Under the pieces are notes generated by a model, which was not told the origin of the DNA, did not search any database, and saw only the letters and a list, made by a program, of their open reading frames with translations. The translations under genes were made by a program, and so were the position numbers. Shown one piece after another: positions 1 to 64,000 of a stretch of DNA of 64,000 nt. Position 1 is the stretch's first letter. Each line of letters starts with the position of its first letter. Where the stretch lies: the NCBI GenBank assembly GCA_009778065.1, contig WRKM01000019.1, positions 1 to 64,000 of the forward strand, read 5' to 3'. This stretch comes from Oscillospiraceae bacterium. Its GTDB lineage: Bacteria > Bacillota > Clostridia > Oscillospirales > Ruminococcaceae.

Positions 1-207
1 GCCGCCGATTCTCTGAACTTCCCGAACCGTGTGTCCTGCCACTCCCTGCGTAAGACTTTCGGCTACCATGCCTGGAAAAACGGCGCGTCGCCTGCGGTCA
101 TCATGGAGATTTATAACCATTCGTCCCTTGACGTCACCCGTAGGTATTTGGGCGTGACACAAGACGATAAGGACTTCGTATATTTAGGGCTTCGACTCAT
201 TTCTTAA
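1..207 (+). CDS. tyrosine recombinase/integrase, C-terminal fragment (truncated by window edge)
   Basis: Frame 1 reads ...[56 protein letters not shown]; HxLR, NHSS and RRYLG match the catalytic H-x-x-R...H...Y pattern of phage-type integrases. Confidence 0.92.
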
Positions 208-419
208 ATTATAACATAAAATTTTCAGAAAAACTCTTGCTTTTTCTCCCTATTTTTTGTTGATTTTTGTTGTTTATTGTTGATTTTTGTTGCTCCGTGA
301 TATTTTTTTATTGTTTTTTGTTGTTCCATGATATTTTTCTTGCTGTTTTTTGCCGTTTTTTGCCATTTTTTGCTGATTTTTTGCTGATTTTTTGTTAATT
401 TTCATTGTAATTTAAAAGA

Positions 420-492
420 AAAAAATGTGAACCCCGACACTTAAACTCTCGACAGACCCATAGCCATATGAGAGTATTACGTGTCGGGGTTC
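420..492 (-). terminator. long stem-loop plus T-tract downstream of tRNA-Ser
   Basis: Perfect 12-bp inverted repeat GAACCCCGACAC (429-440) / GTGTCGGGGTTC (481-492) with inner ACTCTC/GAGAGT pairing; on the minus strand it is followed by ACATTTTTTTCTTTT. Confidence 0.75.
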
Positions 493-497
493 CCGAC

Positions 498-586
498 CGG
501 ACAGGGAGAGATTCGAACTCTCGGACGGGTATTAGCCGTCACACGATTTCCAATCGTGCGCCTTAGACCAACTCAGCCACCTGTCC
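498..586 (-). tRNA. tRNA-Ser(GGA)
   Basis: Reverse complement GGACAGG...CACGATTGGAAATCGTG...long variable arm...GAGAGTTCGAATCTCTC-CCTGTCC-G; acceptor, anticodon and T stems pair; anticodon GGA; G discriminator; CCA not encoded. Confidence 0.97.
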
Positions 587-844
587 CCGGTATTAAAGGG
601 TTCTTAAAAACGCCCAACTGTCACATCAGTAATTATAGCACAGATTTTTCGTCTTGTCAACGAGTTTTATTCGGCTTTCCGTTTTTTCCGATTTTTCATT
701 ACAATACAGCACAGCGGCTCTGTCACTCATGCTCGAAAATTTTGACAGACCCTTATTCTTACGGGTACAATGAGTCCGCTCACCGCACGGTATTCCGTGC
801 GGCGTTTGTCGGGCTAAAGAATGAAAGAGATTGAAAGCGGATAC

Positions 845-1480
845 TTATTTAGTGCCGAAAATTCTGTCGCCTCCGTCGCCTATTCCGGGGGTGATGTAAA
901 GGTCATCGGTCAGCCCCGAATCAAGCGCGCCGCAATAAATTTCCACATCCGGATGGGCTTCGCCGAAAGCCTTTACCCCTTCAGGACATGCAATGACGCA
1001 GATGTACTTAATCGAGTCACAGCCCACTTCTTTCAATTTGCTGACAGCGCGTGAAGCACAGGAGCCTGTTGCAAGTAACAAGTCCATAACTATTACGTCG
1101 CGTTTCGCTATATCTACGGGAAGTTTGCAATAATACTCGGTAACATCGCTTCCTTCTTTTGAATTACTGCGGCAGATTCCGATATGCCCGACCGGAGCGG
1201 CGGGAATCAACACAGACGCACCGCCCGCCATGCCGAGTCCTGCGCGAAGAATCGGCACAAGTGCGATTTTTCGACCCGAAATGACCTTGGTTTTTGCAAT
1301 CGCCACAGGCGTTTGAATCTGTACCTCTGTCAGCTTCAAGTCACGGGTCGCTTCATAAGTCATGAGCATCGAAATCTCGCTGACAAGCTCACGAAACTCT
1401 TTCATAATCGTGTTTTTGTCACGTAGCAGTGAAATTTTGTGCTGTAAAAGCGGGTGGTCTAAAATTTTCAGATTGTTCAT
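845..1480 (-). CDS. upp: uracil phosphoribosyltransferase
   Basis: Full-length similarity to Upp ([26 protein letters not shown]). Confidence 0.96.
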
Positions 1481-1563
1481 GTTTAGTTCCTCCTGTTGTT
1501 ATATTATTTAAGCTTATGATTAATAAATCGCCTGCTTAATGTGCCGTCTTCCGGCTCATTGTT

Positions 1564-1986
1564 CTATTGCTCTATTTTGCATACGCGGGGAATGTGCTTA
1601 CCCCCGTCAAAATCGGTGTTTAAAAAAACTTCTAAAAGCTCGGCGGCAAGTCCTGCTCCCGTGACGTGTTTTCCGAAACATATTATATTTGCGTCATTAT
1701 GCTTGCGGGTATATTTTGCCGAGTAATAATCGCCGCAAAGAGCTGCACGTATGCCTTTGATTCTGTTGGCGGTGATTGAAATACCGATACCCGTGCCGCA
1801 GACGAGAACGCCTCTGTTATCGGGCGACTCCAGCACTTTTTTACAAACTTTTTTTGCAATATCGGGATAATCAACCGTCTCGCCGTCACAGCCGAGGTCG
1901 ATAAATTCGATATTGCTCTCGCTTAAATAGTCAATCAATGAGGTTTTAAGCGAATAACCCGCATGGTCTGAACCGATGTAAATCAT
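1564..1986 (-). CDS. rpiB: ribose 5-phosphate isomerase B
   Basis: MIYIGSDHAGYSLK, VLVCGTGIGISITANRIKGIRAA, HNDANIICFG. Confidence 0.96.
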   Translation of the reverse strand: MIYIGSDHAGYSLKTSLIDYLSESNIEFIDLGCDGETVDYPDIAKKVCKKVLESPDNRGVLVCGTGIGISITANRIKGIRAALCGDYYSAKYTRKHNDANIICFGKHVTGAGLAAELLEVFLNTDFDGGKHIPRVCKIEQ

Positions 1987-2024
1987 GAAAATTCCTCCTT
2001 ATTTTTTGTATTGTATATATTACT

Positions 2025-3866
2025 TTATGACATAAACACCCTAAGTTTTGGATAACCTCCGCCTTCGGGCATATACCAAATATTAATAAAGTCCCATCCT
2101 TCAAAAGTCTCTTGTTTTTGCATTTCATTGCTTTTTTTGCCGACAACATCACCGACAAAGTCATCCTCATCGAAAATTCCTATGCCTTCCTCTAAACCGG
2201 AAGTTTCAATATTAAAATAACTTCGCTCTATAGTGCCATTCGCATAACCGATAAATCCCCCGTTTAACGACAATTCGCACAAACCGTAAAGACAACAGTT
2301 TTCTGCTTTCAATTCTTCATACTCTTCTATGAAACCAAAAGATAAGTACTTTTCGCACATTTTATTATTCTTATCACTTGAAAAAACATTTCCAATGGAG
2401 TAGCACTCCTGTATGAAAATGTCGAGGTCTTGGACTTGGGCTCCTATTAACCCCCCTGCTATTATAAATCCGCTCGCAGTGTCCGAACTCATGGTAACGT
2501 AAACATTTCCCTCGGCGTAACAATGCGTAATACTACTTGCGCTATTCATTAATCCGACTAATCCCCCTGCTTGTATTTCGGCATAGTCGGCTACAACAAA
2601 AACATTTCCTGTTGCATAAGAATTAGTAATAATCCCCCCCAACTGTGTCCCGCCTAATCCTCCCGCCATCAGCGAATCAGAATCAGCATTAATTTTAGTT
2701 ATTGAAACGTCACCCGTCGCATAACAATTTATAATGCTTGAGTCTTTGTCTTGAGACCCGATTGCCCCGATTAAACCACCTGCTTTTGAGGTTCCGTTGA
2801 CTGAGCATGACGAATAACTGTTAATTATAGTTCCTTCAATTCCGCCTGCAACCCCTCCGGCAAAAGCATCTTCTCCCATTGCGGCAATGCTTCCCTCAGA
2901 ATAACAACCATCAATCAAGCCATCGTCAAAAATGTACCCTACTAAACCGCCCACCAAAATAGTATCATCGCCTTTTGCAACAATATTTACTGTGGCATGG
3001 CTGTTTTTTATTGTGCTTTTCACGCTTGCCATTCCGATAAGTCCACCGACATTAGTAATTCTGTCTGTATAAAACTCGATGTCTAAAAAGGCATAACATT
3101 TTTCAACATAACTATTTCTTAAATCACCGATGAGTCCGCCTAAGCCACTTGGGTAATTATTATCTTTCGTTTGCATCTCTCCGACTGTAGCTGAATTGTT
3201 CAAAATTACGCAATTACGCACACCTCCCGCAAGCGCTCCGGCATAAATTCTCCCGTTAAGACTTGTCGCCTCTACATTAAGGTTGAAAACCGCACCGCCT
3301 CTTATTTGACCGAACAGCCCCACTGTGGCTTCGTTTGGGCGATTAACCCAAAGCCCGCTTATGGTATGACCATTCCCGTCAAATATACCATTGAAAGGTG
3401 TGCCTGTGTATGTACCTATCATCAGCCAACCTTCACCATTGTTAAAACCGGGATTGCCCTCGGAAAGGTATTCGCTCATGTCAATATCGCTCATAAGACG
3501 GAAACACATACCGTCAAAACTCGAACCGTTTCTTACCGCAACGGCAAGCTCTTCTAAATCATTGATGGTGTTGATAATGAAAGGCTCATCGATTGAACCG
3601 TCACCAATGAGATTTATATCCTCGTACAGATTATCATAATTTTCATAATTTTCATAATTTTCGTAATCATGAAAGTACGTGTTTTCCCCCGATATGTTAT
3701 CCTCTTGAGCTAAAATTTCCACCTCTTCGCCGTTTTCATTAAAGGCAGGCAAATCGGGTACGACAATAATATAAACATAAAATAACACACCTATCCCCGC
3801 CATCAATATAATTAAAAGTGCCACAAGCGTGGGCGTCATCAATTTTCGCGGCGTAATTTCTTGCAT
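2025..3866 (-). CDS. membrane-anchored GLUG-motif repeat protein
   Basis: N-terminal TM; multiple AGGLVG...CYATGDV/SYATGNV/CYAEGNV repeats. Confidence 0.8.
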   Translation of the reverse strand: MQEITPRKLMTPTLVALLIILMAGIGVLFYVYIIVVPDLPAFNENGEEVEILAQEDNISGENTYFHDYENYENYENYDNLYEDINLIGDGSIDEPFIINTINDLEELAVAVRNGSSFDGMCFRLMSDIDMSEYLSEGNPGFNNGEGWLMIGTYTGTPFNGIFDGNGHTISGLWVNRPNEATVGLFGQIRGGAVFNLNVEATSLNGRIYAGALAGGVRNCVILNNSATVGEMQTKDNNYPSGLGGLIGDLRNSYVEKCYAFLDIEFYTDRITNVGGLIGMASVKSTIKNSHATVNIVAKGDDTILVGGLVGYIFDDGLIDGCYSEGSIAAMGEDAFAGGVAGGIEGTIINSYSSCSVNGTSKAGGLIGAIGSQDKDSSIINCYATGDVSITKINADSDSLMAGGLGGTQLGGIITNSYATGNVFVVADYAEIQAGGLVGLMNSASSITHCYAEGNVYVTMSSDTASGFIIAGGLIGAQVQDLDIFIQECYSIGNVFSSDKNNKMCEKYLSFGFIEEYEELKAENCCLYGLCELSLNGGFIGYANGTIERSYFNIETSGLEEGIGIFDEDDFVGDVVGKKSNEMQKQETFEGWDFINIWYMPEGGGYPKLRVFMS

Positions 3867-3924
3867 ATCATTTCTCCCTTTCTGTCAGAGCTTTTTACAG
3901 GTTCTTAAAATGTAACTGTCACTA

Positions 3925-4617
3925 TCAACTATCAACTTTTAGCCTTTCCCTCTCAGCTTGCGCGAGCCGCAGATAAAACGGCATTAACGTCTTTGCTGAG
4001 ACGGGATTTTCTTCCTGCCCTGCGAGGCAGACCGAAACGGCGTTTTGGTGAATATGCTGTTGCGGAGCGGTGGTTAAAAAATCTTTGATTCCGGTATTAT
4101 TGTAAAACAATTCTGCGCCGTCACCGACAAGAATAGTTTTTCGCGTTTTATATTTTTCCAACATGGATTCGATTTCAAACCGACTTAAAGCCGCGTCTTC
4201 GGTCAATCGCGTGACGTTTCCGTCAGATATGTCAAACAACGCACTGTAAAACTGTTCACGCCGCGCATCCATTAAACAGCAGGCTATGCAGTCATATCCG
4301 GCGAGATTAAATGCAAGACTTCGCAGGGTTGAAACCGCATAAATCGGCTTATCGAGTGTGAAAGCCATGCCCTTTACCGCGCTTACTGCGATTCGTACTC
4401 CCGTAAATGAGCCGGGACCGTTACTTACCGCGAAAGCGTCTATGTCGTTAAGCGTTAGATTCGCCGCTTTTAAAATACTTTGAACGAGGGGCAGGAGAGT
4501 TTCCGAGTGAGTAATTTGAACATTAACGCCGCCATAGGCGATTATTTTTTTTTCGTCCGTACCATAAACAGCGCATGAAGCGGCTTTAGCAGAGCTGTCA
4601 AGACCGAGAATAAGCAT
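3925..4617 (-). CDS. tsaB: tRNA threonylcarbamoyladenosine biosynthesis protein TsaB
   Basis: MLILGLDSSAKAASCAVY, AVSNGPGSFTGVRIAVSAVKGMAF. Confidence 0.95.
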   Translation of the reverse strand: MLILGLDSSAKAASCAVYGTDEKKIIAYGGVNVQITHSETLLPLVQSILKAANLTLNDIDAFAVSNGPGSFTGVRIAVSAVKGMAFTLDKPIYAVSTLRSLAFNLAGYDCIACCLMDARREQFYSALFDISDGNVTRLTEDAALSRFEIESMLEKYKTRKTILVGDGAELFYNNTGIKDFLTTAPQQHIHQNAVSVCLAGQEENPVSAKTLMPFYLRLAQAERERLKVDS

Positions 4618-4644
4618 TTTTCACCTTTATTTTTCTTTATTTTC

Positions 4645-4673
4645 TTGACATTTTCCATGCCATATACTATAAT
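4645..4673 (+). promoter_or_regulatory. sigma-A-type promoter of toxin-antitoxin operon
   Basis: TTGACA - 17 nt - TATAAT, both hexamers at consensus. Confidence 0.8.
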
Positions 4674-4715
4674 ATACGTATGAGTATAAAAACCAATATA
4701 AACGAGGTGAACGAT

Positions 4716-4967
4716 ATGGAACTCAGACAGCAACTTCACAGGGATATAGAACTGTTGCCGGAAAGCGTTTTACAGGCTTTCTGTTTGATTGCAAGGGAAC
4801 ACATCAGATTAAACATGCAAAATAACAACCTAAAACATATGGAGTTAATCGCCGCCCTCGAAAAAATGCCGGCGAAGGAGTACAACCTTGATTCCGATAC
4901 GGACGGAAATATTCTCATCGACAAAGACCTGCATCCCGAATTATACGACTGGGCGGTAAACGGCTGA
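4716..4967 (+). CDS. putative antitoxin of a MazEF/PemIK-like module
   Basis: Small ORF directly upstream of, and overlapping (TGATG), a MazF-like gene; ORF opens at 4680 but GAGGTG RBS and promoter spacing favour ATG at 4716. Confidence 0.65.
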   Translation: MELRQQLHRDIELLPESVLQAFCLIAREHIRLNMQNNNLKHMELIAALEKMPAKEYNLDSDTDGNILIDKDLHPELYDWAVNG

Positions 4968-5281
4968 TGAAAGCATTTGACATATTTATTATATACATTT
5001 CTTGGGGGAGTGGCGGTAAAAAACGCCCTGTGTTGGTATATGCTCTGAATAATGAAATTGTAAGAGCATATCCTATAACTACCCAATACGAGAGTAAAAG
5101 CGATGAAATTAAGGCGAAATTTTTCAAGATTAACAATTGGGAACAAGCCGGACTCGACAAGCAATCATATGTTGACACGGGAACACGTTTCACGCGACCT
5201 TTATCGTTTTTTGAAAATATAGAGCCTATAGGAAACCTAACAGATGCAGATATAGACAGGTTTATTGAATTCACATCATGA
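4967..5281 (+). CDS. type II toxin-antitoxin PemK/MazF-like toxin
   Basis: GGKKRPVLVYALNNEIVRAYPITTQYESKSDEIKAKFFKINNWEQAGLDKQSYVDT resembles MazF/PemK-like family. Confidence 0.8.
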   Translation: MKAFDIFIIYISWGSGGKKRPVLVYALNNEIVRAYPITTQYESKSDEIKAKFFKINNWEQAGLDKQSYVDTGTRFTRPLSFFENIEPIGNLTDADIDRFIEFTS

Positions 5282-5725
5282 AATTTCTATATTAGGACTT
5301 ATTATTATTTCCCTTTTTGAGACGGATTGTTCGTCTCTTATTTTTGTTTCACAAAGCTTTTTAATTTCCACTTTATAACAATTTTCAAACTCGTCTTCGA
5401 GTTCCGGGACATTTTCACTCCACTCTATGACAATATTTCCGCGTCCTATATAATCGTAGAAGCCTATAGAGTACAAATCGTCTGAACTTTGAACCCTGAA
5501 CAAGTCAAAATGGAAAAGTTTGCCCTCATATTCGTTTACAAGCGCGAAGGTGGGACTGGTGATATTCGCGCAGATACCCAAACCTCGTGCAATACCTTTT
5601 ACAAAATGTGTCTTCCCTGCCCCCATTTCGCCGTACAGCAAGACGGCGGTATCGGGGGATATTTTGCGTCCTAACTCGTCACCGAGTTTGATAGTTTCTT
5701 CGCAGGAAGATGAGAAATACTTCAT
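5276..5725 (-). CDS. tsaE: tRNA threonylcarbamoyladenosine biosynthesis ATPase TsaE
   Basis: Walker A GEMGAGKTHFVKGIARGLGI, TSPTFALVNEY. Confidence 0.95.
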   Translation of the reverse strand: MKYFSSSCEETIKLGDELGRKISPDTAVLLYGEMGAGKTHFVKGIARGLGICANITSPTFALVNEYEGKLFHFDLFRVQSSDDLYSIGFYDYIGRGNIVIEWSENVPELEDEFENCYKVEIKKLCETKIRDEQSVSKREIIISPNIEIS

Positions 5726-5732
5726 TTGGCGA

Positions 5733-5818
5733 CCTCTAAAACATCGGAAAATACCGTCTGCGGCGACACGCCGCCTCTAAAACATCGGAAAAATTTTGGC
5801 TGCGGCGACACGCCGCCT
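5733..5818. repeat. tandem ~42-bp direct repeat carrying a GCGGCG-ACA-CGCCGC hairpin
   Basis: CCTCTAAAACATCGGAAAA at 5733 and 5774; CTGCGGCGACACGCCGCCT at 5758 and 5800. Confidence 0.85.
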
Positions 5819-5820
5819 GT

Positions 5821-7221
5821 TTATTCGTCATATGGATAAACCTCGCCTGTCACCATATCCACGTAATACTTGCCGATAGTTTGTGTTTTTCCATCTGCAT
5901 CATCATACCTGATATAGGCAAGATAACAGTTTATATATGGCTCACCGTAAACTTCTTTTCTGAACCAATATTCGTTAAAATCCATATCATAATAAAGCTC
6001 TTCATCGGAAACTATATTACTCATGAAGTTTTCTATGATTTTTTTTGTTTCAACGCCCGGCATAAAAAACTTATTATCAAACATAAATTCATCTTTCCAC
6101 CTAAAATCGGCAATTTCCTCATCTGTGAAAGATATAGTATTAATATCTATAGGTGTTTTTGATATAATAATAAATTCATCGTTTTCATTTTTCTTAACAG
6201 TACTTAGATAATAACCTTTAATCTCAAAATATTGAATTGTCGACCAGTAATCAAACGTGATAGCGTAATATAGAGCATTTTCTGTGTAGGTTTTGAGCGT
6301 TATACACCCTGCCCCGTGTCCTCCGCCCGCGCTGTATATAGGAATAAAAGCAAATGCTTTATTCTCTTCGTCCCAAACAACTTTATATTGGTAACTTAGA
6401 TATAATCCTCCATACTCATCTGCATAAAACACAGAGCCGCTATTATCCATAATAGAATTAAAATCATAATGTTCTATTTTAAATTCGGGGTTATATCTCT
6501 TTTTTATAACTTCTTCTATCGTTTTGGGATAGACGCCATAGGCTTTATTATGCACAATAACGCCATCCGGGAATTTTTCTATTTGCTCCTCATATTCAAA
6601 GTCGTGACCTACTATATAATCATATCCGATATCGTAATTGTTTTCGTATAATTTTAATATATGCGAGAGAGGAATCTCGTTTATATCATTGAAAGCGGGA
6701 ATTGATGTAAACTGCGGCATTGAATTGAAAACCTCGATAAAAATCAAAAATCTTGACATTTCATCAATAGGTAAAGCCATTAATTTACCGTTCACTCTTA
6801 AAAAAACTTCGCCTGTCACCTTACTGACATAGTAAGTTTTAGCATACGCCGAACCGCGTATATAACCGTAAAAATAATCAACTCCGTCAATTTCATCAGA
6901 CCGTTGCATATCAAAATCTAATTCAATGTCAAGTTCGTCATTCGGGTCTATCGCTTTTTTAACTAATGAAGCGGCTATTTTTTCAGACATTATAATGGGG
7001 AGCGGTTCGGGTGGTTCGGTTTTCGCTGTGGTTGAAGTCGTCGTTGCGGGTGGCGTTGTACGTATCGGAGGCGTGGTCTCAGCAATTTCGGAAGAGACAA
7101 TAACGGGTTCTTCCGAGTTTTCGGACTCGGATTCCGATAAAACAGATGTATTCTTGTCGCAGGCGGTAAAAAATATAAGTATAATAATTACCGCAGATAA
7201 AAGTGTTTTCATGCTTTTCAT
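5821..7221 (-). CDS. hypothetical lipoprotein with Thr/Pro-rich linker
   Basis: Lipobox-like IFFTAC; TTPPIRTTPPATTTSTTAKTEPPEP linker; two YYVxxVTGEVY segments. Confidence 0.7.
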   Translation of the reverse strand: MKSMKTLLSAVIIILIFFTACDKNTSVLSESESENSEEPVIVSSEIAETTPPIRTTPPATTTSTTAKTEPPEPLPIIMSEKIAASLVKKAIDPNDELDIELDFDMQRSDEIDGVDYFYGYIRGSAYAKTYYVSKVTGEVFLRVNGKLMALPIDEMSRFLIFIEVFNSMPQFTSIPAFNDINEIPLSHILKLYENNYDIGYDYIVGHDFEYEEQIEKFPDGVIVHNKAYGVYPKTIEEVIKKRYNPEFKIEHYDFNSIMDNSGSVFYADEYGGLYLSYQYKVVWDEENKAFAFIPIYSAGGGHGAGCITLKTYTENALYYAITFDYWSTIQYFEIKGYYLSTVKKNENDEFIIISKTPIDINTISFTDEEIADFRWKDEFMFDNKFFMPGVETKKIIENFMSNIVSDEELYYDMDFNEYWFRKEVYGEPYINCYLAYIRYDDADGKTQTIGKYYVDMVTGEVYPYDE

Positions 7222-7243
7222 ACCCTACCCTAATGTCAAGGTT

Positions 7244-8905
7244 TCAAAACAACCCCGAAATATTCCCGTCGTTATCAACGTCAATGTTGCTTGCCGCAGG
7301 TGTTTTAGGTAACCCCGGCATGGTCATAATATCGCCTGTAAGCGCGACCACAAACCCTGCACCCGCCGATAATTTTACATCACGAACAGTAATTGTGAAA
7401 TTTTCGGGTTTTCCGAGTTTTGTCGGCTCGTCAGAGAGTGAATACTGTGTTTTTGCAACACAGACAGGCAGTTCCCCAAAACCGAGCGCTTCTGTCTCTA
7501 AAATCGCTTTTTCGGCGGCGGCTGTGAAATTTACGCCGTCTGCGCGGTATATTTCGCGAGCTATTATATTTAGTTTCTCTTTGAGCGAAAGTTTTAAATC
7601 GTATAAAGGCTTAAAGCAGGATTTTTCTGTTTCTATTGTTTTACAAACAATGCGTGCAAGCTCCGTGCCGCCGTCCCCGCCTTTGGTGAAGACTTCCGAA
7701 ACAGCAACAGGCGTGTCGCAAAAATTCTTTATAAATTCTATTTCTTCATCACTGTCTGCGGGAAACCGATTAATTGCCGCAACCACGGGTACACCGAATT
7801 TTTTCATGTTTTCAATGTGAACTTGCAGATTGACCGTACCTTTTTTTAGTGCATCAAGATTCGGTGCGGCAAGCTCGCTTTTAAGTACACCACCGTTATA
7901 TTTTAAAGCACGGACTGTCGCTACAATAACAACACAATCGGGAGCAAGCCCCGCCGCACGGCATTTTATATCGAAGAATTTTTCCGCACCTAAATCAGAG
8001 CCGAACCCCGCTTCGGTAATGACATAATCACCGAGCTTCATCGCGAGTCTTGTCGCACGTATTGAGTTGCACCCATGCGCGATATTGGCAAACGGTCCGC
8101 CGTGAATAATCGCCGGCGTGTTTTCAAGCGTCTGCACTAAGTTAGGTTTAATCGCGTCTTTGAGAAGAGAAGCCATTGCTCCCACAGCGTTTAAATCACG
8201 CGCAAACACGGGCTTATTTTCATAAGTGTATGCTGCTAAAATATTGCCGAGCCGTTTTTTCAAATCTTCCAAATCACGCGAAAGGCACAGAATAGCCATA
8301 ACCTCACTCGCCACGGTAATAATGAATCCGTCCTGCCGCGGCGTTCCGTCAACCTTGCCGCCGAGTCCGATTACGCAGTTTCTGAGTGCGCGGTCATTCA
8401 TGTCGAGACAGCGTTTAAGCTGTACACGGCGCGGGTCTATACCAAGAGGATTACCCTGTTGCAAAGAGTTGTCAAGTAGTGCCGCAAGTAGATTATTTGC
8501 ACTTGTTATTGCGTGCATGTCCCCCGTAAAGTGTAAATTTATATCTTCCATGGGGACAACCTGTGCATAACCGCCTCCCGCCGCGCCGCCTTTCACACCG
8601 AAAACAGGACCTAAAGAGGGTTCACGCAGTGCAAGCACCGCTTTTTTTCCTATTTTAGCCATACCTTGTGCAAGCCCGACAGATGTGGTGGTCTTGCCTT
8701 CGCCGGCGGGTGTGGGATTAATTGCGGTGACAAGTATTAATTTACCGTCGGGGTTGCCCGAAACACGCGAATAAAGGCTTTCGGATAGCTTCGCCTTATA
8801 GTAGCCGAAAGGCTCAAATTCGTCTTCGGTTATACCAAGCATCTCCGCAATTTCACGGATTTTTTTCATTTTAGCAAGCCGGGCTATTTCAATATCTGTC
8901 AGCAT
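7244..8905 (-). CDS. fhs: formate--tetrahydrofolate ligase
   Basis: [59 protein letters not shown]. Confidence 0.97.
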
Positions 8906-8947
8906 GATATCCCTCCATGTTTGGCTTAATTATACCATAGTTTAATC

Positions 8948-11185
8948 TCAACTGTCAATTGTCAACTGTAAACTATCAACGGTCTTCACCGCTTTTCCAG
9001 CGGCGGGCAGGGTTTTCGCCGTTATTTCCGCTATATCCGCCGATTTTTTCACCATGCCAACTGCATATATTTCCGCTTTTTTCAAATATGCTTTTGTCAG
9101 GCGCATAACCTGAACGCCCTGCGTATCACGTGCGGCTTTAGGCAGAATCAACGCGGTATTGAATATAAGCGATTTACCCGCAGATGAGGACAGGATAAAA
9201 TCAATATCCTCCGAAACTTTAAATATACCGACAAGCGGTGATGATGTATTAAAGGCGTTTTGCAATTTTTTTCGCTTCGTCTTAGTTTCAAACGAGGAAA
9301 GAGGCACTTTAGCACATTTACCGTTTTCAAAAAACAAAATTAACGTCTCGGAATAATCGAGGGTTGTGATTAAGGTGAGGGGTTTTTCACCGTCCTCAAA
9401 ATCTAATTTCGAGGGAATAAAATCACCCATAACACTTGTCTTCGTGTCCTCAAAGTCAGAAGCGCGGCTCTTATATGTCTGCCCTGCATCAGTGAAGAAG
9501 AGAAGCTCGGCGCGGTTCACACTTTCTTCATGGAGCGTTATATAGTCCTGCTCTTTGAGCTTTTGCTCGCCGCTCATGCGAAGTGACAGCGGTGTAATTT
9601 TTTTAAAATAACCCTCTTTCGTAAAGAAAATATTAACGGGATAATCAGGTATATCGGGTTCTTCTTCAGCCTCTTCCTCGGCGGAAAAAACGAAAAGGGT
9701 TTTACGCGGTACGGCGTATTTTTTTGCCGCTTCTTTTAATTCGGATATTATGATAGCCTTGACCTTGCTTTTGCTTTCGAGGGTTTCCTGTAGGGCGGTT
9801 ATGTCTTTTTCGAGGTTTTCGATTTCCTCGGTACGCTTTAAAATGTACTCGCGGTTAATGTGACGGAGTTTAATTTCTGCGACATATTCAGCCTGCAACT
9901 CGTCAATCCCGAAACCTATCATAAGGTTAGGAACGACCTCGGATTCCTCGCGTGTTTCTCGAATCAGTTTAATCGCTTTATCAATATCAAGCAGAATTTT
10001 TTGCAACCCTCTGAGTAAATGCAGACGTTCCTTTTTCTTATTCAACTCAAAGAAAATACGCCGCTTTACACATTCGGTTCTGAACGCCGCCCACTCACGT
10101 AAAATCTCTCCCACTCCGAGAACCTGCGGCGTACCCGCAATAAGCACATTAAAATTACAAGAAAACGAATCCTGAAGCGGCGTCAGTCTAAACAGCTTTT
10201 TCATCAGTGCGTCATAGTCTGTACCGCGTTTTAAATCTATGGCTATTTTAAGCCCCGATAGGTCTGTCTCATCGCGAACATCGTTTATTTCTTTTATTTT
10301 TCCGGCTTTTATCTGTTCGACAATTTTATCTATAACCGCCTCAATCGTTGTTGTGGGCGGTATTTCAGTGACTTCGATGACATTGTTTGCACTGTCATAA
10401 TTGTACTTAGCACGAACCTTAAAAGAACCGCGTCCCGTTCTGTAAATCTCACGCAAAGCACCCTCATCGTAAACTATATATCCTCCGCCCGAAAAGTCGG
10501 GTGCTTTCAGCGTACTGATAATATCATGCTCGGGGTCTTTGAGCAAAGAGATTGCTGTTTCGCAGACCTCGGCAAGATTAAACGAGCAGATATTACTTGC
10601 CATAGATACGGCGATTCCGATATTAGAATTAACCAAAACAGACGGGAATTTTACAGGGAGTAAAACAGGCTCGTTTGTCGAGTTATCATAATTAGGTACA
10701 AAGTCAACCGTGTCGCGGTCTATTTCGTCAAAAAGCTCTTTACAAAGCGGCTCAAGCTTTGCCTCGGTATAACGCGATGCGGCATACGCCATGTCGCGGG
10801 AGTAGGTCTTTCCGAAGTTCCCTTTGCTGTCTATATAAGGGTGCAAAAGGGCTTCATTCCCACGCGCAAGCCTTACCATCGTTTCGTAAATAGCCAAATC
10901 TCCGTGCGGATTAAGCCGCATCGTCTGTCCTACTATATTAGCGGATTTAGTCCGTGAACCAGACAGCAAACCCATTTTATACATTGTGTATAAAAGCTTT
11001 CTGTGAGATGGTTTAAACCCGTCGATTTCCGGCAGGGCGCGAGAAACAATAACGCTCATGGCGTAGGGCATATAATTTTCTTCGATTGTTTCCGTGACAG
11101 GTTTTTCAATCACGATTCCCGCACTTTCGATGTAGGCTTTCGGGGTGTTTTTAAGTTGTTTTTGTTTTTTCAATTTTTTGACCAT
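8948..11185 (-). CDS. parC: DNA topoisomerase IV subunit A-like (GyrA/ParC family)
   Basis: IDGFKPSHRKLLYTMYK, NPHGDLAIYETMVRLA, catalytic AASRYTEAKL; no obvious GyrA box; paired with subunit B gene. Confidence 0.88.
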   Translation of the reverse strand: MVKKLKKQKQLKNTPKAYIESAGIVIEKPVTETIEENYMPYAMSVIVSRALPEIDGFKPSHRKLLYTMYKMGLLSGSRTKSANIVGQTMRLNPHGDLAIYETMVRLARGNEALLHPYIDSKGNFGKTYSRDMAYAASRYTEAKLEPLCKELFDEIDRDTVDFVPNYDNSTNEPVLLPVKFPSVLVNSNIGIAVSMASNICSFNLAEVCETAISLLKDPEHDIISTLKAPDFSGGGYIVYDEGALREIYRTGRGSFKVRAKYNYDSANNVIEVTEIPPTTTIEAVIDKIVEQIKAGKIKEINDVRDETDLSGLKIAIDLKRGTDYDALMKKLFRLTPLQDSFSCNFNVLIAGTPQVLGVGEILREWAAFRTECVKRRIFFELNKKKERLHLLRGLQKILLDIDKAIKLIRETREESEVVPNLMIGFGIDELQAEYVAEIKLRHINREYILKRTEEIENLEKDITALQETLESKSKVKAIIISELKEAAKKYAVPRKTLFVFSAEEEAEEEPDIPDYPVNIFFTKEGYFKKITPLSLRMSGEQKLKEQDYITLHEESVNRAELLFFTDAGQTYKSRASDFEDTKTSVMGDFIPSKLDFEDGEKPLTLITTLDYSETLILFFENGKCAKVPLSSFETKTKRKKLQNAFNTSSPLVGIFKVSEDIDFILSSSAGKSLIFNTALILPKAARDTQGVQVMRLTKAYLKKAEIYAVGMVKKSADIAEITAKTLPAAGKAVKTVDSLQLTIDS

Positions 11186-11221
11186 TCCTCAGAATTTTAT
11201 TGACATTATGATAAAAATTAG

Positions 11222-13222
11222 CTAAGAAATATCCGCCAGTTCTAAATAATTACTCCCGAACTCACTGATAAAATCTTTTCGCCCTTGCAGATTGTCTCCG
11301 AGCATTAAATCAAACATATCACGGGTATCCTCCGCGTCTGTCGGTAAAACCTTTATAAGCCTGCGCGTGTCGGGGTTCATGGTCGTCAGCGACATCATAT
11401 CAGGCTCATTTTCGCCGAGTCCCTTTGAGCGTTGCAATGTATATTTTTTACCGTCTAATTTCTTTATTATACGGTTTTTTTCGGTCTCGGTGTAAGCAAA
11501 AAAGGTTTCGTCTTTCGTGTTTATTTCATAAAGGGGCGATTCCGCTATATAAACAAAGCCCTCGTTAATAAGCGTCGGCGTTAAGCGATACAGCATAGTT
11601 AAGATTAAAGTACGGATTTGAAAACCGTCTACATCTGCGTCAGTACAGATTATAACTTTGTTCCAACGCAAGTTTTCAATGTTAAAATGCGATATATCCT
11701 TACTTTTCGCCTTGTTTTCGATTTCCGCACCGCAACCGAGAACTTTTATTATATCGGTGATAATTTCGTTTTTAAATATTTTATCGTATGAAGATTTAAG
11801 GCAATTTAAGATTTTTCCACGCACGGGTATAACGGCTTGAAAATCCGCATCACGCGCAAGCTTAACAGCTCCGAGTGCGGAATCGCCCTCTACTATATAG
11901 AGTTCGCGTCTCGCCAAATCCTTACTGCGGCAGTCAACAAATTTTTGAATCCTGTTTGAAATATCGAGGTTTCCTGCTAGCTTTTTCTTTAAGTTCAGAC
12001 GGGTTTTTTCTGCGTTTTCCCGCGAGCGTTTATTGACTAATACCTGCTCGCAAATCCGTGCGGCTTCGTCTTTGTTTTCAAGAAAATATACTTCAAGCTG
12101 ACTTTTAAGCCATTCGGTCATAGCCTCGTAAACGAACTTATTATTAATCGCTTTTTTTGTCTGGTTTTCAAAGCTTACCTGCGATGACAGGTTGTTTGAA
12201 ACAAAAATAAGACAATCCTCAACATCGGTGAAATTGATTTTACTTTCGCCTTTATTATATTTATTATTATTTTTTAAATATGCGTCTGTTTGAGACACAA
12301 AGGCTTGCCGTAAAGCCTTGTCCGGACTTCCGCCGTATTCAAGCCATGATGAGTTGTGATAGTGTTCAATCAGCTTTGTTTTATTGGAAAACACAAAAGC
12401 ACAGCGCAACCGAAGCTTGTACTCGTCTTTATCCTCGCGGTCTTTACCCGTGCGGGATGTGTTCCAACTCTGCATCTCGGAAATAGTATCAGTTCCGGAA
12501 ATTCCTTTAATATAATCGTCAATCCCGTTTTGGTAGCTGTATTCTTTTTCTCTGAATGTACCGTCTGCATTTTCCCTGCGGAATTTGAACAGCAACCCAT
12601 CGTTGACGACTGCCTGTTTAATCAGTACTTGGTCAAAATAGTCATCGGGAATATCTATATCGGTGAAAACGTCAAGGTCGGGCTTCCACTTTATTCGCGT
12701 ACCGGATTTGCCATTTGACTTACTTTTTATGAACCCGCGTTCGTCTTTATTCAGCGTGACATTGAATCCTTTTTCAAAGCTCAGGCTGTGCTTCCATGTT
12801 CCGTTATCGCTTTCGACTTCCATATACTCGGAAGAAAACTGCGTAGCACACAACCCTAATCCGTTAAGCCCCAATGCGTAGGTGTAGTTTTCACCCGTGT
12901 TGTTGTCATACTTCCCGCCTGCATAAAGGGTGATAAAAGCAAGCTCCCAGTTGTATTTTTCCTCACTTTTATTATAATCAATAGGTACACCGCGTCCGCG
13001 GTCAATAATCTCTATCGAACCGTCGTTAAAGCGGGTTATAACTATTTCCTTACCGTAACCCTCCCGCGCCTCGTCGATGGAGTTAGATAAAATCTCAAAA
13101 ACCGAGTGCTGACAACCCTCTATTCCGTCCGAGCCGAATATAACACCGGGGCGTTTTCTTACCTGGTCGGGACCTTTGAGCGACTTTAAACTGTGGTCGC
13201 CGTAATTCTTAGTTTTACTCAT
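11222..13222 (-). CDS. parE: DNA topoisomerase IV subunit B-like (GyrB/ParE family)
   Basis: GHKL ATPase (IDEAREGYG, DRGRGVPID), TOPRIM IVEGDSALGAVK, DADVDGFQIRTLIL, QRSKGLGENEP. Confidence 0.9.
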   Translation of the reverse strand: MSKTKNYGDHSLKSLKGPDQVRKRPGVIFGSDGIEGCQHSVFEILSNSIDEAREGYGKEIVITRFNDGSIEIIDRGRGVPIDYNKSEEKYNWELAFITLYAGGKYDNNTGENYTYALGLNGLGLCATQFSSEYMEVESDNGTWKHSLSFEKGFNVTLNKDERGFIKSKSNGKSGTRIKWKPDLDVFTDIDIPDDYFDQVLIKQAVVNDGLLFKFRRENADGTFREKEYSYQNGIDDYIKGISGTDTISEMQSWNTSRTGKDREDKDEYKLRLRCAFVFSNKTKLIEHYHNSSWLEYGGSPDKALRQAFVSQTDAYLKNNNKYNKGESKINFTDVEDCLIFVSNNLSSQVSFENQTKKAINNKFVYEAMTEWLKSQLEVYFLENKDEAARICEQVLVNKRSRENAEKTRLNLKKKLAGNLDISNRIQKFVDCRSKDLARRELYIVEGDSALGAVKLARDADFQAVIPVRGKILNCLKSSYDKIFKNEIITDIIKVLGCGAEIENKAKSKDISHFNIENLRWNKVIICTDADVDGFQIRTLILTMLYRLTPTLINEGFVYIAESPLYEINTKDETFFAYTETEKNRIIKKLDGKKYTLQRSKGLGENEPDMMSLTTMNPDTRRLIKVLPTDAEDTRDMFDLMLGDNLQGRKDFISEFGSNYLELADIS

Positions 13223-13264
13223 CTGTAACCTTCCTTTTTCGATGTCGGTATATTAATTTTCTTT

Positions 13265-13999
13265 CTACTCTTCAAGATTATGCCAAACATTCTGAACATC
13301 GTCGTTATCTTCAAGCACATCGAGTAATAGGTTCATTTTCTTAATATGCTCATCGTCGGTCAGCTTTACATACGTCGAGGGGATTTGCACAGCCTCTGCC
13401 GAAATCACAGAGTAACCCGCCTCACTCAACGCCGAACCTACATTCGCCGCCGTTTCCGGAGAGCTGTAAATGACCGCAGTCCCATCGTCTTCAAGCGTGA
13501 AGTCGTCTCCGCCCGCTTCAAGCGTATGTTCAAAAAGCAGGTCAGGGTTAATTTTGCCGTCTTCGTTATCAAGCAGGGTGACGCCCTTCTGTTCAAACAT
13601 AAATGCAACACAACCCGTTGCACCCATATTACCGCCGTACTTATCGAAATAACAGCGTATTTCTCCCGCTGTACGATTACGATTATCGGTTAAACACTCG
13701 ACCATGACAGCGACACCGTTCGGACCGTAGCCCTCGTATACACAGTTTTCATAATCGGCTTTCTCGCCGCCGCCCGCCGCTTTTTTAAGTAACCGCTCAA
13801 TATTATCGTTTGGTATGTTGTTGGATTTCGCTTTGGTGATTAGGTCGCGAAGTCTGCCGTTTGCGGCGGGGTCGGCGTTTCCCGTCTCCTTTATGCAGAC
13901 TAATATCTCACGCGAGATTTTAGTGAAAACCTTAGCACGCGCGCCGTCTTTTTCGCCTTTTTTGCGCTTAATCGTACTCCATTTTGAGTGACCTGACAT
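13265..13999 (-). CDS. yebC: YebC/PmpR family transcriptional regulator/translation factor
   Basis: MSGHSKWSTIKRKKGEKDGARAKVFTKISREI. Confidence 0.96.
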   Translation of the reverse strand: MSGHSKWSTIKRKKGEKDGARAKVFTKISREILVCIKETGNADPAANGRLRDLITKAKSNNIPNDNIERLLKKAAGGGEKADYENCVYEGYGPNGVAVMVECLTDNRNRTAGEIRCYFDKYGGNMGATGCVAFMFEQKGVTLLDNEDGKINPDLLFEHTLEAGGDDFTLEDDGTAVIYSSPETAANVGSALSEAGYSVISAEAVQIPSTYVKLTDDEHIKKMNLLLDVLEDNDDVQNVWHNLEE

Positions 14000-14017
14000 G
14001 ACTTGCTCCTTTTAAAA

Positions 14018-15133
14018 TTAATTAAATTCTTTATGAGTTATATCTGTAAGCAGAGGACCGTTTACCGTGAATGTACCGCACATCATATTACTGTTATGAA
14101 AATCGGGATTCACTCTTCCTTCAACCAAAAACTCCATTTCCGTCATATTCGGAAAACTTGCAAAGGTTCGCTTCAACAAATTTGAAGTCACTATTGCCGC
14201 CATGCTTCCACGAGAAGCCCTAAAATCTTGAATCAGGCTTAAATCAATATAAATCTTGTCCCCCTCATACCAGATACTTTTAATGCTGAAACCTTGATGA
14301 AGATATATTGCCTTTACGGCATCTTCAAGGAAATTTTCTTCCGATATGTTCATGGTAACGAAACTAAAATTTTCCTCATCGCTATAATCAGTATTTTTTA
14401 TTTCGGCATAATCCCAAAGCTTAATTGAGATAGTGTTTAAATCGTCAGTAACATATTCATCAACACGACCTTGAACCTCGATTTTCTCAACCTTGTCAGG
14501 GGTGAGAAGATAGGAATGAATATCTCCATCTTCACTGTTATCGGTAAAAGTGACTGCGTAATAATAAATGTCTTCGGAATAACTCAAGGGGAAGAAAATA
14601 TTGCAATACCGCCAAGACCACCAACCAAGCCCTTGAATAAGGTCATCGTAATAGAAATTTATTCCGTCATAGGAACGAACGCGGATAAACCTAAGGTCAT
14701 ACAAGTTATAATCAAAATTTAATATCGCATATTTTACGGGCGCTTCCATTTCTTTCGGGGTATTTAAAATAAGAGTTTCTTTCCTTTTCAGCGGTTCTTC
14801 CGCAGGCACGGAAACGTAACCAATATACAAAGGCGTGTCGTTTATAATATCTATGCTTTCATAAGAACCATGAAAAAAGTCAGAAGTATATTCGTTATTA
14901 TTTATTGAAGTTTCATCGTCTTCAAAGCCATCTTCGGTTTTATCATCTTCAAAGCCATCTTCGGTTTCATCATCTTCAAAAATTTCTTCGGGTTCTTCCG
15001 GTTCAGATTCGGTTTCTGTGTCTTCGGCATTATCTTCAAAAATCTCTTCGGAATACGGCTCTGGTGTTTCCCCAAAGGTGCAAGATGATAGTAATAGCAA
15101 AGCCGATATTAGTATTAATAAAAGTGTTTTCAT
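14018..15133 (-). CDS. hypothetical lipoprotein with acidic tandem repeat
   Basis: Lipobox LLLSSC; EDGFEDDKT/EDGFEDDET repeat. Confidence 0.7.
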   Translation of the reverse strand: MKTLLLILISALLLLSSCTFGETPEPYSEEIFEDNAEDTETESEPEEPEEIFEDDETEDGFEDDKTEDGFEDDETSINNNEYTSDFFHGSYESIDIINDTPLYIGYVSVPAEEPLKRKETLILNTPKEMEAPVKYAILNFDYNLYDLRFIRVRSYDGINFYYDDLIQGLGWWSWRYCNIFFPLSYSEDIYYYAVTFTDNSEDGDIHSYLLTPDKVEKIEVQGRVDEYVTDDLNTISIKLWDYAEIKNTDYSDEENFSFVTMNISEENFLEDAVKAIYLHQGFSIKSIWYEGDKIYIDLSLIQDFRASRGSMAAIVTSNLLKRTFASFPNMTEMEFLVEGRVNPDFHNSNMMCGTFTVNGPLLTDITHKEFN

Positions 15134-15135
15134 TT

Positions 15136-17007
15136 TTATATACCTCTTTGGAGATAATACCCCAATTCATCTTTTTTTATTTTAAACTTCTTCGCGCCTA
15201 TGAAGTTCTTTAAAAATTCATCTAATTGCTTTTCATCAACAGGTTTCGGCTGAAAGAATGTGTTCATATTATGTGCGTAAATCGGGTACAACCGCAATGT
15301 TACGGCTTTTTTGTCAAAGTATAATTGTGAGATAATACCGTAAGGTAATTTTCCCGAAGCGTCAAGGTCGATGCCCGTGGTATTAAAAACAAAATTTCCG
15401 AGCGAGTATATCACTATTTTCTTCGATAAATGCTCGGCGCCTATAGGTATGTGGGGTCCGTGTCCCACGATTAAATCCACCCCTGCTTTAATTGCCCTTT
15501 GAGCGATAGCCCGTAAGTGCAAATGCCTTCCGTCAAAATCCTTACCCCAGTGCGGGGAGAGTATAATAAACGCTTCGGGATATTCCTTACGGTATTGCTC
15601 TATACGTTTAATGAATGAGCAGTTTTCGATAATATCCGTGATAAATGCCGCTCCGGTATTCTCTCCTAAGCAATAATGGCGGAAAAGCTTGTGCCTTTTT
15701 TCAAGATAATAGCCGTAAGCATTGAAAATTATGACCCTGTGTCCGTTTATTTTCAAACAAACGGGCGTTTCAGCATCCCGTATATTTGTGCCTGTTCCCA
15801 CGGTCAATATTCCTGCTTGTTCAAAATATCTTTTCGTTTGCCTGCAACCCACCGAATCGAAATCCATCATGTGGTTGTTCGCGAGCATTACCGCATTTAT
15901 ATTCATCCGCTTATAACAATTTACGGTTTTTTCCGGATTCGCGCCGAGAACGAACCCCAAATACTTACCCGTTTGTTGTGACTTATCATAAACGGGACTG
16001 AGTACACATTCGGAATTAACTATATTAAAAGACTCTTTTGTTATAAACTGCTTAACATTCTCAAACGAGAAATCGTACCCTTCATCGCCGTAGCGTTGGA
16101 TAGGGTCGTCAATACCCCGTTTTATCCGCCATTTCGTATAGCGTTCTCCGCAATATGTATCACCGCATATTGTAAGAATATTTTGAGATACATTTATCCA
16201 CGTATCTGTGTTTTTATTTAAATCAATACAAGACTTTTCATTTATACAAAAGAGAGCGTTCAGAATCGCCGTATCCCGTTCTAACGGGGTTCGGGCATCT
16301 CCGACTGATATAAAAAGGGTTTCATTTTCATACTCTGCCATTGCTATTGCGTGAAAAGCAAACTCATCTCCGAAACATAAATATCTCATTATGTTTCGGG
16401 TAGAACCGAGAACACTTTCACATTCTACATATGTTTCATTATGCACGACCCGGTTTTTATTAAGATTATTCTCAACATCAAATGCCAGAAGCTCGGCGGC
16501 GACCCGTGAGAGTAGTTCGACTGTAAAATATTGCGGATTTTGTTCGTAAAATCTTCCCGTTAAGTTTTTAATGCTCTCATTTGGTATACCCCATCCATCT
16601 CCGATTTGCCTTAACTTAGCGACTGTACTGTTTTTCTTTTTCCCGACAGAATTAAAAATGTGTCCTCCGATTGTGATTATCGCGTCGGGTGCATTTATTG
16701 CCGCGGCGGCGCAGAAAAGGGTAAAAAGACTGACTTTTTCGCCTTTTACAAGCCCAAGTGAGTTTACCGAATTGCTCTCTTTTGCGGCTTTTCCGCTTAC
16801 AGTTACCTTATCGCTCCAGAGTAACGCACCTTTATTTATAAGCGTCAGAAAATGATACAGCAGGAGCGGTAATCCTAACCCGCCGCAGAGCTTACGGTTT
16901 ATATCTCCGCATGAATAAATGACGGCGTTTTTATCCGCAGAAAACACCATACAAATCGGTCGGCTGTCTTTGCTGTCCATCGTCATATCCACTTCGCAAT
17001 TTCCCAT
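15136..17007 (-). CDS. CapA-family (poly-gamma-glutamate biosynthesis-like) protein with N-terminal degenerate S11 peptidase-like domain
   Basis: C-terminal half: NAVMLANNHMMDF, SPHWGKDF, VGHGPHIPIGAE, IVIYSLGNFVFN. N-terminal half aligns by eye with D-Ala-D-Ala carboxypeptidases (SVNSLGLVKGEKVSLFTLFCAAAAINAPDAII). Confidence 0.8.
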   Translation of the reverse strand: MGNCEVDMTMDSKDSRPICMVFSADKNAVIYSCGDINRKLCGGLGLPLLLYHFLTLINKGALLWSDKVTVSGKAAKESNSVNSLGLVKGEKVSLFTLFCAAAAINAPDAIITIGGHIFNSVGKKKNSTVAKLRQIGDGWGIPNESIKNLTGRFYEQNPQYFTVELLSRVAAELLAFDVENNLNKNRVVHNETYVECESVLGSTRNIMRYLCFGDEFAFHAIAMAEYENETLFISVGDARTPLERDTAILNALFCINEKSCIDLNKNTDTWINVSQNILTICGDTYCGERYTKWRIKRGIDDPIQRYGDEGYDFSFENVKQFITKESFNIVNSECVLSPVYDKSQQTGKYLGFVLGANPEKTVNCYKRMNINAVMLANNHMMDFDSVGCRQTKRYFEQAGILTVGTGTNIRDAETPVCLKINGHRVIIFNAYGYYLEKRHKLFRHYCLGENTGAAFITDIIENCSFIKRIEQYRKEYPEAFIILSPHWGKDFDGRHLHLRAIAQRAIKAGVDLIVGHGPHIPIGAEHLSKKIVIYSLGNFVFNTTGIDLDASGKLPYGIISQLYFDKKAVTLRLYPIYAHNMNTFFQPKPVDEKQLDEFLKNFIGAKKFKIKKDELGYYLQRGI

Positions 17008-17029
17008 TTTCTCCCTCCGAAAATCAAAC

Positions 17030-17860
17030 TCACGAAATCCTGTTCGGGTTAAATCCCTCGCCTAAAACCTCTCCCGCATGGGTTATTACAATAAACGCCG
17101 ACGGGTCAACCTGCCCCACAATACGTTTAATTTTTTCGTGTTGATTCTTATGTGCGGCGCAGCAGATTACTTTACGCTCACGCCCCGAATACGCACCCGT
17201 ACCATGCAGAAGCGTCACGCCCCTTTGTTGCTCATCTATGATTTTCCGAGTTATTTCTTCGTATTTTTCAGAAAAAACAAGCATAAGCTTGCCCTCAAGT
17301 CCGCCGTAAAGTAACGCATCTATAACTCTCCCGCTCACATAAATCGACACAATGGCAAAAAGCCCAGCCTCGACGCTCCTAAACACCGCCATCGAAGCCG
17401 CAATTACAACCGCATCCGCCGCAAGCGAAATTTTTCCCATGCTGAAAAACGGATATTTTTTGTTTATTATGCGATTAATTATACCTATGCCTCCGGAAGT
17501 CCCGTCGCATAAATAAATCAAGCCTATCCCGACCCCGAACATAACACCGCCGAATAATGCTGCAAGTATTTTTTCACCCTCATAGACGGGGATTGATACG
17601 AAAACAAGGTCGGTCGCGACAGTAATGACGATAACAGAAATTATGGTTTTAATCATTGTACTTTTACTTAAAAGAACCGCTCCGAGTACAATTAAAGGTA
17701 AATTTAACAAACCGTAAAGCGCACCCACACTTATGAATTTCGTCATCGAATTTATAATAGTGGCAATACCCGTCACACCGCCGGGGGCTATATGAGCGGG
17801 TGCAATAAAGCAATGCAGACCGAGCGAGTAAACCGCCGAGCCGAAAATAATGATTGCCAA
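17030..17860 (-). CDS. YitT family membrane protein (DUF161/DUF2179)
   Basis: APAHIAPGGVTGIATIIN, YLCDGTSGGIGIINRIINKKYPF; frame stays open upstream of the listed start, so true start may lie near 17.91 kb. Confidence 0.88.
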   Translation of the reverse strand: MAIIIFGSAVYSLGLHCFIAPAHIAPGGVTGIATIINSMTKFISVGALYGLLNLPLIVLGAVLLSKSTMIKTIISVIVITVATDLVFVSIPVYEGEKILAALFGGVMFGVGIGLIYLCDGTSGGIGIINRIINKKYPFFSMGKISLAADAVVIAASMAVFRSVEAGLFAIVSIYVSGRVIDALLYGGLEGKLMLVFSEKYEEITRKIIDEQQRGVTLLHGTGAYSGRERKVICCAAHKNQHEKIKRIVGQVDPSAFIVITHAGEVLGEGFNPNRIS

Positions 17861-17900
17861 ATCTATCGTCCATTTTAAAGCCGACCGATTCTTTTTATTC

Positions 17901-18299
17901 TTATTTTTCTTTTTCGGAATAATAGTAAATCACCTCAAATAATTCCTCGGCGCGTTTCGTTTCGCCGATAAGTAAAAGCCAACCGAACAAAACCTCAAGA
18001 GCCGTTGCCTTTCGGTACTCCGAGGGAGTTGACGAACGCGGAACCGCTCCCCCTGCATTTCTGCCTCGGCGGAAAATCTCGCTTTCTTCTTCTGTTAAAA
18101 CCGTTTTGAGCTTTTCACAAGCTGCGGCTTGAAAAGACGCACGAACTTTTTTCACGGCGGCATGATGTAACTTGTTCGCACTCATATTATGAAGAAGGGT
18201 TATTTTCTGACGCACTAACAACTCATAGTAACCATCGCCGAGAAAGGCTAATGTTAAAGGGCTGTAGCGGTTTGCTTGTTCTTTTGTTATATTATCCAT
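17901..18299 (-). CDS. mrnC: Mini-ribonuclease 3
   Basis: LAFLGDGYYELLVRQ, EESEIFRRGRNA, YRKATALEVLFGWL. Confidence 0.93.
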   Translation of the reverse strand: MDNITKEQANRYSPLTLAFLGDGYYELLVRQKITLLHNMSANKLHHAAVKKVRASFQAAACEKLKTVLTEEESEIFRRGRNAGGAVPRSSTPSEYRKATALEVLFGWLLLIGETKRAEELFEVIYYYSEKEK

Positions 18300-18301
18300 A
18301 A

Positions 18302-19591
<1,290 letters not shown>

Positions 19592-19858
19592 CTATAGCCC
19601 TTTTCTTCTGCTTTCTTTCCTGTTTCCCTGCCTATGGTAGCGTTTTTTCTTTTTAGGGTTAAGCGACTCCTTATATTTTGAAAAAGCCAAATAATAGGCA
19701 ATCCACGAAATCATCATTACAATCGCCGCCGCTAAAAGACTAAGCGACAACCATATAAAAAAATCATCCAAAAACGCCAGCGTCAACAGCGCGAAAAAAC
19801 CGGCTGTAAGAATAATGGAAATAATAAACCAAAGAATACATTTAGATTTTAACGTCAT
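19592..19858 (-). CDS. hypothetical small membrane protein
   Basis: Two predicted TM segments, basic C-terminus; lies between obgE and rpmA. Confidence 0.55.
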   Translation of the reverse strand: MTLKSKCILWFIISIILTAGFFALLTLAFLDDFFIWLSLSLLAAAIVMMISWIAYYLAFSKYKESLNPKKKKRYHRQGNRKESRRKGL

Positions 19859-19924
19859 TCCTCTTTCCTCCGTATAGCATAAGGAAGCGACTTTAAATTC
19901 GCCTCCTTGTAATATTTTGTCGAA

Positions 19925-20182
19925 CTATTCCGCCGCGTATACACTTACACGCTTACGGTCTCTCCCCTGACGCTCAAATCTGACATTTCCGTCAACGAGC
20001 GCGAACAGGGTATCATCTTTACCGCGACTTACGCCGTTGCCGGGGTGAATTTTCGTCCCGCGCTGACGCACTAAGATATTCCCCGCCAAAACAAACTGAC
20101 CATCGGCACGTTTAACGCCGAGCCTCTTGGATTCGCTGTCGCGACCGTTTTTTGTTGAACCTACGCCTTTCTTATGAGCCAT
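19925..20182 (-). CDS. rpmA: 50S ribosomal protein L27
   Basis: [31 protein letters not shown]. Confidence 0.97.
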
Positions 20183-20199
20183 TACTATTCCCCCCCATT

Positions 20200-20505
20200 C
20201 TAATAATTAATTAATTCGATTTTAACCTTTGTGTAAGGTTGCCGATGACCTAATTTACGCTTTTGCCCCTTCTTGGGTTTGTAGGTAAATACGGTGATTT
20301 TCTTTGCCTTGCCTGATTTTACTATCGAGGCTTTGACAGACGCACCCTGTACATAAGGAGTCCCTACTACAAGCTCGTCATCCTTGCTGACAAGTACAAC
20401 CTTATCAAACAAGACCTCGCCCTCGGTGTCTAACTTCTCAATATAAAGTTCGTCACCCTCGTTAACGCGGTACTGCTTACCGCCTGTTTCAATAACTGCG
20501 TACAT
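20200..20505 (-). CDS. rplU: 50S ribosomal protein L21
   Basis: [49 protein letters not shown]. Confidence 0.97.
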
Positions 20506-20524
20506 TAAAATTTCCTCTTTTTTC

Positions 20525-20605
20525 CGTGCCGAACGCTCAGTTTCGGCATAAGTCTCGCTGTAATTTAAGGCGGACGGCGTAGAGCCGTCTCTTAATAAGA
20601 GCCTT
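20525..20605 (-). promoter_or_regulatory. candidate L21 leader: three consecutive hairpins upstream of rplU
   Basis: GCCGAA...TTCGGC (20528-20547), GACGGC...GCCGTC (20573-20589), CTCTTaatAAGAG (20589-20601). Confidence 0.45.
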
Positions 20606-20647
20606 TTACACGCGGCTTAAACATTTTACCACAGATTTCATCTTTTG

Positions 20648-20845
20648 TCAACTGTTTTTATTTATAAAGTAAAAATAAACCCAAAATTGAAAGCCGCTCA
20701 TGACTCCTGCAAGCGCGGTTACGACAATTGTCCCTATACTCCAGAGATAATTTGTCGAAATATATACAATAAGTAAAATAGTTGTACCCGCCAAAAGCAC
20801 CCCGTTTGTCAAAAAACCGCGCCCTTTATTCGTATGCTTCTTCAT
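20648..20845 (-). CDS. hypothetical small membrane protein
   Basis: 65 aa, two TM stretches, ATGA overlap with folD. Confidence 0.6.
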   Translation of the reverse strand: MKKHTNKGRGFLTNGVLLAGTTILLIVYISTNYLWSIGTIVVTALAGVMSGFQFWVYFYFINKNS

Positions 20846-21681
20846 AACGACTGTAACCTTTTAGCCGTCAGCGTGTTTTTCATAAGCATTGCCCTTGTCA
20901 TAGGACCGACACCGCCCGGTACGGGCGTGATATAACTCGCAAGAGGCTCGGCATTTTCATAATCGACGTCGCCGTAAAGCTTATTTCCCTCTCCCCTGTT
21001 TATGCCCACATCAATTACAACCGCGCCCTTTTTCACATAATCGCCTGTTATGAACTTCGGTTTGCCTATTGCCGCAATTAAAATATCGGCACGGCGGCAG
21101 ACCTCTTTAAGATTTACGGTTCGGCTGTGACATATTGTCACTGTACCATGCTCATGAAGAAGAAGCATAGCCATAGGCTTCCCTACAATATTACTTCTGC
21201 CCACAACGACACACTCTTTACCCGAAACCGATAAACCCTCGCGTTTCAGCATTTCCATAACACCGGCGGGAGTACACGCCGCGAGGTGATATTCGCCGAG
21301 CATGACACGCCCTACGTTGTCGGCATGGAACGCATCCACGTCTTTTTTCGGATTTATACGGGCATTTGCGGTTGTAACGTCAATCTGACGGGGCAATGGT
21401 TGTTGAATCAGTATGCCGTTTACGTTTTCATCGGTATTGAGTTTGTCGATTAAAGCGAGAAGTTCATCGGTACTTGTACTTTCGGGCAGAATATGTTCAT
21501 ATGAATTAATTCCGCACTCGGCACAGTCTTTTTTCTTGTAATTAACATAGACATGGCTTGCGGGGTCGTCCCCCACCAAGACCACGGCAAGCCCGACCTT
21601 TAAGCTGTCGCGTTCAATTTCCGCTTTGATTTCGGCTTTTATAGTTTTACTAAGCGCGTTTCCGTCAATAATTTTAGCCAT
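20842..21681 (-). CDS. folD: bifunctional methylenetetrahydrofolate dehydrogenase/methenyltetrahydrofolate cyclohydrolase
   Basis: GILIQQPLPRQID, VVGRSNIVGKPMAMLLL, TPVPGGVGPMTRAML. Confidence 0.97.
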   Translation of the reverse strand: MAKIIDGNALSKTIKAEIKAEIERDSLKVGLAVVLVGDDPASHVYVNYKKKDCAECGINSYEHILPESTSTDELLALIDKLNTDENVNGILIQQPLPRQIDVTTANARINPKKDVDAFHADNVGRVMLGEYHLAACTPAGVMEMLKREGLSVSGKECVVVGRSNIVGKPMAMLLLHEHGTVTICHSRTVNLKEVCRRADILIAAIGKPKFITGDYVKKGAVVIDVGINRGEGNKLYGDVDYENAEPLASYITPVPGGVGPMTRAMLMKNTLTAKRLQSL

Positions 21682-21716
21682 ATTTTTAATATCGTCCTTT
21701 CCTCACAAGAGATTTT

Positions 21717-22397
21717 TTAAAGTATCGTTTTCCCCGATTCTGTAGATAAAATTTCCAAGTTATTAATATTCCCTTTCTGCTTTTTAAGAAAAAACACAAG
21801 CATAACCGTCGTCACCGCGAGGGCTAATACTACCTCGTATATATCACCCACGAAATAATGTTTAGAATAATACCCCGTCATATATCCGCCTTGTATAAAA
21901 TTTTCATTACCCATGCGAACGAAAATTCCGGAGGCTACAAAATAATAAATTATAAATAACATCGCCGCATACCATGTAAAAATCGCGCCGTAGCGGACGA
22001 ATTTAACTTTTCCGAACATCACGATTCTAATGAACGTAGCAGACAAAGCCCCCACAACAAGCCCCGTAATCGTCCACATGATTAAATCCATGGTCTCGAA
22101 AGAATGTTGTATAACCCGCGGGTCAAGCTCCATCATCACAAAAATCACAACATAGTATGTAATATTGGCTACAGTAATCGCCAAAAAGCCCGATATAAAA
22201 GCCTTAACCCACTTCTCGCGGTTTATATAGGCTAAAACAAGCGCGTACCATAAGTAGCCCAAATGATTTGCGAGAAGCCGTATCCCGCTCCAGTTCGCCG
22301 CGGGAGCAGGTATTTTTGAATAGATAACCGAAATGAACCCGAAAACGAGACCGACTATGAGGGGTAGGACTATATATTTTTTCATGTACACCTCCAT
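21717..22397 (-). CDS. hypothetical multi-pass membrane protein
   Basis: Several hydrophobic segments; RBS-like GGAGGTG upstream. Confidence 0.6.
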   Translation of the reverse strand: MEVYMKKYIVLPLIVGLVFGFISVIYSKIPAPAANWSGIRLLANHLGYLWYALVLAYINREKWVKAFISGFLAITVANITYYVVIFVMMELDPRVIQHSFETMDLIMWTITGLVVGALSATFIRIVMFGKVKFVRYGAIFTWYAAMLFIIYYFVASGIFVRMGNENFIQGGYMTGYYSKHYFVGDIYEVVLALAVTTVMLVFFLKKQKGNINNLEILSTESGKTIL

Positions 22398-22434
22398 TAA
22401 ATATTAATTATCCACTGTCAACTATCATTGTGCA

Positions 22435-23433
22435 TCATAAATCGCCGTTTGTCAAGTGTTCGTCCTCACCCAAAATACTCGGCGCGGTTTCTTCTTTTTT
22501 CAGGGCTTTTTTTGCCGCCTTTTTCTCTTTTTGGATTCGCATGTTTTCTTCATAAGAGCTTACCGCCCATATACTCTCCTCGGTGTTTTTAAAAAGCTTC
22601 TGCTCCTTCCCTGTGCGTATTTTCAGGCAAATGAATATTATTAGCGCGATGCCGGCAGAAACCGCCGCTAAAACCTGCGAAATCTTTAAATCCCCGAGCA
22701 TCAGGCTGTCAGTACGGAGTTGTTCATTGAACAACCGCCCCGTACCGTACCATGCGGCAAAAAGTAAAAAGAGTTCCCCGTCATAGGTACGGAATTTCTT
22801 TGAATAAAAATGCAGGAGAGTGAAACCGAGCAGACACCAAAGACTTTCATAAAGAAAGCAGGGATGAACTAAACCATCGCCGACCTCATACGCGATTCGG
22901 CTACCCGTCATACCCCACGGCAGGTCGCCCGCAGTAGCTGCACCATATGCTTCCTGATTAAAGAAGTTTCCCCATCTGCCTATCCCTATTCCGAGCAGAA
23001 AGGATATTCCCGCCATATCGAGTATGGGAAGCATTTTCACCTTTTTTAACTTCATGTAGACAAGCGAGAAAACCACCGCCCCTATTATTCCGCCGTAAAT
23101 AGCGAGACCACCGTCACGTATGCCCATTATTATGTCGGAGAAGCTATATTTAACTTGGTTTTCAGGGTTTAAATTATGAAATATGACATAATACAGCCGT
23201 GCGCCGATAAATCCGCCGATTAACCCCGCCGCCGCCACGTCGAAAACTTTATCGGAAATCATCCCGAACTGCTCCGAACGCACTAAAGCGTACATAAAAC
23301 TCAGTACAATCGCCGTTGAAACAACCACGCCGTACCAGTAAATATCTAATCCGAAGAAAGTAAACGCCGTCCGCCCTATTTCAAATTCTAAGTTTAAATT
23401 AGGAAAGCTGATAAAGCTGTTAATAAAAATCAC
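22435..23433 (-). CDS. lgt: prolipoprotein diacylglyceryl transferase
   Basis: GIGIGRWGNFFNQEAYG, GARLYYVIFHN, HPCFLYESLW. Confidence 0.95.
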   Translation of the reverse strand: MIFINSFISFPNLNLEFEIGRTAFTFFGLDIYWYGVVVSTAIVLSFMYALVRSEQFGMISDKVFDVAAAGLIGGFIGARLYYVIFHNLNPENQVKYSFSDIIMGIRDGGLAIYGGIIGAVVFSLVYMKLKKVKMLPILDMAGISFLLGIGIGRWGNFFNQEAYGAATAGDLPWGMTGSRIAYEVGDGLVHPCFLYESLWCLLGFTLLHFYSKKFRTYDGELFLLFAAWYGTGRLFNEQLRTDSLMLGDLKISQVLAAVSAGIALIIFICLKIRTGKEQKLFKNTEESIWAVSSYEENMRIQKEKKAAKKALKKEETAPSILGEDEHLTNGDL

Positions 23434-23453
23434 GCCTTTCTTTTAATGTCATT

Positions 23454-24725
23454 TTAAATTGGTTCAATTATCGAAATACACGAGTTCTCTTCATTAAATT
23501 CAGCGAGTGTGGAAATTATGTCCTGATATGATAAATTTGCGGTAATCTCAATAATATCAAACATGTTATTGCCGTGGAAATGCGCCTCCATCATATTTGT
23601 CGCCACTGCGCTTACTGAACCGAGCATAGAAATAAGCTCGCCGTAGGTCTTTTTTCTGACGTTTTCAAATTCTTTTTCCGAAAGATTCCCGCCTTTCGCC
23701 TGTAAAAGAGCTTTTTTTATTTCCTCGAAAACTTTACGCGGCTCGCTCGATTCCCCGTCCGCAGTCAATGTAAAGAATCCGCGTCCGTTTAAAACCCCCA
23801 CCGTAAAATTACTGTTAATCAAACCGTCGTTTAACAATTCATCGTAGAAAGCGGAAGTTTTACCGAGTATTGTTTCAAGTATAATATTATAAATAACATA
23901 TTTTCGGGTATTCTCCTCCCCCTCAAAAGCCGGAAGCTTGAAAAACACGTTAAATATGGGCATGGAGCAGGTTAACTTTTGTACTGTCTCGCTTTTTTTC
24001 ACTTCTTCGGGTTCGTCCGGAAAGACAGCTTCTAACCCGAGGTCGGGAGTCGGTTTTAGGAGGCGGTCACAAATTTCTAAGGTTTTTCGGACATCGAAGC
24101 TTCCCGCAATTGATAAAACCATGTTATTGAGGTTATAAAATGTTTTATAACAGCGATAAAGTAGTTCTTTATCTATTTTGGCTATACTTTCAGATGTTCC
24201 TGCAATGTCGATTCTGACAGGGTTTTTATGATAAAGTGTACGCAGACCGTTAAAAAATACCCGCCAACCCGGCTCATCCTCGTACATTTTTATTTCCTGA
24301 CCAATGATACCCTGCTCCTTGGCAACGCTCTCCTCGGTGAAATACGGCTCCTGAACAAAGTTTAAAAGAATCTCTAAGTTCTTCTCAAAATGCTGAGAGC
24401 ATGAAAACAAATAAGCCGTCTTATCGAAACTCGTGTAGGCATTTGCGTTAGCACCTGTTTTTGCGAATAGCTGAAATGCGTCACAGTCGTCGTTTTCAAA
24501 TAATTTATGCTCAAGATAATGCGCAATCCCTTCGGGAACACTTACGAACTCGGTATCCTCATCAGTCTTAAACGTAACGTCCACAGAGCCATATTTCGCC
24601 GCAAATAACGCATATGCACTTGTGAAGCCCTTCATGGGGTACAGGCAGATTGTCAGTCCGCTCGGGTGTTTTATTACCTGATACTCCTCACGGACGCGGT
24701 CACTTCTTATTATATTAGTATTCAT
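23454..24725 (-). CDS. M16 family metallopeptidase (active-type)
   Basis: Inverted zinc motif HYLEH (HxxEH) in EGIAHYLEHKLFEN. Confidence 0.9.
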   Translation of the reverse strand: MNTNIIRSDRVREEYQVIKHPSGLTICLYPMKGFTSAYALFAAKYGSVDVTFKTDEDTEFVSVPEGIAHYLEHKLFENDDCDAFQLFAKTGANANAYTSFDKTAYLFSCSQHFEKNLEILLNFVQEPYFTEESVAKEQGIIGQEIKMYEDEPGWRVFFNGLRTLYHKNPVRIDIAGTSESIAKIDKELLYRCYKTFYNLNNMVLSIAGSFDVRKTLEICDRLLKPTPDLGLEAVFPDEPEEVKKSETVQKLTCSMPIFNVFFKLPAFEGEENTRKYVIYNIILETILGKTSAFYDELLNDGLINSNFTVGVLNGRGFFTLTADGESSEPRKVFEEIKKALLQAKGGNLSEKEFENVRKKTYGELISMLGSVSAVATNMMEAHFHGNNMFDIIEITANLSYQDIISTLAEFNEENSCISIIEPI

Positions 24726-26038
24726 TCATTCTCCTCCTGTAGCGATATGTCATCTCCGACGCACTTTTCCTCGCCTGACAGAACATATATCGTGTCGAGC
24801 CTCATAGAATCTGCCGCTTCGATTATATCTCGGCTCGTTATACCCTCATAATTTTTTAGGAACTGTTCGGGGGATTTTATTTCCCCGGCATAGATTCGTG
24901 AAATATACCACCAAGTCAAAGAGCTTAAGCTGTCGTTTACGGTTTTAATATTATTCTGCTCAAAAAGCAGGGCAGAGTTTAATTCATCGGCGGTAATATC
25001 TCCCGTTTTAATAAGCTCAAGCTGTGATATAATCTCTTCTCTCGCCTTCTCGATATTTTCTTCCTCAACACCGCAAACAACGCTCATGACCCCTTTTTCT
25101 TTGCTTAACCGCGACCAGCAATAGTAGCATAGGGAGAGCCTTTCACGGACATTCAAAAATAATTTGGACGAGAGCGTCCCGCCGTAAAGATTAGACATGA
25201 GAGTAAGAGCGGCGCGGTTTTTACTGTCAGTCTTAAAACCGAGTACGACCTTGCTCTGATTCAAAACAGGGAGCTTCTCGATTTTTTCCGAAACAGTTTT
25301 TTTGAGCGGACTGTAAACGGATTCGCAAGGTAAGGTTTTTCTGCCGTCAAATTGCTCCGCGGGGAAATATTCTTTAGCGATTTTTAATGCGCTGTCAAAA
25401 TCGTTACAGCCTACGCAGATTATTTCAAAAACAGCATTTGAAAAAAGCTCAACAGCGGCTTTTAAAAGGCTTTCCGGTGTTATTTCACGGGTTTTTTCGA
25501 CTGTACCGAGCGGATTTATTGCCGCCGGCTCACCCTCGCATATAATCCGACGGGCTTGATTCGAGGCGTAAACGCGCTTATCGTTTATTTCGGCTTCGAT
25601 AGCCTCGATTTGCTCTCGCTTACAAAGCTCAACATTAGCATTATCGAAGGCGTTTCCATCGGCTACAGGCTGATTAAAAACGCAGTTAAACAGTGCGTAT
25701 GATGCTGCTTCAGTAATTTTTTCACCATGCAGGGCGTAACTGTCATCCATAAAATTCATGGATATACCTAAGAATTGCGTATCACCTATGCTCGCAACCT
25801 CAAAGTCGACCTTAGCGTTATATAACGAGGCTAAGTAGTTGTTAAAGTCCTTACTTTTAGGATATTCGGCGTTGGTTCTGTGAAAAAGCCGCGGGATAAG
25901 AGCGTACAGCGACGCTTTTTCTTTATCGAGAGGCACAAAAAAACCGAAAACAATCCTGTTAAATTTAAAACGAGGGTCGCTTATTCTGTTAAAATGTGTG
26001 CCTTCGGCTATTCTTTCGCGTTTTAGCGGGTTAGTCAT
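24722..26038 (-). CDS. M16 family peptidase-like partner (no HxxEH)
   Basis: M16-like fold signatures (NLYGGTLSSKLFLNVRERLSLCYY), ATGA overlap with the active M16 gene. Confidence 0.85.
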   Translation of the reverse strand: MTNPLKRERIAEGTHFNRISDPRFKFNRIVFGFFVPLDKEKASLYALIPRLFHRTNAEYPKSKDFNNYLASLYNAKVDFEVASIGDTQFLGISMNFMDDSYALHGEKITEAASYALFNCVFNQPVADGNAFDNANVELCKREQIEAIEAEINDKRVYASNQARRIICEGEPAAINPLGTVEKTREITPESLLKAAVELFSNAVFEIICVGCNDFDSALKIAKEYFPAEQFDGRKTLPCESVYSPLKKTVSEKIEKLPVLNQSKVVLGFKTDSKNRAALTLMSNLYGGTLSSKLFLNVRERLSLCYYCWSRLSKEKGVMSVVCGVEEENIEKAREEIISQLELIKTGDITADELNSALLFEQNNIKTVNDSLSSLTWWYISRIYAGEIKSPEQFLKNYEGITSRDIIEAADSMRLDTIYVLSGEEKCVGDDISLQEENE

Positions 26039-26114
26039 TTTCGTTTTTCCTTTCGCTTTAAGACGTTATAATTCTATTATAACATATTTTTCAAAAAAAA
26101 CAAACAAAAAAATT

Positions 26115-26134
26115 CCCCTTTTTTAAAAAAGGGG
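26115..26134 (-). terminator. palindromic terminator-like element
   Basis: CCCCTTTTTTAAAAAAGGGG followed on the minus strand by AATTTTTTTG. Confidence 0.6.
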
Positions 26135-26372
26135 CGGAAAGTAAGATAATGCATAATGTGTAGAACAAAAGAAAGGAGACAACTAAAACAAAACAAATTC
26201 ACCACAACAACCTTACAAAACAATTATTACTTGCATTCATTATACTGCTTTTATATATATGTGTCAATAGTTTTTATAAAAATTAAAAATGTTTGTAAAT
26301 TATGCACAAATAAATGAATGGGTTTTTCGGTAAAAAGACTAAACAAATTTAATTATTTAATCAAATACTAAA

Positions 26373-27122
26373 TTATGTCTTATTCATTTTCTTTATTGCT
26401 TCTATAATCTCCGAACACTGCGCTTTAGACAGGCGGTTCTTCGGCTCCATATCATTTATAAAATTAATTAATTCCGACCTGTCTGAAAACACATGGTTAT
26501 TTACGCCGAGGGTAAGTTTCAGTTTTACATACGGGTTTGAAAAAAATAATACATTTTCGACCCATACCTCCTGTCCGCTTTCGCGGAGAAGAGCTTTTAT
26601 GATTCCGCGCTGTCTGCGAAGCTGTATGAGCGGGTTCAGCATTTTCTTTTCGGCGTGTTTTCCCGTGCGGACTTCATGGAATTTTTTTCGCTGTATCCAG
26701 AAATTATCGCTTCTGTCGCCGTTTATTACCCCCGAATGATTTTTTACCTCAATTATAACCACGCCGCGGACTCCGACTAAAAGCATATCTATTTCAGAAC
26801 GGTTCTTCTTGAATTTTACGGGCAGATTAGTAAATATTGCGCTGTAACCCTCGAAACGCAAGCGTTTTATAATCTTGTACAGCTCGCGTTCGCCATTGTG
26901 TCCTGATAGTAAAATCCTGTAACGCCGCGACAGCACCGCATACGCAATCACCATACCTGTTGTCATTGCGGCGAAGCCCATAGCTTCCATATAATTTTCC
27001 GAGCCTATCCGCCAAAATAAAAAGCAAAGCGCGAAAACAGGCAGGACACAAAGAGCAATTCGCGCCGCCGAAATGACGATAAGCGTGCGGTAATACGGGT
27101 TTTTGTTTCTGTAAATCTGCAT
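26373..27122 (-). CDS. NERD (nuclease-related) domain membrane protein
   Basis: N-terminal TMs then RSEIDMLLVGVRGVVIIEVKNHSGVING. Confidence 0.85.
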   Translation of the reverse strand: MQIYRNKNPYYRTLIVISAARIALCVLPVFALCFLFWRIGSENYMEAMGFAAMTTGMVIAYAVLSRRYRILLSGHNGERELYKIIKRLRFEGYSAIFTNLPVKFKKNRSEIDMLLVGVRGVVIIEVKNHSGVINGDRSDNFWIQRKKFHEVRTGKHAEKKMLNPLIQLRRQRGIIKALLRESGQEVWVENVLFFSNPYVKLKLTLGVNNHVFSDRSELINFINDMEPKNRLSKAQCSEIIEAIKKMNKT

Positions 27123-27127
27123 GAATT

Positions 27128-28222
27128 TTACCTGTTAAAACGGAAAAGTACCACATCGCCGTCTTTTATTATATAGTCCCTGCCCTCAAGGCGGAGAAGC
27201 CCTTTTTCCTTTGCGGCGGCTGTACTCCCGTAAATATCAACGTCCTCAAATGCGATTACCTCTGCCTTTATAAAGCCTTTTTCAATGTCAGTGTGAATTT
27301 TACCCGCCGCTTGACGGGCTTTTGTACCTTGTCTTATTGTCCAGGCTCTTACCTCCTGCGGACCTGCGGTGAGAAATGAGATTAGCCCGAGCAGGGCATA
27401 GCCTTGTTTAATTATACGATTAAGCCCCGGCTCCGCCATGCCGAGTTCACTGAGGAAAGCCGCTCTGTCTTCCTCATCGAGCGTAGCAATATCAGCTTCA
27501 GTTTTTGCGCAAACAGGTAACACAGCACAGTTTTCACTTTCTGCGGCTTCTTTTACATATTTATAGTGAGTGTTATTTTCAAAGGCGTCCGGAAAATCGG
27601 ATTCGTTCATATTTGCGGCGTATATGACCGGTTTTGCCGACAGGAGCGGAACATCTTTGAGGATTCCTTGTTCGTACTCATCCGTTTCGTAACTGCGAGC
27701 GGTTTTTCCTTCGCTCATATAAGCGATTATTTTCTCTAAAAAATCGGCTTCCTTTTTAAACTCTCCGCCGCCTTTAAGCATTTTCTTTGTCCTTTCGAGT
27801 TTGCGTTCGAGTATTTCGAGGTCAGAAAAAACAAGCTCAAGATTAACGGTCTCTATATCGCGTTTCGCGCTGATACTTCCATCGGGGTGAACAACTGTTT
27901 CGTCCTCGAAACAACGGACGACGTGAATAATTGCGTCAACCTCACGTATAGAGGCAAGAAACCTGTTACCGAGTCCCTCTCCCTTTGAGGCGCCTTTCAC
28001 AAGACCCGCTATATCTGCGAACTCAAGCCATGCGGGGGTAAGCTTTTCGGGTTTGTAGATTTCGGCGAGCCTGAGAAGTCTTGAGTCGGGTACGCTAACC
28101 CGTCCTATGTTGGATTCTACCGTAGAAAACGGATAGTTGCTTGAATCCGCACCCGCGCCTGTCAGTGCGTTAAATAATGTACTTTTGCCCGTATTGGGCA
28201 GACCTACCATACCGAGCTTCAT
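27128..28222 (-). CDS. ychF: redox-regulated ATPase YchF (OLA1-like)
   Basis: [50 protein letters not shown]. Confidence 0.97.
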
Positions 28223-28262
28223 TTTTTATGAACCGTCCTTTTTTTAATATTTTTACTTTTAT

Positions 28263-29147
28263 TTACTTTTTATTTGCTTTTTTTCTGATTTTCCCTTTTA
28301 TACGGGGCTTGGGCTTTAACAGGGTGCGTAATATTACGTTGACCTCTGCACCGAAAAACATTATATTCATACAGAAATAAAGCCATAGCATAAGTAAAAC
28401 TATAGCCGTCAAGCTACCGTACAGATATGAATAGTTGGCGAAATTGTTTATATAAAAAGAATATAATGCGGAAAAACCGAGCCAACCGAGCGTAGTTAAA
28501 ATCGCTCCGGGAAACTCCATAATCGAGCGGGTCTTACGCCCGGGAGCAAAAGAATACAACGCCCAGAAAAACAGAACTAAGAAGCAAAAGCCGAACAGCC
28601 AGCGCGCCCACGAGAAAAACGCGGTATTTCTTCCGAGTGCGGGTAGGGTCTCCACTAACCACCCTGCGATAACTCTGCCGAAAACAAGCACGACAAGGGT
28701 TATAATCAGCGTAATCATAAATCCGAGCATGTAAAGCATGGTGACGAAACGCACCCTGATGAGTCCGCGTTTATCTTTAACGCCGTAAATGGAGTTAAGC
28801 CCCTTTATAATTGCAAGAAGTGCGCGGGAAGCCGACCAAAGTGCGGCGACTGAGGCGGTAGATATGACCGCACCCGTGGTTTTTTGATGTATTTCGTTAA
28901 ATAGATTATCTACAAAGCCCGAAACCTGCGGAGAAAGGAAATCGAGTGAAAAGCCCTGAATCTGCTCCGCGGAAATAGGCAGATAGTTTAAAAGCGTCAA
29001 AAGTAACATCATAGTAGGCAGGGTCGCTATTATCACAAAAAACGCCGCCTCCGCCGAATGAGTCGGGACGTTATTTTTTATCATGCTGTTTTTAAGCAAT
29101 ACCGCAAAATTTTTTGAGAAAACTAATAATCTCGTTTTCTTTTTCAT
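28263..29147 (-). CDS. YihY/virulence factor BrkB family membrane protein
   Basis: SAEAAFFVIIATLPTMMLLL, GAILTTLGWLGFSALYSFYINNFANYSYLYGSLTAIVLLMLWLY. Confidence 0.9.
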   Translation of the reverse strand: MKKKTRLLVFSKNFAVLLKNSMIKNNVPTHSAEAAFFVIIATLPTMMLLLTLLNYLPISAEQIQGFSLDFLSPQVSGFVDNLFNEIHQKTTGAVISTASVAALWSASRALLAIIKGLNSIYGVKDKRGLIRVRFVTMLYMLGFMITLIITLVVLVFGRVIAGWLVETLPALGRNTAFFSWARWLFGFCFLVLFFWALYSFAPGRKTRSIMEFPGAILTTLGWLGFSALYSFYINNFANYSYLYGSLTAIVLLMLWLYFCMNIMFFGAEVNVILRTLLKPKPRIKGKIRKKANKK

Positions 29148-29226
29148 TAATACATCTCCGTTTTAAAAACAATGCCACTATATTTTACCAGTTATTTTAT
29201 GATTTGTCAAATAACATAATACTTAT

Positions 29227-29931
29227 ATGATACTCAAAATTTTATGGCTGTCCGGCTTTTCGCTCTCTGTTCTTTTTTTCATAGCCAAACTTATGGGCAA
29301 TAAGCAGATTTCACAGCTTAGTGTGTTTGATTATATTATCGGGATAACTATAGGAAATATTGCCGCGGAAATGGCGACCAGCATTACCGACAGTTGGATT
29401 GAACCTCTTACCGCTATGTTGGTATATGGGTTTGCGGGTTTTTTCATCTCGCTCATTACAATAAAATCGCCGAAGGCGCGAAAGTTTATACTCGGAAAGC
29501 CGCTCGTCATATATAAAAGCGGAAAGTTATATGAGAAAAATCTGCTTAAAGCCAAGCTCGATATTACCGAGTTTCAGATGCTTTGCCGTAACAGCGGTTA
29601 TTTTAACCTTGCCGATGTCGGGACAGCGGTGCTTGAGCATAACGGGCAATTATCCTTTATACCTGCGGCGGCGAGAAGACCCGCCACGCCCGAAGACCTG
29701 AGTTTGTTTCCGAAACAGGAGGAAATTACGGTGAATGTTGTACTTGACGGAAGAATCCTTGAAACTAACCTGAAACAGCTCGGTAAAAATAAAATTTGGC
29801 TGACAGATAAGCTCAATGCCCAAGGGTTCAGCGGCGCAGAAAACATTTCGTTAGCTACCTGCGACAGCGCGGGTGATGTGAGTGTTTATGTGAAAATACC
29901 GAAAAGTGAAACCAAAGATTTATTTGAGTAG
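29227..29931 (+). CDS. YetF-type DUF421 membrane protein
   Basis: MGNKQISQLSVFDYIIGITIGNIAAEMA. Confidence 0.88.
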   Translation: MILKILWLSGFSLSVLFFIAKLMGNKQISQLSVFDYIIGITIGNIAAEMATSITDSWIEPLTAMLVYGFAGFFISLITIKSPKARKFILGKPLVIYKSGKLYEKNLLKAKLDITEFQMLCRNSGYFNLADVGTAVLEHNGQLSFIPAAARRPATPEDLSLFPKQEEITVNVVLDGRILETNLKQLGKNKIWLTDKLNAQGFSGAENISLATCDSAGDVSVYVKIPKSETKDLFE

Positions 29932-29941
29932 ATTTTTTCTA

Positions 29942-29970
29942 TTGACAAAATTGATAAAACAGCGTAAAAT
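29942..29970 (+). promoter_or_regulatory. sigma-A-type promoter
   Basis: TTGACA - 17 nt - TAAAAT upstream of the 29995 start. Confidence 0.65.
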
Positions 29971-29994
29971 AAAAGAAAAAAAGGAATGTTTTTT

Positions 29995-30582
29995 ATGAAG
30001 TACGCTGTTGTTATTAATCGCGAATACGGTTCGGGCGGGCGGCTGATTGGTAAAGATGTGGCGAACAGGCTCGGTATTCAATTCTATGATAACGAGCTGA
30101 TAAGGCTCACAGCCGATGAAAGCGGATTCTCCGAGGAGTATGTCAGAGAGACAGCAGAGAAAAAAACCGTAAGCCTGCTGTATAGCCTTTATATGACGGG
30201 GCTTCCTGCCTCTGACCGGCTTTTTATAGCGCAGTCACAGGTTATACGCGAAGTCGCCGAAAAAGAATCCTGCGTAATCGTGGGAGGGTGTGCTGATTAT
30301 GTTTTAAAGAATATGGATAACCTTGTAAAGGTGTTTATCCACGCACCCTTTGAGGACAGAGTACGAAGGGTACAAAACGAATACAATGAAACCGTCCCCG
30401 ATAATAATTACAAAAATTATGTAACGCGCATGGATAAAAAACGCATTACATACTACAGATATTTTACACAAAATAAATGGGGACGTGCGGGCGATTATAA
30501 TATAACATTGGACAGCACGGGCGGAATCAACATCTGCACCGCTCTGATTGAGACCTATATCAGGAACTTTCTAAAATTCTGA
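29995..30582 (+). CDS. cytidylate kinase-like family protein
   Basis: VINREYGSGGRLIGKDVANRLGIQFYDNELI; ORF opens at 29986 but RBS AAGGA spacing favours ATG at 29995. Confidence 0.9.
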   Translation: MKYAVVINREYGSGGRLIGKDVANRLGIQFYDNELIRLTADESGFSEEYVRETAEKKTVSLLYSLYMTGLPASDRLFIAQSQVIREVAEKESCVIVGGCADYVLKNMDNLVKVFIHAPFEDRVRRVQNEYNETVPDNNYKNYVTRMDKKRITYYRYFTQNKWGRAGDYNITLDSTGGINICTALIETYIRNFLKF

Positions 30583-30895
30583 TAAAATCCTCCTTAGCCA
30601 TATTCCCGATTATCCTGTCGGCTACGATATTATTTATAATAAGTATCGTAGTAGGTAAAAAGTGGATGTTAAATTTTTTTGCAATCTTAATAAGTGCGGC
30701 GTTGTTCGGGTTTAACTCGACGACGCCTACTTTTATTTCACCGCCTGTTTCATCGCTCACGGCGTCGGCGGTCTGCTTGAGCAATAACGCCGAAAAGCTC
30801 TTTTCGGATTCCGCCCCGAAGCCGAGCAGTACGGGCTTTTTACAACGCTCGACCTCTTTTTTAAAGTTTTTTTCGTTTATAATTACAGCAGCCAT
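30560..30895 (-). CDS. thioredoxin-like protein lacking the CxxC motif
   Basis: KPVLLGFGAESEKSF...IKVGVVELNPNNAALIKIAKKFNIHFLPTTILIINN follows a thioredoxin template with cis-Pro but no active-site cysteines. Confidence 0.75.
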   Translation of the reverse strand: MAAVIINEKNFKKEVERCKKPVLLGFGAESEKSFSALLLKQTADAVSDETGGEIKVGVVELNPNNAALIKIAKKFNIHFLPTTILIINNIVADRIIGNMAKEDFIRILESS

Positions 30896-30923
30896 AAAAA
30901 CAGCATTAACAGAATTTTACGAA

Positions 30924-31361
30924 TTATACAAAATTTTCGCAACATCCCTCGCAGTGGTCGGCAATTTGTCCCACAATAGGTAACGGGTCAACGCCCTGCC
31001 GCCTGTAATAGTCAGATATAGCGGTTTTGACTGCCTGTTCCGCCAAAACAGAGCAGTGGATTTTTGCAGGGGGCAATCCGTCAAGTGCCTCGACTACGGC
31101 TTTGTTTGAGAGCTTTAAAGCTTCTCTTACGGGTTTGCCTTTTATCATCTCAGTGGCAATTGAAGAAGTGGCAATCGCCGCGCCGCAACCGAAGGTTTTA
31201 AATTTTACGTCTTCGATAATTCCGTCGCTTATTTTAAGATACATTTTCATAATATCGCCGCATTTTTCATTACCGACTTCACCTATGCCGTCGGCGTTTT
31301 CTATTTCTCCGACATTCTTCGGTGCGGCAAAATGAGACATTACTTTTTCGGAATAAATCAT
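30924..31361 (-). CDS. Fe-S cluster scaffold IscU/NifU-like
   Basis: MIYSEKVMSHFAAPKNVGEIENADGIGEVGNEKCGDIMKMYLKI; upstream M of the 188-aa ORF likely non-native. Confidence 0.93.
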   Translation of the reverse strand: MIYSEKVMSHFAAPKNVGEIENADGIGEVGNEKCGDIMKMYLKISDGIIEDVKFKTFGCGAAIATSSIATEMIKGKPVREALKLSNKAVVEALDGLPPAKIHCSVLAEQAVKTAISDYYRRQGVDPLPIVGQIADHCEGCCENFV

Positions 31362-31401
31362 GATTTTGTCCTTTCTTTCGCAGATTCCGCGTGCGGCGAT
31401 T

Positions 31402-32643
31402 CTACGAATTCTTAATAATTTGCTCCCATAAAGGCGACATAGCGCGAAGCTTATCGACAACACCGGGAAGTACTTCGAGAAACTTATCAATCTCAGCTTC
31501 AGTCGTGTACTGTGACATGGAAATTCTCAGTGAGCCGTGTGCTATTTCGTGCGGCATTCCGAGTGCGAGTAATACATGCGATGGGTCAAGCGAGCCGGAT
31601 GTACACGCAGAGCCGCTCGAACAGCAAATTCCCGCCATATCGAGCATCAGCAGTAATGACTCACCCTCAATTCCCTCAAACGAAAAGTTCAAGGTGCCTG
31701 TTACGCTTTGTTCGTAATCCCCGTTCAGATGAACCCTTTCGAGTTTCATAACCTCACGGTAAATCTTTTCGCGCAAAGGGCGGAGTTTTTTGCCCTTTGT
31801 CTCAACATTGTTCACGGCATCTTGTACGGCTTTAGCTAAACCCACGATTCCCGCTATGTTTTCAGTCCCCGCGCGTAATCCGCTTTCCTGTGCGCCGCCC
31901 TCAATGAAAGGCAAAAGCCGGATTTTTTTATTAATGTACAGTACGCCTACGCCCTTCATTGCGTGGATTTTATGTCCCGAAAGCGAGAGAAAATCCGTAC
32001 CCGCTTTTTTAATATCGACTTCAACGCTTCCGAGAGCTTGTACAGCGTCGGTATGAAACATAATGCCGTGTTCTCTTGTTACCGCGCCTATATCGCATAC
32101 GGGCTGTATTGTTCCTGTTTCGTTATTTACCTGCATGATTACGACAAGTCCTGTGTCATTCCTTATCGCCTTTTCTAAGTCTGGAACACGGACTATACCA
32201 TTCTCGTAAACCGGTAGCTGCGTCACCTCAAAGCCGGATTTCTCCAACCCTTCAAGCACATGTAAAACCGCATGATGTTCAAACGCCGATGTAATAATAT
32301 GCCGTTTGCCCTGCCGCTCCATGAACCGTACCGCACTTTTAATCGCCCAGTTGTTACTCTCACTGCCGCCGCTCGTGAAGTAAATCTCGCGCGGTTCACA
32401 GTTTAAAGCCTCCGATATTTCATGGCGAGCTTTAGCGAGTGCTTTCGCACTTTCTCTGCCGAGACCGTAAAGAGACGAAGCGTTCCCGTAAAAATCACCC
32501 AGATACGGCTCCATAACGTCACGGACAGCGGGACTTATGCGCGTTGTGGCGGCGTTGTCTAAGTAAATTATGTTATTCAAAATATAACAATCCTTTTCGT
32601 GTTGATTTTGTATCAGTCTCCCGATTTTCTTATTATATACCAT
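31402..32643 (-). CDS. cysteine desulfurase (NifS/IscS)
   Basis: YLDNAATTRISPAVRD, SGHKIHAMKGVGVLYI, CCSSGSACTSGS; start may be internal (near LNNIIYLDNAATT). Confidence 0.94.
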   Translation of the reverse strand: MVYNKKIGRLIQNQHEKDCYILNNIIYLDNAATTRISPAVRDVMEPYLGDFYGNASSLYGLGRESAKALAKARHEISEALNCEPREIYFTSGGSESNNWAIKSAVRFMERQGKRHIITSAFEHHAVLHVLEGLEKSGFEVTQLPVYENGIVRVPDLEKAIRNDTGLVVIMQVNNETGTIQPVCDIGAVTREHGIMFHTDAVQALGSVEVDIKKAGTDFLSLSGHKIHAMKGVGVLYINKKIRLLPFIEGGAQESGLRAGTENIAGIVGLAKAVQDAVNNVETKGKKLRPLREKIYREVMKLERVHLNGDYEQSVTGTLNFSFEGIEGESLLLMLDMAGICCSSGSACTSGSLDPSHVLLALGMPHEIAHGSLRISMSQYTTEAEIDKFLEVLPGVVDKLRAMSPLWEQIIKNS

Positions 32644-32736
32644 TTTATTGTAAATATCAAGGGGGTAAATCCGATTTTTCGTGATTTTAAGAAAAATAAG
32701 GAAATTTATCTTCTGTAATTTTACAAATAAAAGTTC

Positions 32737-32765
32737 TTGCTTTTTACAGTGAAATTTGATATAAT
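32737..32765 (+). promoter_or_regulatory. sigma-A-type promoter of dockerin/transglutaminase gene
   Basis: TTGCTT - 17 nt - TATAAT. Confidence 0.6.
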
Positions 32766-32824
32766 GAGTAGAAAGGTGTTATTTTTAAAACAAAAATCTA
32801 TATTTTCACACAAGGAGGAAAATA

Positions 32825-34429
32825 ATGAGCTACATAAAAAAATCTGCCGCCGTCTTTTTGTCGGTCGTTATTATACTAAGTATAATGTGGACAGTGCCTG
32901 TTGTTTCGGGGGCGTCAAGTGTAATTGAACCATCGAGAATGACATTTGAGCAATACGTAGTAACGAGCCTTGAAAACTACGTCGCAGAAATAGAAATTGC
33001 ATATTACATACAAAATAACAGAGACTGGCTCAGACGGGCTCAAAGCGATGTGAGTGACTTTATTCAGGATGTGTTGGGTGAAGAAATACTCAGAATACAC
33101 GCTGAAAATCCGCAGCTCTTTCACGTTACAACATCGCCTATGGTTTCATACACCTCTGATTTTTCAGCTTTTAACCTCATTTTTGACTACTTTATGACCC
33201 CTGCGGAGTACAACGCCGCTAAGGGGCGAATGGAAACCGCGATAAACGAAGCCTTGAATTATGCGAAATCTGCCGAAAACGACTTTGAGAAGGCTCTTTT
33301 TCTGCATGATTACATAGTACTCAATACTATATATGACTCAGAGAACCTTGCGTACTTAGAAAAAAATAACTATTCAACGCCCCTGCGTGAAAATTCTCAC
33401 ACCGCATACGGCGTATTGGTAGACGGCTTGGCGGTCTGTGACGGCTATGCAAGAGCATATTTATATCTGCTCAGGCGAGCGGGAGTAGAGAGTAGGGTGA
33501 TTACGGGAACGATGAAAGGCGGTCCGCATATCTGGAATCTCGTTAAGATAGACGGTTACTGGTATCATGCTGATACAACCGCAAGCGACCCTGTCGCCGG
33601 GGATTACGATGTACACGGTCTCGTCACTCATAAGTATTTCCTTCTTTCCACCGATGGACTCCGTGCGGTCATAGACAACAGCGGGAGACAAACCCATAAT
33701 GACTTCAGCCTCCCCGCCGGAATCACAGCAAATTCTACCGCATACGACAATGCCTTTTTCAGAACAATCAACACCGCTATCGTAAAACATAACGGACATT
33801 ATTACTGGATTGCGTCTACGCCGAGCGTTGAAAGAGGGTTGAATAATAACTCCTTGATGAGATACAATATAAGCTCAAGAACCATAACAACCGTTCACAG
33901 TTTTTCTTCAATTTGGTATCTTGACGGTACAGAAACCGACCCCTCTTATTCTTTTGAGGTGTCATCCTATGTAGGCGTCGCGGTTTATGACGGTAAGATA
34001 TACTTTAATACCGCAAAGGAAATCTATGCGTACAACATAGCCGCAGGAGAAATTGAAATCATTCATTCTCCTGCAAATCTCGGCGGTACTGGGAACCGCT
34101 TCATCTTCGGTCTGGCCATGAGTGAGAACATTATTTCCTATTCAATCAGGGTAAGAGTCGATTCTGCGGGGACTATAGAGCGTATATCCGTTCAACCTGC
34201 CGCACAGCCGACTGAACCCGAAGAGCCGCCTCCCCCTCCGCAACCGCCGACAGACACGGTAATAGTTTTTACCTCTGCCGATGCACTTACTGTCTTAAAG
34301 TATGGTGTCGGTATGACCACACTGACCGCCGAGCAATATGAAAAATACGATTTAAACAACGACGGCAGGATTAATGCGAGCGATGCGTTGGTTATTCTTC
34401 AGGTGGTTGTGGGATTAGTTCAGGTTTAA
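32825..34429 (+). CDS. secreted transglutaminase-like protein with C-terminal dockerin-like domain
   Basis: Signal peptide; DGLAVCDGYARAYLYLLRRAGVE...GPHIWNLVKIDGYWYHADTT (Cys-His-Asp); C-terminal DLNNDGRINASDALVILQVVVGL. Confidence 0.85.
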   Translation: MSYIKKSAAVFLSVVIILSIMWTVPVVSGASSVIEPSRMTFEQYVVTSLENYVAEIEIAYYIQNNRDWLRRAQSDVSDFIQDVLGEEILRIHAENPQLFHVTTSPMVSYTSDFSAFNLIFDYFMTPAEYNAAKGRMETAINEALNYAKSAENDFEKALFLHDYIVLNTIYDSENLAYLEKNNYSTPLRENSHTAYGVLVDGLAVCDGYARAYLYLLRRAGVESRVITGTMKGGPHIWNLVKIDGYWYHADTTASDPVAGDYDVHGLVTHKYFLLSTDGLRAVIDNSGRQTHNDFSLPAGITANSTAYDNAFFRTINTAIVKHNGHYYWIASTPSVERGLNNNSLMRYNISSRTITTVHSFSSIWYLDGTETDPSYSFEVSSYVGVAVYDGKIYFNTAKEIYAYNIAAGEIEIIHSPANLGGTGNRFIFGLAMSENIISYSIRVRVDSAGTIERISVQPAAQPTEPEEPPPPPQPPTDTVIVFTSADALTVLKYGVGMTTLTAEQYEKYDLNNDGRINASDALVILQVVVGLVQV

Positions 34430-34458
34430 ATTTAAGATGAAAAGGAAACTGTAATAAA

Positions 34459-34956
34459 ATGAAAAAGATACCGCTTTTAATATCAATTATTGCCATTATG
34501 GCTTTTTCGGGCGGCTGTCAATCTGACAAAAACGGTGCGAACGACTCAGATATAACCCCGAACTATGCCGATGTTCAGGTGGAGATGGTAGCGCAGGCTA
34601 TTTTAGCAGAGGTTGAGATTCCGTCGGCGGCTGAGAAGGGTACTGACGATATTGAGTATTTTATAGGCTCTCTTGATACTCATAGTATAAAAGAATTATC
34701 CTATTTCATCTGCGCTTCGGGTGCATATCCCGACGAGCTTTTAATCATAAAGTTCGCCGATGCCGATGCCGCCGCGGCGGCAAGAAGCGGCGTCGAGAGC
34801 CGCCTCGAAAGCCGACGCGATGACTTCCGCGATTATGCACCCGCAGAAATGTATAAGTTCGATGACGCGCAGGTACTCATAAACGGGGAGATGTTGTTCT
34901 TCTACATTACCTCAAATAATGCGAAAGTTAGAGAGATAATAGATTCGTATATGTAG
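34459..34956 (+). CDS. DUF4358-like lipoprotein
   Basis: Lipobox FSGGC; ELSYFICASGAYPDELLIIKFADADAA. Confidence 0.75.
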   Translation: MKKIPLLISIIAIMAFSGGCQSDKNGANDSDITPNYADVQVEMVAQAILAEVEIPSAAEKGTDDIEYFIGSLDTHSIKELSYFICASGAYPDELLIIKFADADAAAAARSGVESRLESRRDDFRDYAPAEMYKFDDAQVLINGEMLFFYITSNNAKVREIIDSYM

Positions 34957-34969
34957 GTTCGCCCTTTAG

Positions 34970-35005
34970 AATATCCCCCGTCATGAGAAACGGGGGATAT
35001 TTTGT
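34970..35005 (+). terminator. intrinsic terminator
   Basis: AATATCCCCCGT - CATGAGAA - ACGGGGGATATT then TTGT. Confidence 0.75.
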
Positions 35006-35060
35006 AGAATTTGCACAAAAATCCATGAGAAAAATTTACGAAGAAGATTTCTACGGACTC

Positions 35061-35089
35061 TTGACAATTTACCCAAAACGCAATATAAT
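35061..35089 (+). promoter_or_regulatory. nrdD promoter
   Basis: TTGACA - 17 nt - TATAAT, both consensus. Confidence 0.8.
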
Positions 35090-35125
35090 AGATATTACGG
35101 CGCATCGAAACACTATATATAGTAC
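35078..35125 (+). promoter_or_regulatory. tandem NrdR-box-like operator
   Basis: ACACTATATATAGTAC (35110-35125, strong) and weaker ACGCAATATAATAGAT (35078-35093), starts 32 bp apart, overlapping the -10. Confidence 0.7.
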
Positions 35126-35186
35126 CCGATACACCGGCACATTATTCGGCGTATATAAATCGCAATACACGAAAGGAAAGAGAAAA

Positions 35187-37550
35187 ATGCTGACTAAGAT
35201 TCTTAAGCGCGACGGGCGGCATGTCCCGTTTAACCTCGAAAAAATTGCCGACGCTATATATAAGGCGGCGCGTTCCGTGGGCGGTCATGACTATGAGTCT
35301 TCTCTGCGGCTCGCAGAGAAGGTCTGCCATATTCTTGAAGTAGAGTCGGAAAAAAGCGGACACCCCCCCTCTGTCGAGGAGGTTCAGGATGTGGTGGAGA
35401 AAGTATTAATTGATGCGGGTCATGCCAAGACGGCGAAAGCGTATATAATTTACCGCTCCGACCGCACAAGAGTCCGCGAAATGAACACTAAACTAATGAA
35501 AATTTACGAGGATTTAACCTTTAAGCCGGCTATTGATTGTGACATTAAACGCGAAAATGCCAACATAGATGGTGACACGGCAATGGGTACAATGCTCAAA
35601 TACGGCTCTGAGGGTGCGAAGCAGTTTTATGAAATGTATCTGCTCTCCCCCGAACACTCTAAGGCACACGCCGAGGGCGACATTCATATTCACGACTTAG
35701 ATTTCTTTACGCTTACCACCACCTGCTGTCAGATTGATTTAATAAAGCTGTTTAAAGACGGTTTTTCGACCGGACACGGCTATTTGCGCGAGCCTAACAA
35801 TATCGCGAGCTATTCCGCACTCGCTTGTATTGCCATTCAATCAAATCAAAACGACCAGCATGGCGGACAGTCTATCCCGAACTTTGATTATGCACTCGCA
35901 GAGGGCGTTCATAAAAGCTATTTACAGCTTTATAAAAAGAACATTTTGAGGGCTGTCGGACTTTTCTCCGAAAATTCGGAAATTGATGACCTTGAAGAAA
36001 AAATCGAAAGTTTCGTTGATAAAATTAAAGCGGAACATGGTAAAGAACCCTCTCTCTCGGATGAAAAGGCTTACCGCGATTTGGAAAAGCCATATATAAC
36101 CGAGCTTTTAGGCGAATGTGAGGATTGTGATAAAACCGTTGAGAAAATTCAGGACTTCATTCGCAGACTCACAGAGAAAGAAACCGAACGTGCCACATAT
36201 CAGGCGATGGAAGCGTTAGTGCATAATTTGAACACCATGAACAGCCGCGCCGGCGCGCAAACGCCTTTTTCGTCTATCAATTACGGCACAGACACATCGC
36301 AGGAGGGCAGAATGGTTATTCGTAATATCCTGCTCGCTAACGAAAGCGGTCTCGGTAACGGCGAAACGCCTATTTTCCCCATTCATGTGTTTAAACTTAA
36401 AGAGGGTATAAGCTACAATCCGAGCGACCCCAATTACGACCTGTTTAAGCTCGCTTGCCGTGTCTCGGCAAAGCGGCTGTACCCCAACTTCTCATTTTTA
36501 GACGCACCCTATAATCTGCAATACTACAAAGAAGGCGATTATGATACCGAAGTAGCCTATATGGGCTGTCGTACCCGTGTAATAGCGAACAGGCACAATC
36601 CGGAGCGTCAAACCGTATCAGGCAGAGGAAATCTTAGCTTTACATCTATTAATCTGCCTCGAATCGGAATAATATCATCGGGCGACATAGTAGAGTTTTT
36701 CAAGAATCTCGAAGAGGTTATGAATTTGGCAATCAGTCAGCTTATGTACCGTTTTAAAATCCAGTGTCAGAAAAAGGTTAAAAACTTCCCGTTCCTTATG
36801 GGGCAGGGGGTCTGGATGGACTCCGAGAAGCTGAAGCCCGATGACAGTATCGAAGAAATTCTAAAGCACGGCACACTCGCCATGGGCTTTATCGGAGTTG
36901 CTGAATGTCTTTGCGCTTTAATCGGCGAGCATCACGGTCAGAGTGAAAAGGCACAGGAATTCGGACTGCGGATAATTAAGCGTATGAGAGACCGCCTTGA
37001 TGAAGAGAGCGTTAAAACAGGTCTTAATTTCACCCTGCTCGCCACGCCTGCCGAAGGTTTGTGCGGACGCTTTTTGCGAATGGACAAGCAGAGATTCGGC
37101 GTAATTAAGGGTATAACCGAACACGACTATTATACTAACTCATTTCACATTCCGGTTTATTTCGATATATCGGCATACAAGAAAATCGAGATTGAGGCTC
37201 CTTATCACGCGCTTACAAACGCCGGGCATATAAGTTATGTTGAAATGGACGGAAGCCCGTCAAATAACCTTGAAGCTTTTGAAAAAATTATTCGTTTTAT
37301 GAAAGAAAAAGGGGTCGGCTATGGCTCTATTAATCACCCTGTTGACCGTGACCCCGTTTGCGGCTATACGGGAGTAATCGGCGACCGTTGCCCTAAGTGC
37401 GGACGGCTCGAGTATGAAAATGGCGGCATAAAATTCGAGCGTATACGTCGTATAACAGGATATTTGGCAGGAACCGTTGACCGCTTTAACAACGCAAAAC
37501 GCGCCGAGGAAAGTGAAAGAATAAGGCATGATTTAGAAGGATTTAACTAA
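35187..37550 (+). CDS. nrdD: anaerobic ribonucleoside-triphosphate reductase
   Basis: ATP-cone MLTKILKRDGRHVPFNLEKIADAI; CGYTGVIGDRCPKCGR zinc site; glycyl radical RITGYLAGTVDRFNNAK. ORF extends upstream to 34983 through terminator and promoter, so start set at 35187. Confidence 0.96.
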   Translation: MLTKILKRDGRHVPFNLEKIADAIYKAARSVGGHDYESSLRLAEKVCHILEVESEKSGHPPSVEEVQDVVEKVLIDAGHAKTAKAYIIYRSDRTRVREMNTKLMKIYEDLTFKPAIDCDIKRENANIDGDTAMGTMLKYGSEGAKQFYEMYLLSPEHSKAHAEGDIHIHDLDFFTLTTTCCQIDLIKLFKDGFSTGHGYLREPNNIASYSALACIAIQSNQNDQHGGQSIPNFDYALAEGVHKSYLQLYKKNILRAVGLFSENSEIDDLEEKIESFVDKIKAEHGKEPSLSDEKAYRDLEKPYITELLGECEDCDKTVEKIQDFIRRLTEKETERATYQAMEALVHNLNTMNSRAGAQTPFSSINYGTDTSQEGRMVIRNILLANESGLGNGETPIFPIHVFKLKEGISYNPSDPNYDLFKLACRVSAKRLYPNFSFLDAPYNLQYYKEGDYDTEVAYMGCRTRVIANRHNPERQTVSGRGNLSFTSINLPRIGIISSGDIVEFFKNLEEVMNLAISQLMYRFKIQCQKKVKNFPFLMGQGVWMDSEKLKPDDSIEEILKHGTLAMGFIGVAECLCALIGEHHGQSEKAQEFGLRIIKRMRDRLDEESVKTGLNFTLLATPAEGLCGRFLRMDKQRFGVIKGITEHDYYTNSFHIPVYFDISAYKKIEIEAPYHALTNAGHISYVEMDGSPSNNLEAFEKIIRFMKEKGVGYGSINHPVDRDPVCGYTGVIGDRCPKCGRLEYENGGIKFERIRRITGYLAGTVDRFNNAKRAEESERIRHDLEGFN

Positions 37551-37559
37551 ATAAATATC

Positions 37560-38393
37560 ATGAAATCTGTAATAAATACAAAAACCGTCATAGCTATAAC
37601 GCTTGTTGCGGCATCGCCGATATTACTTTCGTATATCGCAGTAAGCGCGGAAATTCATCCGCTTGCAATTTTATTTTCTCTTATCCCGGCTTTCATTATT
37701 ATAGCGGCTGTGGTTTATTATTATTACCAAATCCGCATACTTTTAAGTATCCCCGATATTCAAGCTCCCGACCGTAAGATTGCGGTAATTACAGGTTTTC
37801 TTCACAGAAATACTTTCGGTGTTAATTTGCCTTTTTACAGAGACGCACGGCAAAAGATGTTATCCATGCTTGCGGTTTCCTACGCGAGCAAGGGCGATTA
37901 TGTTGCCGCATACAGAACAAGCGGAGAAGCGTGGCGGTTTCTCCCCAAAAATTTCGCCGTTAAAACAACCTTAAAAGGGGAAGAAGCCGCAATTTATTAC
38001 GACAGAATTGAAATCCTGATACATCTCGGCAGATTTGAAGCCGCCGAGGATGTTTTGCGTGAACTTTGCTCTAAAACATTTCGTGATAAATCCGGCTTTT
38101 TTCTTTCAAAATTAGCTCAATCCTATTTTTCGGTTTACACGGACGATGTTGCGGCGGCTCTTGAGTCAATTCAACAGGCTCGTTCTTATTTGTCCGATGA
38201 GAGTATTCAAAAAGGTTTTCCGCTGAAAGATTTTAAATATGAGTTATTTTTTCTCGAAGCGAAAGCCCTCAGACATAAGGGGAAATCAAGCGAATCACAT
38301 GCGCTTTTAACGAGCATAGTTCACGGAAGCCGAAATTATGAACTCATAAGACTATCAAGAGAGGAGTTGGGATATTGGACAACACGTTTTTAG
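37560..38393 (+). CDS. hypothetical membrane protein with TPR-like helical region
   Basis: Two N-terminal TMs; helical repeat-like sequence. Confidence 0.6.
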   Translation: MKSVINTKTVIAITLVAASPILLSYIAVSAEIHPLAILFSLIPAFIIIAAVVYYYYQIRILLSIPDIQAPDRKIAVITGFLHRNTFGVNLPFYRDARQKMLSMLAVSYASKGDYVAAYRTSGEAWRFLPKNFAVKTTLKGEEAAIYYDRIEILIHLGRFEAAEDVLRELCSKTFRDKSGFFLSKLAQSYFSVYTDDVAAALESIQQARSYLSDESIQKGFPLKDFKYELFFLEAKALRHKGKSSESHALLTSIVHGSRNYELIRLSREELGYWTTRF

Positions 38394-38965
38394 CCATGTT
38401 ATTTCGTATGAAGCATATTTCACGCTGGAGTTTAATGTTTAACACTCAACAGGAAAATCTCATGCAACACACTGTTGAATGTGCTTTTATAACACAGTTT
38501 CTTGCGGTCGTCGGGAATTGTTATTTTTCTAAAAACTACGATGCAGAAAAGCTCTGCGCTTATGCCTTGTTTCACGATGTTTCAGAAGTGCTTACGGGCG
38601 ATATGCCCACGCCCGTAAAGTATTTTAACGAGGATATAAAATCTGCCTATAAAGACATAGAAAAAATCGCCTGCGAAAGACTTCTTTCCCATTTACCAAA
38701 AGAACTGCGTGAGGTTTACGCAACTTATTTCGACAGCGATAACCTTAGTGACGACGAAAAAAAGCTCATCAAAATAGCCGACAAGCTATGCGCCTACCTA
38801 AAATGTGTCACGGAATTGAAAGCCTCGAATAAAGAGTTTTCCGCCGCACACGATAGTATAAAAAAACAACTTGAAAATACAGAGAGTGAGGAATTAGGCT
38901 ACTTTTTAGAACACTGTCTTGAAAGCTTCACCCTTTCACTCGATAATTTAAAAGGAATGTTATAA
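38375..38965 (+). CDS. YfbR-like 5'-deoxynucleotidase (HD domain)
   Basis: LMQHTVECAFITQFLA...ALFHDVSEVLTGDMPTPVKYFN. Confidence 0.9.
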   Translation: MDNTFLAMLFRMKHISRWSLMFNTQQENLMQHTVECAFITQFLAVVGNCYFSKNYDAEKLCAYALFHDVSEVLTGDMPTPVKYFNEDIKSAYKDIEKIACERLLSHLPKELREVYATYFDSDNLSDDEKKLIKIADKLCAYLKCVTELKASNKEFSAAHDSIKKQLENTESEELGYFLEHCLESFTLSLDNLKGML

Positions 38966-38967
38966 CC

Positions 38968-39597
38968 GTGAAGAAATATTCACATATTATTTGGGATTGG
39001 AACGGCACATTGCTTGACGATGTAGACCGATGTGTAGGTGTAATAAATCGAATGTTATCAAGCCGCGGGCTGAAAGTATTCGCAAACATTGCAGAATATC
39101 ATGAGGTTTTTTCGTTTCCCGTCATTGATTATTACGAGAAAATAGGCTTTGATTTTGAGAAAGAACCCTTTGAGGAACTTGCCGTCGAGTACATTTCGCT
39201 TTATCATTCGCAGAGCTGTAAACTTCATAAAAATGCCCGAACTGTACTTCGGGAAATCCAAAGGAAAGGTATACCGCAGATTATTTTGTCGGCATCGGAA
39301 ATTAATAATCTAAAAAGCCAATTAGCTGACACCGATATAACCGATTGTTTTGATGAAATACTCGGAATTTCTGACATTTACGCAGGAAGTAAAACCGATA
39401 TAGGCTTAGATTTTATGAAGAGAAGTAAGGTAAAAAAAGCTATATTAATCGGCGATACTGAACACGATTATCAAACTGCAAGGACTTTAGGTACGGATTG
39501 CGTTTTAATCGCAAACGGACATCAGAGCAGAGGGCGGCTGTCTAAATTAGGCGTACCTGTGCTTACCGATATTATTGAGGTTTTGGATTATTTATAG
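38968..39597 (+). CDS. HAD family hydrolase (phosphoglycolate phosphatase-like)
   Basis: IIWDWNGTLLDDVD, ILSASE, AILIGDTEHDYQTAR. Confidence 0.9.
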   Translation: MKKYSHIIWDWNGTLLDDVDRCVGVINRMLSSRGLKVFANIAEYHEVFSFPVIDYYEKIGFDFEKEPFEELAVEYISLYHSQSCKLHKNARTVLREIQRKGIPQIILSASEINNLKSQLADTDITDCFDEILGISDIYAGSKTDIGLDFMKRSKVKKAILIGDTEHDYQTARTLGTDCVLIANGHQSRGRLSKLGVPVLTDIIEVLDYL

Positions 39598-39606
39598 GAG
39601 AAACTC

Positions 39607-39924
39607 ATGCAATCTTCTCGCTTTACCGTCATAGACGAGGCTTTTGTTTGTTCTGTTTGCGGCATACAGGTTCCGCCGCTCGGTTATACCGCCCGCGACC
39701 ATTGTAACAGATGTCTTTGTTCTGTTCATCTCGATAATAATCCCGGAGACCGCGAAAATGACTGCGGCGGCGTGCTTGAAGCTATTAGCGCGGAGCAGGG
39801 GAAAAAAGGTGTAAAAATTATATATAAATGCAGAAAATGCGGCGCGATAAAGAAAAATGTCGCCGCTCGCGACGACAATAACGATATGATTATAGAGTTG
39901 TTCGGGAATCCGCTCATAACATAA
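39607..39924 (+). CDS. RNHCP domain zinc-binding protein
   Basis: FVCSVCGIQVPPLGYTARDHCNRCLCSVHLDNNPGDRENDCGG...YKCRKCG. Confidence 0.88.
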   Translation: MQSSRFTVIDEAFVCSVCGIQVPPLGYTARDHCNRCLCSVHLDNNPGDRENDCGGVLEAISAEQGKKGVKIIYKCRKCGAIKKNVAARDDNNDMIIELFGNPLIT

Positions 39925-42900
39925 TCTCCCCAAGCTCAAACGAGTAAATCCATTTTTCTTTCACCCTGTCCCCCGTCATTTCTTCTATCGCCCGTGCGTA
40001 AATTTCAAGCTGTTTGCCGTATTGTTCGTTTAGCTTTTCGCGTGTTTGGTTTTTGTTTGTTTTATAATCCACGAGTATAATACCACCCTCCTCGTAAAAA
40101 AACATATCCGCGATTCCTTGTACAAACGGGCGTTCTTCAAACCTTTTGTCATACTCGGCGGGGTAGCCGAGTTCTGACAGACTGATTTCAATACAGAGTT
40201 TAAATTCTTTATGTATTCTAAGACTCGCAGCCGCCCGCCTTCCGAGCCGACAGCCGAAAAACGCCTTAATTTTTTCCGGCTCAATTGCCGCAAATTCATC
40301 CGCCGTCAGGCGGTTTTTATGTGCGTTTATCTGCCCTAAAATGTCGCTATCCTTAAAATCAATCAGCTCCATCATTTTATGATAGGCGTCTCCGCGTTTC
40401 TTGCCCGTCAGTTTTCTGTTTTCCATGAACGATGCCCCCCGCGGGAAAATTGTAGGTTCATCATTTATTCTCTCTTCAATCTCATCATTAATTTTAAATA
40501 GTATATCATGACTTTCGAGATTTTTTACCCCTATTTGAGTTGCGGTGACTCGTCTCGGTATTGCCGTAAGCGGCTCGCGCAAATAAGGCTTTCCGATAGC
40601 TTCTTTAATATCGGCTGCGTCTTTAAGACTGCATGACGTATCGCTCCCGGCGCGTAGAGAATCTTTCCGTATTTTTTCATTTTCAACATTCTCGGTGTCG
40701 CTACGCTCTGCGGTTTGTGTAAAATTCTCTATTATCTCTCTTTTTATATTAGTTTTGAGTAACCAATTCAGGTATGAGTCGGTTGTTGTTTTTTCGTTAC
40801 GGCGGACGGCGGTTAAAATCAACTTGTCTCTCGCTCTCGTACACGCAACATAAAGTTTTCTCATTTCCTCGCTGACGGCGGCGTTTTTATTTTCTTCTCG
40901 CGCTTTTTTGTGGAGCAGTGTGTCGTATCTTGTCATTGTTTCGGGGATAATATGTCTGATTGCAAAACCTATTCTGTCACTGAAAATAATATCGGCGTAG
41001 TTTTCACGCAGATTAAACCTTGTGTTCGTCCGCGCCACAAAACATACAGGAAACTCTAAACCCTTAGAGGCATGAATGGTCATAAGTTTTACCCCGCCCT
41101 GTCCGCTCTCGCCCGAATATCGCGCCTCTTCAAGTATTATACCGCCGTCCGTTTGCCCGGAAACCACCCCGACAAGCCCCGAAAGCGTGTCCTTTGTGAG
41201 CCTTTTCAGGCTCTCGGAATAATGAAGTAAAAGCCTGATATTTGTCATGGTTTTTTCGGGGTTTGCACTCGCGGCGGAGAGCGGGTTAAAGCCGCCCTCG
41301 TCATAAATTAACCGTATAAGTCTGCTCGCTCCGTTATTTTTTGAATACGCCGACCACCTGCGCCAATCATCAAGAAATTCACCTGCCTTTATACTATTCC
41401 CGCGAGCTGACAGGTTTTCAAACAGTGTTTTATTAACATCTTCTTTTCTGATACACGCTATGTCGTTCGCCGTAAAATTATAAAGCGGCGACATTAAAAC
41501 CTGCAAAAGCTCCATTGACTCAAACGGACGCTCTATAACGGTTAAAAGCGCGAGAAGCGTCTTAATTTCCGGAACTTCCGAATAATCACCGCTCTTCTGT
41601 TTATCGTAGGGTATTCCGCGTTCTTCAAATGCCGTCGAAAACTCTTCCTCTACTGTCGAAAGACCGCTGACTAAAACGGCAAAATCGCTGTAATTACAAG
41701 GGCGGATACTTTTATCTTTTTCAGTGACCTTAAAGCCGCTTTTGACCATTTGTTCTATCCTGTCGGCTATATAATCTGCTTCCGCTTTTTTTTCGTCTAC
41801 CCTCTCTTTTTCATCCGTTTTGCCCGTTTCAATAATTACAAGCTCGGCTTTATACATATCACCGCCGCTTATATCTGTACCGAACACTAACTTTGAACCA
41901 TCGTCATAATCTACGCCGCCCGATTCTTTAGTCATAACAGTTTGGAAAATATCATTTACTGCATCTGTTACTTCTTTGGATGAACGGTAATTCTTATTAA
42001 GCGTAAGTGTATTAAAGCCTTCGTCAGCGGTGACGCGGACGAAAACCCGTTGGTCGGCATTTCTGAAACGGTAAATAGACTGCTTCACATCACCTACAAA
42101 AAAGAGGTTTTTTCCGTTTTTGCTTAGACCCTTAAAAATCTCATACTGCACTGCGTTGCTGTCTTGGAACTCGTCCACTATTATCTCATGGAAGTTGTTT
42201 CTTATGGTTTGAGCAAGCTCTTCATTTTGTAAAAGCTCAAGAACATAATGCTCTGCGTCCGAAAAATCTACACAGTCAACCTCTTTTTTAAGCTCGCGGA
42301 ATTTATTATTATAAACCTCGAAAAGCCGCCCCAATGCCTTTACTTGTCCCGCCTGTTTGCTTATAATATAATCAAAATCCAAAACAAGCCCTGCATTAAT
42401 TATCATATCTTTAAAAATGGGAACATATGCGTCTCGACGTTTTTTGATTTGCTCCTTTAGGGCTTTATTATCGCCTGAAGGATTTCCGTAATTGGAATTA
42501 CCGTAATCGTACAGCCCTTTTTCCCCTTTTGATAAATCGGCGGCTATCCAACTTTCGGCAAAGGCTCTGTCTTGCTCTGTTCTTTCGCGCATGGCTTCGC
42601 TGTAGGACAGCCCCCTACATTCGTCAATGTATTCAAGGCAACGTAAACCGTCGTTCTTGATTTTCTTTTTTGTTGTATCGAGTAAATCACAGAATCCGTT
42701 ATTTTCATAGAGTAATATTTTTTCGGCGAGCCATTTTTCGGGAAACGGTTGTTTTATATATTCCTTATGAAGCTCTAAAATTGCCTTACCGAGCTTTGAA
42801 TCGCCCGCTTCTCCCGTCATATTGCGTAGGGCGGCTTTTTCATTCTTATTGAAAACATCTGTGTCGTATATTGAATTTAATGCGTATTCAAGAGTACGGC

Positions 42901-43348
42901 GCGAATACCATTCGCTTTCTTTTTCCTCGCAGATTTTGAAATCAGGTTTTAGATTTAGCTCCTCGGCGTTTTCTCGCAGCAGCTGTATACAAAATGAACT
43001 TATAGTACAAATGTTTGCGTTTTCGAGATTAATCAGCTGTTCGTTTAACCATGATAAATCTCCTTCGCCTTTTTTATTTATAATCTCGGACTCTTTTATT
43101 ATTTTACCTATTGCGTCTTCGAGCCTCGACTTTAACTCCCCCGCCGCATCGTTTGTAAAAGTAACGGCTACGATTTTATCGGCGGGAACTCTCGGATTTT
43201 CGCTTATCAGCATACGGGTAATACGCTCGACTAACATAGCGGTTTTTCCGCTTCCCGCCGCCGCAGAGACTATTGCCGAGCCGTCTTTTTCCGTTGTATG
43301 ACCGATTGCTTTTTCTTGCTCATCGCTCCATTTAAATACACTGTTCAT
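39914..43348 (-). CDS. addA: ATP-dependent helicase/nuclease subunit A
   Basis: Walker A VSAAAGSGKTAMLVERI, VDEFQDSNAVQYEIF, VTFTNDAAGELKSRL, VDYKTNKN nuclease motif. Confidence 0.96.
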   Translation of the reverse strand: MNSVFKWSDEQEKAIGHTTEKDGSAIVSAAAGSGKTAMLVERITRMLISENPRVPADKIVAVTFTNDAAGELKSRLEDAIGKIIKESEIINKKGEGDLSWLNEQLINLENANICTISSFCIQLLRENAEELNLKPDFKICEEKESEWYSRRTLEYALNSIYDTDVFNKNEKAALRNMTGEAGDSKLGKAILELHKEYIKQPFPEKWLAEKILLYENNGFCDLLDTTKKKIKNDGLRCLEYIDECRGLSYSEAMRERTEQDRAFAESWIAADLSKGEKGLYDYGNSNYGNPSGDNKALKEQIKKRRDAYVPIFKDMIINAGLVLDFDYIISKQAGQVKALGRLFEVYNNKFRELKKEVDCVDFSDAEHYVLELLQNEELAQTIRNNFHEIIVDEFQDSNAVQYEIFKGLSKNGKNLFFVGDVKQSIYRFRNADQRVFVRVTADEGFNTLTLNKNYRSSKEVTDAVNDIFQTVMTKESGGVDYDDGSKLVFGTDISGGDMYKAELVIIETGKTDEKERVDEKKAEADYIADRIEQMVKSGFKVTEKDKSIRPCNYSDFAVLVSGLSTVEEEFSTAFEERGIPYDKQKSGDYSEVPEIKTLLALLTVIERPFESMELLQVLMSPLYNFTANDIACIRKEDVNKTLFENLSARGNSIKAGEFLDDWRRWSAYSKNNGASRLIRLIYDEGGFNPLSAASANPEKTMTNIRLLLHYSESLKRLTKDTLSGLVGVVSGQTDGGIILEEARYSGESGQGGVKLMTIHASKGLEFPVCFVARTNTRFNLRENYADIIFSDRIGFAIRHIIPETMTRYDTLLHKKAREENKNAAVSEEMRKLYVACTRARDKLILTAVRRNEKTTTDSYLNWLLKTNIKREIIENFTQTAERSDTENVENEKIRKDSLRAGSDTSCSLKDAADIKEAIGKPYLREPLTAIPRRVTATQIGVKNLESHDILFKINDEIEERINDEPTIFPRGASFMENRKLTGKKRGDAYHKMMELIDFKDSDILGQINAHKNRLTADEFAAIEPEKIKAFFGCRLGRRAAASLRIHKEFKLCIEISLSELGYPAEYDKRFEERPFVQGIADMFFYEEGGIILVDYKTNKNQTREKLNEQYGKQLEIYARAIEEMTGDRVKEKWIYSFELGEIML

Positions 43349-46300
43349 TTTATTTTTATTTCCTCATATTTCCCCGCATTGTTACAAATGCCTTTATAGT
43401 CACAATACTCGCAGGGCGAGCTTCCCGAATATGTGGGTACGGCACGCATATCGCCCTCGTAAAGAGCGTTTAATCTTGTTTTTAACTGCTCTGCCGTTTT
43501 ACGGAAAAGGTTTGAAAATTCGTCATCTTCTAAGTTTATGAGTTTAATAAACTCTTTCCTTGATGCGGTTCTTTGCTTGAATTTCTTATTAATTTCTTCT
43601 ATATCGGGGCTTGGCGTACCGAATCCAAGCCCTGTGGTTTTTTGCGTTTCGAGCCTGTTTTGATATAAGTCTGCGGTATTTCCCGTGCCAACCGACGCGC
43701 CGTAAGGTCTGCAACTCTCGCTCAATCTTCCGCCGTTCACCAAACGATAAAATGCTCCCGCCGGTTTAAAGCGGGCATCCGAATCTACAGCGGCGAACAA
43801 ATAAATCAGCGCCTGCATATTTAAACCATACTCTATCTCTGAAGGATTAAATTCTTTTGAGCCTGTTTTGTAATCTATTACCCTAATGTAACGGGATTCT
43901 CCGTTTTGCAGAATGTCTATTCTGTCTGTTTTGCCTTTTATCAGAATATCGCCGTGCATAAACTCAAACTTTTTTTCAATTTCAAAGGGTCTGAAATCCG
44001 ACGATTCCATATCCTCGCGCATTTGTTTAAGTACCTCGGCGATTCCTGTTGCGTGAGCGAACAAAATCTCTTGTTTTCGTGCCGAACGCGCCAACCCGTG
44101 AAATTCATTTTCCTCAAATTCGGTTATGTAACGCTCCGTAATTTTCAAAAACTCATCGGAATCTGCATTAATAAAACTCTCATAATTATCATTTTTTCCG
44201 CCCCATTCTTCAAGCGTTTTTTCAAGTACAAAATGGGTCGCACTTCCGCGTGTTAAGGCGTCAGGCTCAGTGTTATTTTTTATTCTCCTTGTTCCAATCT
44301 TTAGCCCCTGCTCGCAAAAATACTTGAATAAACAGGTGTTAAGCGTTTCGATTCGGCTTGGCGAGATGCTTTCCCGCTCCAACAACGCTCTTGCATCAGT
44401 ACTGTCGATTCTATGTAAATAACCCCGATTTTCAATATTCTTATAAGTGAAAAGCCGTAAATGTTCTTTCGGCTCTATTTCGGAAAGTGCGTTGACGAGG
44501 GCGGCTTCAGCGGGCTTCACCGCCGTAAGGAACTTCAGCGCGTTTTTATGACTTGCCCAAAAAGACAGGGGTAGGGCTTTAGCGTCTTTATGCTTATCTT
44601 TTAAAATCGGCTCAGATATTAACGCTGACGCCCGCTTTTCTTTCCATGTCAGGTCGCGGAGCGGGGCGGTTATATAGAGCTTTTCAGTCGGCAGGCTCAT
44701 CGCTCTGTTTATTAAAAACCTTTCGCGATAATAACGGTCGGCGCGGTTTTCTTCTATGAATATTCCCGCCTCGTGCATTTGCTCGACTTCGGACTCGGTA
44801 AACTGCACGCCCGAAAAGGTACTGCTCGGAAATTCCCCGCGGTTTACCCCCATCAGGAACACAACCTTAACGTTGCCTGTCCGTGTGCGGCGCAGGTCGC
44901 CGACAATAACGCAGTCAAGTACCTGCGGCGGTTTTGCTGTCAGAGTTTTTTCAAATACCGAACACAACACAGCTTTATAATCAGAAACCGATATTTTTTG
45001 ATTCTCAAGTGCGCCGTACATGGATTCAAAAACGCCGATAATTTTTTCCCAAAGACCGCGATACTCATCATCGAGGCTCACGCCCGCTCTTCTGCCCTTG
45101 TATACAATATCGGCTACCGTTCTGCCAAACTCCATATCATTTAGAATAAAAGCCGTAAGTTCTTTTGTTATTACATCGCCTGTAGTATCTTTTATCTTAT
45201 TGGCTAAAGCCGCAAGCTTGTCTGTTATTTCGGCGCGGATTCTCTCCGCTTTTTCAGTGTTTTTTTCTTCGATAACCCCGGCGGGAAAAGTCCTATACCA
45301 GTCCTCATATCCGAGCTTCCATTCTCTTGCCGTTTGGGTGAGCAGTTGTATCTGCTTCTTTGACAGACGTTGGGTTCTGCGGTTATATCGGATATAATCA
45401 TGGGTTCTTTTTCCGCTGATTTTCCGTTGTCCTACGACCTTTATATCACGAATCGGAACAATGTCCGCCGATACACGTAAAAATCCGCTTTCTATTAACC
45501 CCTCTATAGCAGAAGCAGAATTATCCGCCGCCGCTTCGGCTGTTATCCCGCTCTCTATCACCTCCAACACGGTTATAATAAACCTCACCATAGGCTTTTC
45601 AATAACCGATACAGGAATATCGGAAAAAAGTTTTATTCCGTAAGCTGAAAACGCACTCTCAAGAACCCCCATAGATGGCGGATTTAATACGGCTATTTCG
45701 CTTTGACTGTAATTCTGTGTTGTGATTAGTTCGCGGATTTTCGCCGCAACAAAGTTACTCTCGGTATAAATATCTGAAAGTTTATAAACCTCGGTGTTGT
45801 GCCGGGGATTACGTTCGGGAATATAAGGTTCGGGAATCCCCGCCGTAAATCCTGTTTTATTATCTTCGGCTATTTTTTTCAACTTTTCCGCTAACCTTGA
45901 AGTAATGATATAACGGGCGTCTGTTGTCCCCATTCTGTCACCCGTCAGTGTCACGGTCAAACCTGCCGCTTGGATTGCCGCGGCTTCAAGCAATAACATC
46001 TGACCGCCTGTGAAACCGTCAAACCCGTCAACAAATATATGTTTACCCGCAAAGTATCTTGTTTTAAACGCGAGGGCGGCGGCGAGCCTTATTTCGTCCT
46101 GTCTGTCGCAGTGGTTCTCGCTCACGGCGCGGATGTACTCGCCGTAAATCAATGCGGCGTCGCTTATTTTAGATTTTAGGCGCGGATTTTTAATCGCTTG
46201 TACCGCCTCTGAAAGTTGTTCGGGGGAAATCCCCTCCCGCCCGAAAGCAGCGACAACATTTAACATACGTGCGGCAAAAGCGGGAGACGCCGCGCCGCCT

Positions 46301-46647
46301 TCTCTTGACGTTTGCCTGTAAAAGGCGAGCTTGTCCCGTAATTCGCGGACAGTTTTAAGCATTAATATTTCACGTACCGCATCTTCCGCGTATGGTTTAT
46401 CTGTCTTATTATCCGCAAGTATTTTCGCGCCGAGCTTTGTAAACGAAAGTATCTCGGTATTACAGAACATCCTCGCTCCGAGCTTCTTATAAATCATTCG
46501 TTCGGTTTCAAAATGGCTTTGCTCAGGGACTATTAAGATGGGTAAGCCGGACGCACCGAAGCTCAAACCGTCATTACATGCCTTGATTTGTTCTGTTATA
46601 TATGTAGTTTTACCCGTTCCGGGCGGAGACATGATGATATTAAGCAT
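43345..46647 (-). CDS. addB: ATP-dependent helicase/nuclease subunit B
   Basis: MSPPGTGKTTYITEQI; IDYKTG nuclease motif; C-terminal CEYCDYKGIC Fe-S cysteines; overlaps addA by ATGA. Confidence 0.94.
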   Translation of the reverse strand: MLNIIMSPPGTGKTTYITEQIKACNDGLSFGASGLPILIVPEQSHFETERMIYKKLGARMFCNTEILSFTKLGAKILADNKTDKPYAEDAVREILMLKTVRELRDKLAFYRQTSREGGAASPAFAARMLNVVAAFGREGISPEQLSEAVQAIKNPRLKSKISDAALIYGEYIRAVSENHCDRQDEIRLAAALAFKTRYFAGKHIFVDGFDGFTGGQMLLLEAAAIQAAGLTVTLTGDRMGTTDARYIITSRLAEKLKKIAEDNKTGFTAGIPEPYIPERNPRHNTEVYKLSDIYTESNFVAAKIRELITTQNYSQSEIAVLNPPSMGVLESAFSAYGIKLFSDIPVSVIEKPMVRFIITVLEVIESGITAEAAADNSASAIEGLIESGFLRVSADIVPIRDIKVVGQRKISGKRTHDYIRYNRRTQRLSKKQIQLLTQTAREWKLGYEDWYRTFPAGVIEEKNTEKAERIRAEITDKLAALANKIKDTTGDVITKELTAFILNDMEFGRTVADIVYKGRRAGVSLDDEYRGLWEKIIGVFESMYGALENQKISVSDYKAVLCSVFEKTLTAKPPQVLDCVIVGDLRRTRTGNVKVVFLMGVNRGEFPSSTFSGVQFTESEVEQMHEAGIFIEENRADRYYRERFLINRAMSLPTEKLYITAPLRDLTWKEKRASALISEPILKDKHKDAKALPLSFWASHKNALKFLTAVKPAEAALVNALSEIEPKEHLRLFTYKNIENRGYLHRIDSTDARALLERESISPSRIETLNTCLFKYFCEQGLKIGTRRIKNNTEPDALTRGSATHFVLEKTLEEWGGKNDNYESFINADSDEFLKITERYITEFEENEFHGLARSARKQEILFAHATGIAEVLKQMREDMESSDFRPFEIEKKFEFMHGDILIKGKTDRIDILQNGESRYIRVIDYKTGSKEFNPSEIEYGLNMQALIYLFAAVDSDARFKPAGAFYRLVNGGRLSESCRPYGASVGTGNTADLYQNRLETQKTTGLGFGTPSPDIEEINKKFKQRTASRKEFIKLINLEDDEFSNLFRKTAEQLKTRLNALYEGDMRAVPTYSGSSPCEYCDYKGICNNAGKYEEIKIK

Positions 46648-46693
46648 GCTTAAAAACTTCCTTTTCGAGGGGTGATGTTATTAGTTGTGACTA

Positions 46694-48064
46694 TTATTCT
46701 TTTATTTGGTCTTGAGGTATTAAAGCATAATCATAAAAAACTTCCGAACAATTATCCCAAACAAGCTCTTTCTTTAAAATATTATCCATGTCAGCAAAAG
46801 TTGCTTTATATATCTTAGAAATTCTATAATACTTATTTTCATCTCTCCTGAAATGATGATTTTCTTCAATTAATTTATAGCGTTCCGGAAATTCTTTTTC
46901 GCTTCTTAACTCTGCATACGAGGTTTCATCTTCGCACCATAACAGTAATTGAAAACATTGCGCAGTATTGTTTTTAAATCTGAAATCAATATTGTTATAA
47001 TCTATCGCTGTCCCTGCACTGTAGGGGATGCGTTCTCCCTCATCGGGAGCCAGAGCATCGGAATGATTGTGGACTTCAATTATATCTAAAGGGCTATGTA
47101 AAACTAAAAGATGAATAGTGTTCGCCAAATTACAAAGACCTCCGCCTATTCCGTATGTTAAATTTCCTCTAAGTAATACACGACCATCTAAATATCCTTT
47201 TTTTCTCGTTATTTTTCCTACTGTATTCCAAAAAGAAAACACCTCGCCCGGACGAATTATTATTCCGGTAATTTTGCTGCCTGCAATTTCTATATTCACC
47301 GCCTTGTTTTTCTGATGCTCTAAATTAATTCCCTTGCCTCTTTTTATCATATGAGAGCTATGAGCAGAAATAATTACGGGCAATTTTTCGTTTGATATTA
47401 TTTTAGCATAATTCTCTTTTCTAAATAGATTTTTTAAGTGACGCTTGCAAATTTCTTTCCGCAAAGAAATCGCATAACAAGTAGGATTAATATCACAAAA
47501 AAGCTTTCTTTTTCTCTGCGGAATCTTAAACCTCTCTTTTTTATAAATATCACCTATCCTGTTATGATAACGCTTATTAAATTTGTAGAGTTTTAAAATG
47601 ACGTTTTCAATATTTCTTCTTATTCCTATTTTCTTCTCATTTTCATAACGCATATACTCAACTAAAATACTAACTATTCCGCTTTTATTAGCACCATAAA
47701 TATCTCTGAGGATTTGGTCGCCTATGACTGTCACTTCTTCCTTTTTTATGTTCAACATTTCGACCGCTTTTAAACAATTTACTACGCTTGGTTTATTAGC
47801 ATCATGTATGTATAGTGTGTTAATTCTTTTTGCAAACCTTTTAATTCGAGTTTCGCCACCGTCGGATAAAAGAATAGTTTTTAACCCTATACCGTGTATG
47901 GTTTGAAATAGTTTTTCTACTTCCTTTGTGCAATCTTCACCATGATGTACTAATGTATTGTCTATATCGAAAATAATCCCTCTATATCCCATATTATATA
48001 GTTTCTCATAATCAATGCAAAAGACATTTTTTATATACTCATGGGGATAAAACATTTTAAACAT
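46694..48064 (-). CDS. HAD phosphatase (YqeG-like) fused to VanW domain
   Basis: N-terminal GIIFDIDNTLVHHG...LLSDGGETRI...VIGDQILRDIYGANKSG; C-terminal RPGEVFSFWNTVGKITRKKGYLDGRVLLRGNLTYGIGGGLCNLANTIHLLVLHSPLDIIEVHNHSDAL. Confidence 0.85.
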   Translation of the reverse strand: MFKMFYPHEYIKNVFCIDYEKLYNMGYRGIIFDIDNTLVHHGEDCTKEVEKLFQTIHGIGLKTILLSDGGETRIKRFAKRINTLYIHDANKPSVVNCLKAVEMLNIKKEEVTVIGDQILRDIYGANKSGIVSILVEYMRYENEKKIGIRRNIENVILKLYKFNKRYHNRIGDIYKKERFKIPQRKRKLFCDINPTCYAISLRKEICKRHLKNLFRKENYAKIISNEKLPVIISAHSSHMIKRGKGINLEHQKNKAVNIEIAGSKITGIIIRPGEVFSFWNTVGKITRKKGYLDGRVLLRGNLTYGIGGGLCNLANTIHLLVLHSPLDIIEVHNHSDALAPDEGERIPYSAGTAIDYNNIDFRFKNNTAQCFQLLLWCEDETSYAELRSEKEFPERYKLIEENHHFRRDENKYYRISKIYKATFADMDNILKKELVWDNCSEVFYDYALIPQDQIKE

Positions 48065-48085
48065 ATTATTATTTCCTTAATTAGT

Positions 48086-48793
48086 TTACACCGCTTGATT
48101 CGCACGGTATATATCGGTATATCCACAAACTTTATTAATCTGCTCCTCGTGCGTTTTACCGAATTTGTTTTCAAAGAAAGCTCCGCCGATAGTAAATGCC
48201 CATGGCAGATTTTTATTAATTTCATCTAACTTTTCATAACTGTCTATATCACCCGCAAGGCAAACAGGGGCGTGTACTTGCGATAAAAATTTCCTGTTAA
48301 GCTCTGCCGCATCTCCTAAATATCTGTACCCTAACAAATCAAAGCCATAAACACCTTTTTCAAGGTATTTATTGGCTTCTTTTATTATTTCCTCAATATC
48401 ACCTTGTAAAATAGATGGGCGGTTTTCAACTTTCCCCACAAACGGCATATACTTTAAATTATTTTTTTTGCAAAACTCATTAACAGAATCGAAAAATATT
48501 GTACCCATAAGAATATCGCATTTACATTCCAATGCCATTTCAGCACCTTGTAAACACTCATTCTCTGTATACGCCGCCACCTCCAAAACGGTTGTTTTAC
48601 CGTGTTTTTTAATATAAGCGTATAAATACTTCATTCTTTTTAAAGAAAGCCCTTTTTCTTTGAGCCCATAGAATTTCGCTTTAGAATTTTTACATTGTTC
48701 AAAAATCTCAAATGCGTTTTCCACGGTGTAATCGTTATGTGTTAACATCACAATTAATGCGGCGTTATTATTTTTATAATTTGTCTCAAACAT
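48086..48793 (-). CDS. hypothetical protein, possible (beta/alpha)8 barrel
   Basis: Alternating beta/alpha pattern with terminal GDIDSYEKLDEI...TIGGAFFENKFG resembling phosphate-binding barrel ends; family not identified. Confidence 0.5.
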   Translation of the reverse strand: MFETNYKNNNAALIVMLTHNDYTVENAFEIFEQCKNSKAKFYGLKEKGLSLKRMKYLYAYIKKHGKTTVLEVAAYTENECLQGAEMALECKCDILMGTIFFDSVNEFCKKNNLKYMPFVGKVENRPSILQGDIEEIIKEANKYLEKGVYGFDLLGYRYLGDAAELNRKFLSQVHAPVCLAGDIDSYEKLDEINKNLPWAFTIGGAFFENKFGKTHEEQINKVCGYTDIYRANQAV

Positions 48794-48818
48794 AGCATTT
48801 CACAGTCCTAATACAGTT

Positions 48819-49904
48819 CTAAAGATTGACCCAAAAAGCAGGGCGAATTCCGAGGTGAGGACTGGTGTACAAGGCGGGGTCGTAATAAAAAAAACCGTTA
48901 TAACCAACAATCCACACCACATATTCAGAATGTGTAGATGGTGAGCGTGACCACCAATAAGCTGTTTCGCCAACTTCACCTGTTTCCGATATTCTGTAAG
49001 CTATGCGTTCATAAATATTATCTTCAAAATATTTATGAACTTCGGATATACTTAATATAAATGCTATATCGCCGCTTCCCTGTTCGCCGGGTATTGTTAT
49101 TGCTTGCTGTTGGTTTGTAGACGAAGGCGTATGTATCCATTCTGTTGCTTGATTTTCGACACCATTTCCGCCGGGAGTGCCATCATCAAGTTGGAAGGCA
49201 TACGGCAACGCCTTAGCCCTAATTCCGGGTGACACGAAAGAATCATTATCAAACCATGTATTCAGCACATTCGCTATCTCTGCATTTTGAAAAGGTAAGT
49301 ATCCATCTTGGTCGTGATAACTCACACCCATATTGTGAACATGCTCGGTTATAATAAGTGCTTTATTATCTTCTACAGTCAACACCCTCCATTCAAAACC
49401 TGTACTATCAGTGAATGTTTCGCCAACGGTTTCCGGGATTATTACACCGCTTGGTATCGCACTGACCGAAGCAAATTCACCAACACCCATCTCATTAACG
49501 GCACGCACACGGAAATCATAGGTTGTATCGTTTTCAAGGTCGATAAAGATATGTCCGTTGTTTGACGAAGCCGATATATATACACCACCGCCATTACTCG
49601 AAACCTCATAACCGGAAATGTTCTCTCCGCCATCACTGTTCGGTGCCAACCATGTCAGCTCAACTTGTCTGTCCCCTGCTGTAGCGGTAAAATCCCTCGG
49701 AGCATCGGGTACGATAATCACATCTGTGCTTTCTTCCGTTATTGATTCCGGGTCGCTATTTACTTCGTTTGTAATAGATTCGGGTACCTCAAATATAATC
49801 GCTTGCTCGTCTCGACACCCCGAAAACAAAATAACTCCCGATAAAATAAAAAGAACAATTCTTTTCAAATTATGACCACACCTTTCATAAGTACAATTCA
49901 ACAT
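48819..49904 (-). CDS. lipoprotein with fibronectin type III domain and DUF6273-like domain
   Basis: Lipobox LFSGC; PDAPRDFTATAGDRQVELTWLAPNSDGGENISGYEV; C-terminal YWWSRSPSTHSEYVVWIVGYNGF...GIRPAFWVNL. Confidence 0.82.
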   Translation of the reverse strand: MLNCTYERCGHNLKRIVLFILSGVILFSGCRDEQAIIFEVPESITNEVNSDPESITEESTDVIIVPDAPRDFTATAGDRQVELTWLAPNSDGGENISGYEVSSNGGGVYISASSNNGHIFIDLENDTTYDFRVRAVNEMGVGEFASVSAIPSGVIIPETVGETFTDSTGFEWRVLTVEDNKALIITEHVHNMGVSYHDQDGYLPFQNAEIANVLNTWFDNDSFVSPGIRAKALPYAFQLDDGTPGGNGVENQATEWIHTPSSTNQQQAITIPGEQGSGDIAFILSISEVHKYFEDNIYERIAYRISETGEVGETAYWWSRSPSTHSEYVVWIVGYNGFFYYDPALYTSPHLGIRPAFWVNL

Positions 49905-49935
49905 GAAAATTCACATTTATTAGGGATATAATGCT

Positions 49936-49964
49936 ATTTTATCAGATTCTTCGGGGTATGTCAA
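49936..49964 (-). promoter_or_regulatory. promoter of FN3 lipoprotein gene
   Basis: Minus strand TTGACA - 17 nt - TAAAAT. Confidence 0.7.
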
Positions 49965-49972
49965 GGTTTTTT

Positions 49973-50013
49973 TATAGTAATTCGTCAAAAAATATATAGT
50001 AATTCGTCAAAAA
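49973..50013. repeat. 19-bp direct repeat, 22-bp period
   Basis: TATAGTAATTCGTCAAAAA at 49973-49991 and 49995-50013. Confidence 0.9.
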
Positions 50014-50097
50014 CACTTCGCCGATTTAGCAAGGCGATTGGCTAAAATATTTGAATGTCCCTATAACACAAGTTAAATAAAAACACAAGCAAACGGG

Positions 50098-50126
50098 TTG
50101 ATTTTTTACAAAGGCTCTGTTATACT
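50098..50126 (+). promoter_or_regulatory. promoter of kinase gene
   Basis: TTGATT - 17 nt - TATACT. Confidence 0.55.
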
Positions 50127-50164
50127 GAATAGAACAGAAAGAGAAAGACAGGTATAATTAAGGT

Positions 50165-51964
50165 ATGGAGATTAAAGGAAATTCTTTTGCGGCAATGTTA
50201 ATAAATGACAAAGAATTTGATGAATACGAGCTACCCGAAGAGATAACCTCTCGCTTTTTCGCTATTGAAAACCTGACCGCAAGCGATTACGGCGAAACAT
50301 TTCTGCTCGAGGAAAAAGACAGTGGTAAGCGTTATGTCTTAAAAAGTTATAAAAAGTCGAGCCGTTCGGGTGATATACTCGAAGCTGAGTTGTTACGCAC
50401 TTTTGAACATAAAGGCTTACCCAAATACGAAGAGGGTACGGAAACCGAAGACGCCTTTTTCACTTTGCGCGAACACATCGAAGGCGTCACTTTAGAACAG
50501 TATTTTCATAATCATAAACCGAGCGAAGGAAAAACTGTAGGTATTATTATTGAAGTATGCGAGATTCTTTCGTTTTTACACTCTCAACAAGCACCGATTA
50601 TTCACAGAGATATAAAGCCTTCTAATATTATCATTGATGTTTCCGGTGGCTCGTCTAATGCTTCCGGTGGTTCACCAAATGCCTCCGGCGGCTCGCCGGT
50701 TAAGTTGATTGATTTCGGGATTTCACGGAGATACTCCGAAGACGCGCCCACCGATACCGTTTGTTTCGGTACGCAGAAATTCGCACCGCCCGAGCAGTAC
50801 GGCTTCTCCCAGACCGACAGCCGCGCCGACCTCTACGCACTCGGCGTTGTTCTTCGTTACCTACTCACAGGCTCGCCCGAACCGACCGTACAGATTAGTA
50901 ACAAAGCACTTGAGCGGATTGTCGCAAAAGCCACGGCGTTCGCGCCGGAACAGCGTTATCAGAGTGCGGCGGCGTTCAAAAAGGCGTTACAGAACTACAA
51001 CAAGCGTGTTAAACCTGAGGCACTGATTTCAATGTTAGCCGCGGTTTTTGTCATATCTGCCGGCGTATTTTTTGCCTTAAAACATACGGACATTTCTACC
51101 TACGAGCCACCGGAGATTTTACCCACACCGGAAACTTCATCCACACTTGAGATTTCAACCGCATCGGAAACCTCATCTACACCGGAAACATCGTCCGCGT
51201 CGGAAACTTCACCCGTGCAGGAAATCCCCGACGGCGTTTATGTTTTTAAAGAACCGCTGATTGAAAAAGCCGCGCGTTATGTTCTTCAAAAAAACGAGGA
51301 CGAGTGGATTTTCCCGGATGAATTGAAAACCGTTACAGGCATTTATATTATCGGGGAAGAAGTCGCGGCTTCGAGAGATGAATATTGGAATATTTACGGG
51401 CAGTATAGAGATGGAATCACACCATATGGTTTTACGCAAAGTTTAGAAGACCTAAATGCAATGGAAAACTTGATTGATTTACACATTATGGCGAATACAA
51501 TTGCCGATATTTCGCCGATTGCCGAGAACAAGCAACTGCGCGTGGTAGACTTTGAACGGTGCGAATATATTACAGATTTTTCACCGCTCTTAAATCTGCC
51601 GCTGTTACGTGATATAAAAATAACTCATACGGACGTTGATGATTACACTATTTTTAAGGAAATAAGCACTCTTTACGGGCTGAGAATTCAGTATACTACG
51701 CTTGGCAGTATAGCCGAACTTGGATTTCAACCTAACATAGAAATTTTAGTTTTGCATGGCTCACGCAGGATTGAAAACTTGAATGGTATTGAAAATTTTC
51801 CGTCACTAAAAGAACTCAATATTGACAACACGAGTATTACGGATTTTTCACAACTTGACAATTTGCCTTACTTGAAACACCTGCAAATAAGCGCGGATAT
51901 GCGCCAATACCTGCATACGTTGAATCGCGATGACGTTGAGGTGTATACACCGCAAATGCCCTAA
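50165..51964 (+). CDS. transmembrane serine/threonine protein kinase with Ser/Thr-rich stalk and LRR-like ectodomain
   Basis: IIHRDIKPSNIII, LIDFGISRRY, FGTQKFAPPEQYG; TM ISMLAAVFVISAGVFFAL; PETSS-type repeats; C-terminal LRR/internalin-like blocks. Confidence 0.87.
   Translation: MEIKGNSFAAMLINDKEFDEYELPEEITSRFFAIENLTASDYGETFLLEEKDSGKRYVLKSYKKSSRSGDILEAELLRTFEHKGLPKYEEGTETEDAFFTLREHIEGVTLEQYFHNHKPSEGKTVGIIIEVCEILSFLHSQQAPIIHRDIKPSNIIIDVSGGSSNASGGSPNASGGSPVKLIDFGISRRYSEDAPTDTVCFGTQKFAPPEQYGFSQTDSRADLYALGVVLRYLLTGSPEPTVQISNKALERIVAKATAFAPEQRYQSAAAFKKALQNYNKRVKPEALISMLAAVFVISAGVFFALKHTDISTYEPPEILPTPETSSTLEISTASETSSTPETSSASETSPVQEIPDGVYVFKEPLIEKAARYVLQKNEDEWIFPDELKTVTGIYIIGEEVAASRDEYWNIYGQYRDGITPYGFTQSLEDLNAMENLIDLHIMANTIADISPIAENKQLRVVDFERCEYITDFSPLLNLPLLRDIKITHTDVDDYTIFKEISTLYGLRIQYTTLGSIAELGFQPNIEILVLHGSRRIENLNGIENFPSLKELNIDNTSITDFSQLDNLPYLKHLQISADMRQYLHTLNRDDVEVYTPQMP
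50642..50698 (+). repeat. 21-bp coding tandem repeat (SGGS[SP]NA) inside kinase domain
   Basis: TCCGGTGGCTCGTCTAATGCT / TCCGGTGGTTCACCAAATGCC / TCCGGCGGCTCGCCG. Confidence 0.85.
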
Positions 51965-52017
51965 TTGTGATTTTCATAAAAAATCTTGACTTTTTAGGGA
52001 AAATGTGATAGTATTAA
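51965..52017 (+). repeat. 53-bp promoter repeat, copy A
   Basis: Matches 53034-53086 at 49/53 by eye; contains TTGACT (51986) - 17 nt - TAGTAT (52009-52014) with TG extension. Confidence 0.85.
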
Positions 52018-52033
52018 CAAACGGAGGTTTATA

Positions 52034-52930
52034 ATGAAAAAAATTATTTTATTTATAGCAATTTCTCTGACTGTTTTTATAACAGCGTGCGATGTTAAAG
52101 AGAGTACAAACGAAACGCCGCGCGAAATTCCGTCAAATGAGCAATCAATCGAAAACATTGTTAATAGCGGCACGGAAGAGCCAAAAGACAAAGCACTGCT
52201 TTCCGCTATTAGTGAATTTCCGTTAGACAGTTTTACGGGACTTGACGGCATTACTATTTCAAAAACCGAAGCAACGGGTTTTGCCGGAAATATTTTGATT
52301 TTTGATTTCGGGTATATCAGGGAGCCGTCGCTTGAATATCTGACGACATTTAATACGCCTGATTTATTTGACTTTGACAGACTTGAATTCAACGAAGATT
52401 TTGACAGTAATGTATCAATTAATTACATTAAAGCGGAAAAGGGCGATATAATCAACGGGTTTCAAGTTGAAGCTGCAAGTTTTGCCGTTTCTGTAATGAA
52501 TTTTGAAGATGAAAACGGTGATATTTATCAAGAAATAAATGTAATTGAATGTACGGTGGTGTTTTCCGGAACGCATACGATTACGGGCGTGATGTACCGT
52601 GTTCCGACTGACCCTGATTATATTGATATGGGCGGAGATTTGCTTTTTTATCCCGATGCAAGTAGTGAGCGTTTCTTTCCTCTTCCATATTCTTTTACGT
52701 CTTTCCCGACACAGGTGTTTGATTTTGATTCAAGGTTCGCACTCCGAGGAGACACTACACGTCTGTTTTTAGGAAATGAAAAAGATTATGCAAATGATAT
52801 AGGTGAATATTTCAAAGAAAGCGATTATATTCAATTTGAAATAACTGTTACAGATTTGGCTGTCATGTATCACGAAACAGGAAGCGCAAGAAGTGGCGGA
52901 AAATTGAGCGAGTATAAAATAATCAATTAA
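52034..52930 (+). CDS. hypothetical lipoprotein
   Basis: Lipobox FITAC; GGAGG RBS upstream. Confidence 0.75.
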   Translation: MKKIILFIAISLTVFITACDVKESTNETPREIPSNEQSIENIVNSGTEEPKDKALLSAISEFPLDSFTGLDGITISKTEATGFAGNILIFDFGYIREPSLEYLTTFNTPDLFDFDRLEFNEDFDSNVSINYIKAEKGDIINGFQVEAASFAVSVMNFEDENGDIYQEINVIECTVVFSGTHTITGVMYRVPTDPDYIDMGGDLLFYPDASSERFFPLPYSFTSFPTQVFDFDSRFALRGDTTRLFLGNEKDYANDIGEYFKESDYIQFEITVTDLAVMYHETGSARSGGKLSEYKIIN

Positions 52931-52969
52931 ATAAAGATGAATGAGAGTGAGTGGGTTTGTGGTCTTACG
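52875..52969 (+). repeat. ~95-bp gene-tail repeat, copy 1
   Basis: Matches 53598-53692 with 4 differences by eye; spans 3' end of the 52034 CDS. Confidence 0.9.
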
Positions 52970-53033
52970 GTCATGCTTGATAAAAATAAATTTAATGTTT
53001 ATAAGAGTAGGGTGAAGAAATAACAGAATCATA

Positions 53034-53086
53034 TTGTGGTTTTCATAGAAAATCTTGACTTTTTTGCGAAAATGTGATAGTATTAA
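53034..53086 (+). repeat. 53-bp promoter repeat, copy B
   Basis: TTGACT (53055) - 17 nt - TAGTAT (53078-53083), matches copy A. Confidence 0.85.
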
Positions 53087-53139
53087 TAGGCAATTGCGAG
53101 TTTCGCAATTGTCTATATAAGGCTTAGGAGGATTTTTTC

Positions 53140-53640
53140 ATGTTAAAGATTGCTGAAAAAATAATTTGCGTTATAATGGTAACAATAATAACGCTGTCGG
53201 TGACGGCGATTTCGATATCGGCTTCTTCCGGAATAACAATTGAAGAGTTCGCAGAAGAAATCAGAGAAAAATATAAAACCCTTTATACCGATGAAATAAG
53301 TCATTATATCATCGACTATACGTTATGGGTCGTCATTCCTGACCCGCAGTTTGTTTACACCTTCAATGACAGTATCGAGGATGCATACGAAGTCATGGAA
53401 GCCACGCTTGACAGCTCTCTGCCGTACACGGGCAACGTGGACGAATTCGAGTTTGCCCCTTTTCCCGATATGTCCGGCACTTCGCAAAACCCGTCCGGCG
53501 GAGAAATGAGAGAACCGACGGATAACCCCGACACCGGGGTTAGTATTACTTCGGGAGTTGTTATTTCTATAGCTTTTACGGTTCTTGCGATTTTGATAAA
53601 CAGGAAGTGCAAGAAGTGGCGGAAAATTGAGCGAGTATAA
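53140..53640 (+). CDS. hypothetical secreted/membrane-anchored protein with NPDTG-TM-basic tail
   Basis: Signal peptide; C-terminal NPDTGVSITSGVVISIAFTVLAILINRKCKKWRKIERV. Confidence 0.75.
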   Translation: MLKIAEKIICVIMVTIITLSVTAISISASSGITIEEFAEEIREKYKTLYTDEISHYIIDYTLWVVIPDPQFVYTFNDSIEDAYEVMEATLDSSLPYTGNVDEFEFAPFPDMSGTSQNPSGGEMREPTDNPDTGVSITSGVVISIAFTVLAILINRKCKKWRKIERV

Positions 53641-53692
53641 AATAATCAATTAAATAAAGATGAATGAGAGTGAGCGAGTTTGTGGTTTTACG
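53598..53692 (+). repeat. ~95-bp gene-tail repeat, copy 2
   Basis: Matches 52875-52969; spans 3' end of the 53140 CDS in a different reading frame. Confidence 0.9.
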
Positions 53693-53737
53693 AAAGTTGT
53701 GCAACATTCACAATTTTCGCACCGGAAATTCTACATC

Positions 53738-53780
53738 AAAAAAGGGGTTTGTGTGCTTCATGCACACCAAATCCTTTTTT
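53738..53780 (+). terminator. intrinsic terminator
   Basis: AAAAAAGGGGTTTGTGTGC-TTCAT-GCACACCAAATCCTTTTTT stem-loop with T-tract. Confidence 0.7.
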
Positions 53781-53835
53781 GTTTGTGATAAAATGAGTGG
53801 TGAGAAACTTTAATAAAGAATTGAGGAGAGTTTTC

Positions 53836-54402
53836 ATGGCTACAACATACAGCACCACAACATTAAATTACACGCTGAAACACCGCTTTATTTGCGAACA
53901 ATGCAACACTCTTTCCGACTGGGTTTCAAAGGAAAAAAGTGTTCAGATTTCAAATAAAGTCGGCTATTTTACCAACACAAATATTTTACAAAACGAGCAA
54001 CAAAAATCTGTTACAGAGAGTTTTGCAAAAATTCAAGACGATATAAAAGAAAACTTAGACAAAGGAAAAAGCATTTCTTTTTTGGGTGTCGGGAAATGTA
54101 AATCATGCCGAAAAATCCAGTCGTGGTCAAAGTTGAGCGTTACACGTTTGGCGGTTTTGGTATGCGGTATAATATTAGGAGGGATAATAGCCTGTGCAGG
54201 ACTCACCTCAATAGTCGAATCGGATAGGTTACAGGGCGGCATTATTGGTTTAGGTTTGTTAGTTCCTTCGGCGGGCTATCTTTTAATTTACGACCTTCCG
54301 GCACGGGCAAGACATAAAAAGTACGCTGAAACTCTCGAAAAAAGGAATAGACCTGAAATCATGTTTGTCGTGGGTAATAATGTTATTAATCATATTAAAT
54401 AA
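53836..54402 (+). CDS. hypothetical membrane protein with two CxxC motifs
   Basis: FICEQCNTL and GKCKSCRK, two TMs; GAGGAG RBS before ATG 53836 (ORF opens at 53797). Confidence 0.65.
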   Translation: MATTYSTTTLNYTLKHRFICEQCNTLSDWVSKEKSVQISNKVGYFTNTNILQNEQQKSVTESFAKIQDDIKENLDKGKSISFLGVGKCKSCRKIQSWSKLSVTRLAVLVCGIILGGIIACAGLTSIVESDRLQGGIIGLGLLVPSAGYLLIYDLPARARHKKYAETLEKRNRPEIMFVVGNNVINHIK

Positions 54403-54420
54403 TTTTTGGAGGTGCTTAAA

Positions 54421-54723
54421 ATGGGCTTATTCAAGTCAAAAGAAAAAATCAAACAGGGAATCACCGCAGAAAACTTAATGGCTCTTAAAGAGGGTATGAC
54501 TGTCAAAGAAGCTATCCAAAGGGTCGGTGAGCCGCAGTTTGCAATGGAGTCAGCGGCGGCGTTCGCAATGTTCGGCTCTGTGCCGGAATGGGCAAAAGGC
54601 AAGGAAAACTGGGTTTATAAAACACCTTTTGGGGAATTTCAACTCATAGTACAAGATAAAAAGACAGTCGCAGAAGTGAAGTTCGTGGAAGGAGTTATTG
54701 AGAAAATCAATAATCAAAATTGA
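54421..54723 (+). CDS. hypothetical protein, possibly SmpA/BamE-like fold
   Basis: EGMTVKEAIQRVGEPQF...ENWVYKTPFGEFQLIVQDKKTVAEVKF; GGAGGTG RBS before ATG 54421. Confidence 0.55.
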   Translation: MGLFKSKEKIKQGITAENLMALKEGMTVKEAIQRVGEPQFAMESAAAFAMFGSVPEWAKGKENWVYKTPFGEFQLIVQDKKTVAEVKFVEGVIEKINNQN

Positions 54724-54740
54724 TTAAAGAAAAGGATTTA

Positions 54741-55931
54741 CTAAACTAACTCCCACAAAAATTTATCCGGCTCGTTAACAAATAACCCTCTCAGTTCATT
54801 ACACAAGATTTCATAATCCGCAAAAACAGGCGGTTTTTTTGAATCCTTATCAGAAACACGTCCGACTATGTAGGAGGTAGTTTTATTGTTTTCGATAAAT
54901 ATAATTTTCCTTGCGGTGTGAAAAAGGCTCGGCACACCTTTCCCATCGTCTTGATAAGATGGCGGGGTTGCTTTAACCTGCTTTAATTTATTAAAATAAA
55001 AGGGTGTTTCATCCATAACGATTCTGTCATGATAAAGTGTGATTTTTTGCGGCATATTCTTTATTTCTTTACGAGGTTTAACTACCGCATAAATAATAAC
55101 AGGTAATGATAAAATTAATAAAACAGGAACCGAAAAGAACCACGGATAACCTTGAACTTCTATATAAAAAACAGAAAAAACCGCAACAATTCCTATTATA
55201 ACAGACCACATAATGAGTTCGGAACTCATTTTTTTCTTCATTATGTTTTTATTAACATAAAATACGGAAGGTTTATCGTCATGTTTAATGTTATGTGAGT
55301 CCGAATCTTCTGTTTTTGCGGGAACGGGAATGACACCAATCGAATCAGCACACGAAATCATTTCCTCAAACGCTTTTTTTGTGAGAAAATTGCATTTATA
55401 ATCCTTGTGTTTGCCGTCGCTTTTATTGAACACGCGCAGAAATTTATCATTTCCCGACGGAATGATAGAATTAGTCGTATGCTTTACTACGTAAGAACCG
55501 AAAGTATATTTTTCACTTGAAAAGTTTAAGAATGATTGAATCTCGCTTCCTCTGAAAAAACTGACGCCTCTGTCTGACACGGTTATTTTAATATTGCGGC
55601 GATAAAAAGCAAAATACCCCGACAAGAAAAGTGCTCCCGCCCCAATAATGAGAATTACAGGCAGAGTGAAGACCTTGCTATAATCAATAAGGTGCATTTC
55701 AACATCTTTTTGTTCGCCGACCACAAGCGCGATAACTGCGCCGATAGACAAAAACAAGAGCAACAACACTACAAAACGGCTAATCATTGCCCCTTTTGTG
55801 GTTTTAAATTCTCTTTTTTCAGTATCAGCGTTTTGGGAGAATCGTTCGGGGAAAAATAACTCTGTATTACAATATCTGCAAAATCTTATATCATCGTGGT
55901 CGTATTTTAAACATCTCGGACATTTCTTCAT
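54741..55931 (-). CDS. hypothetical membrane protein with N-terminal zinc ribbon
   Basis: MKKCPRCLKYDHDDIRFCRYCNTELF; paired TMs. Confidence 0.65.
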   Translation of the reverse strand: MKKCPRCLKYDHDDIRFCRYCNTELFFPERFSQNADTEKREFKTTKGAMISRFVVLLLLFLSIGAVIALVVGEQKDVEMHLIDYSKVFTLPVILIIGAGALFLSGYFAFYRRNIKITVSDRGVSFFRGSEIQSFLNFSSEKYTFGSYVVKHTTNSIIPSGNDKFLRVFNKSDGKHKDYKCNFLTKKAFEEMISCADSIGVIPVPAKTEDSDSHNIKHDDKPSVFYVNKNIMKKKMSSELIMWSVIIGIVAVFSVFYIEVQGYPWFFSVPVLLILSLPVIIYAVVKPRKEIKNMPQKITLYHDRIVMDETPFYFNKLKQVKATPPSYQDDGKGVPSLFHTARKIIFIENNKTTSYIVGRVSDKDSKKPPVFADYEILCNELRGLFVNEPDKFLWELV

Positions 55932-55976
55932 TTTTAGGTATATCCTTTCTGTTTTATCGTTGAAAATTCTTATTTA

Positions 55977-57116
55977 TTAATCAGAATGTTTTAATATATA
56001 ATAAGCACCACGATTATTTCCGACTTTTTCAATAAGCTCATCATCAATCATACCCTTCAAAACGTCTCTGCCACGGCTTTCTTTTAATCCAAAAAGATTA
56101 GCGGCTTCAAGAGTAGTGATTTTGCCGTTTTCCGCAAGGTACGATAAAACCACTCTTTTTCTGTCCTCTTTTACTGCCGATTTACTGCCGATTACTGCCG
56201 ATTTACTGCCGATTACTGCCGATTTATCGCCGATTTTTTCTTGATTATCGCCGATTATCGCCGATTTATCGCCGATTTTCTCTTGATTATCGCCGATTAT
56301 CGCCGATTTATCGCCGACAATAGATAAATCGCGCTTGAAAATTACCTTGAAGAACAAGCCCTCTGTCTGAAATTCCGGCTCTTTCAGTCCTAACTTTTCC
56401 ATAGCTTGATTCATTCTTTTAATGCCCGTCCCCATGCGTTCAATGTAATGCACGCGATGCAACAAACTGGCGATAATTGGATTTCTCGTAATGCTCATAT
56501 TTCCGAAATTATCAGTTGTAATGCCCTTTGGTACAGTACCGGGATTAGTTATTTCCACGCGGTCATCATAAATCTCTACCATTACTCTCGCGCCTTTTTC
56601 AAAGTAATCACGGTGACAAACGGCATTAGTTATAGCCTCTCTTAAAGCATCTTCAGGTAACTCTAATATGTTTTGGCGTTGCACTGTTTTTATTTCGTAG
56701 CGAACTCTTAAATTGCGTTTCAAAAACACAATCGCATTATCAATGTTTTCGATAATTCCTCCGCTTAGATTTTTGGCATCTAAAATATCAACTTTTTCTG
56801 TGCCTTTATATAACGCACACACAACATGAGTAAAATCAAAGCGGACATTTTGGCTGTTATCCCTAAAAAACAGGATTCCTGCGTTAGTAAATGACAGCTC
56901 ACCTTTGCTTGACATTTCCGCACAACCTAAATTCCTCAAAGTCGATTCACGCGGTAAAATATCGCTAATACCCGATTTTTCAAAATAGGATTTATACGCT
57001 TCTTCATTGAATTCATCGGTTATTGGATAATCTTCATTGACAATCGAATCATAAATAACTTTGCCCTCGGTTTGCAAAAACTCAATAATACTATTTTGTA
57101 TTTTTATTATTCTCAC
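55977..57116 (-). CDS. ATP-binding protein (AlbA_2/HATPase_c_4-type putative transcriptional regulator) with repeat linker and C-terminal winged helix
   Basis: EDALREAITNAVCHRDYFEKGARVMVEIYDDRVEITNPG; repeat GDKSAIIGDNQEKIGDKSAIIGDNQEKIGDKSAVIGSKSAVIGSKSAV. Confidence 0.82.
   Translation of the reverse strand: MRIIKIQNSIIEFLQTEGKVIYDSIVNEDYPITDEFNEEAYKSYFEKSGISDILPRESTLRNLGCAEMSSKGELSFTNAGILFFRDNSQNVRFDFTHVVCALYKGTEKVDILDAKNLSGGIIENIDNAIVFLKRNLRVRYEIKTVQRQNILELPEDALREAITNAVCHRDYFEKGARVMVEIYDDRVEITNPGTVPKGITTDNFGNMSITRNPIIASLLHRVHYIERMGTGIKRMNQAMEKLGLKEPEFQTEGLFFKVIFKRDLSIVGDKSAIIGDNQEKIGDKSAIIGDNQEKIGDKSAVIGSKSAVIGSKSAVKEDRKRVVLSYLAENGKITTLEAANLFGLKESRGRDVLKGMIDDELIEKVGNNRGAYYILKHSD
56165..56325 (-). 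repeat. coding tandem repeats in linker of ATP-binding protein
   Basis: Repeated ATTACTGCCGATTTACTGCCG and ATTATCGCCGATTTATCGCCGATTTTYTCTTG units. Confidence 0.9.
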
Positions 57117-57135
57117 CGCCTAAAAACCTCTTTCC

Positions 57136-57954
57136 CTATAGAAACCTCTCCGCTAAATCCACTCCAAACGCCTTCGCCAATTCTTTAAAATTGTCGGGCG
57201 TTATCGTCTGAAGTGTTTTTGCGTTCGCACTCATTATCTTGAGACGAATTTCTGCGGCTTTTTCGATAGTGTCGGCAAGCCCGAAAGTCAAATCAAAATC
57301 CTCGCCCGCGCAGAAAATTCCGTGATGCGCCCAGACTATAACATCATACTTATCCATAAGAGCCGCACTCTTTTCGGCAATATCTCTGCCGCCGCAAACC
57401 TCCCACGGCATAACCCCGACGCCATCCGGAAAAACAATGGCACACTCGGTAATCATCTCCCACAATTCTCGTGTGAAAGTCTTTTCGTCCAGCGGAAGTA
57501 AAAAGCTCAGTGCAATCAAATTCGTGGGATGGCAGTGGTATATAACCCTGTAAGAATCGCCTTTCGCCCGCTTTTTCGCCGCATGGTTCATGAGGTGACT
57601 GAGAAACTCGCTGGTGGGTTTTGAATCGTTATCTAAACCCCATAAAATCCTGTAACTTCCGCCGCTTTGGTCAAGCTCGCATACACCTATGTTTTCGGAA
57701 GGGAAAGGCTCAATGTTACGGAAAAACTTCCCCGAACCTGTCACGAGAAAGATTTCGTCTGCAAGTTCGGGAATTTTTGCGCCGAGCGATACCCACTGAG
57801 CTTTTGTATCAAAGCACCACCGCGCCTCGTCCGCCTCACTTTTTTTTAGCCTGTATGTTAAATTCCCGCCGTTACGCTCATGCCAACCTCTCGCATAACC
57901 ATCAGCCGCCATTCTGATAAACCCTTTAATAAAGCCTAAATCTGTTACATTCAT
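57136..57954 (-). CDS. rhaD: rhamnulose-1-phosphate aldolase
   Basis: GWHERNGGNLTYRL, VIYHCHPTNLIALSF, VVWAHHGIFCAGEDFDLTFGLADTIEKAAEI-type sequence. Confidence 0.93.
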   Translation of the reverse strand: MNVTDLGFIKGFIRMAADGYARGWHERNGGNLTYRLKKSEADEARWCFDTKAQWVSLGAKIPELADEIFLVTGSGKFFRNIEPFPSENIGVCELDQSGGSYRILWGLDNDSKPTSEFLSHLMNHAAKKRAKGDSYRVIYHCHPTNLIALSFLLPLDEKTFTRELWEMITECAIVFPDGVGVMPWEVCGGRDIAEKSAALMDKYDVIVWAHHGIFCAGEDFDLTFGLADTIEKAAEIRLKIMSANAKTLQTITPDNFKELAKAFGVDLAERFL

Positions 57955-57975
57955 TACCTTTCCCCTTTTTAAATC

Positions 57976-59151
57976 CTATTTAAAATCAAAAGTTTCTGTG
58001 TCGCCCGAATAATCTCCTGTGTTTTCCGGATTTACTGCGTTTTGTGGCGGCTCTGTCTTATTTTTCTTTTGCTTAGGTCTTCTTTGGCTGAATACTGTGA
58101 CGCCTATCAGTTCTTCCCCCACGTCCATGATTAGATTATAATATTGGATTTTTTTAATCCAGCGTTTAGGAATCGACTCCGCACCCCTGTATGCCCCGAA
58201 AATCCCGCCGCAAAGCGCGGCGCATACTTCACTATCGCCGTCATGGTTAGCGGCAAGCCTTATGGCATCTGCAAAGCTCTCCGAGTGTATGAAAACGCAA
58301 AACAATGCAATAGCCAAAGCCTCCTCTGCATTTTTCCCCGTTCCGAGACGACTGACAGCGGTACGCGGCGAAACCGATTGGTCACGGACTAATCCGAGCA
58401 TAGCTTTAAGCGCATGCAATGTCTGCTCGTGTCCCTCATATTCTTTAAGGATTCGCATGACCATGTTCAGCGCGTCTTCAAGCGGCTCGCCGTTCATAAG
58501 CTCCGCAATCAGCGCAGAGTAACAACCCGCCGCAAGATAACCCGATGGCGAAGTATGGGTAATAGCCGCGAAATCCGCACCTGCCCGAAACGCTGTTTCT
58601 GCGTCATAATTGAAGTACAGCCCCGCAGGAAGCACACGCTTTAATCCGCCGTTATCATTGTTGCTGTTTACTCTGTGGATTAATCTGCCGTACTGATTAT
58701 CCCTTGCACTAAGCAGTGCATCTATATTTGTCCTGTCGGAATAACGATTCTTGTACAACCCCTTAGCCCTCAAGAGACGGCATTTACGGTGGTTTCTCTC
58801 CGTATCGAAAAGCCATGCGTATTCTTTTCCGGCTATTGTGTTAGTCTGGGTAAACAGCCAGAACTGATATGCGTAAAAAACATAAGTGGTATAATTAATC
58901 TCGCCGCCCCGCGCTTCTCTGTCCGCCCATATAATTCCGTCTGCGGTGAAAAGCGACATCTGCGTGGCATCGGTAAAAAGTGCGGTTTCTGTCTGTTTGC
59001 TTACTGCAAGCTCCAAACAGCCGTGCTTTTCAAACCTTCGGCATATATCGCTGAATTCCATCGCTCTTATCGGATAACCGAACGCATCGCCTATAGCGAA
59101 TCCGAGTAATGCACCCTCATACCTCTCGCGGGCGGAAATCTCCCTTGCCAT
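57976..59151 (-). CDS. ADP-ribosylglycohydrolase family protein
   Basis: YEGALLGFAIGDAFGYPI, FTDATQMSLFTADGI, ANHDGDSEVCAALCGGIFGAYRG. Confidence 0.88.
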   Translation of the reverse strand: MAREISARERYEGALLGFAIGDAFGYPIRAMEFSDICRRFEKHGCLELAVSKQTETALFTDATQMSLFTADGIIWADREARGGEINYTTYVFYAYQFWLFTQTNTIAGKEYAWLFDTERNHRKCRLLRAKGLYKNRYSDRTNIDALLSARDNQYGRLIHRVNSNNDNGGLKRVLPAGLYFNYDAETAFRAGADFAAITHTSPSGYLAAGCYSALIAELMNGEPLEDALNMVMRILKEYEGHEQTLHALKAMLGLVRDQSVSPRTAVSRLGTGKNAEEALAIALFCVFIHSESFADAIRLAANHDGDSEVCAALCGGIFGAYRGAESIPKRWIKKIQYYNLIMDVGEELIGVTVFSQRRPKQKKNKTEPPQNAVNPENTGDYSGDTETFDFK

Positions 59152-59208
59152 ATTTTAAAAACCGTCCCTTCTAAGCACTACGGAATAAACTATTTATGTC
59201 CGTCGTCC

Positions 59209-59673
59209 CTATTTGTGATATTTTCCGTTGTTTTGTATTGAAAAAGCTCTGTAAAGCTGTTCAAGCAACATTATCCGAGCAAACCTGTGAGGAAACGTCA
59301 TGTCCGAAAGCGAGAGCCGCAGGTCTGCACTCTGTTTAACGCTGTCTGAAAGTCCTGCCGAACTGCCTATAATAAAATTCAAGTCACACGGGTTTTTAAA
59401 TAATTTTCGGGCAAACCCCTCACTTGTAAACCTCTCACCCTCAGAGCAAAGCGCGATTTTAAAAGCCTTTGGGGATTTTATGTTTATCATGGCGGTTTCT
59501 TTTTCGAGTGCGGCTTTGACCTGCTCCGCAGACGGGTTTTGGTTGAGCTTTACGGGCATAAGCTCAATAATTTTTAACCTGCAATACGCCGAGAGTCTTT
59601 TTTCGTACTCGCTTGAATTATCTTTTAAATAGTTTTCTTTCAACTTTCCGAGTGCTATTATTGTAATATTCAT
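59209..59673 (-). CDS. rlmH: 23S rRNA (pseudouridine1915-N3)-methyltransferase
   Basis: MNITIIALGKLKENYLKD, FIIGSSAGLSDSVK, MTFPHRFARIMLLEQLYRAFSIQNNGKYHK. Confidence 0.96.
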   Translation of the reverse strand: MNITIIALGKLKENYLKDNSSEYEKRLSAYCRLKIIELMPVKLNQNPSAEQVKAALEKETAMINIKSPKAFKIALCSEGERFTSEGFARKLFKNPCDLNFIIGSSAGLSDSVKQSADLRLSLSDMTFPHRFARIMLLEQLYRAFSIQNNGKYHK

Positions 59674-59676
59674 CTG

Positions 59677-61074
59677 TCAGCGGCGAATATTTTTGCCCGT
59701 GCGGCGGTTTTTAGCCCGTTGACTGTTAATTATACGCAGAATGATTACAAAAACCGTCAGAGCCGCCACAAGAGCAACACCTGTCTGAAACCACCATTCG
59801 CCGAAAATCCCCGTGACATTATCCATAATTCTCGACTCAATCGACATACTTACGTCAGTAGCCGCAACCATGTCAATCCTCGCAAGCGTTTCACCTGATA
59901 ACACGAGTTCAATGACGCCGAGAATCTGCCCTTTTTCAATAGGAGCTTCTACCTCATCGTTAAAAGGCTTAGGTACGCGCAGAACGGCGGTTCTGTCGAG
60001 TCCTGAGGGTAACAGATAGCTGAAATCCGAAACGGGTTTTAGCTGTATACGGTCTTCTATGCCGTTTACTACGGGTAACTGCGCTACAATATCGTTTGCC
60101 GACATAATCGTCCTGTATTCCAAGGAACTGAACGCCCACTTATACAAAGCTAAATGGTCGCTGTAGGAATAGAATCCTCTGTCGCCCGGAACATCATGAT
60201 AAGGCGCACCGAGCGTAACAATCATATAAGTGTGTCCCTCCCGCGAGGCAATGGAAACAAGGTTAAAGTTCCCCGGCTCATATTCTGTGGTTTCTAAATT
60301 GTAAAAATAAGGCACGCTTCCGGTTTTTATTCCCTTTGCAAATTCGTAGTAATATGAACTGTCTTTAGCTAATAGCCTGTTAGTGTTCGTAAGAACCACG
60401 CCGTTCGGGTCTCTGCTGTTAGGGGGCATTTGGTAGTTCGCGGAACTTATAATATCCCTGAAAATCGGATATTTTTCATAAACATACCTTGCAATCAAAA
60501 ACATATCATAAGCGCAGGTATAATTATCTATTTGGTGAAGTCCGTGCGGATTTCCGAAATTAGTGTTAATACAGCCGAGTTCCGCCGCTTTTGCGTTCAT
60601 CATATCCACAAAATCCGAAATAGTCCCCGCGACGTTATACGCCAAAATATTAGCCACATCGCACGCCGAATAAATCATCAGCGCGTATAAACAATCAAGG
60701 TAGCTCAAATTTTCCTGTCCTATCATGATGTCAGCGGCAGCCGCATCCGTGAAATTCGGGTTTGAACCAAATCCGTGGTTCATATTATTCGTTACCTCTA
60801 CAAGCTCATCTAAATTCTCAATATTTTCAAGCACCACGAGAGCCGTCATAATTTTCGTGGTCGAGGCGGGATAAATTTTTTCAAGCTCGCTTTCTTTATA
60901 TACAGCTATATCTGTGTCGAGATGAACCATGAAAACTCCCTCGGAATAAATTTCTTCAATCCCCGGTTCAAAAGCAAAAACCCCTGAAAACCCGTTGTTA
61001 TCTATGCTTGGGATAATAAATAATACGGCGAATGCGACGATAATTAATTTTTTTAAGCCTCTCATATTTGACAA
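59677..61074 (-). CDS. D-alanyl-D-alanine carboxypeptidase (S11, DacF-like)
   Basis: SxxK PASTTKIMTALVVLE; YSACDVANILAYNVAG; KTGSVPYFYN; C-terminal TM. Confidence 0.93.
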   Translation of the reverse strand: MSNMRGLKKLIIVAFAVLFIIPSIDNNGFSGVFAFEPGIEEIYSEGVFMVHLDTDIAVYKESELEKIYPASTTKIMTALVVLENIENLDELVEVTNNMNHGFGSNPNFTDAAAADIMIGQENLSYLDCLYALMIYSACDVANILAYNVAGTISDFVDMMNAKAAELGCINTNFGNPHGLHQIDNYTCAYDMFLIARYVYEKYPIFRDIISSANYQMPPNSRDPNGVVLTNTNRLLAKDSSYYYEFAKGIKTGSVPYFYNLETTEYEPGNFNLVSIASREGHTYMIVTLGAPYHDVPGDRGFYSYSDHLALYKWAFSSLEYRTIMSANDIVAQLPVVNGIEDRIQLKPVSDFSYLLPSGLDRTAVLRVPKPFNDEVEAPIEKGQILGVIELVLSGETLARIDMVAATDVSMSIESRIMDNVTGIFGEWWFQTGVALVAALTVFVIILRIINSQRAKNRRTGKNIRR

Positions 61075-61245
61075 ACCCCCTGTTTTGTATTATAATGAAT
61101 TGTAGGACATAAAAATGCCCGTCCTGTTATTCTTTATTTTAACACAAATCAAATGTAAATAAAAGTCTTTTTTGGAAATAATTACTTATTTTTTTAAATT
61201 AATAAATACAAAGTCGCGGCAACCGCCGCAGGGAAAGGAAAAAAC

Positions 61246-62517
61246 ATGCAGAAAAACTACGGATTTGAAACAAAGATGGTTCATGCCGGCTATGACGGAG
61301 ACGAGGCTACCCATTCCGTCACCCCGCCGCTATACCAGACAAACGCATATTATTTTGACGACGTAGAACACGCCAAGAGCCTTTTCGAGCTGTCAAAGTC
61401 CGGTAACATCTATACCCGTCTCATGAACCCGACTAACAACTTCTTGGAAGAACGCATAACCGCCTTAGAGGATGGCGTCGCATCTCTGGCGTTTTCGTCG
61501 GGACATGCGGCAATGTTCAATTCTTTTGTAAACCTGTGTCAAGCGGGCGATGAAATCGTTTCCTCTGCGAACATCTACGGCGGCGCAATCAATATGATGG
61601 GCGTAAGCCTGAAACGGCTCTGTATAAACGTAAAATTTGTAGACCCCGACGACTTTTCGGCATGGGAGAATGCAATAACAGACAAAACCCGATTATTCTT
61701 TACTGAACTGATAGGCAACCCAAACGCAAACATCAGCGATATTGAGAAAATCGGTGAAATCGCTCACAGGCACGGGATTCCTCTTATGGTAGACGGCACT
61801 CTGAACACTCCCTACCTCTGCCGCCCGTTAGAGCATGGCGCAGATATAGTGGTTCACAGTGCAACAAAATTCCTTTCGGGTCACGGGCAAGTCATGGCGG
61901 GAATAGTCGTTGACGGCGGTTTTGACTATAAAAATAACCCTCGTTTTCCGCTTTTTAACGAGCCTGATGTCTCTTATCACGGCATAGTTTTCGCAGATTT
62001 AGGTAAAGCGGCGTTTATTATGAGGCTCCGCGCATTGATTATGCGTGACCTCGGCTCGTGTCTCGCCCCCTTTAACGCTTTTATGACCTTACAGGGTGTA
62101 GAAACCCTGTCTCTACGCATTGAAAGAGCCTGCGAAAACGCTCTTAAAATCGCAAAGTTCCTTGAAGCCCACCCCGAAGTCGAAACCGTGAACTACTCCG
62201 GACTCGAATCAAGCAAATATAACGCCCTGCAAAAGAAATACCTGCCAAAGGGTGCAGGGACTGTCTTTACATTTAACATAAAAGGCGACCGCAATCGTGC
62301 CGCCCGTTTCATGGATTCGCTCACTATTATACGTAACGTCGCCAACTTAGGCGACATACGTACACAGGTGGTTCACCCCGCAACAACCACGCACAGCCAG
62401 CTTTCAGCGAAACAGCTTAACGACTCGCATATATGCGAGGGTACTGTACGTATTTCGGTGGGTATTGAATCAGTAGAAGATTTAATCGGCGATTTAGAAA
62501 AAGCATTGGCTGTATAG
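61246..62517 (+). CDS. metY: O-acetylhomoserine aminocarboxypropyltransferase/cysteine synthase (Cys/Met PLP enzyme)
   Basis: YGFETKMVHAGY, HSATKFLSGHGQVMAGIVVDGG, VVHPATTTHSQLSAKQLNDSHICEGTVRISVGIE. Confidence 0.93.
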   Translation: MQKNYGFETKMVHAGYDGDEATHSVTPPLYQTNAYYFDDVEHAKSLFELSKSGNIYTRLMNPTNNFLEERITALEDGVASLAFSSGHAAMFNSFVNLCQAGDEIVSSANIYGGAINMMGVSLKRLCINVKFVDPDDFSAWENAITDKTRLFFTELIGNPNANISDIEKIGEIAHRHGIPLMVDGTLNTPYLCRPLEHGADIVVHSATKFLSGHGQVMAGIVVDGGFDYKNNPRFPLFNEPDVSYHGIVFADLGKAAFIMRLRALIMRDLGSCLAPFNAFMTLQGVETLSLRIERACENALKIAKFLEAHPEVETVNYSGLESSKYNALQKKYLPKGAGTVFTFNIKGDRNRAARFMDSLTIIRNVANLGDIRTQVVHPATTTHSQLSAKQLNDSHICEGTVRISVGIESVEDLIGDLEKALAV

Positions 62518-62526
62518 GGTATAAAA

Positions 62527-63228
62527 ATGAAAAAATACGAAAATCTTATTTACATCACAGGCGACACTCACGGAGACCTAAGCCGCTTTAAAAAGGCAAA
62601 ACGTCTTAAAAAAGGAGATTTCCTGATTATTTGCGGCGATTTCGGTTTCATATGGGATGGCTCAAAAAAAGAAAAACGCCTTTTAAAGCGGCTCGGTAAG
62701 AAAAAATATCATATCCTTTTTGTGGACGGTATTCACGAGAATTTCAATGAACTAAGCTCCTACCCCGAAGAGGAATGGAACGGCGGGAGAAGCCGCCGTA
62801 TAAGCGGAAACCTTCGCTATCTCATGCGCGGTGAGGTTTTCACGCTCGGTAAAAAAAGGATTCTTACATTCGGCGGCGGACATATAGATACCTCAGCACC
62901 TGAAACAAACGACCAACCGTCCGAATTGCCGCCCGAGATTCAAAAGGAATCGGAATACAGAAACGGACTTCGGGCTTTAGCCGAACATAATGGCAGTGTA
63001 GATTATATAGTCAGCCACGAGGCACCGAGTAAAATAGCGGAGTTTTTAGAGCTGCCCAACTCCGACAAAAGCCGCGTCAACGCATACCTTGACATTCTCG
63101 GTGAAAGCTGTTCTTTTGAGCGTTGGTTCTTCGGGTATCATCACATTAACAGGGTCGTGACAAGCAAGTATTACGCGCTTTTCGACAGGATTATGCGGGC
63201 AGACGATATAATTAAAGCTAATAATTAA
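62527..63228 (+). CDS. metallophosphoesterase
   Basis: ITGDTHGDLSRF, IICGDFGFIWDG, FVDGIHENF, FGGGHIDTS. Confidence 0.88.
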   Translation: MKKYENLIYITGDTHGDLSRFKKAKRLKKGDFLIICGDFGFIWDGSKKEKRLLKRLGKKKYHILFVDGIHENFNELSSYPEEEWNGGRSRRISGNLRYLMRGEVFTLGKKRILTFGGGHIDTSAPETNDQPSELPPEIQKESEYRNGLRALAEHNGSVDYIVSHEAPSKIAEFLELPNSDKSRVNAYLDILGESCSFERWFFGYHHINRVVTSKYYALFDRIMRADDIIKANN

Positions 63229-63255
63229 AATATGACAAAAAGGAGACTTTCAAAA

Positions 63256-63774
63256 ATGAACAAAAAAAGAATATTCGCATCCCTTGTTGCGGCTGTATTT
63301 ATGCTTACAGCTTGTTCAAAGGACGGAAATTCCGGCGGTGAGCCTACGCCCGCAGACAACCCTCTTATCGGCACATGGTCAGCACATCAATCGGAAACCG
63401 ATATTTCCTCCGAGATGTGCTTTAACGAAAAAGGCGAAGTTTATCAGCTTCTATACCACGGGTATGACGATAATTTTGAAATCGGAATTATAGAAGGAAT
63501 CTATAAAATCGAAGGCGACCGCTTACTTCTCACTTCCATGCGGGAAATAAGGTATGGCGAATCCGGACTTTCTGAAGATACCTTTGACGATTACGACTAT
63601 GTGGTTGAATTTGCATTTCTTGTCGATGGAGACACCTTGGTAATGATTATGCAAAACGAGACAGCTTCATTAATTAGGAGCGAACCCTCCGGCATTTGGG
63701 ATTTCGGTCGCGAGATTCCCGAAACCTTTACCCGCGAAGGGCTTCTATCTACTCAAGGGGACGAAATTAATTAA
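63256..63774 (+). CDS. hypothetical lipoprotein
   Basis: MNKKRIFASLVAAVFMLTACSKDG lipobox; AGGAG RBS before ATG 63256. Confidence 0.75.
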   Translation: MNKKRIFASLVAAVFMLTACSKDGNSGGEPTPADNPLIGTWSAHQSETDISSEMCFNEKGEVYQLLYHGYDDNFEIGIIEGIYKIEGDRLLLTSMREIRYGESGLSEDTFDDYDYVVEFAFLVDGDTLVMIMQNETASLIRSEPSGIWDFGREIPETFTREGLLSTQGDEIN

Positions 63775-63800
63775 ATATACAAAAGGAGATTAACTAAGTT

Positions 63801-64000
63801 ATGGCAGAAATTAAGTTTGAAATCACAAAAGAACTCGGGGTAATGTCAGAGAACGCAAAAGGCTGGAAAGTCGAGCTGAACATGGTAAGCTGGAACGACA
63901 ACCCGCCTAAGTACGATATTCGCAACTGGTCACCCGACCGCGAACGTATGGGCAAAGGCATAACGCTGACCGAGGAAGAAATGACAGCATTAGTCGAGCT
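63801..64000 (+). CDS. YdbC family (PC4-like) protein, 3'-truncated by window
   Basis: MAEIKFEITKELGVMSENAKGWKVELNMVSWNDNPPKYDIRNWSPDRERMGKGITLTEEEMTALVE; AGGAG RBS. Confidence 0.85.
   Translation, partial: MAEIKFEITKELGVMSENAKGWKVELNMVSWNDNPPKYDIRNWSPDRERMGKGITLTEEEMTALVE

Follow-up and report, generated by a model that had tools for sequence, protein, structure and literature searches.

The window analysed here, a 64,000-nucleotide stretch from the genome of an Oscillospiraceae bacterium, contains a locus that starts at position 50165 and consists, all on the + strand, of gene K, a border repeat P, gene 1, a border repeat T, a spacer i, second copies of the two repeats (P' and T') to either side of gene 2, and a hairpin. 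Gene K (50165–51964) is an ORF for a protein with a Ser/Thr protein kinase domain (Pfam Pkinase, 1.4e-28) and leucine-rich repeats (LRR_4), and its stop codon abuts P (51964–52017), which, like the gene 2 promoter P' (53033–53086), carries TTGACT-17-TAGTAT with TG before the second (-10) hexamer. Gene 1 (ORF, 52034–52930) encodes a 298-aa lipoprotein with the lipobox ..ITAC; its final codons, comprising the last beta-strand and the stop, together with 39 bp of 3' UTR make up T (52875–52969). Beyond the 63-bp spacer i (52970–53032), which runs from T to P', gene 2 (53140–53640) encodes a 166-aa exported protein with a signal peptide, an N-terminal domain and an NPDTG-TM-basic tail, whose last residues (NRKCKKWRKIERV) and stop are supplied in another frame by T' (53598–53692), which also holds 3' UTR. 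A long hairpin with a T-run (inverted repeat I4, 53737–53781), by eye likely a terminator, lies 3' of T', and no terminator hairpin was seen between T and P', either among the inverted repeats or by eye. Both genes are presumably expressed.

By repeat finding, T and T' are identical at 91 of 95 positions at a spacing of 723, and P and P' at 50 of 54 at a spacing of 1069 (49/53 over the stretch given in the original prediction). As had been predicted, the four T/T' differences (52885 C/T, 52952 T/C, 52954 G/A and 52964 C/T) are all transitions; those between P and P' are two transitions and two transversions. Of the four T differences a single one falls in coding sequence: gene 1 encodes Ser either way (AGC/AGT), while in the frame of gene 2 Arg becomes Cys. 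The ORFs 52034–52930 and 53140–53640 terminate as originally quoted, and two frames of one tail indeed end two proteins. Both repeats are far above chance: within-window BLAST gave E values of 1e-37 (T) and 2e-15 (P), and the next best ungapped matches in 863 kb of the genome were 47/95 for T and 37/54 for P (as background, the best matches of 15 other upstream 54-mers were 30–34, with one at 46). Their edges are abrupt, with 93% and 96% identity inside the repeats of P and T, respectively, against 15–45% in the adjoining 20-bp bins.

Further copies elsewhere, for which the original prediction had suggested a search, did not turn up for T, which was sought across all 2.55 Mb of the assembly and occurs there exactly twice; nor was T found in any of 70 other genomes of the genus. 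A 22-mer of T had no exact match among 85,462 species, each represented by one genome, a set from which the records of this or a very near genome may be omitted. P, searched at full length in 863 kb and genome-wide as a 29-base core pattern, has two exact core sites, and hence none beyond P and P', and two sites with 3 mismatches. The bodies between these borders are unrelated, as had been claimed: the gene 1 and gene 2 proteins gave no match to each other above chance, and the local alignment score of the DNA between the borders was 21, compared to a mean of 21.4 for shuffled sequences. That the spacings differ (1069 and 723), and hence that this is no plain tandem duplication, was also correctly stated, but the difference follows from the body lengths.

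We then asked which of the two genes is the native owner of T. Gene 1 belongs to a family of lipoproteins found in other species of the genus as well; it had no Pfam match, a PDB fold search gave no match at E below 0.001, and a scan of named genomes was without a match. Its homologues finish at the same place and with the same pattern (GSSAKVVDMKVI and LEARIEEIN, compared to RSGGKLSEYKII in gene 1), and, against a profile of homologues built without gene 1, the true tail scored better than 494 of 500 shuffled tails (a moderate result, at 6/500) and better than the other two frames. In an AlphaFold model of gene 1 built from 10 family sequences (mean pLDDT 76, pTM 0.73), a confidently placed strand, 287–296, lies inside T, and the last block has a pLDDT of about 90. 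The closest orthologue, in the congener G080 (55% identical, and 70% in the whole-locus search), lies in another context on a contig that ends where the tail should start, and no second contig continuing it was found in G080.

Gene 2 has a single paralogue in the genome, on contig C22 (49% identical in the alignment), whose C-terminus is NPDTG-TM-KRERLFIKK. The two align up to the TM segment and diverge at the start of T', and since homology stops there, gene 2 has lost its own end. In the gene 2 frame T' reads NRKCKKWRKIERV, with a net charge of +6, so that by chance gene 2 has a strongly basic tail of 13 residues that would suit the inner side of a membrane. The right-hand join lies just 3' of the gene 2 TM segment, at AAACAGGAAG, and the sequence at the join in gene 2 (ATAAACAGGAAG) is similar to TTAAAAAGGGAA in the C22 paralogue, so that a join through microhomology at the gene 2/T' boundary is plausible. 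The N-terminal domain of gene 2 occurs in a few congeners, and in the two that were checked with Pfam (G027 and G033) it precedes a C39-like peptidase, an assignment that in one of the two falls under the curated cut-off; both family members of the present genome are without the peptidase and end in NPDTG-TM-basic. At a guess, the gene 2 product might be a membrane- or wall-anchored partner of C39-like peptidases. Because the ends of the gene 1 homologues agree and the gene 2 paralogue diverges at T', we take gene 1, with moderate to good confidence, to be the native owner of T; to gene 2, T is foreign. This is a clear natural case of a single duplicated DNA segment providing a structured beta-strand in one protein and, in another frame, a functional-looking membrane tail in an unrelated one.

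We propose, with a probability of about 0.6, that the locus is the scar of a duplication that left a chimeric gene: a promoter-lipoprotein-end unit was duplicated, and one body was then replaced or complementary deletions occurred. Since both borders of gene 1 recur, one duplication of P-gene 1-T accounts for both repeats, and divergence is similar at the two borders (4/54 for P and 4/95 for T). The terminator adjoins T' and not T, as expected under duplication provided that the original flank stayed with the downstream copy. The events may have been ordered as follows. The whole unit, from P through the lipoprotein gene to the 3' end T, would have been duplicated in tandem; the downstream copy would have lost most of the lipoprotein body, with the gene 2 body coming to lie between P' and T', either imported from elsewhere or as the outcome of complementary deletions in two copies of an ancestral operon P-gene 2-gene 1-T; and gene 2, deprived of its own stop, would now end in T' in the other frame. 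Recombination between P and P' is predicted to leave gene 2 only, and that between T and T' gene 1 only. A supporting analogue exists at C2:83938–91574, where in the arrangement P-gene-T-P-gene-T two large proteins have in common a promoter (93%) and a 3' end with terminator (85%), the bodies being otherwise unrelated; the out-of-frame lipoprotein fusion on C22 described below lends further support.

A single clean duplication is weakened by spacer i, which has no match to the kinase end upstream of P nor to the rest of the genome; being unlike the sequence before P, it calls for at least one more event. As a candidate relic of a duplicated kinase end the spacer was rejected: by eye its translation weakly resembles the kinase (LDKNKFNVYKSRVKK and LNRDDVEVYTPQMP), but the DNA score is within that of shuffled sequences. 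No strain or species with an ancestral (undeleted or single-copy) arrangement was found, the 70 other congeneric genomes, one per species, being without the locus. In the whole-locus search, 9 of 71 genomes of the genus, this one included, gave a match; outside this genome the strongest was to the G080 gene 1 orthologue and the rest were short, several of them looking like promoters and in some cases lying ahead of genes such as pyrG.

Four other readings were weighed against a duplication scar. The 628-bp piece comprising spacer i, P' and the gene 2 body may instead have entered the 3' end of gene 1 by an insertion with a long target duplication, for example if a small T-bearing circle had integrated through a single crossover and left T on both sides. 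Such an origin would find parallels in the gene ends repeated around toxin-antitoxin pairs at C1 35968/36878 (ParE), C7 70461/71336 and C22 12814/13642, but alone it leaves unexplained why the insert holds a 93% copy of the gene 1 promoter, and we regard it as possible though rather unlikely. It is improbable that the borders are regulatory sequences of an ordinary, dispersed kind (a common promoter and 3' UTR) whose likeness is due to gene conversion or convergence: the P core does resemble ordinary promoters of pyrG and other genes in congeners, but T includes coding sequence and neither repeat has a next best match in 863 kb above the 37/54 and 47/95 given above. P as merely a common promoter type was, on the same 37/54, rejected as the sole cause.

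The unlike bodies within shared borders bear out one part of the original prediction; its other part, a cassette-exchange locus, goes too far and found no support. The geometry of the repeats would permit either gene to be lost by recombination, but a locus of active cassette exchange or phase variation, where a dedicated recombinase swaps bodies between P and T, is very improbable given that T has two copies only and was not found in the 70 congeneric genomes, and that gene 2 lies alone between T and T'. No integrase or recombinase gene is present within 52970–53597, a piece that encodes gene 2 only; TIGR02249 (integron integrase) gave no match over its curated cut-off in the whole assembly, and the attC cores RYYYAAC and GTTRRRY are absent from T, P and their junction, on which grounds an integron was rejected. 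Plain tandem duplication with one body decayed, or an assembly artefact, we find hardly credible. The arrangement is tandem and short repeats can mislead assemblers, but the bodies are no more alike than shuffled sequences, both genes are intact, the differences between the copies sit at fixed positions, and the site is internal to a contig of 64 kb; moreover, decay would fade gradually, and the sharp edges and unrelated bodies therefore rule out plain duplication with decay.

Border repeats of this kind were also surveyed more widely, as clusters of repeats of 45–400 bp, at least 85% identical, 0.25–6 kb apart and not inside one gene. There were 14 such clusters in 863 kb of this genome (where the window and contigs C7, C21, C22 and C26 were non-random choices), 10 in 300 kb of a complete congener genome and a single one in 468 kb taken from three other families of the order, some of the clusters being ordinary tandem paralogues. 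Contigs C1–C6 (6 clusters in 600 kb) and the congener (10 in 300 kb) together give about 1.8 per 100 kb; at that rate, by our own arithmetic, 468 kb should hold about 8, compared to the 1 seen. Besides C2:83938–91574, two loci, on C6 and C22, come near to the case in the window. At C6:44053–52183, seven tandem lipoproteins have a common ribosome site, signal peptide, lipobox and linker DNA, with bodies that are mostly unrelated (DUF5050, DUF6273, others unassigned); an intergenic relic of a gene tail (..EIYVSQ) is seen there ahead of the gene starting at 50826. Beside the gene 2 paralogue, at C22:12530–12757, the start of a lipoprotein gene is joined, out of frame, to a copied 3' end of an upstream gene; the two meet at a 17-bp word that also occurs upstream of that gene. 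Small genes with repeats of 46–187 bp between them were noted at C4:52332–60813.

Five of the clusters are associated with toxin-antitoxin genes as assigned by Pfam (ParE; HEPN with nucleotidyltransferase; MazEF; RelB; and a Gp49/RelB/HicB array), an apparent enrichment that could be explained by survival bias, since loss of such a pair via the repeats would be punished. At C1:35968–37046 (ParE), C7:70461–71411 (HEPN with nucleotidyltransferase) and C22:12814–13752 (MazEF) the pairs are enclosed by duplications of 76–173 bp that copy either the end or the start of the adjacent gene. The repeats at C2:43632–45607, of ~125 bp with a promoter plus hairpin, are array-like (three copies 95–98% identical and a fourth 84%) and separate toxin-antitoxin genes, namely Gp49 with an HTH partner, RelB and HicB. 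On C21 the same two pieces are found with 1.8 kb and two genes between them (14071–14155 and 15983–16051) and joined (18712–18864), and appear to be a filled copy and an empty (or deleted) copy of one site. We tentatively suggest, while holding it doubtful, that the genus has a frequent, hitherto undescribed habit of recombination that puts foreign bodies (surface proteins, lipoproteins, toxin-antitoxin pairs) between duplications of 50–200 bp of resident borders and keeps creating chimeric genes and new C-termini, the locus in the window being one product. If true, such a habit could explain the spread of lipoprotein repertoires and toxin-antitoxin insertions without transposases or integrons, and would be a larger lead than the single locus.

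In bacterial genome evolution, tandem duplication with a deletion at the join point or internally creates chimeric genes. Like such chimeras, this locus has repeated borders, unlike bodies, abrupt joins and a foreign 3' end on one gene; unlike ordinary ones, the promoter and 3' end of one gene here flank a wholly unrelated body, a spacer is left unexplained and translation of the 3' end uses another frame. Integron cassette arrays, in which toxin-antitoxin genes are common, likewise have genes between similar repeats, as in the toxin-antitoxin examples found across the genus, but the repeats here take in a promoter and coding sequence, and there is neither an integrase over the cut-off nor an attC. 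Literature searches, partial in their coverage, found no description of the border-repeat pattern. Recent protein C-termini have arisen by stop-codon loss in yeast and Drosophila (Andreatta et al., 2015; PMC4494051), and here too the new C-terminus comes from sequence previously unused in that frame; this sequence, however, is the duplicated coding sequence of another gene brought in by rearrangement and not the gene's own 3' UTR. In polymorphic toxins, which exchange C-terminal cassettes (PMC3482391), a constant 5' gene body is combined with variable 3' toxin cassettes, whereas here the coding bodies differ almost throughout and neither toxin nor immunity genes take part; in both, recombination links constant borders to different bodies.
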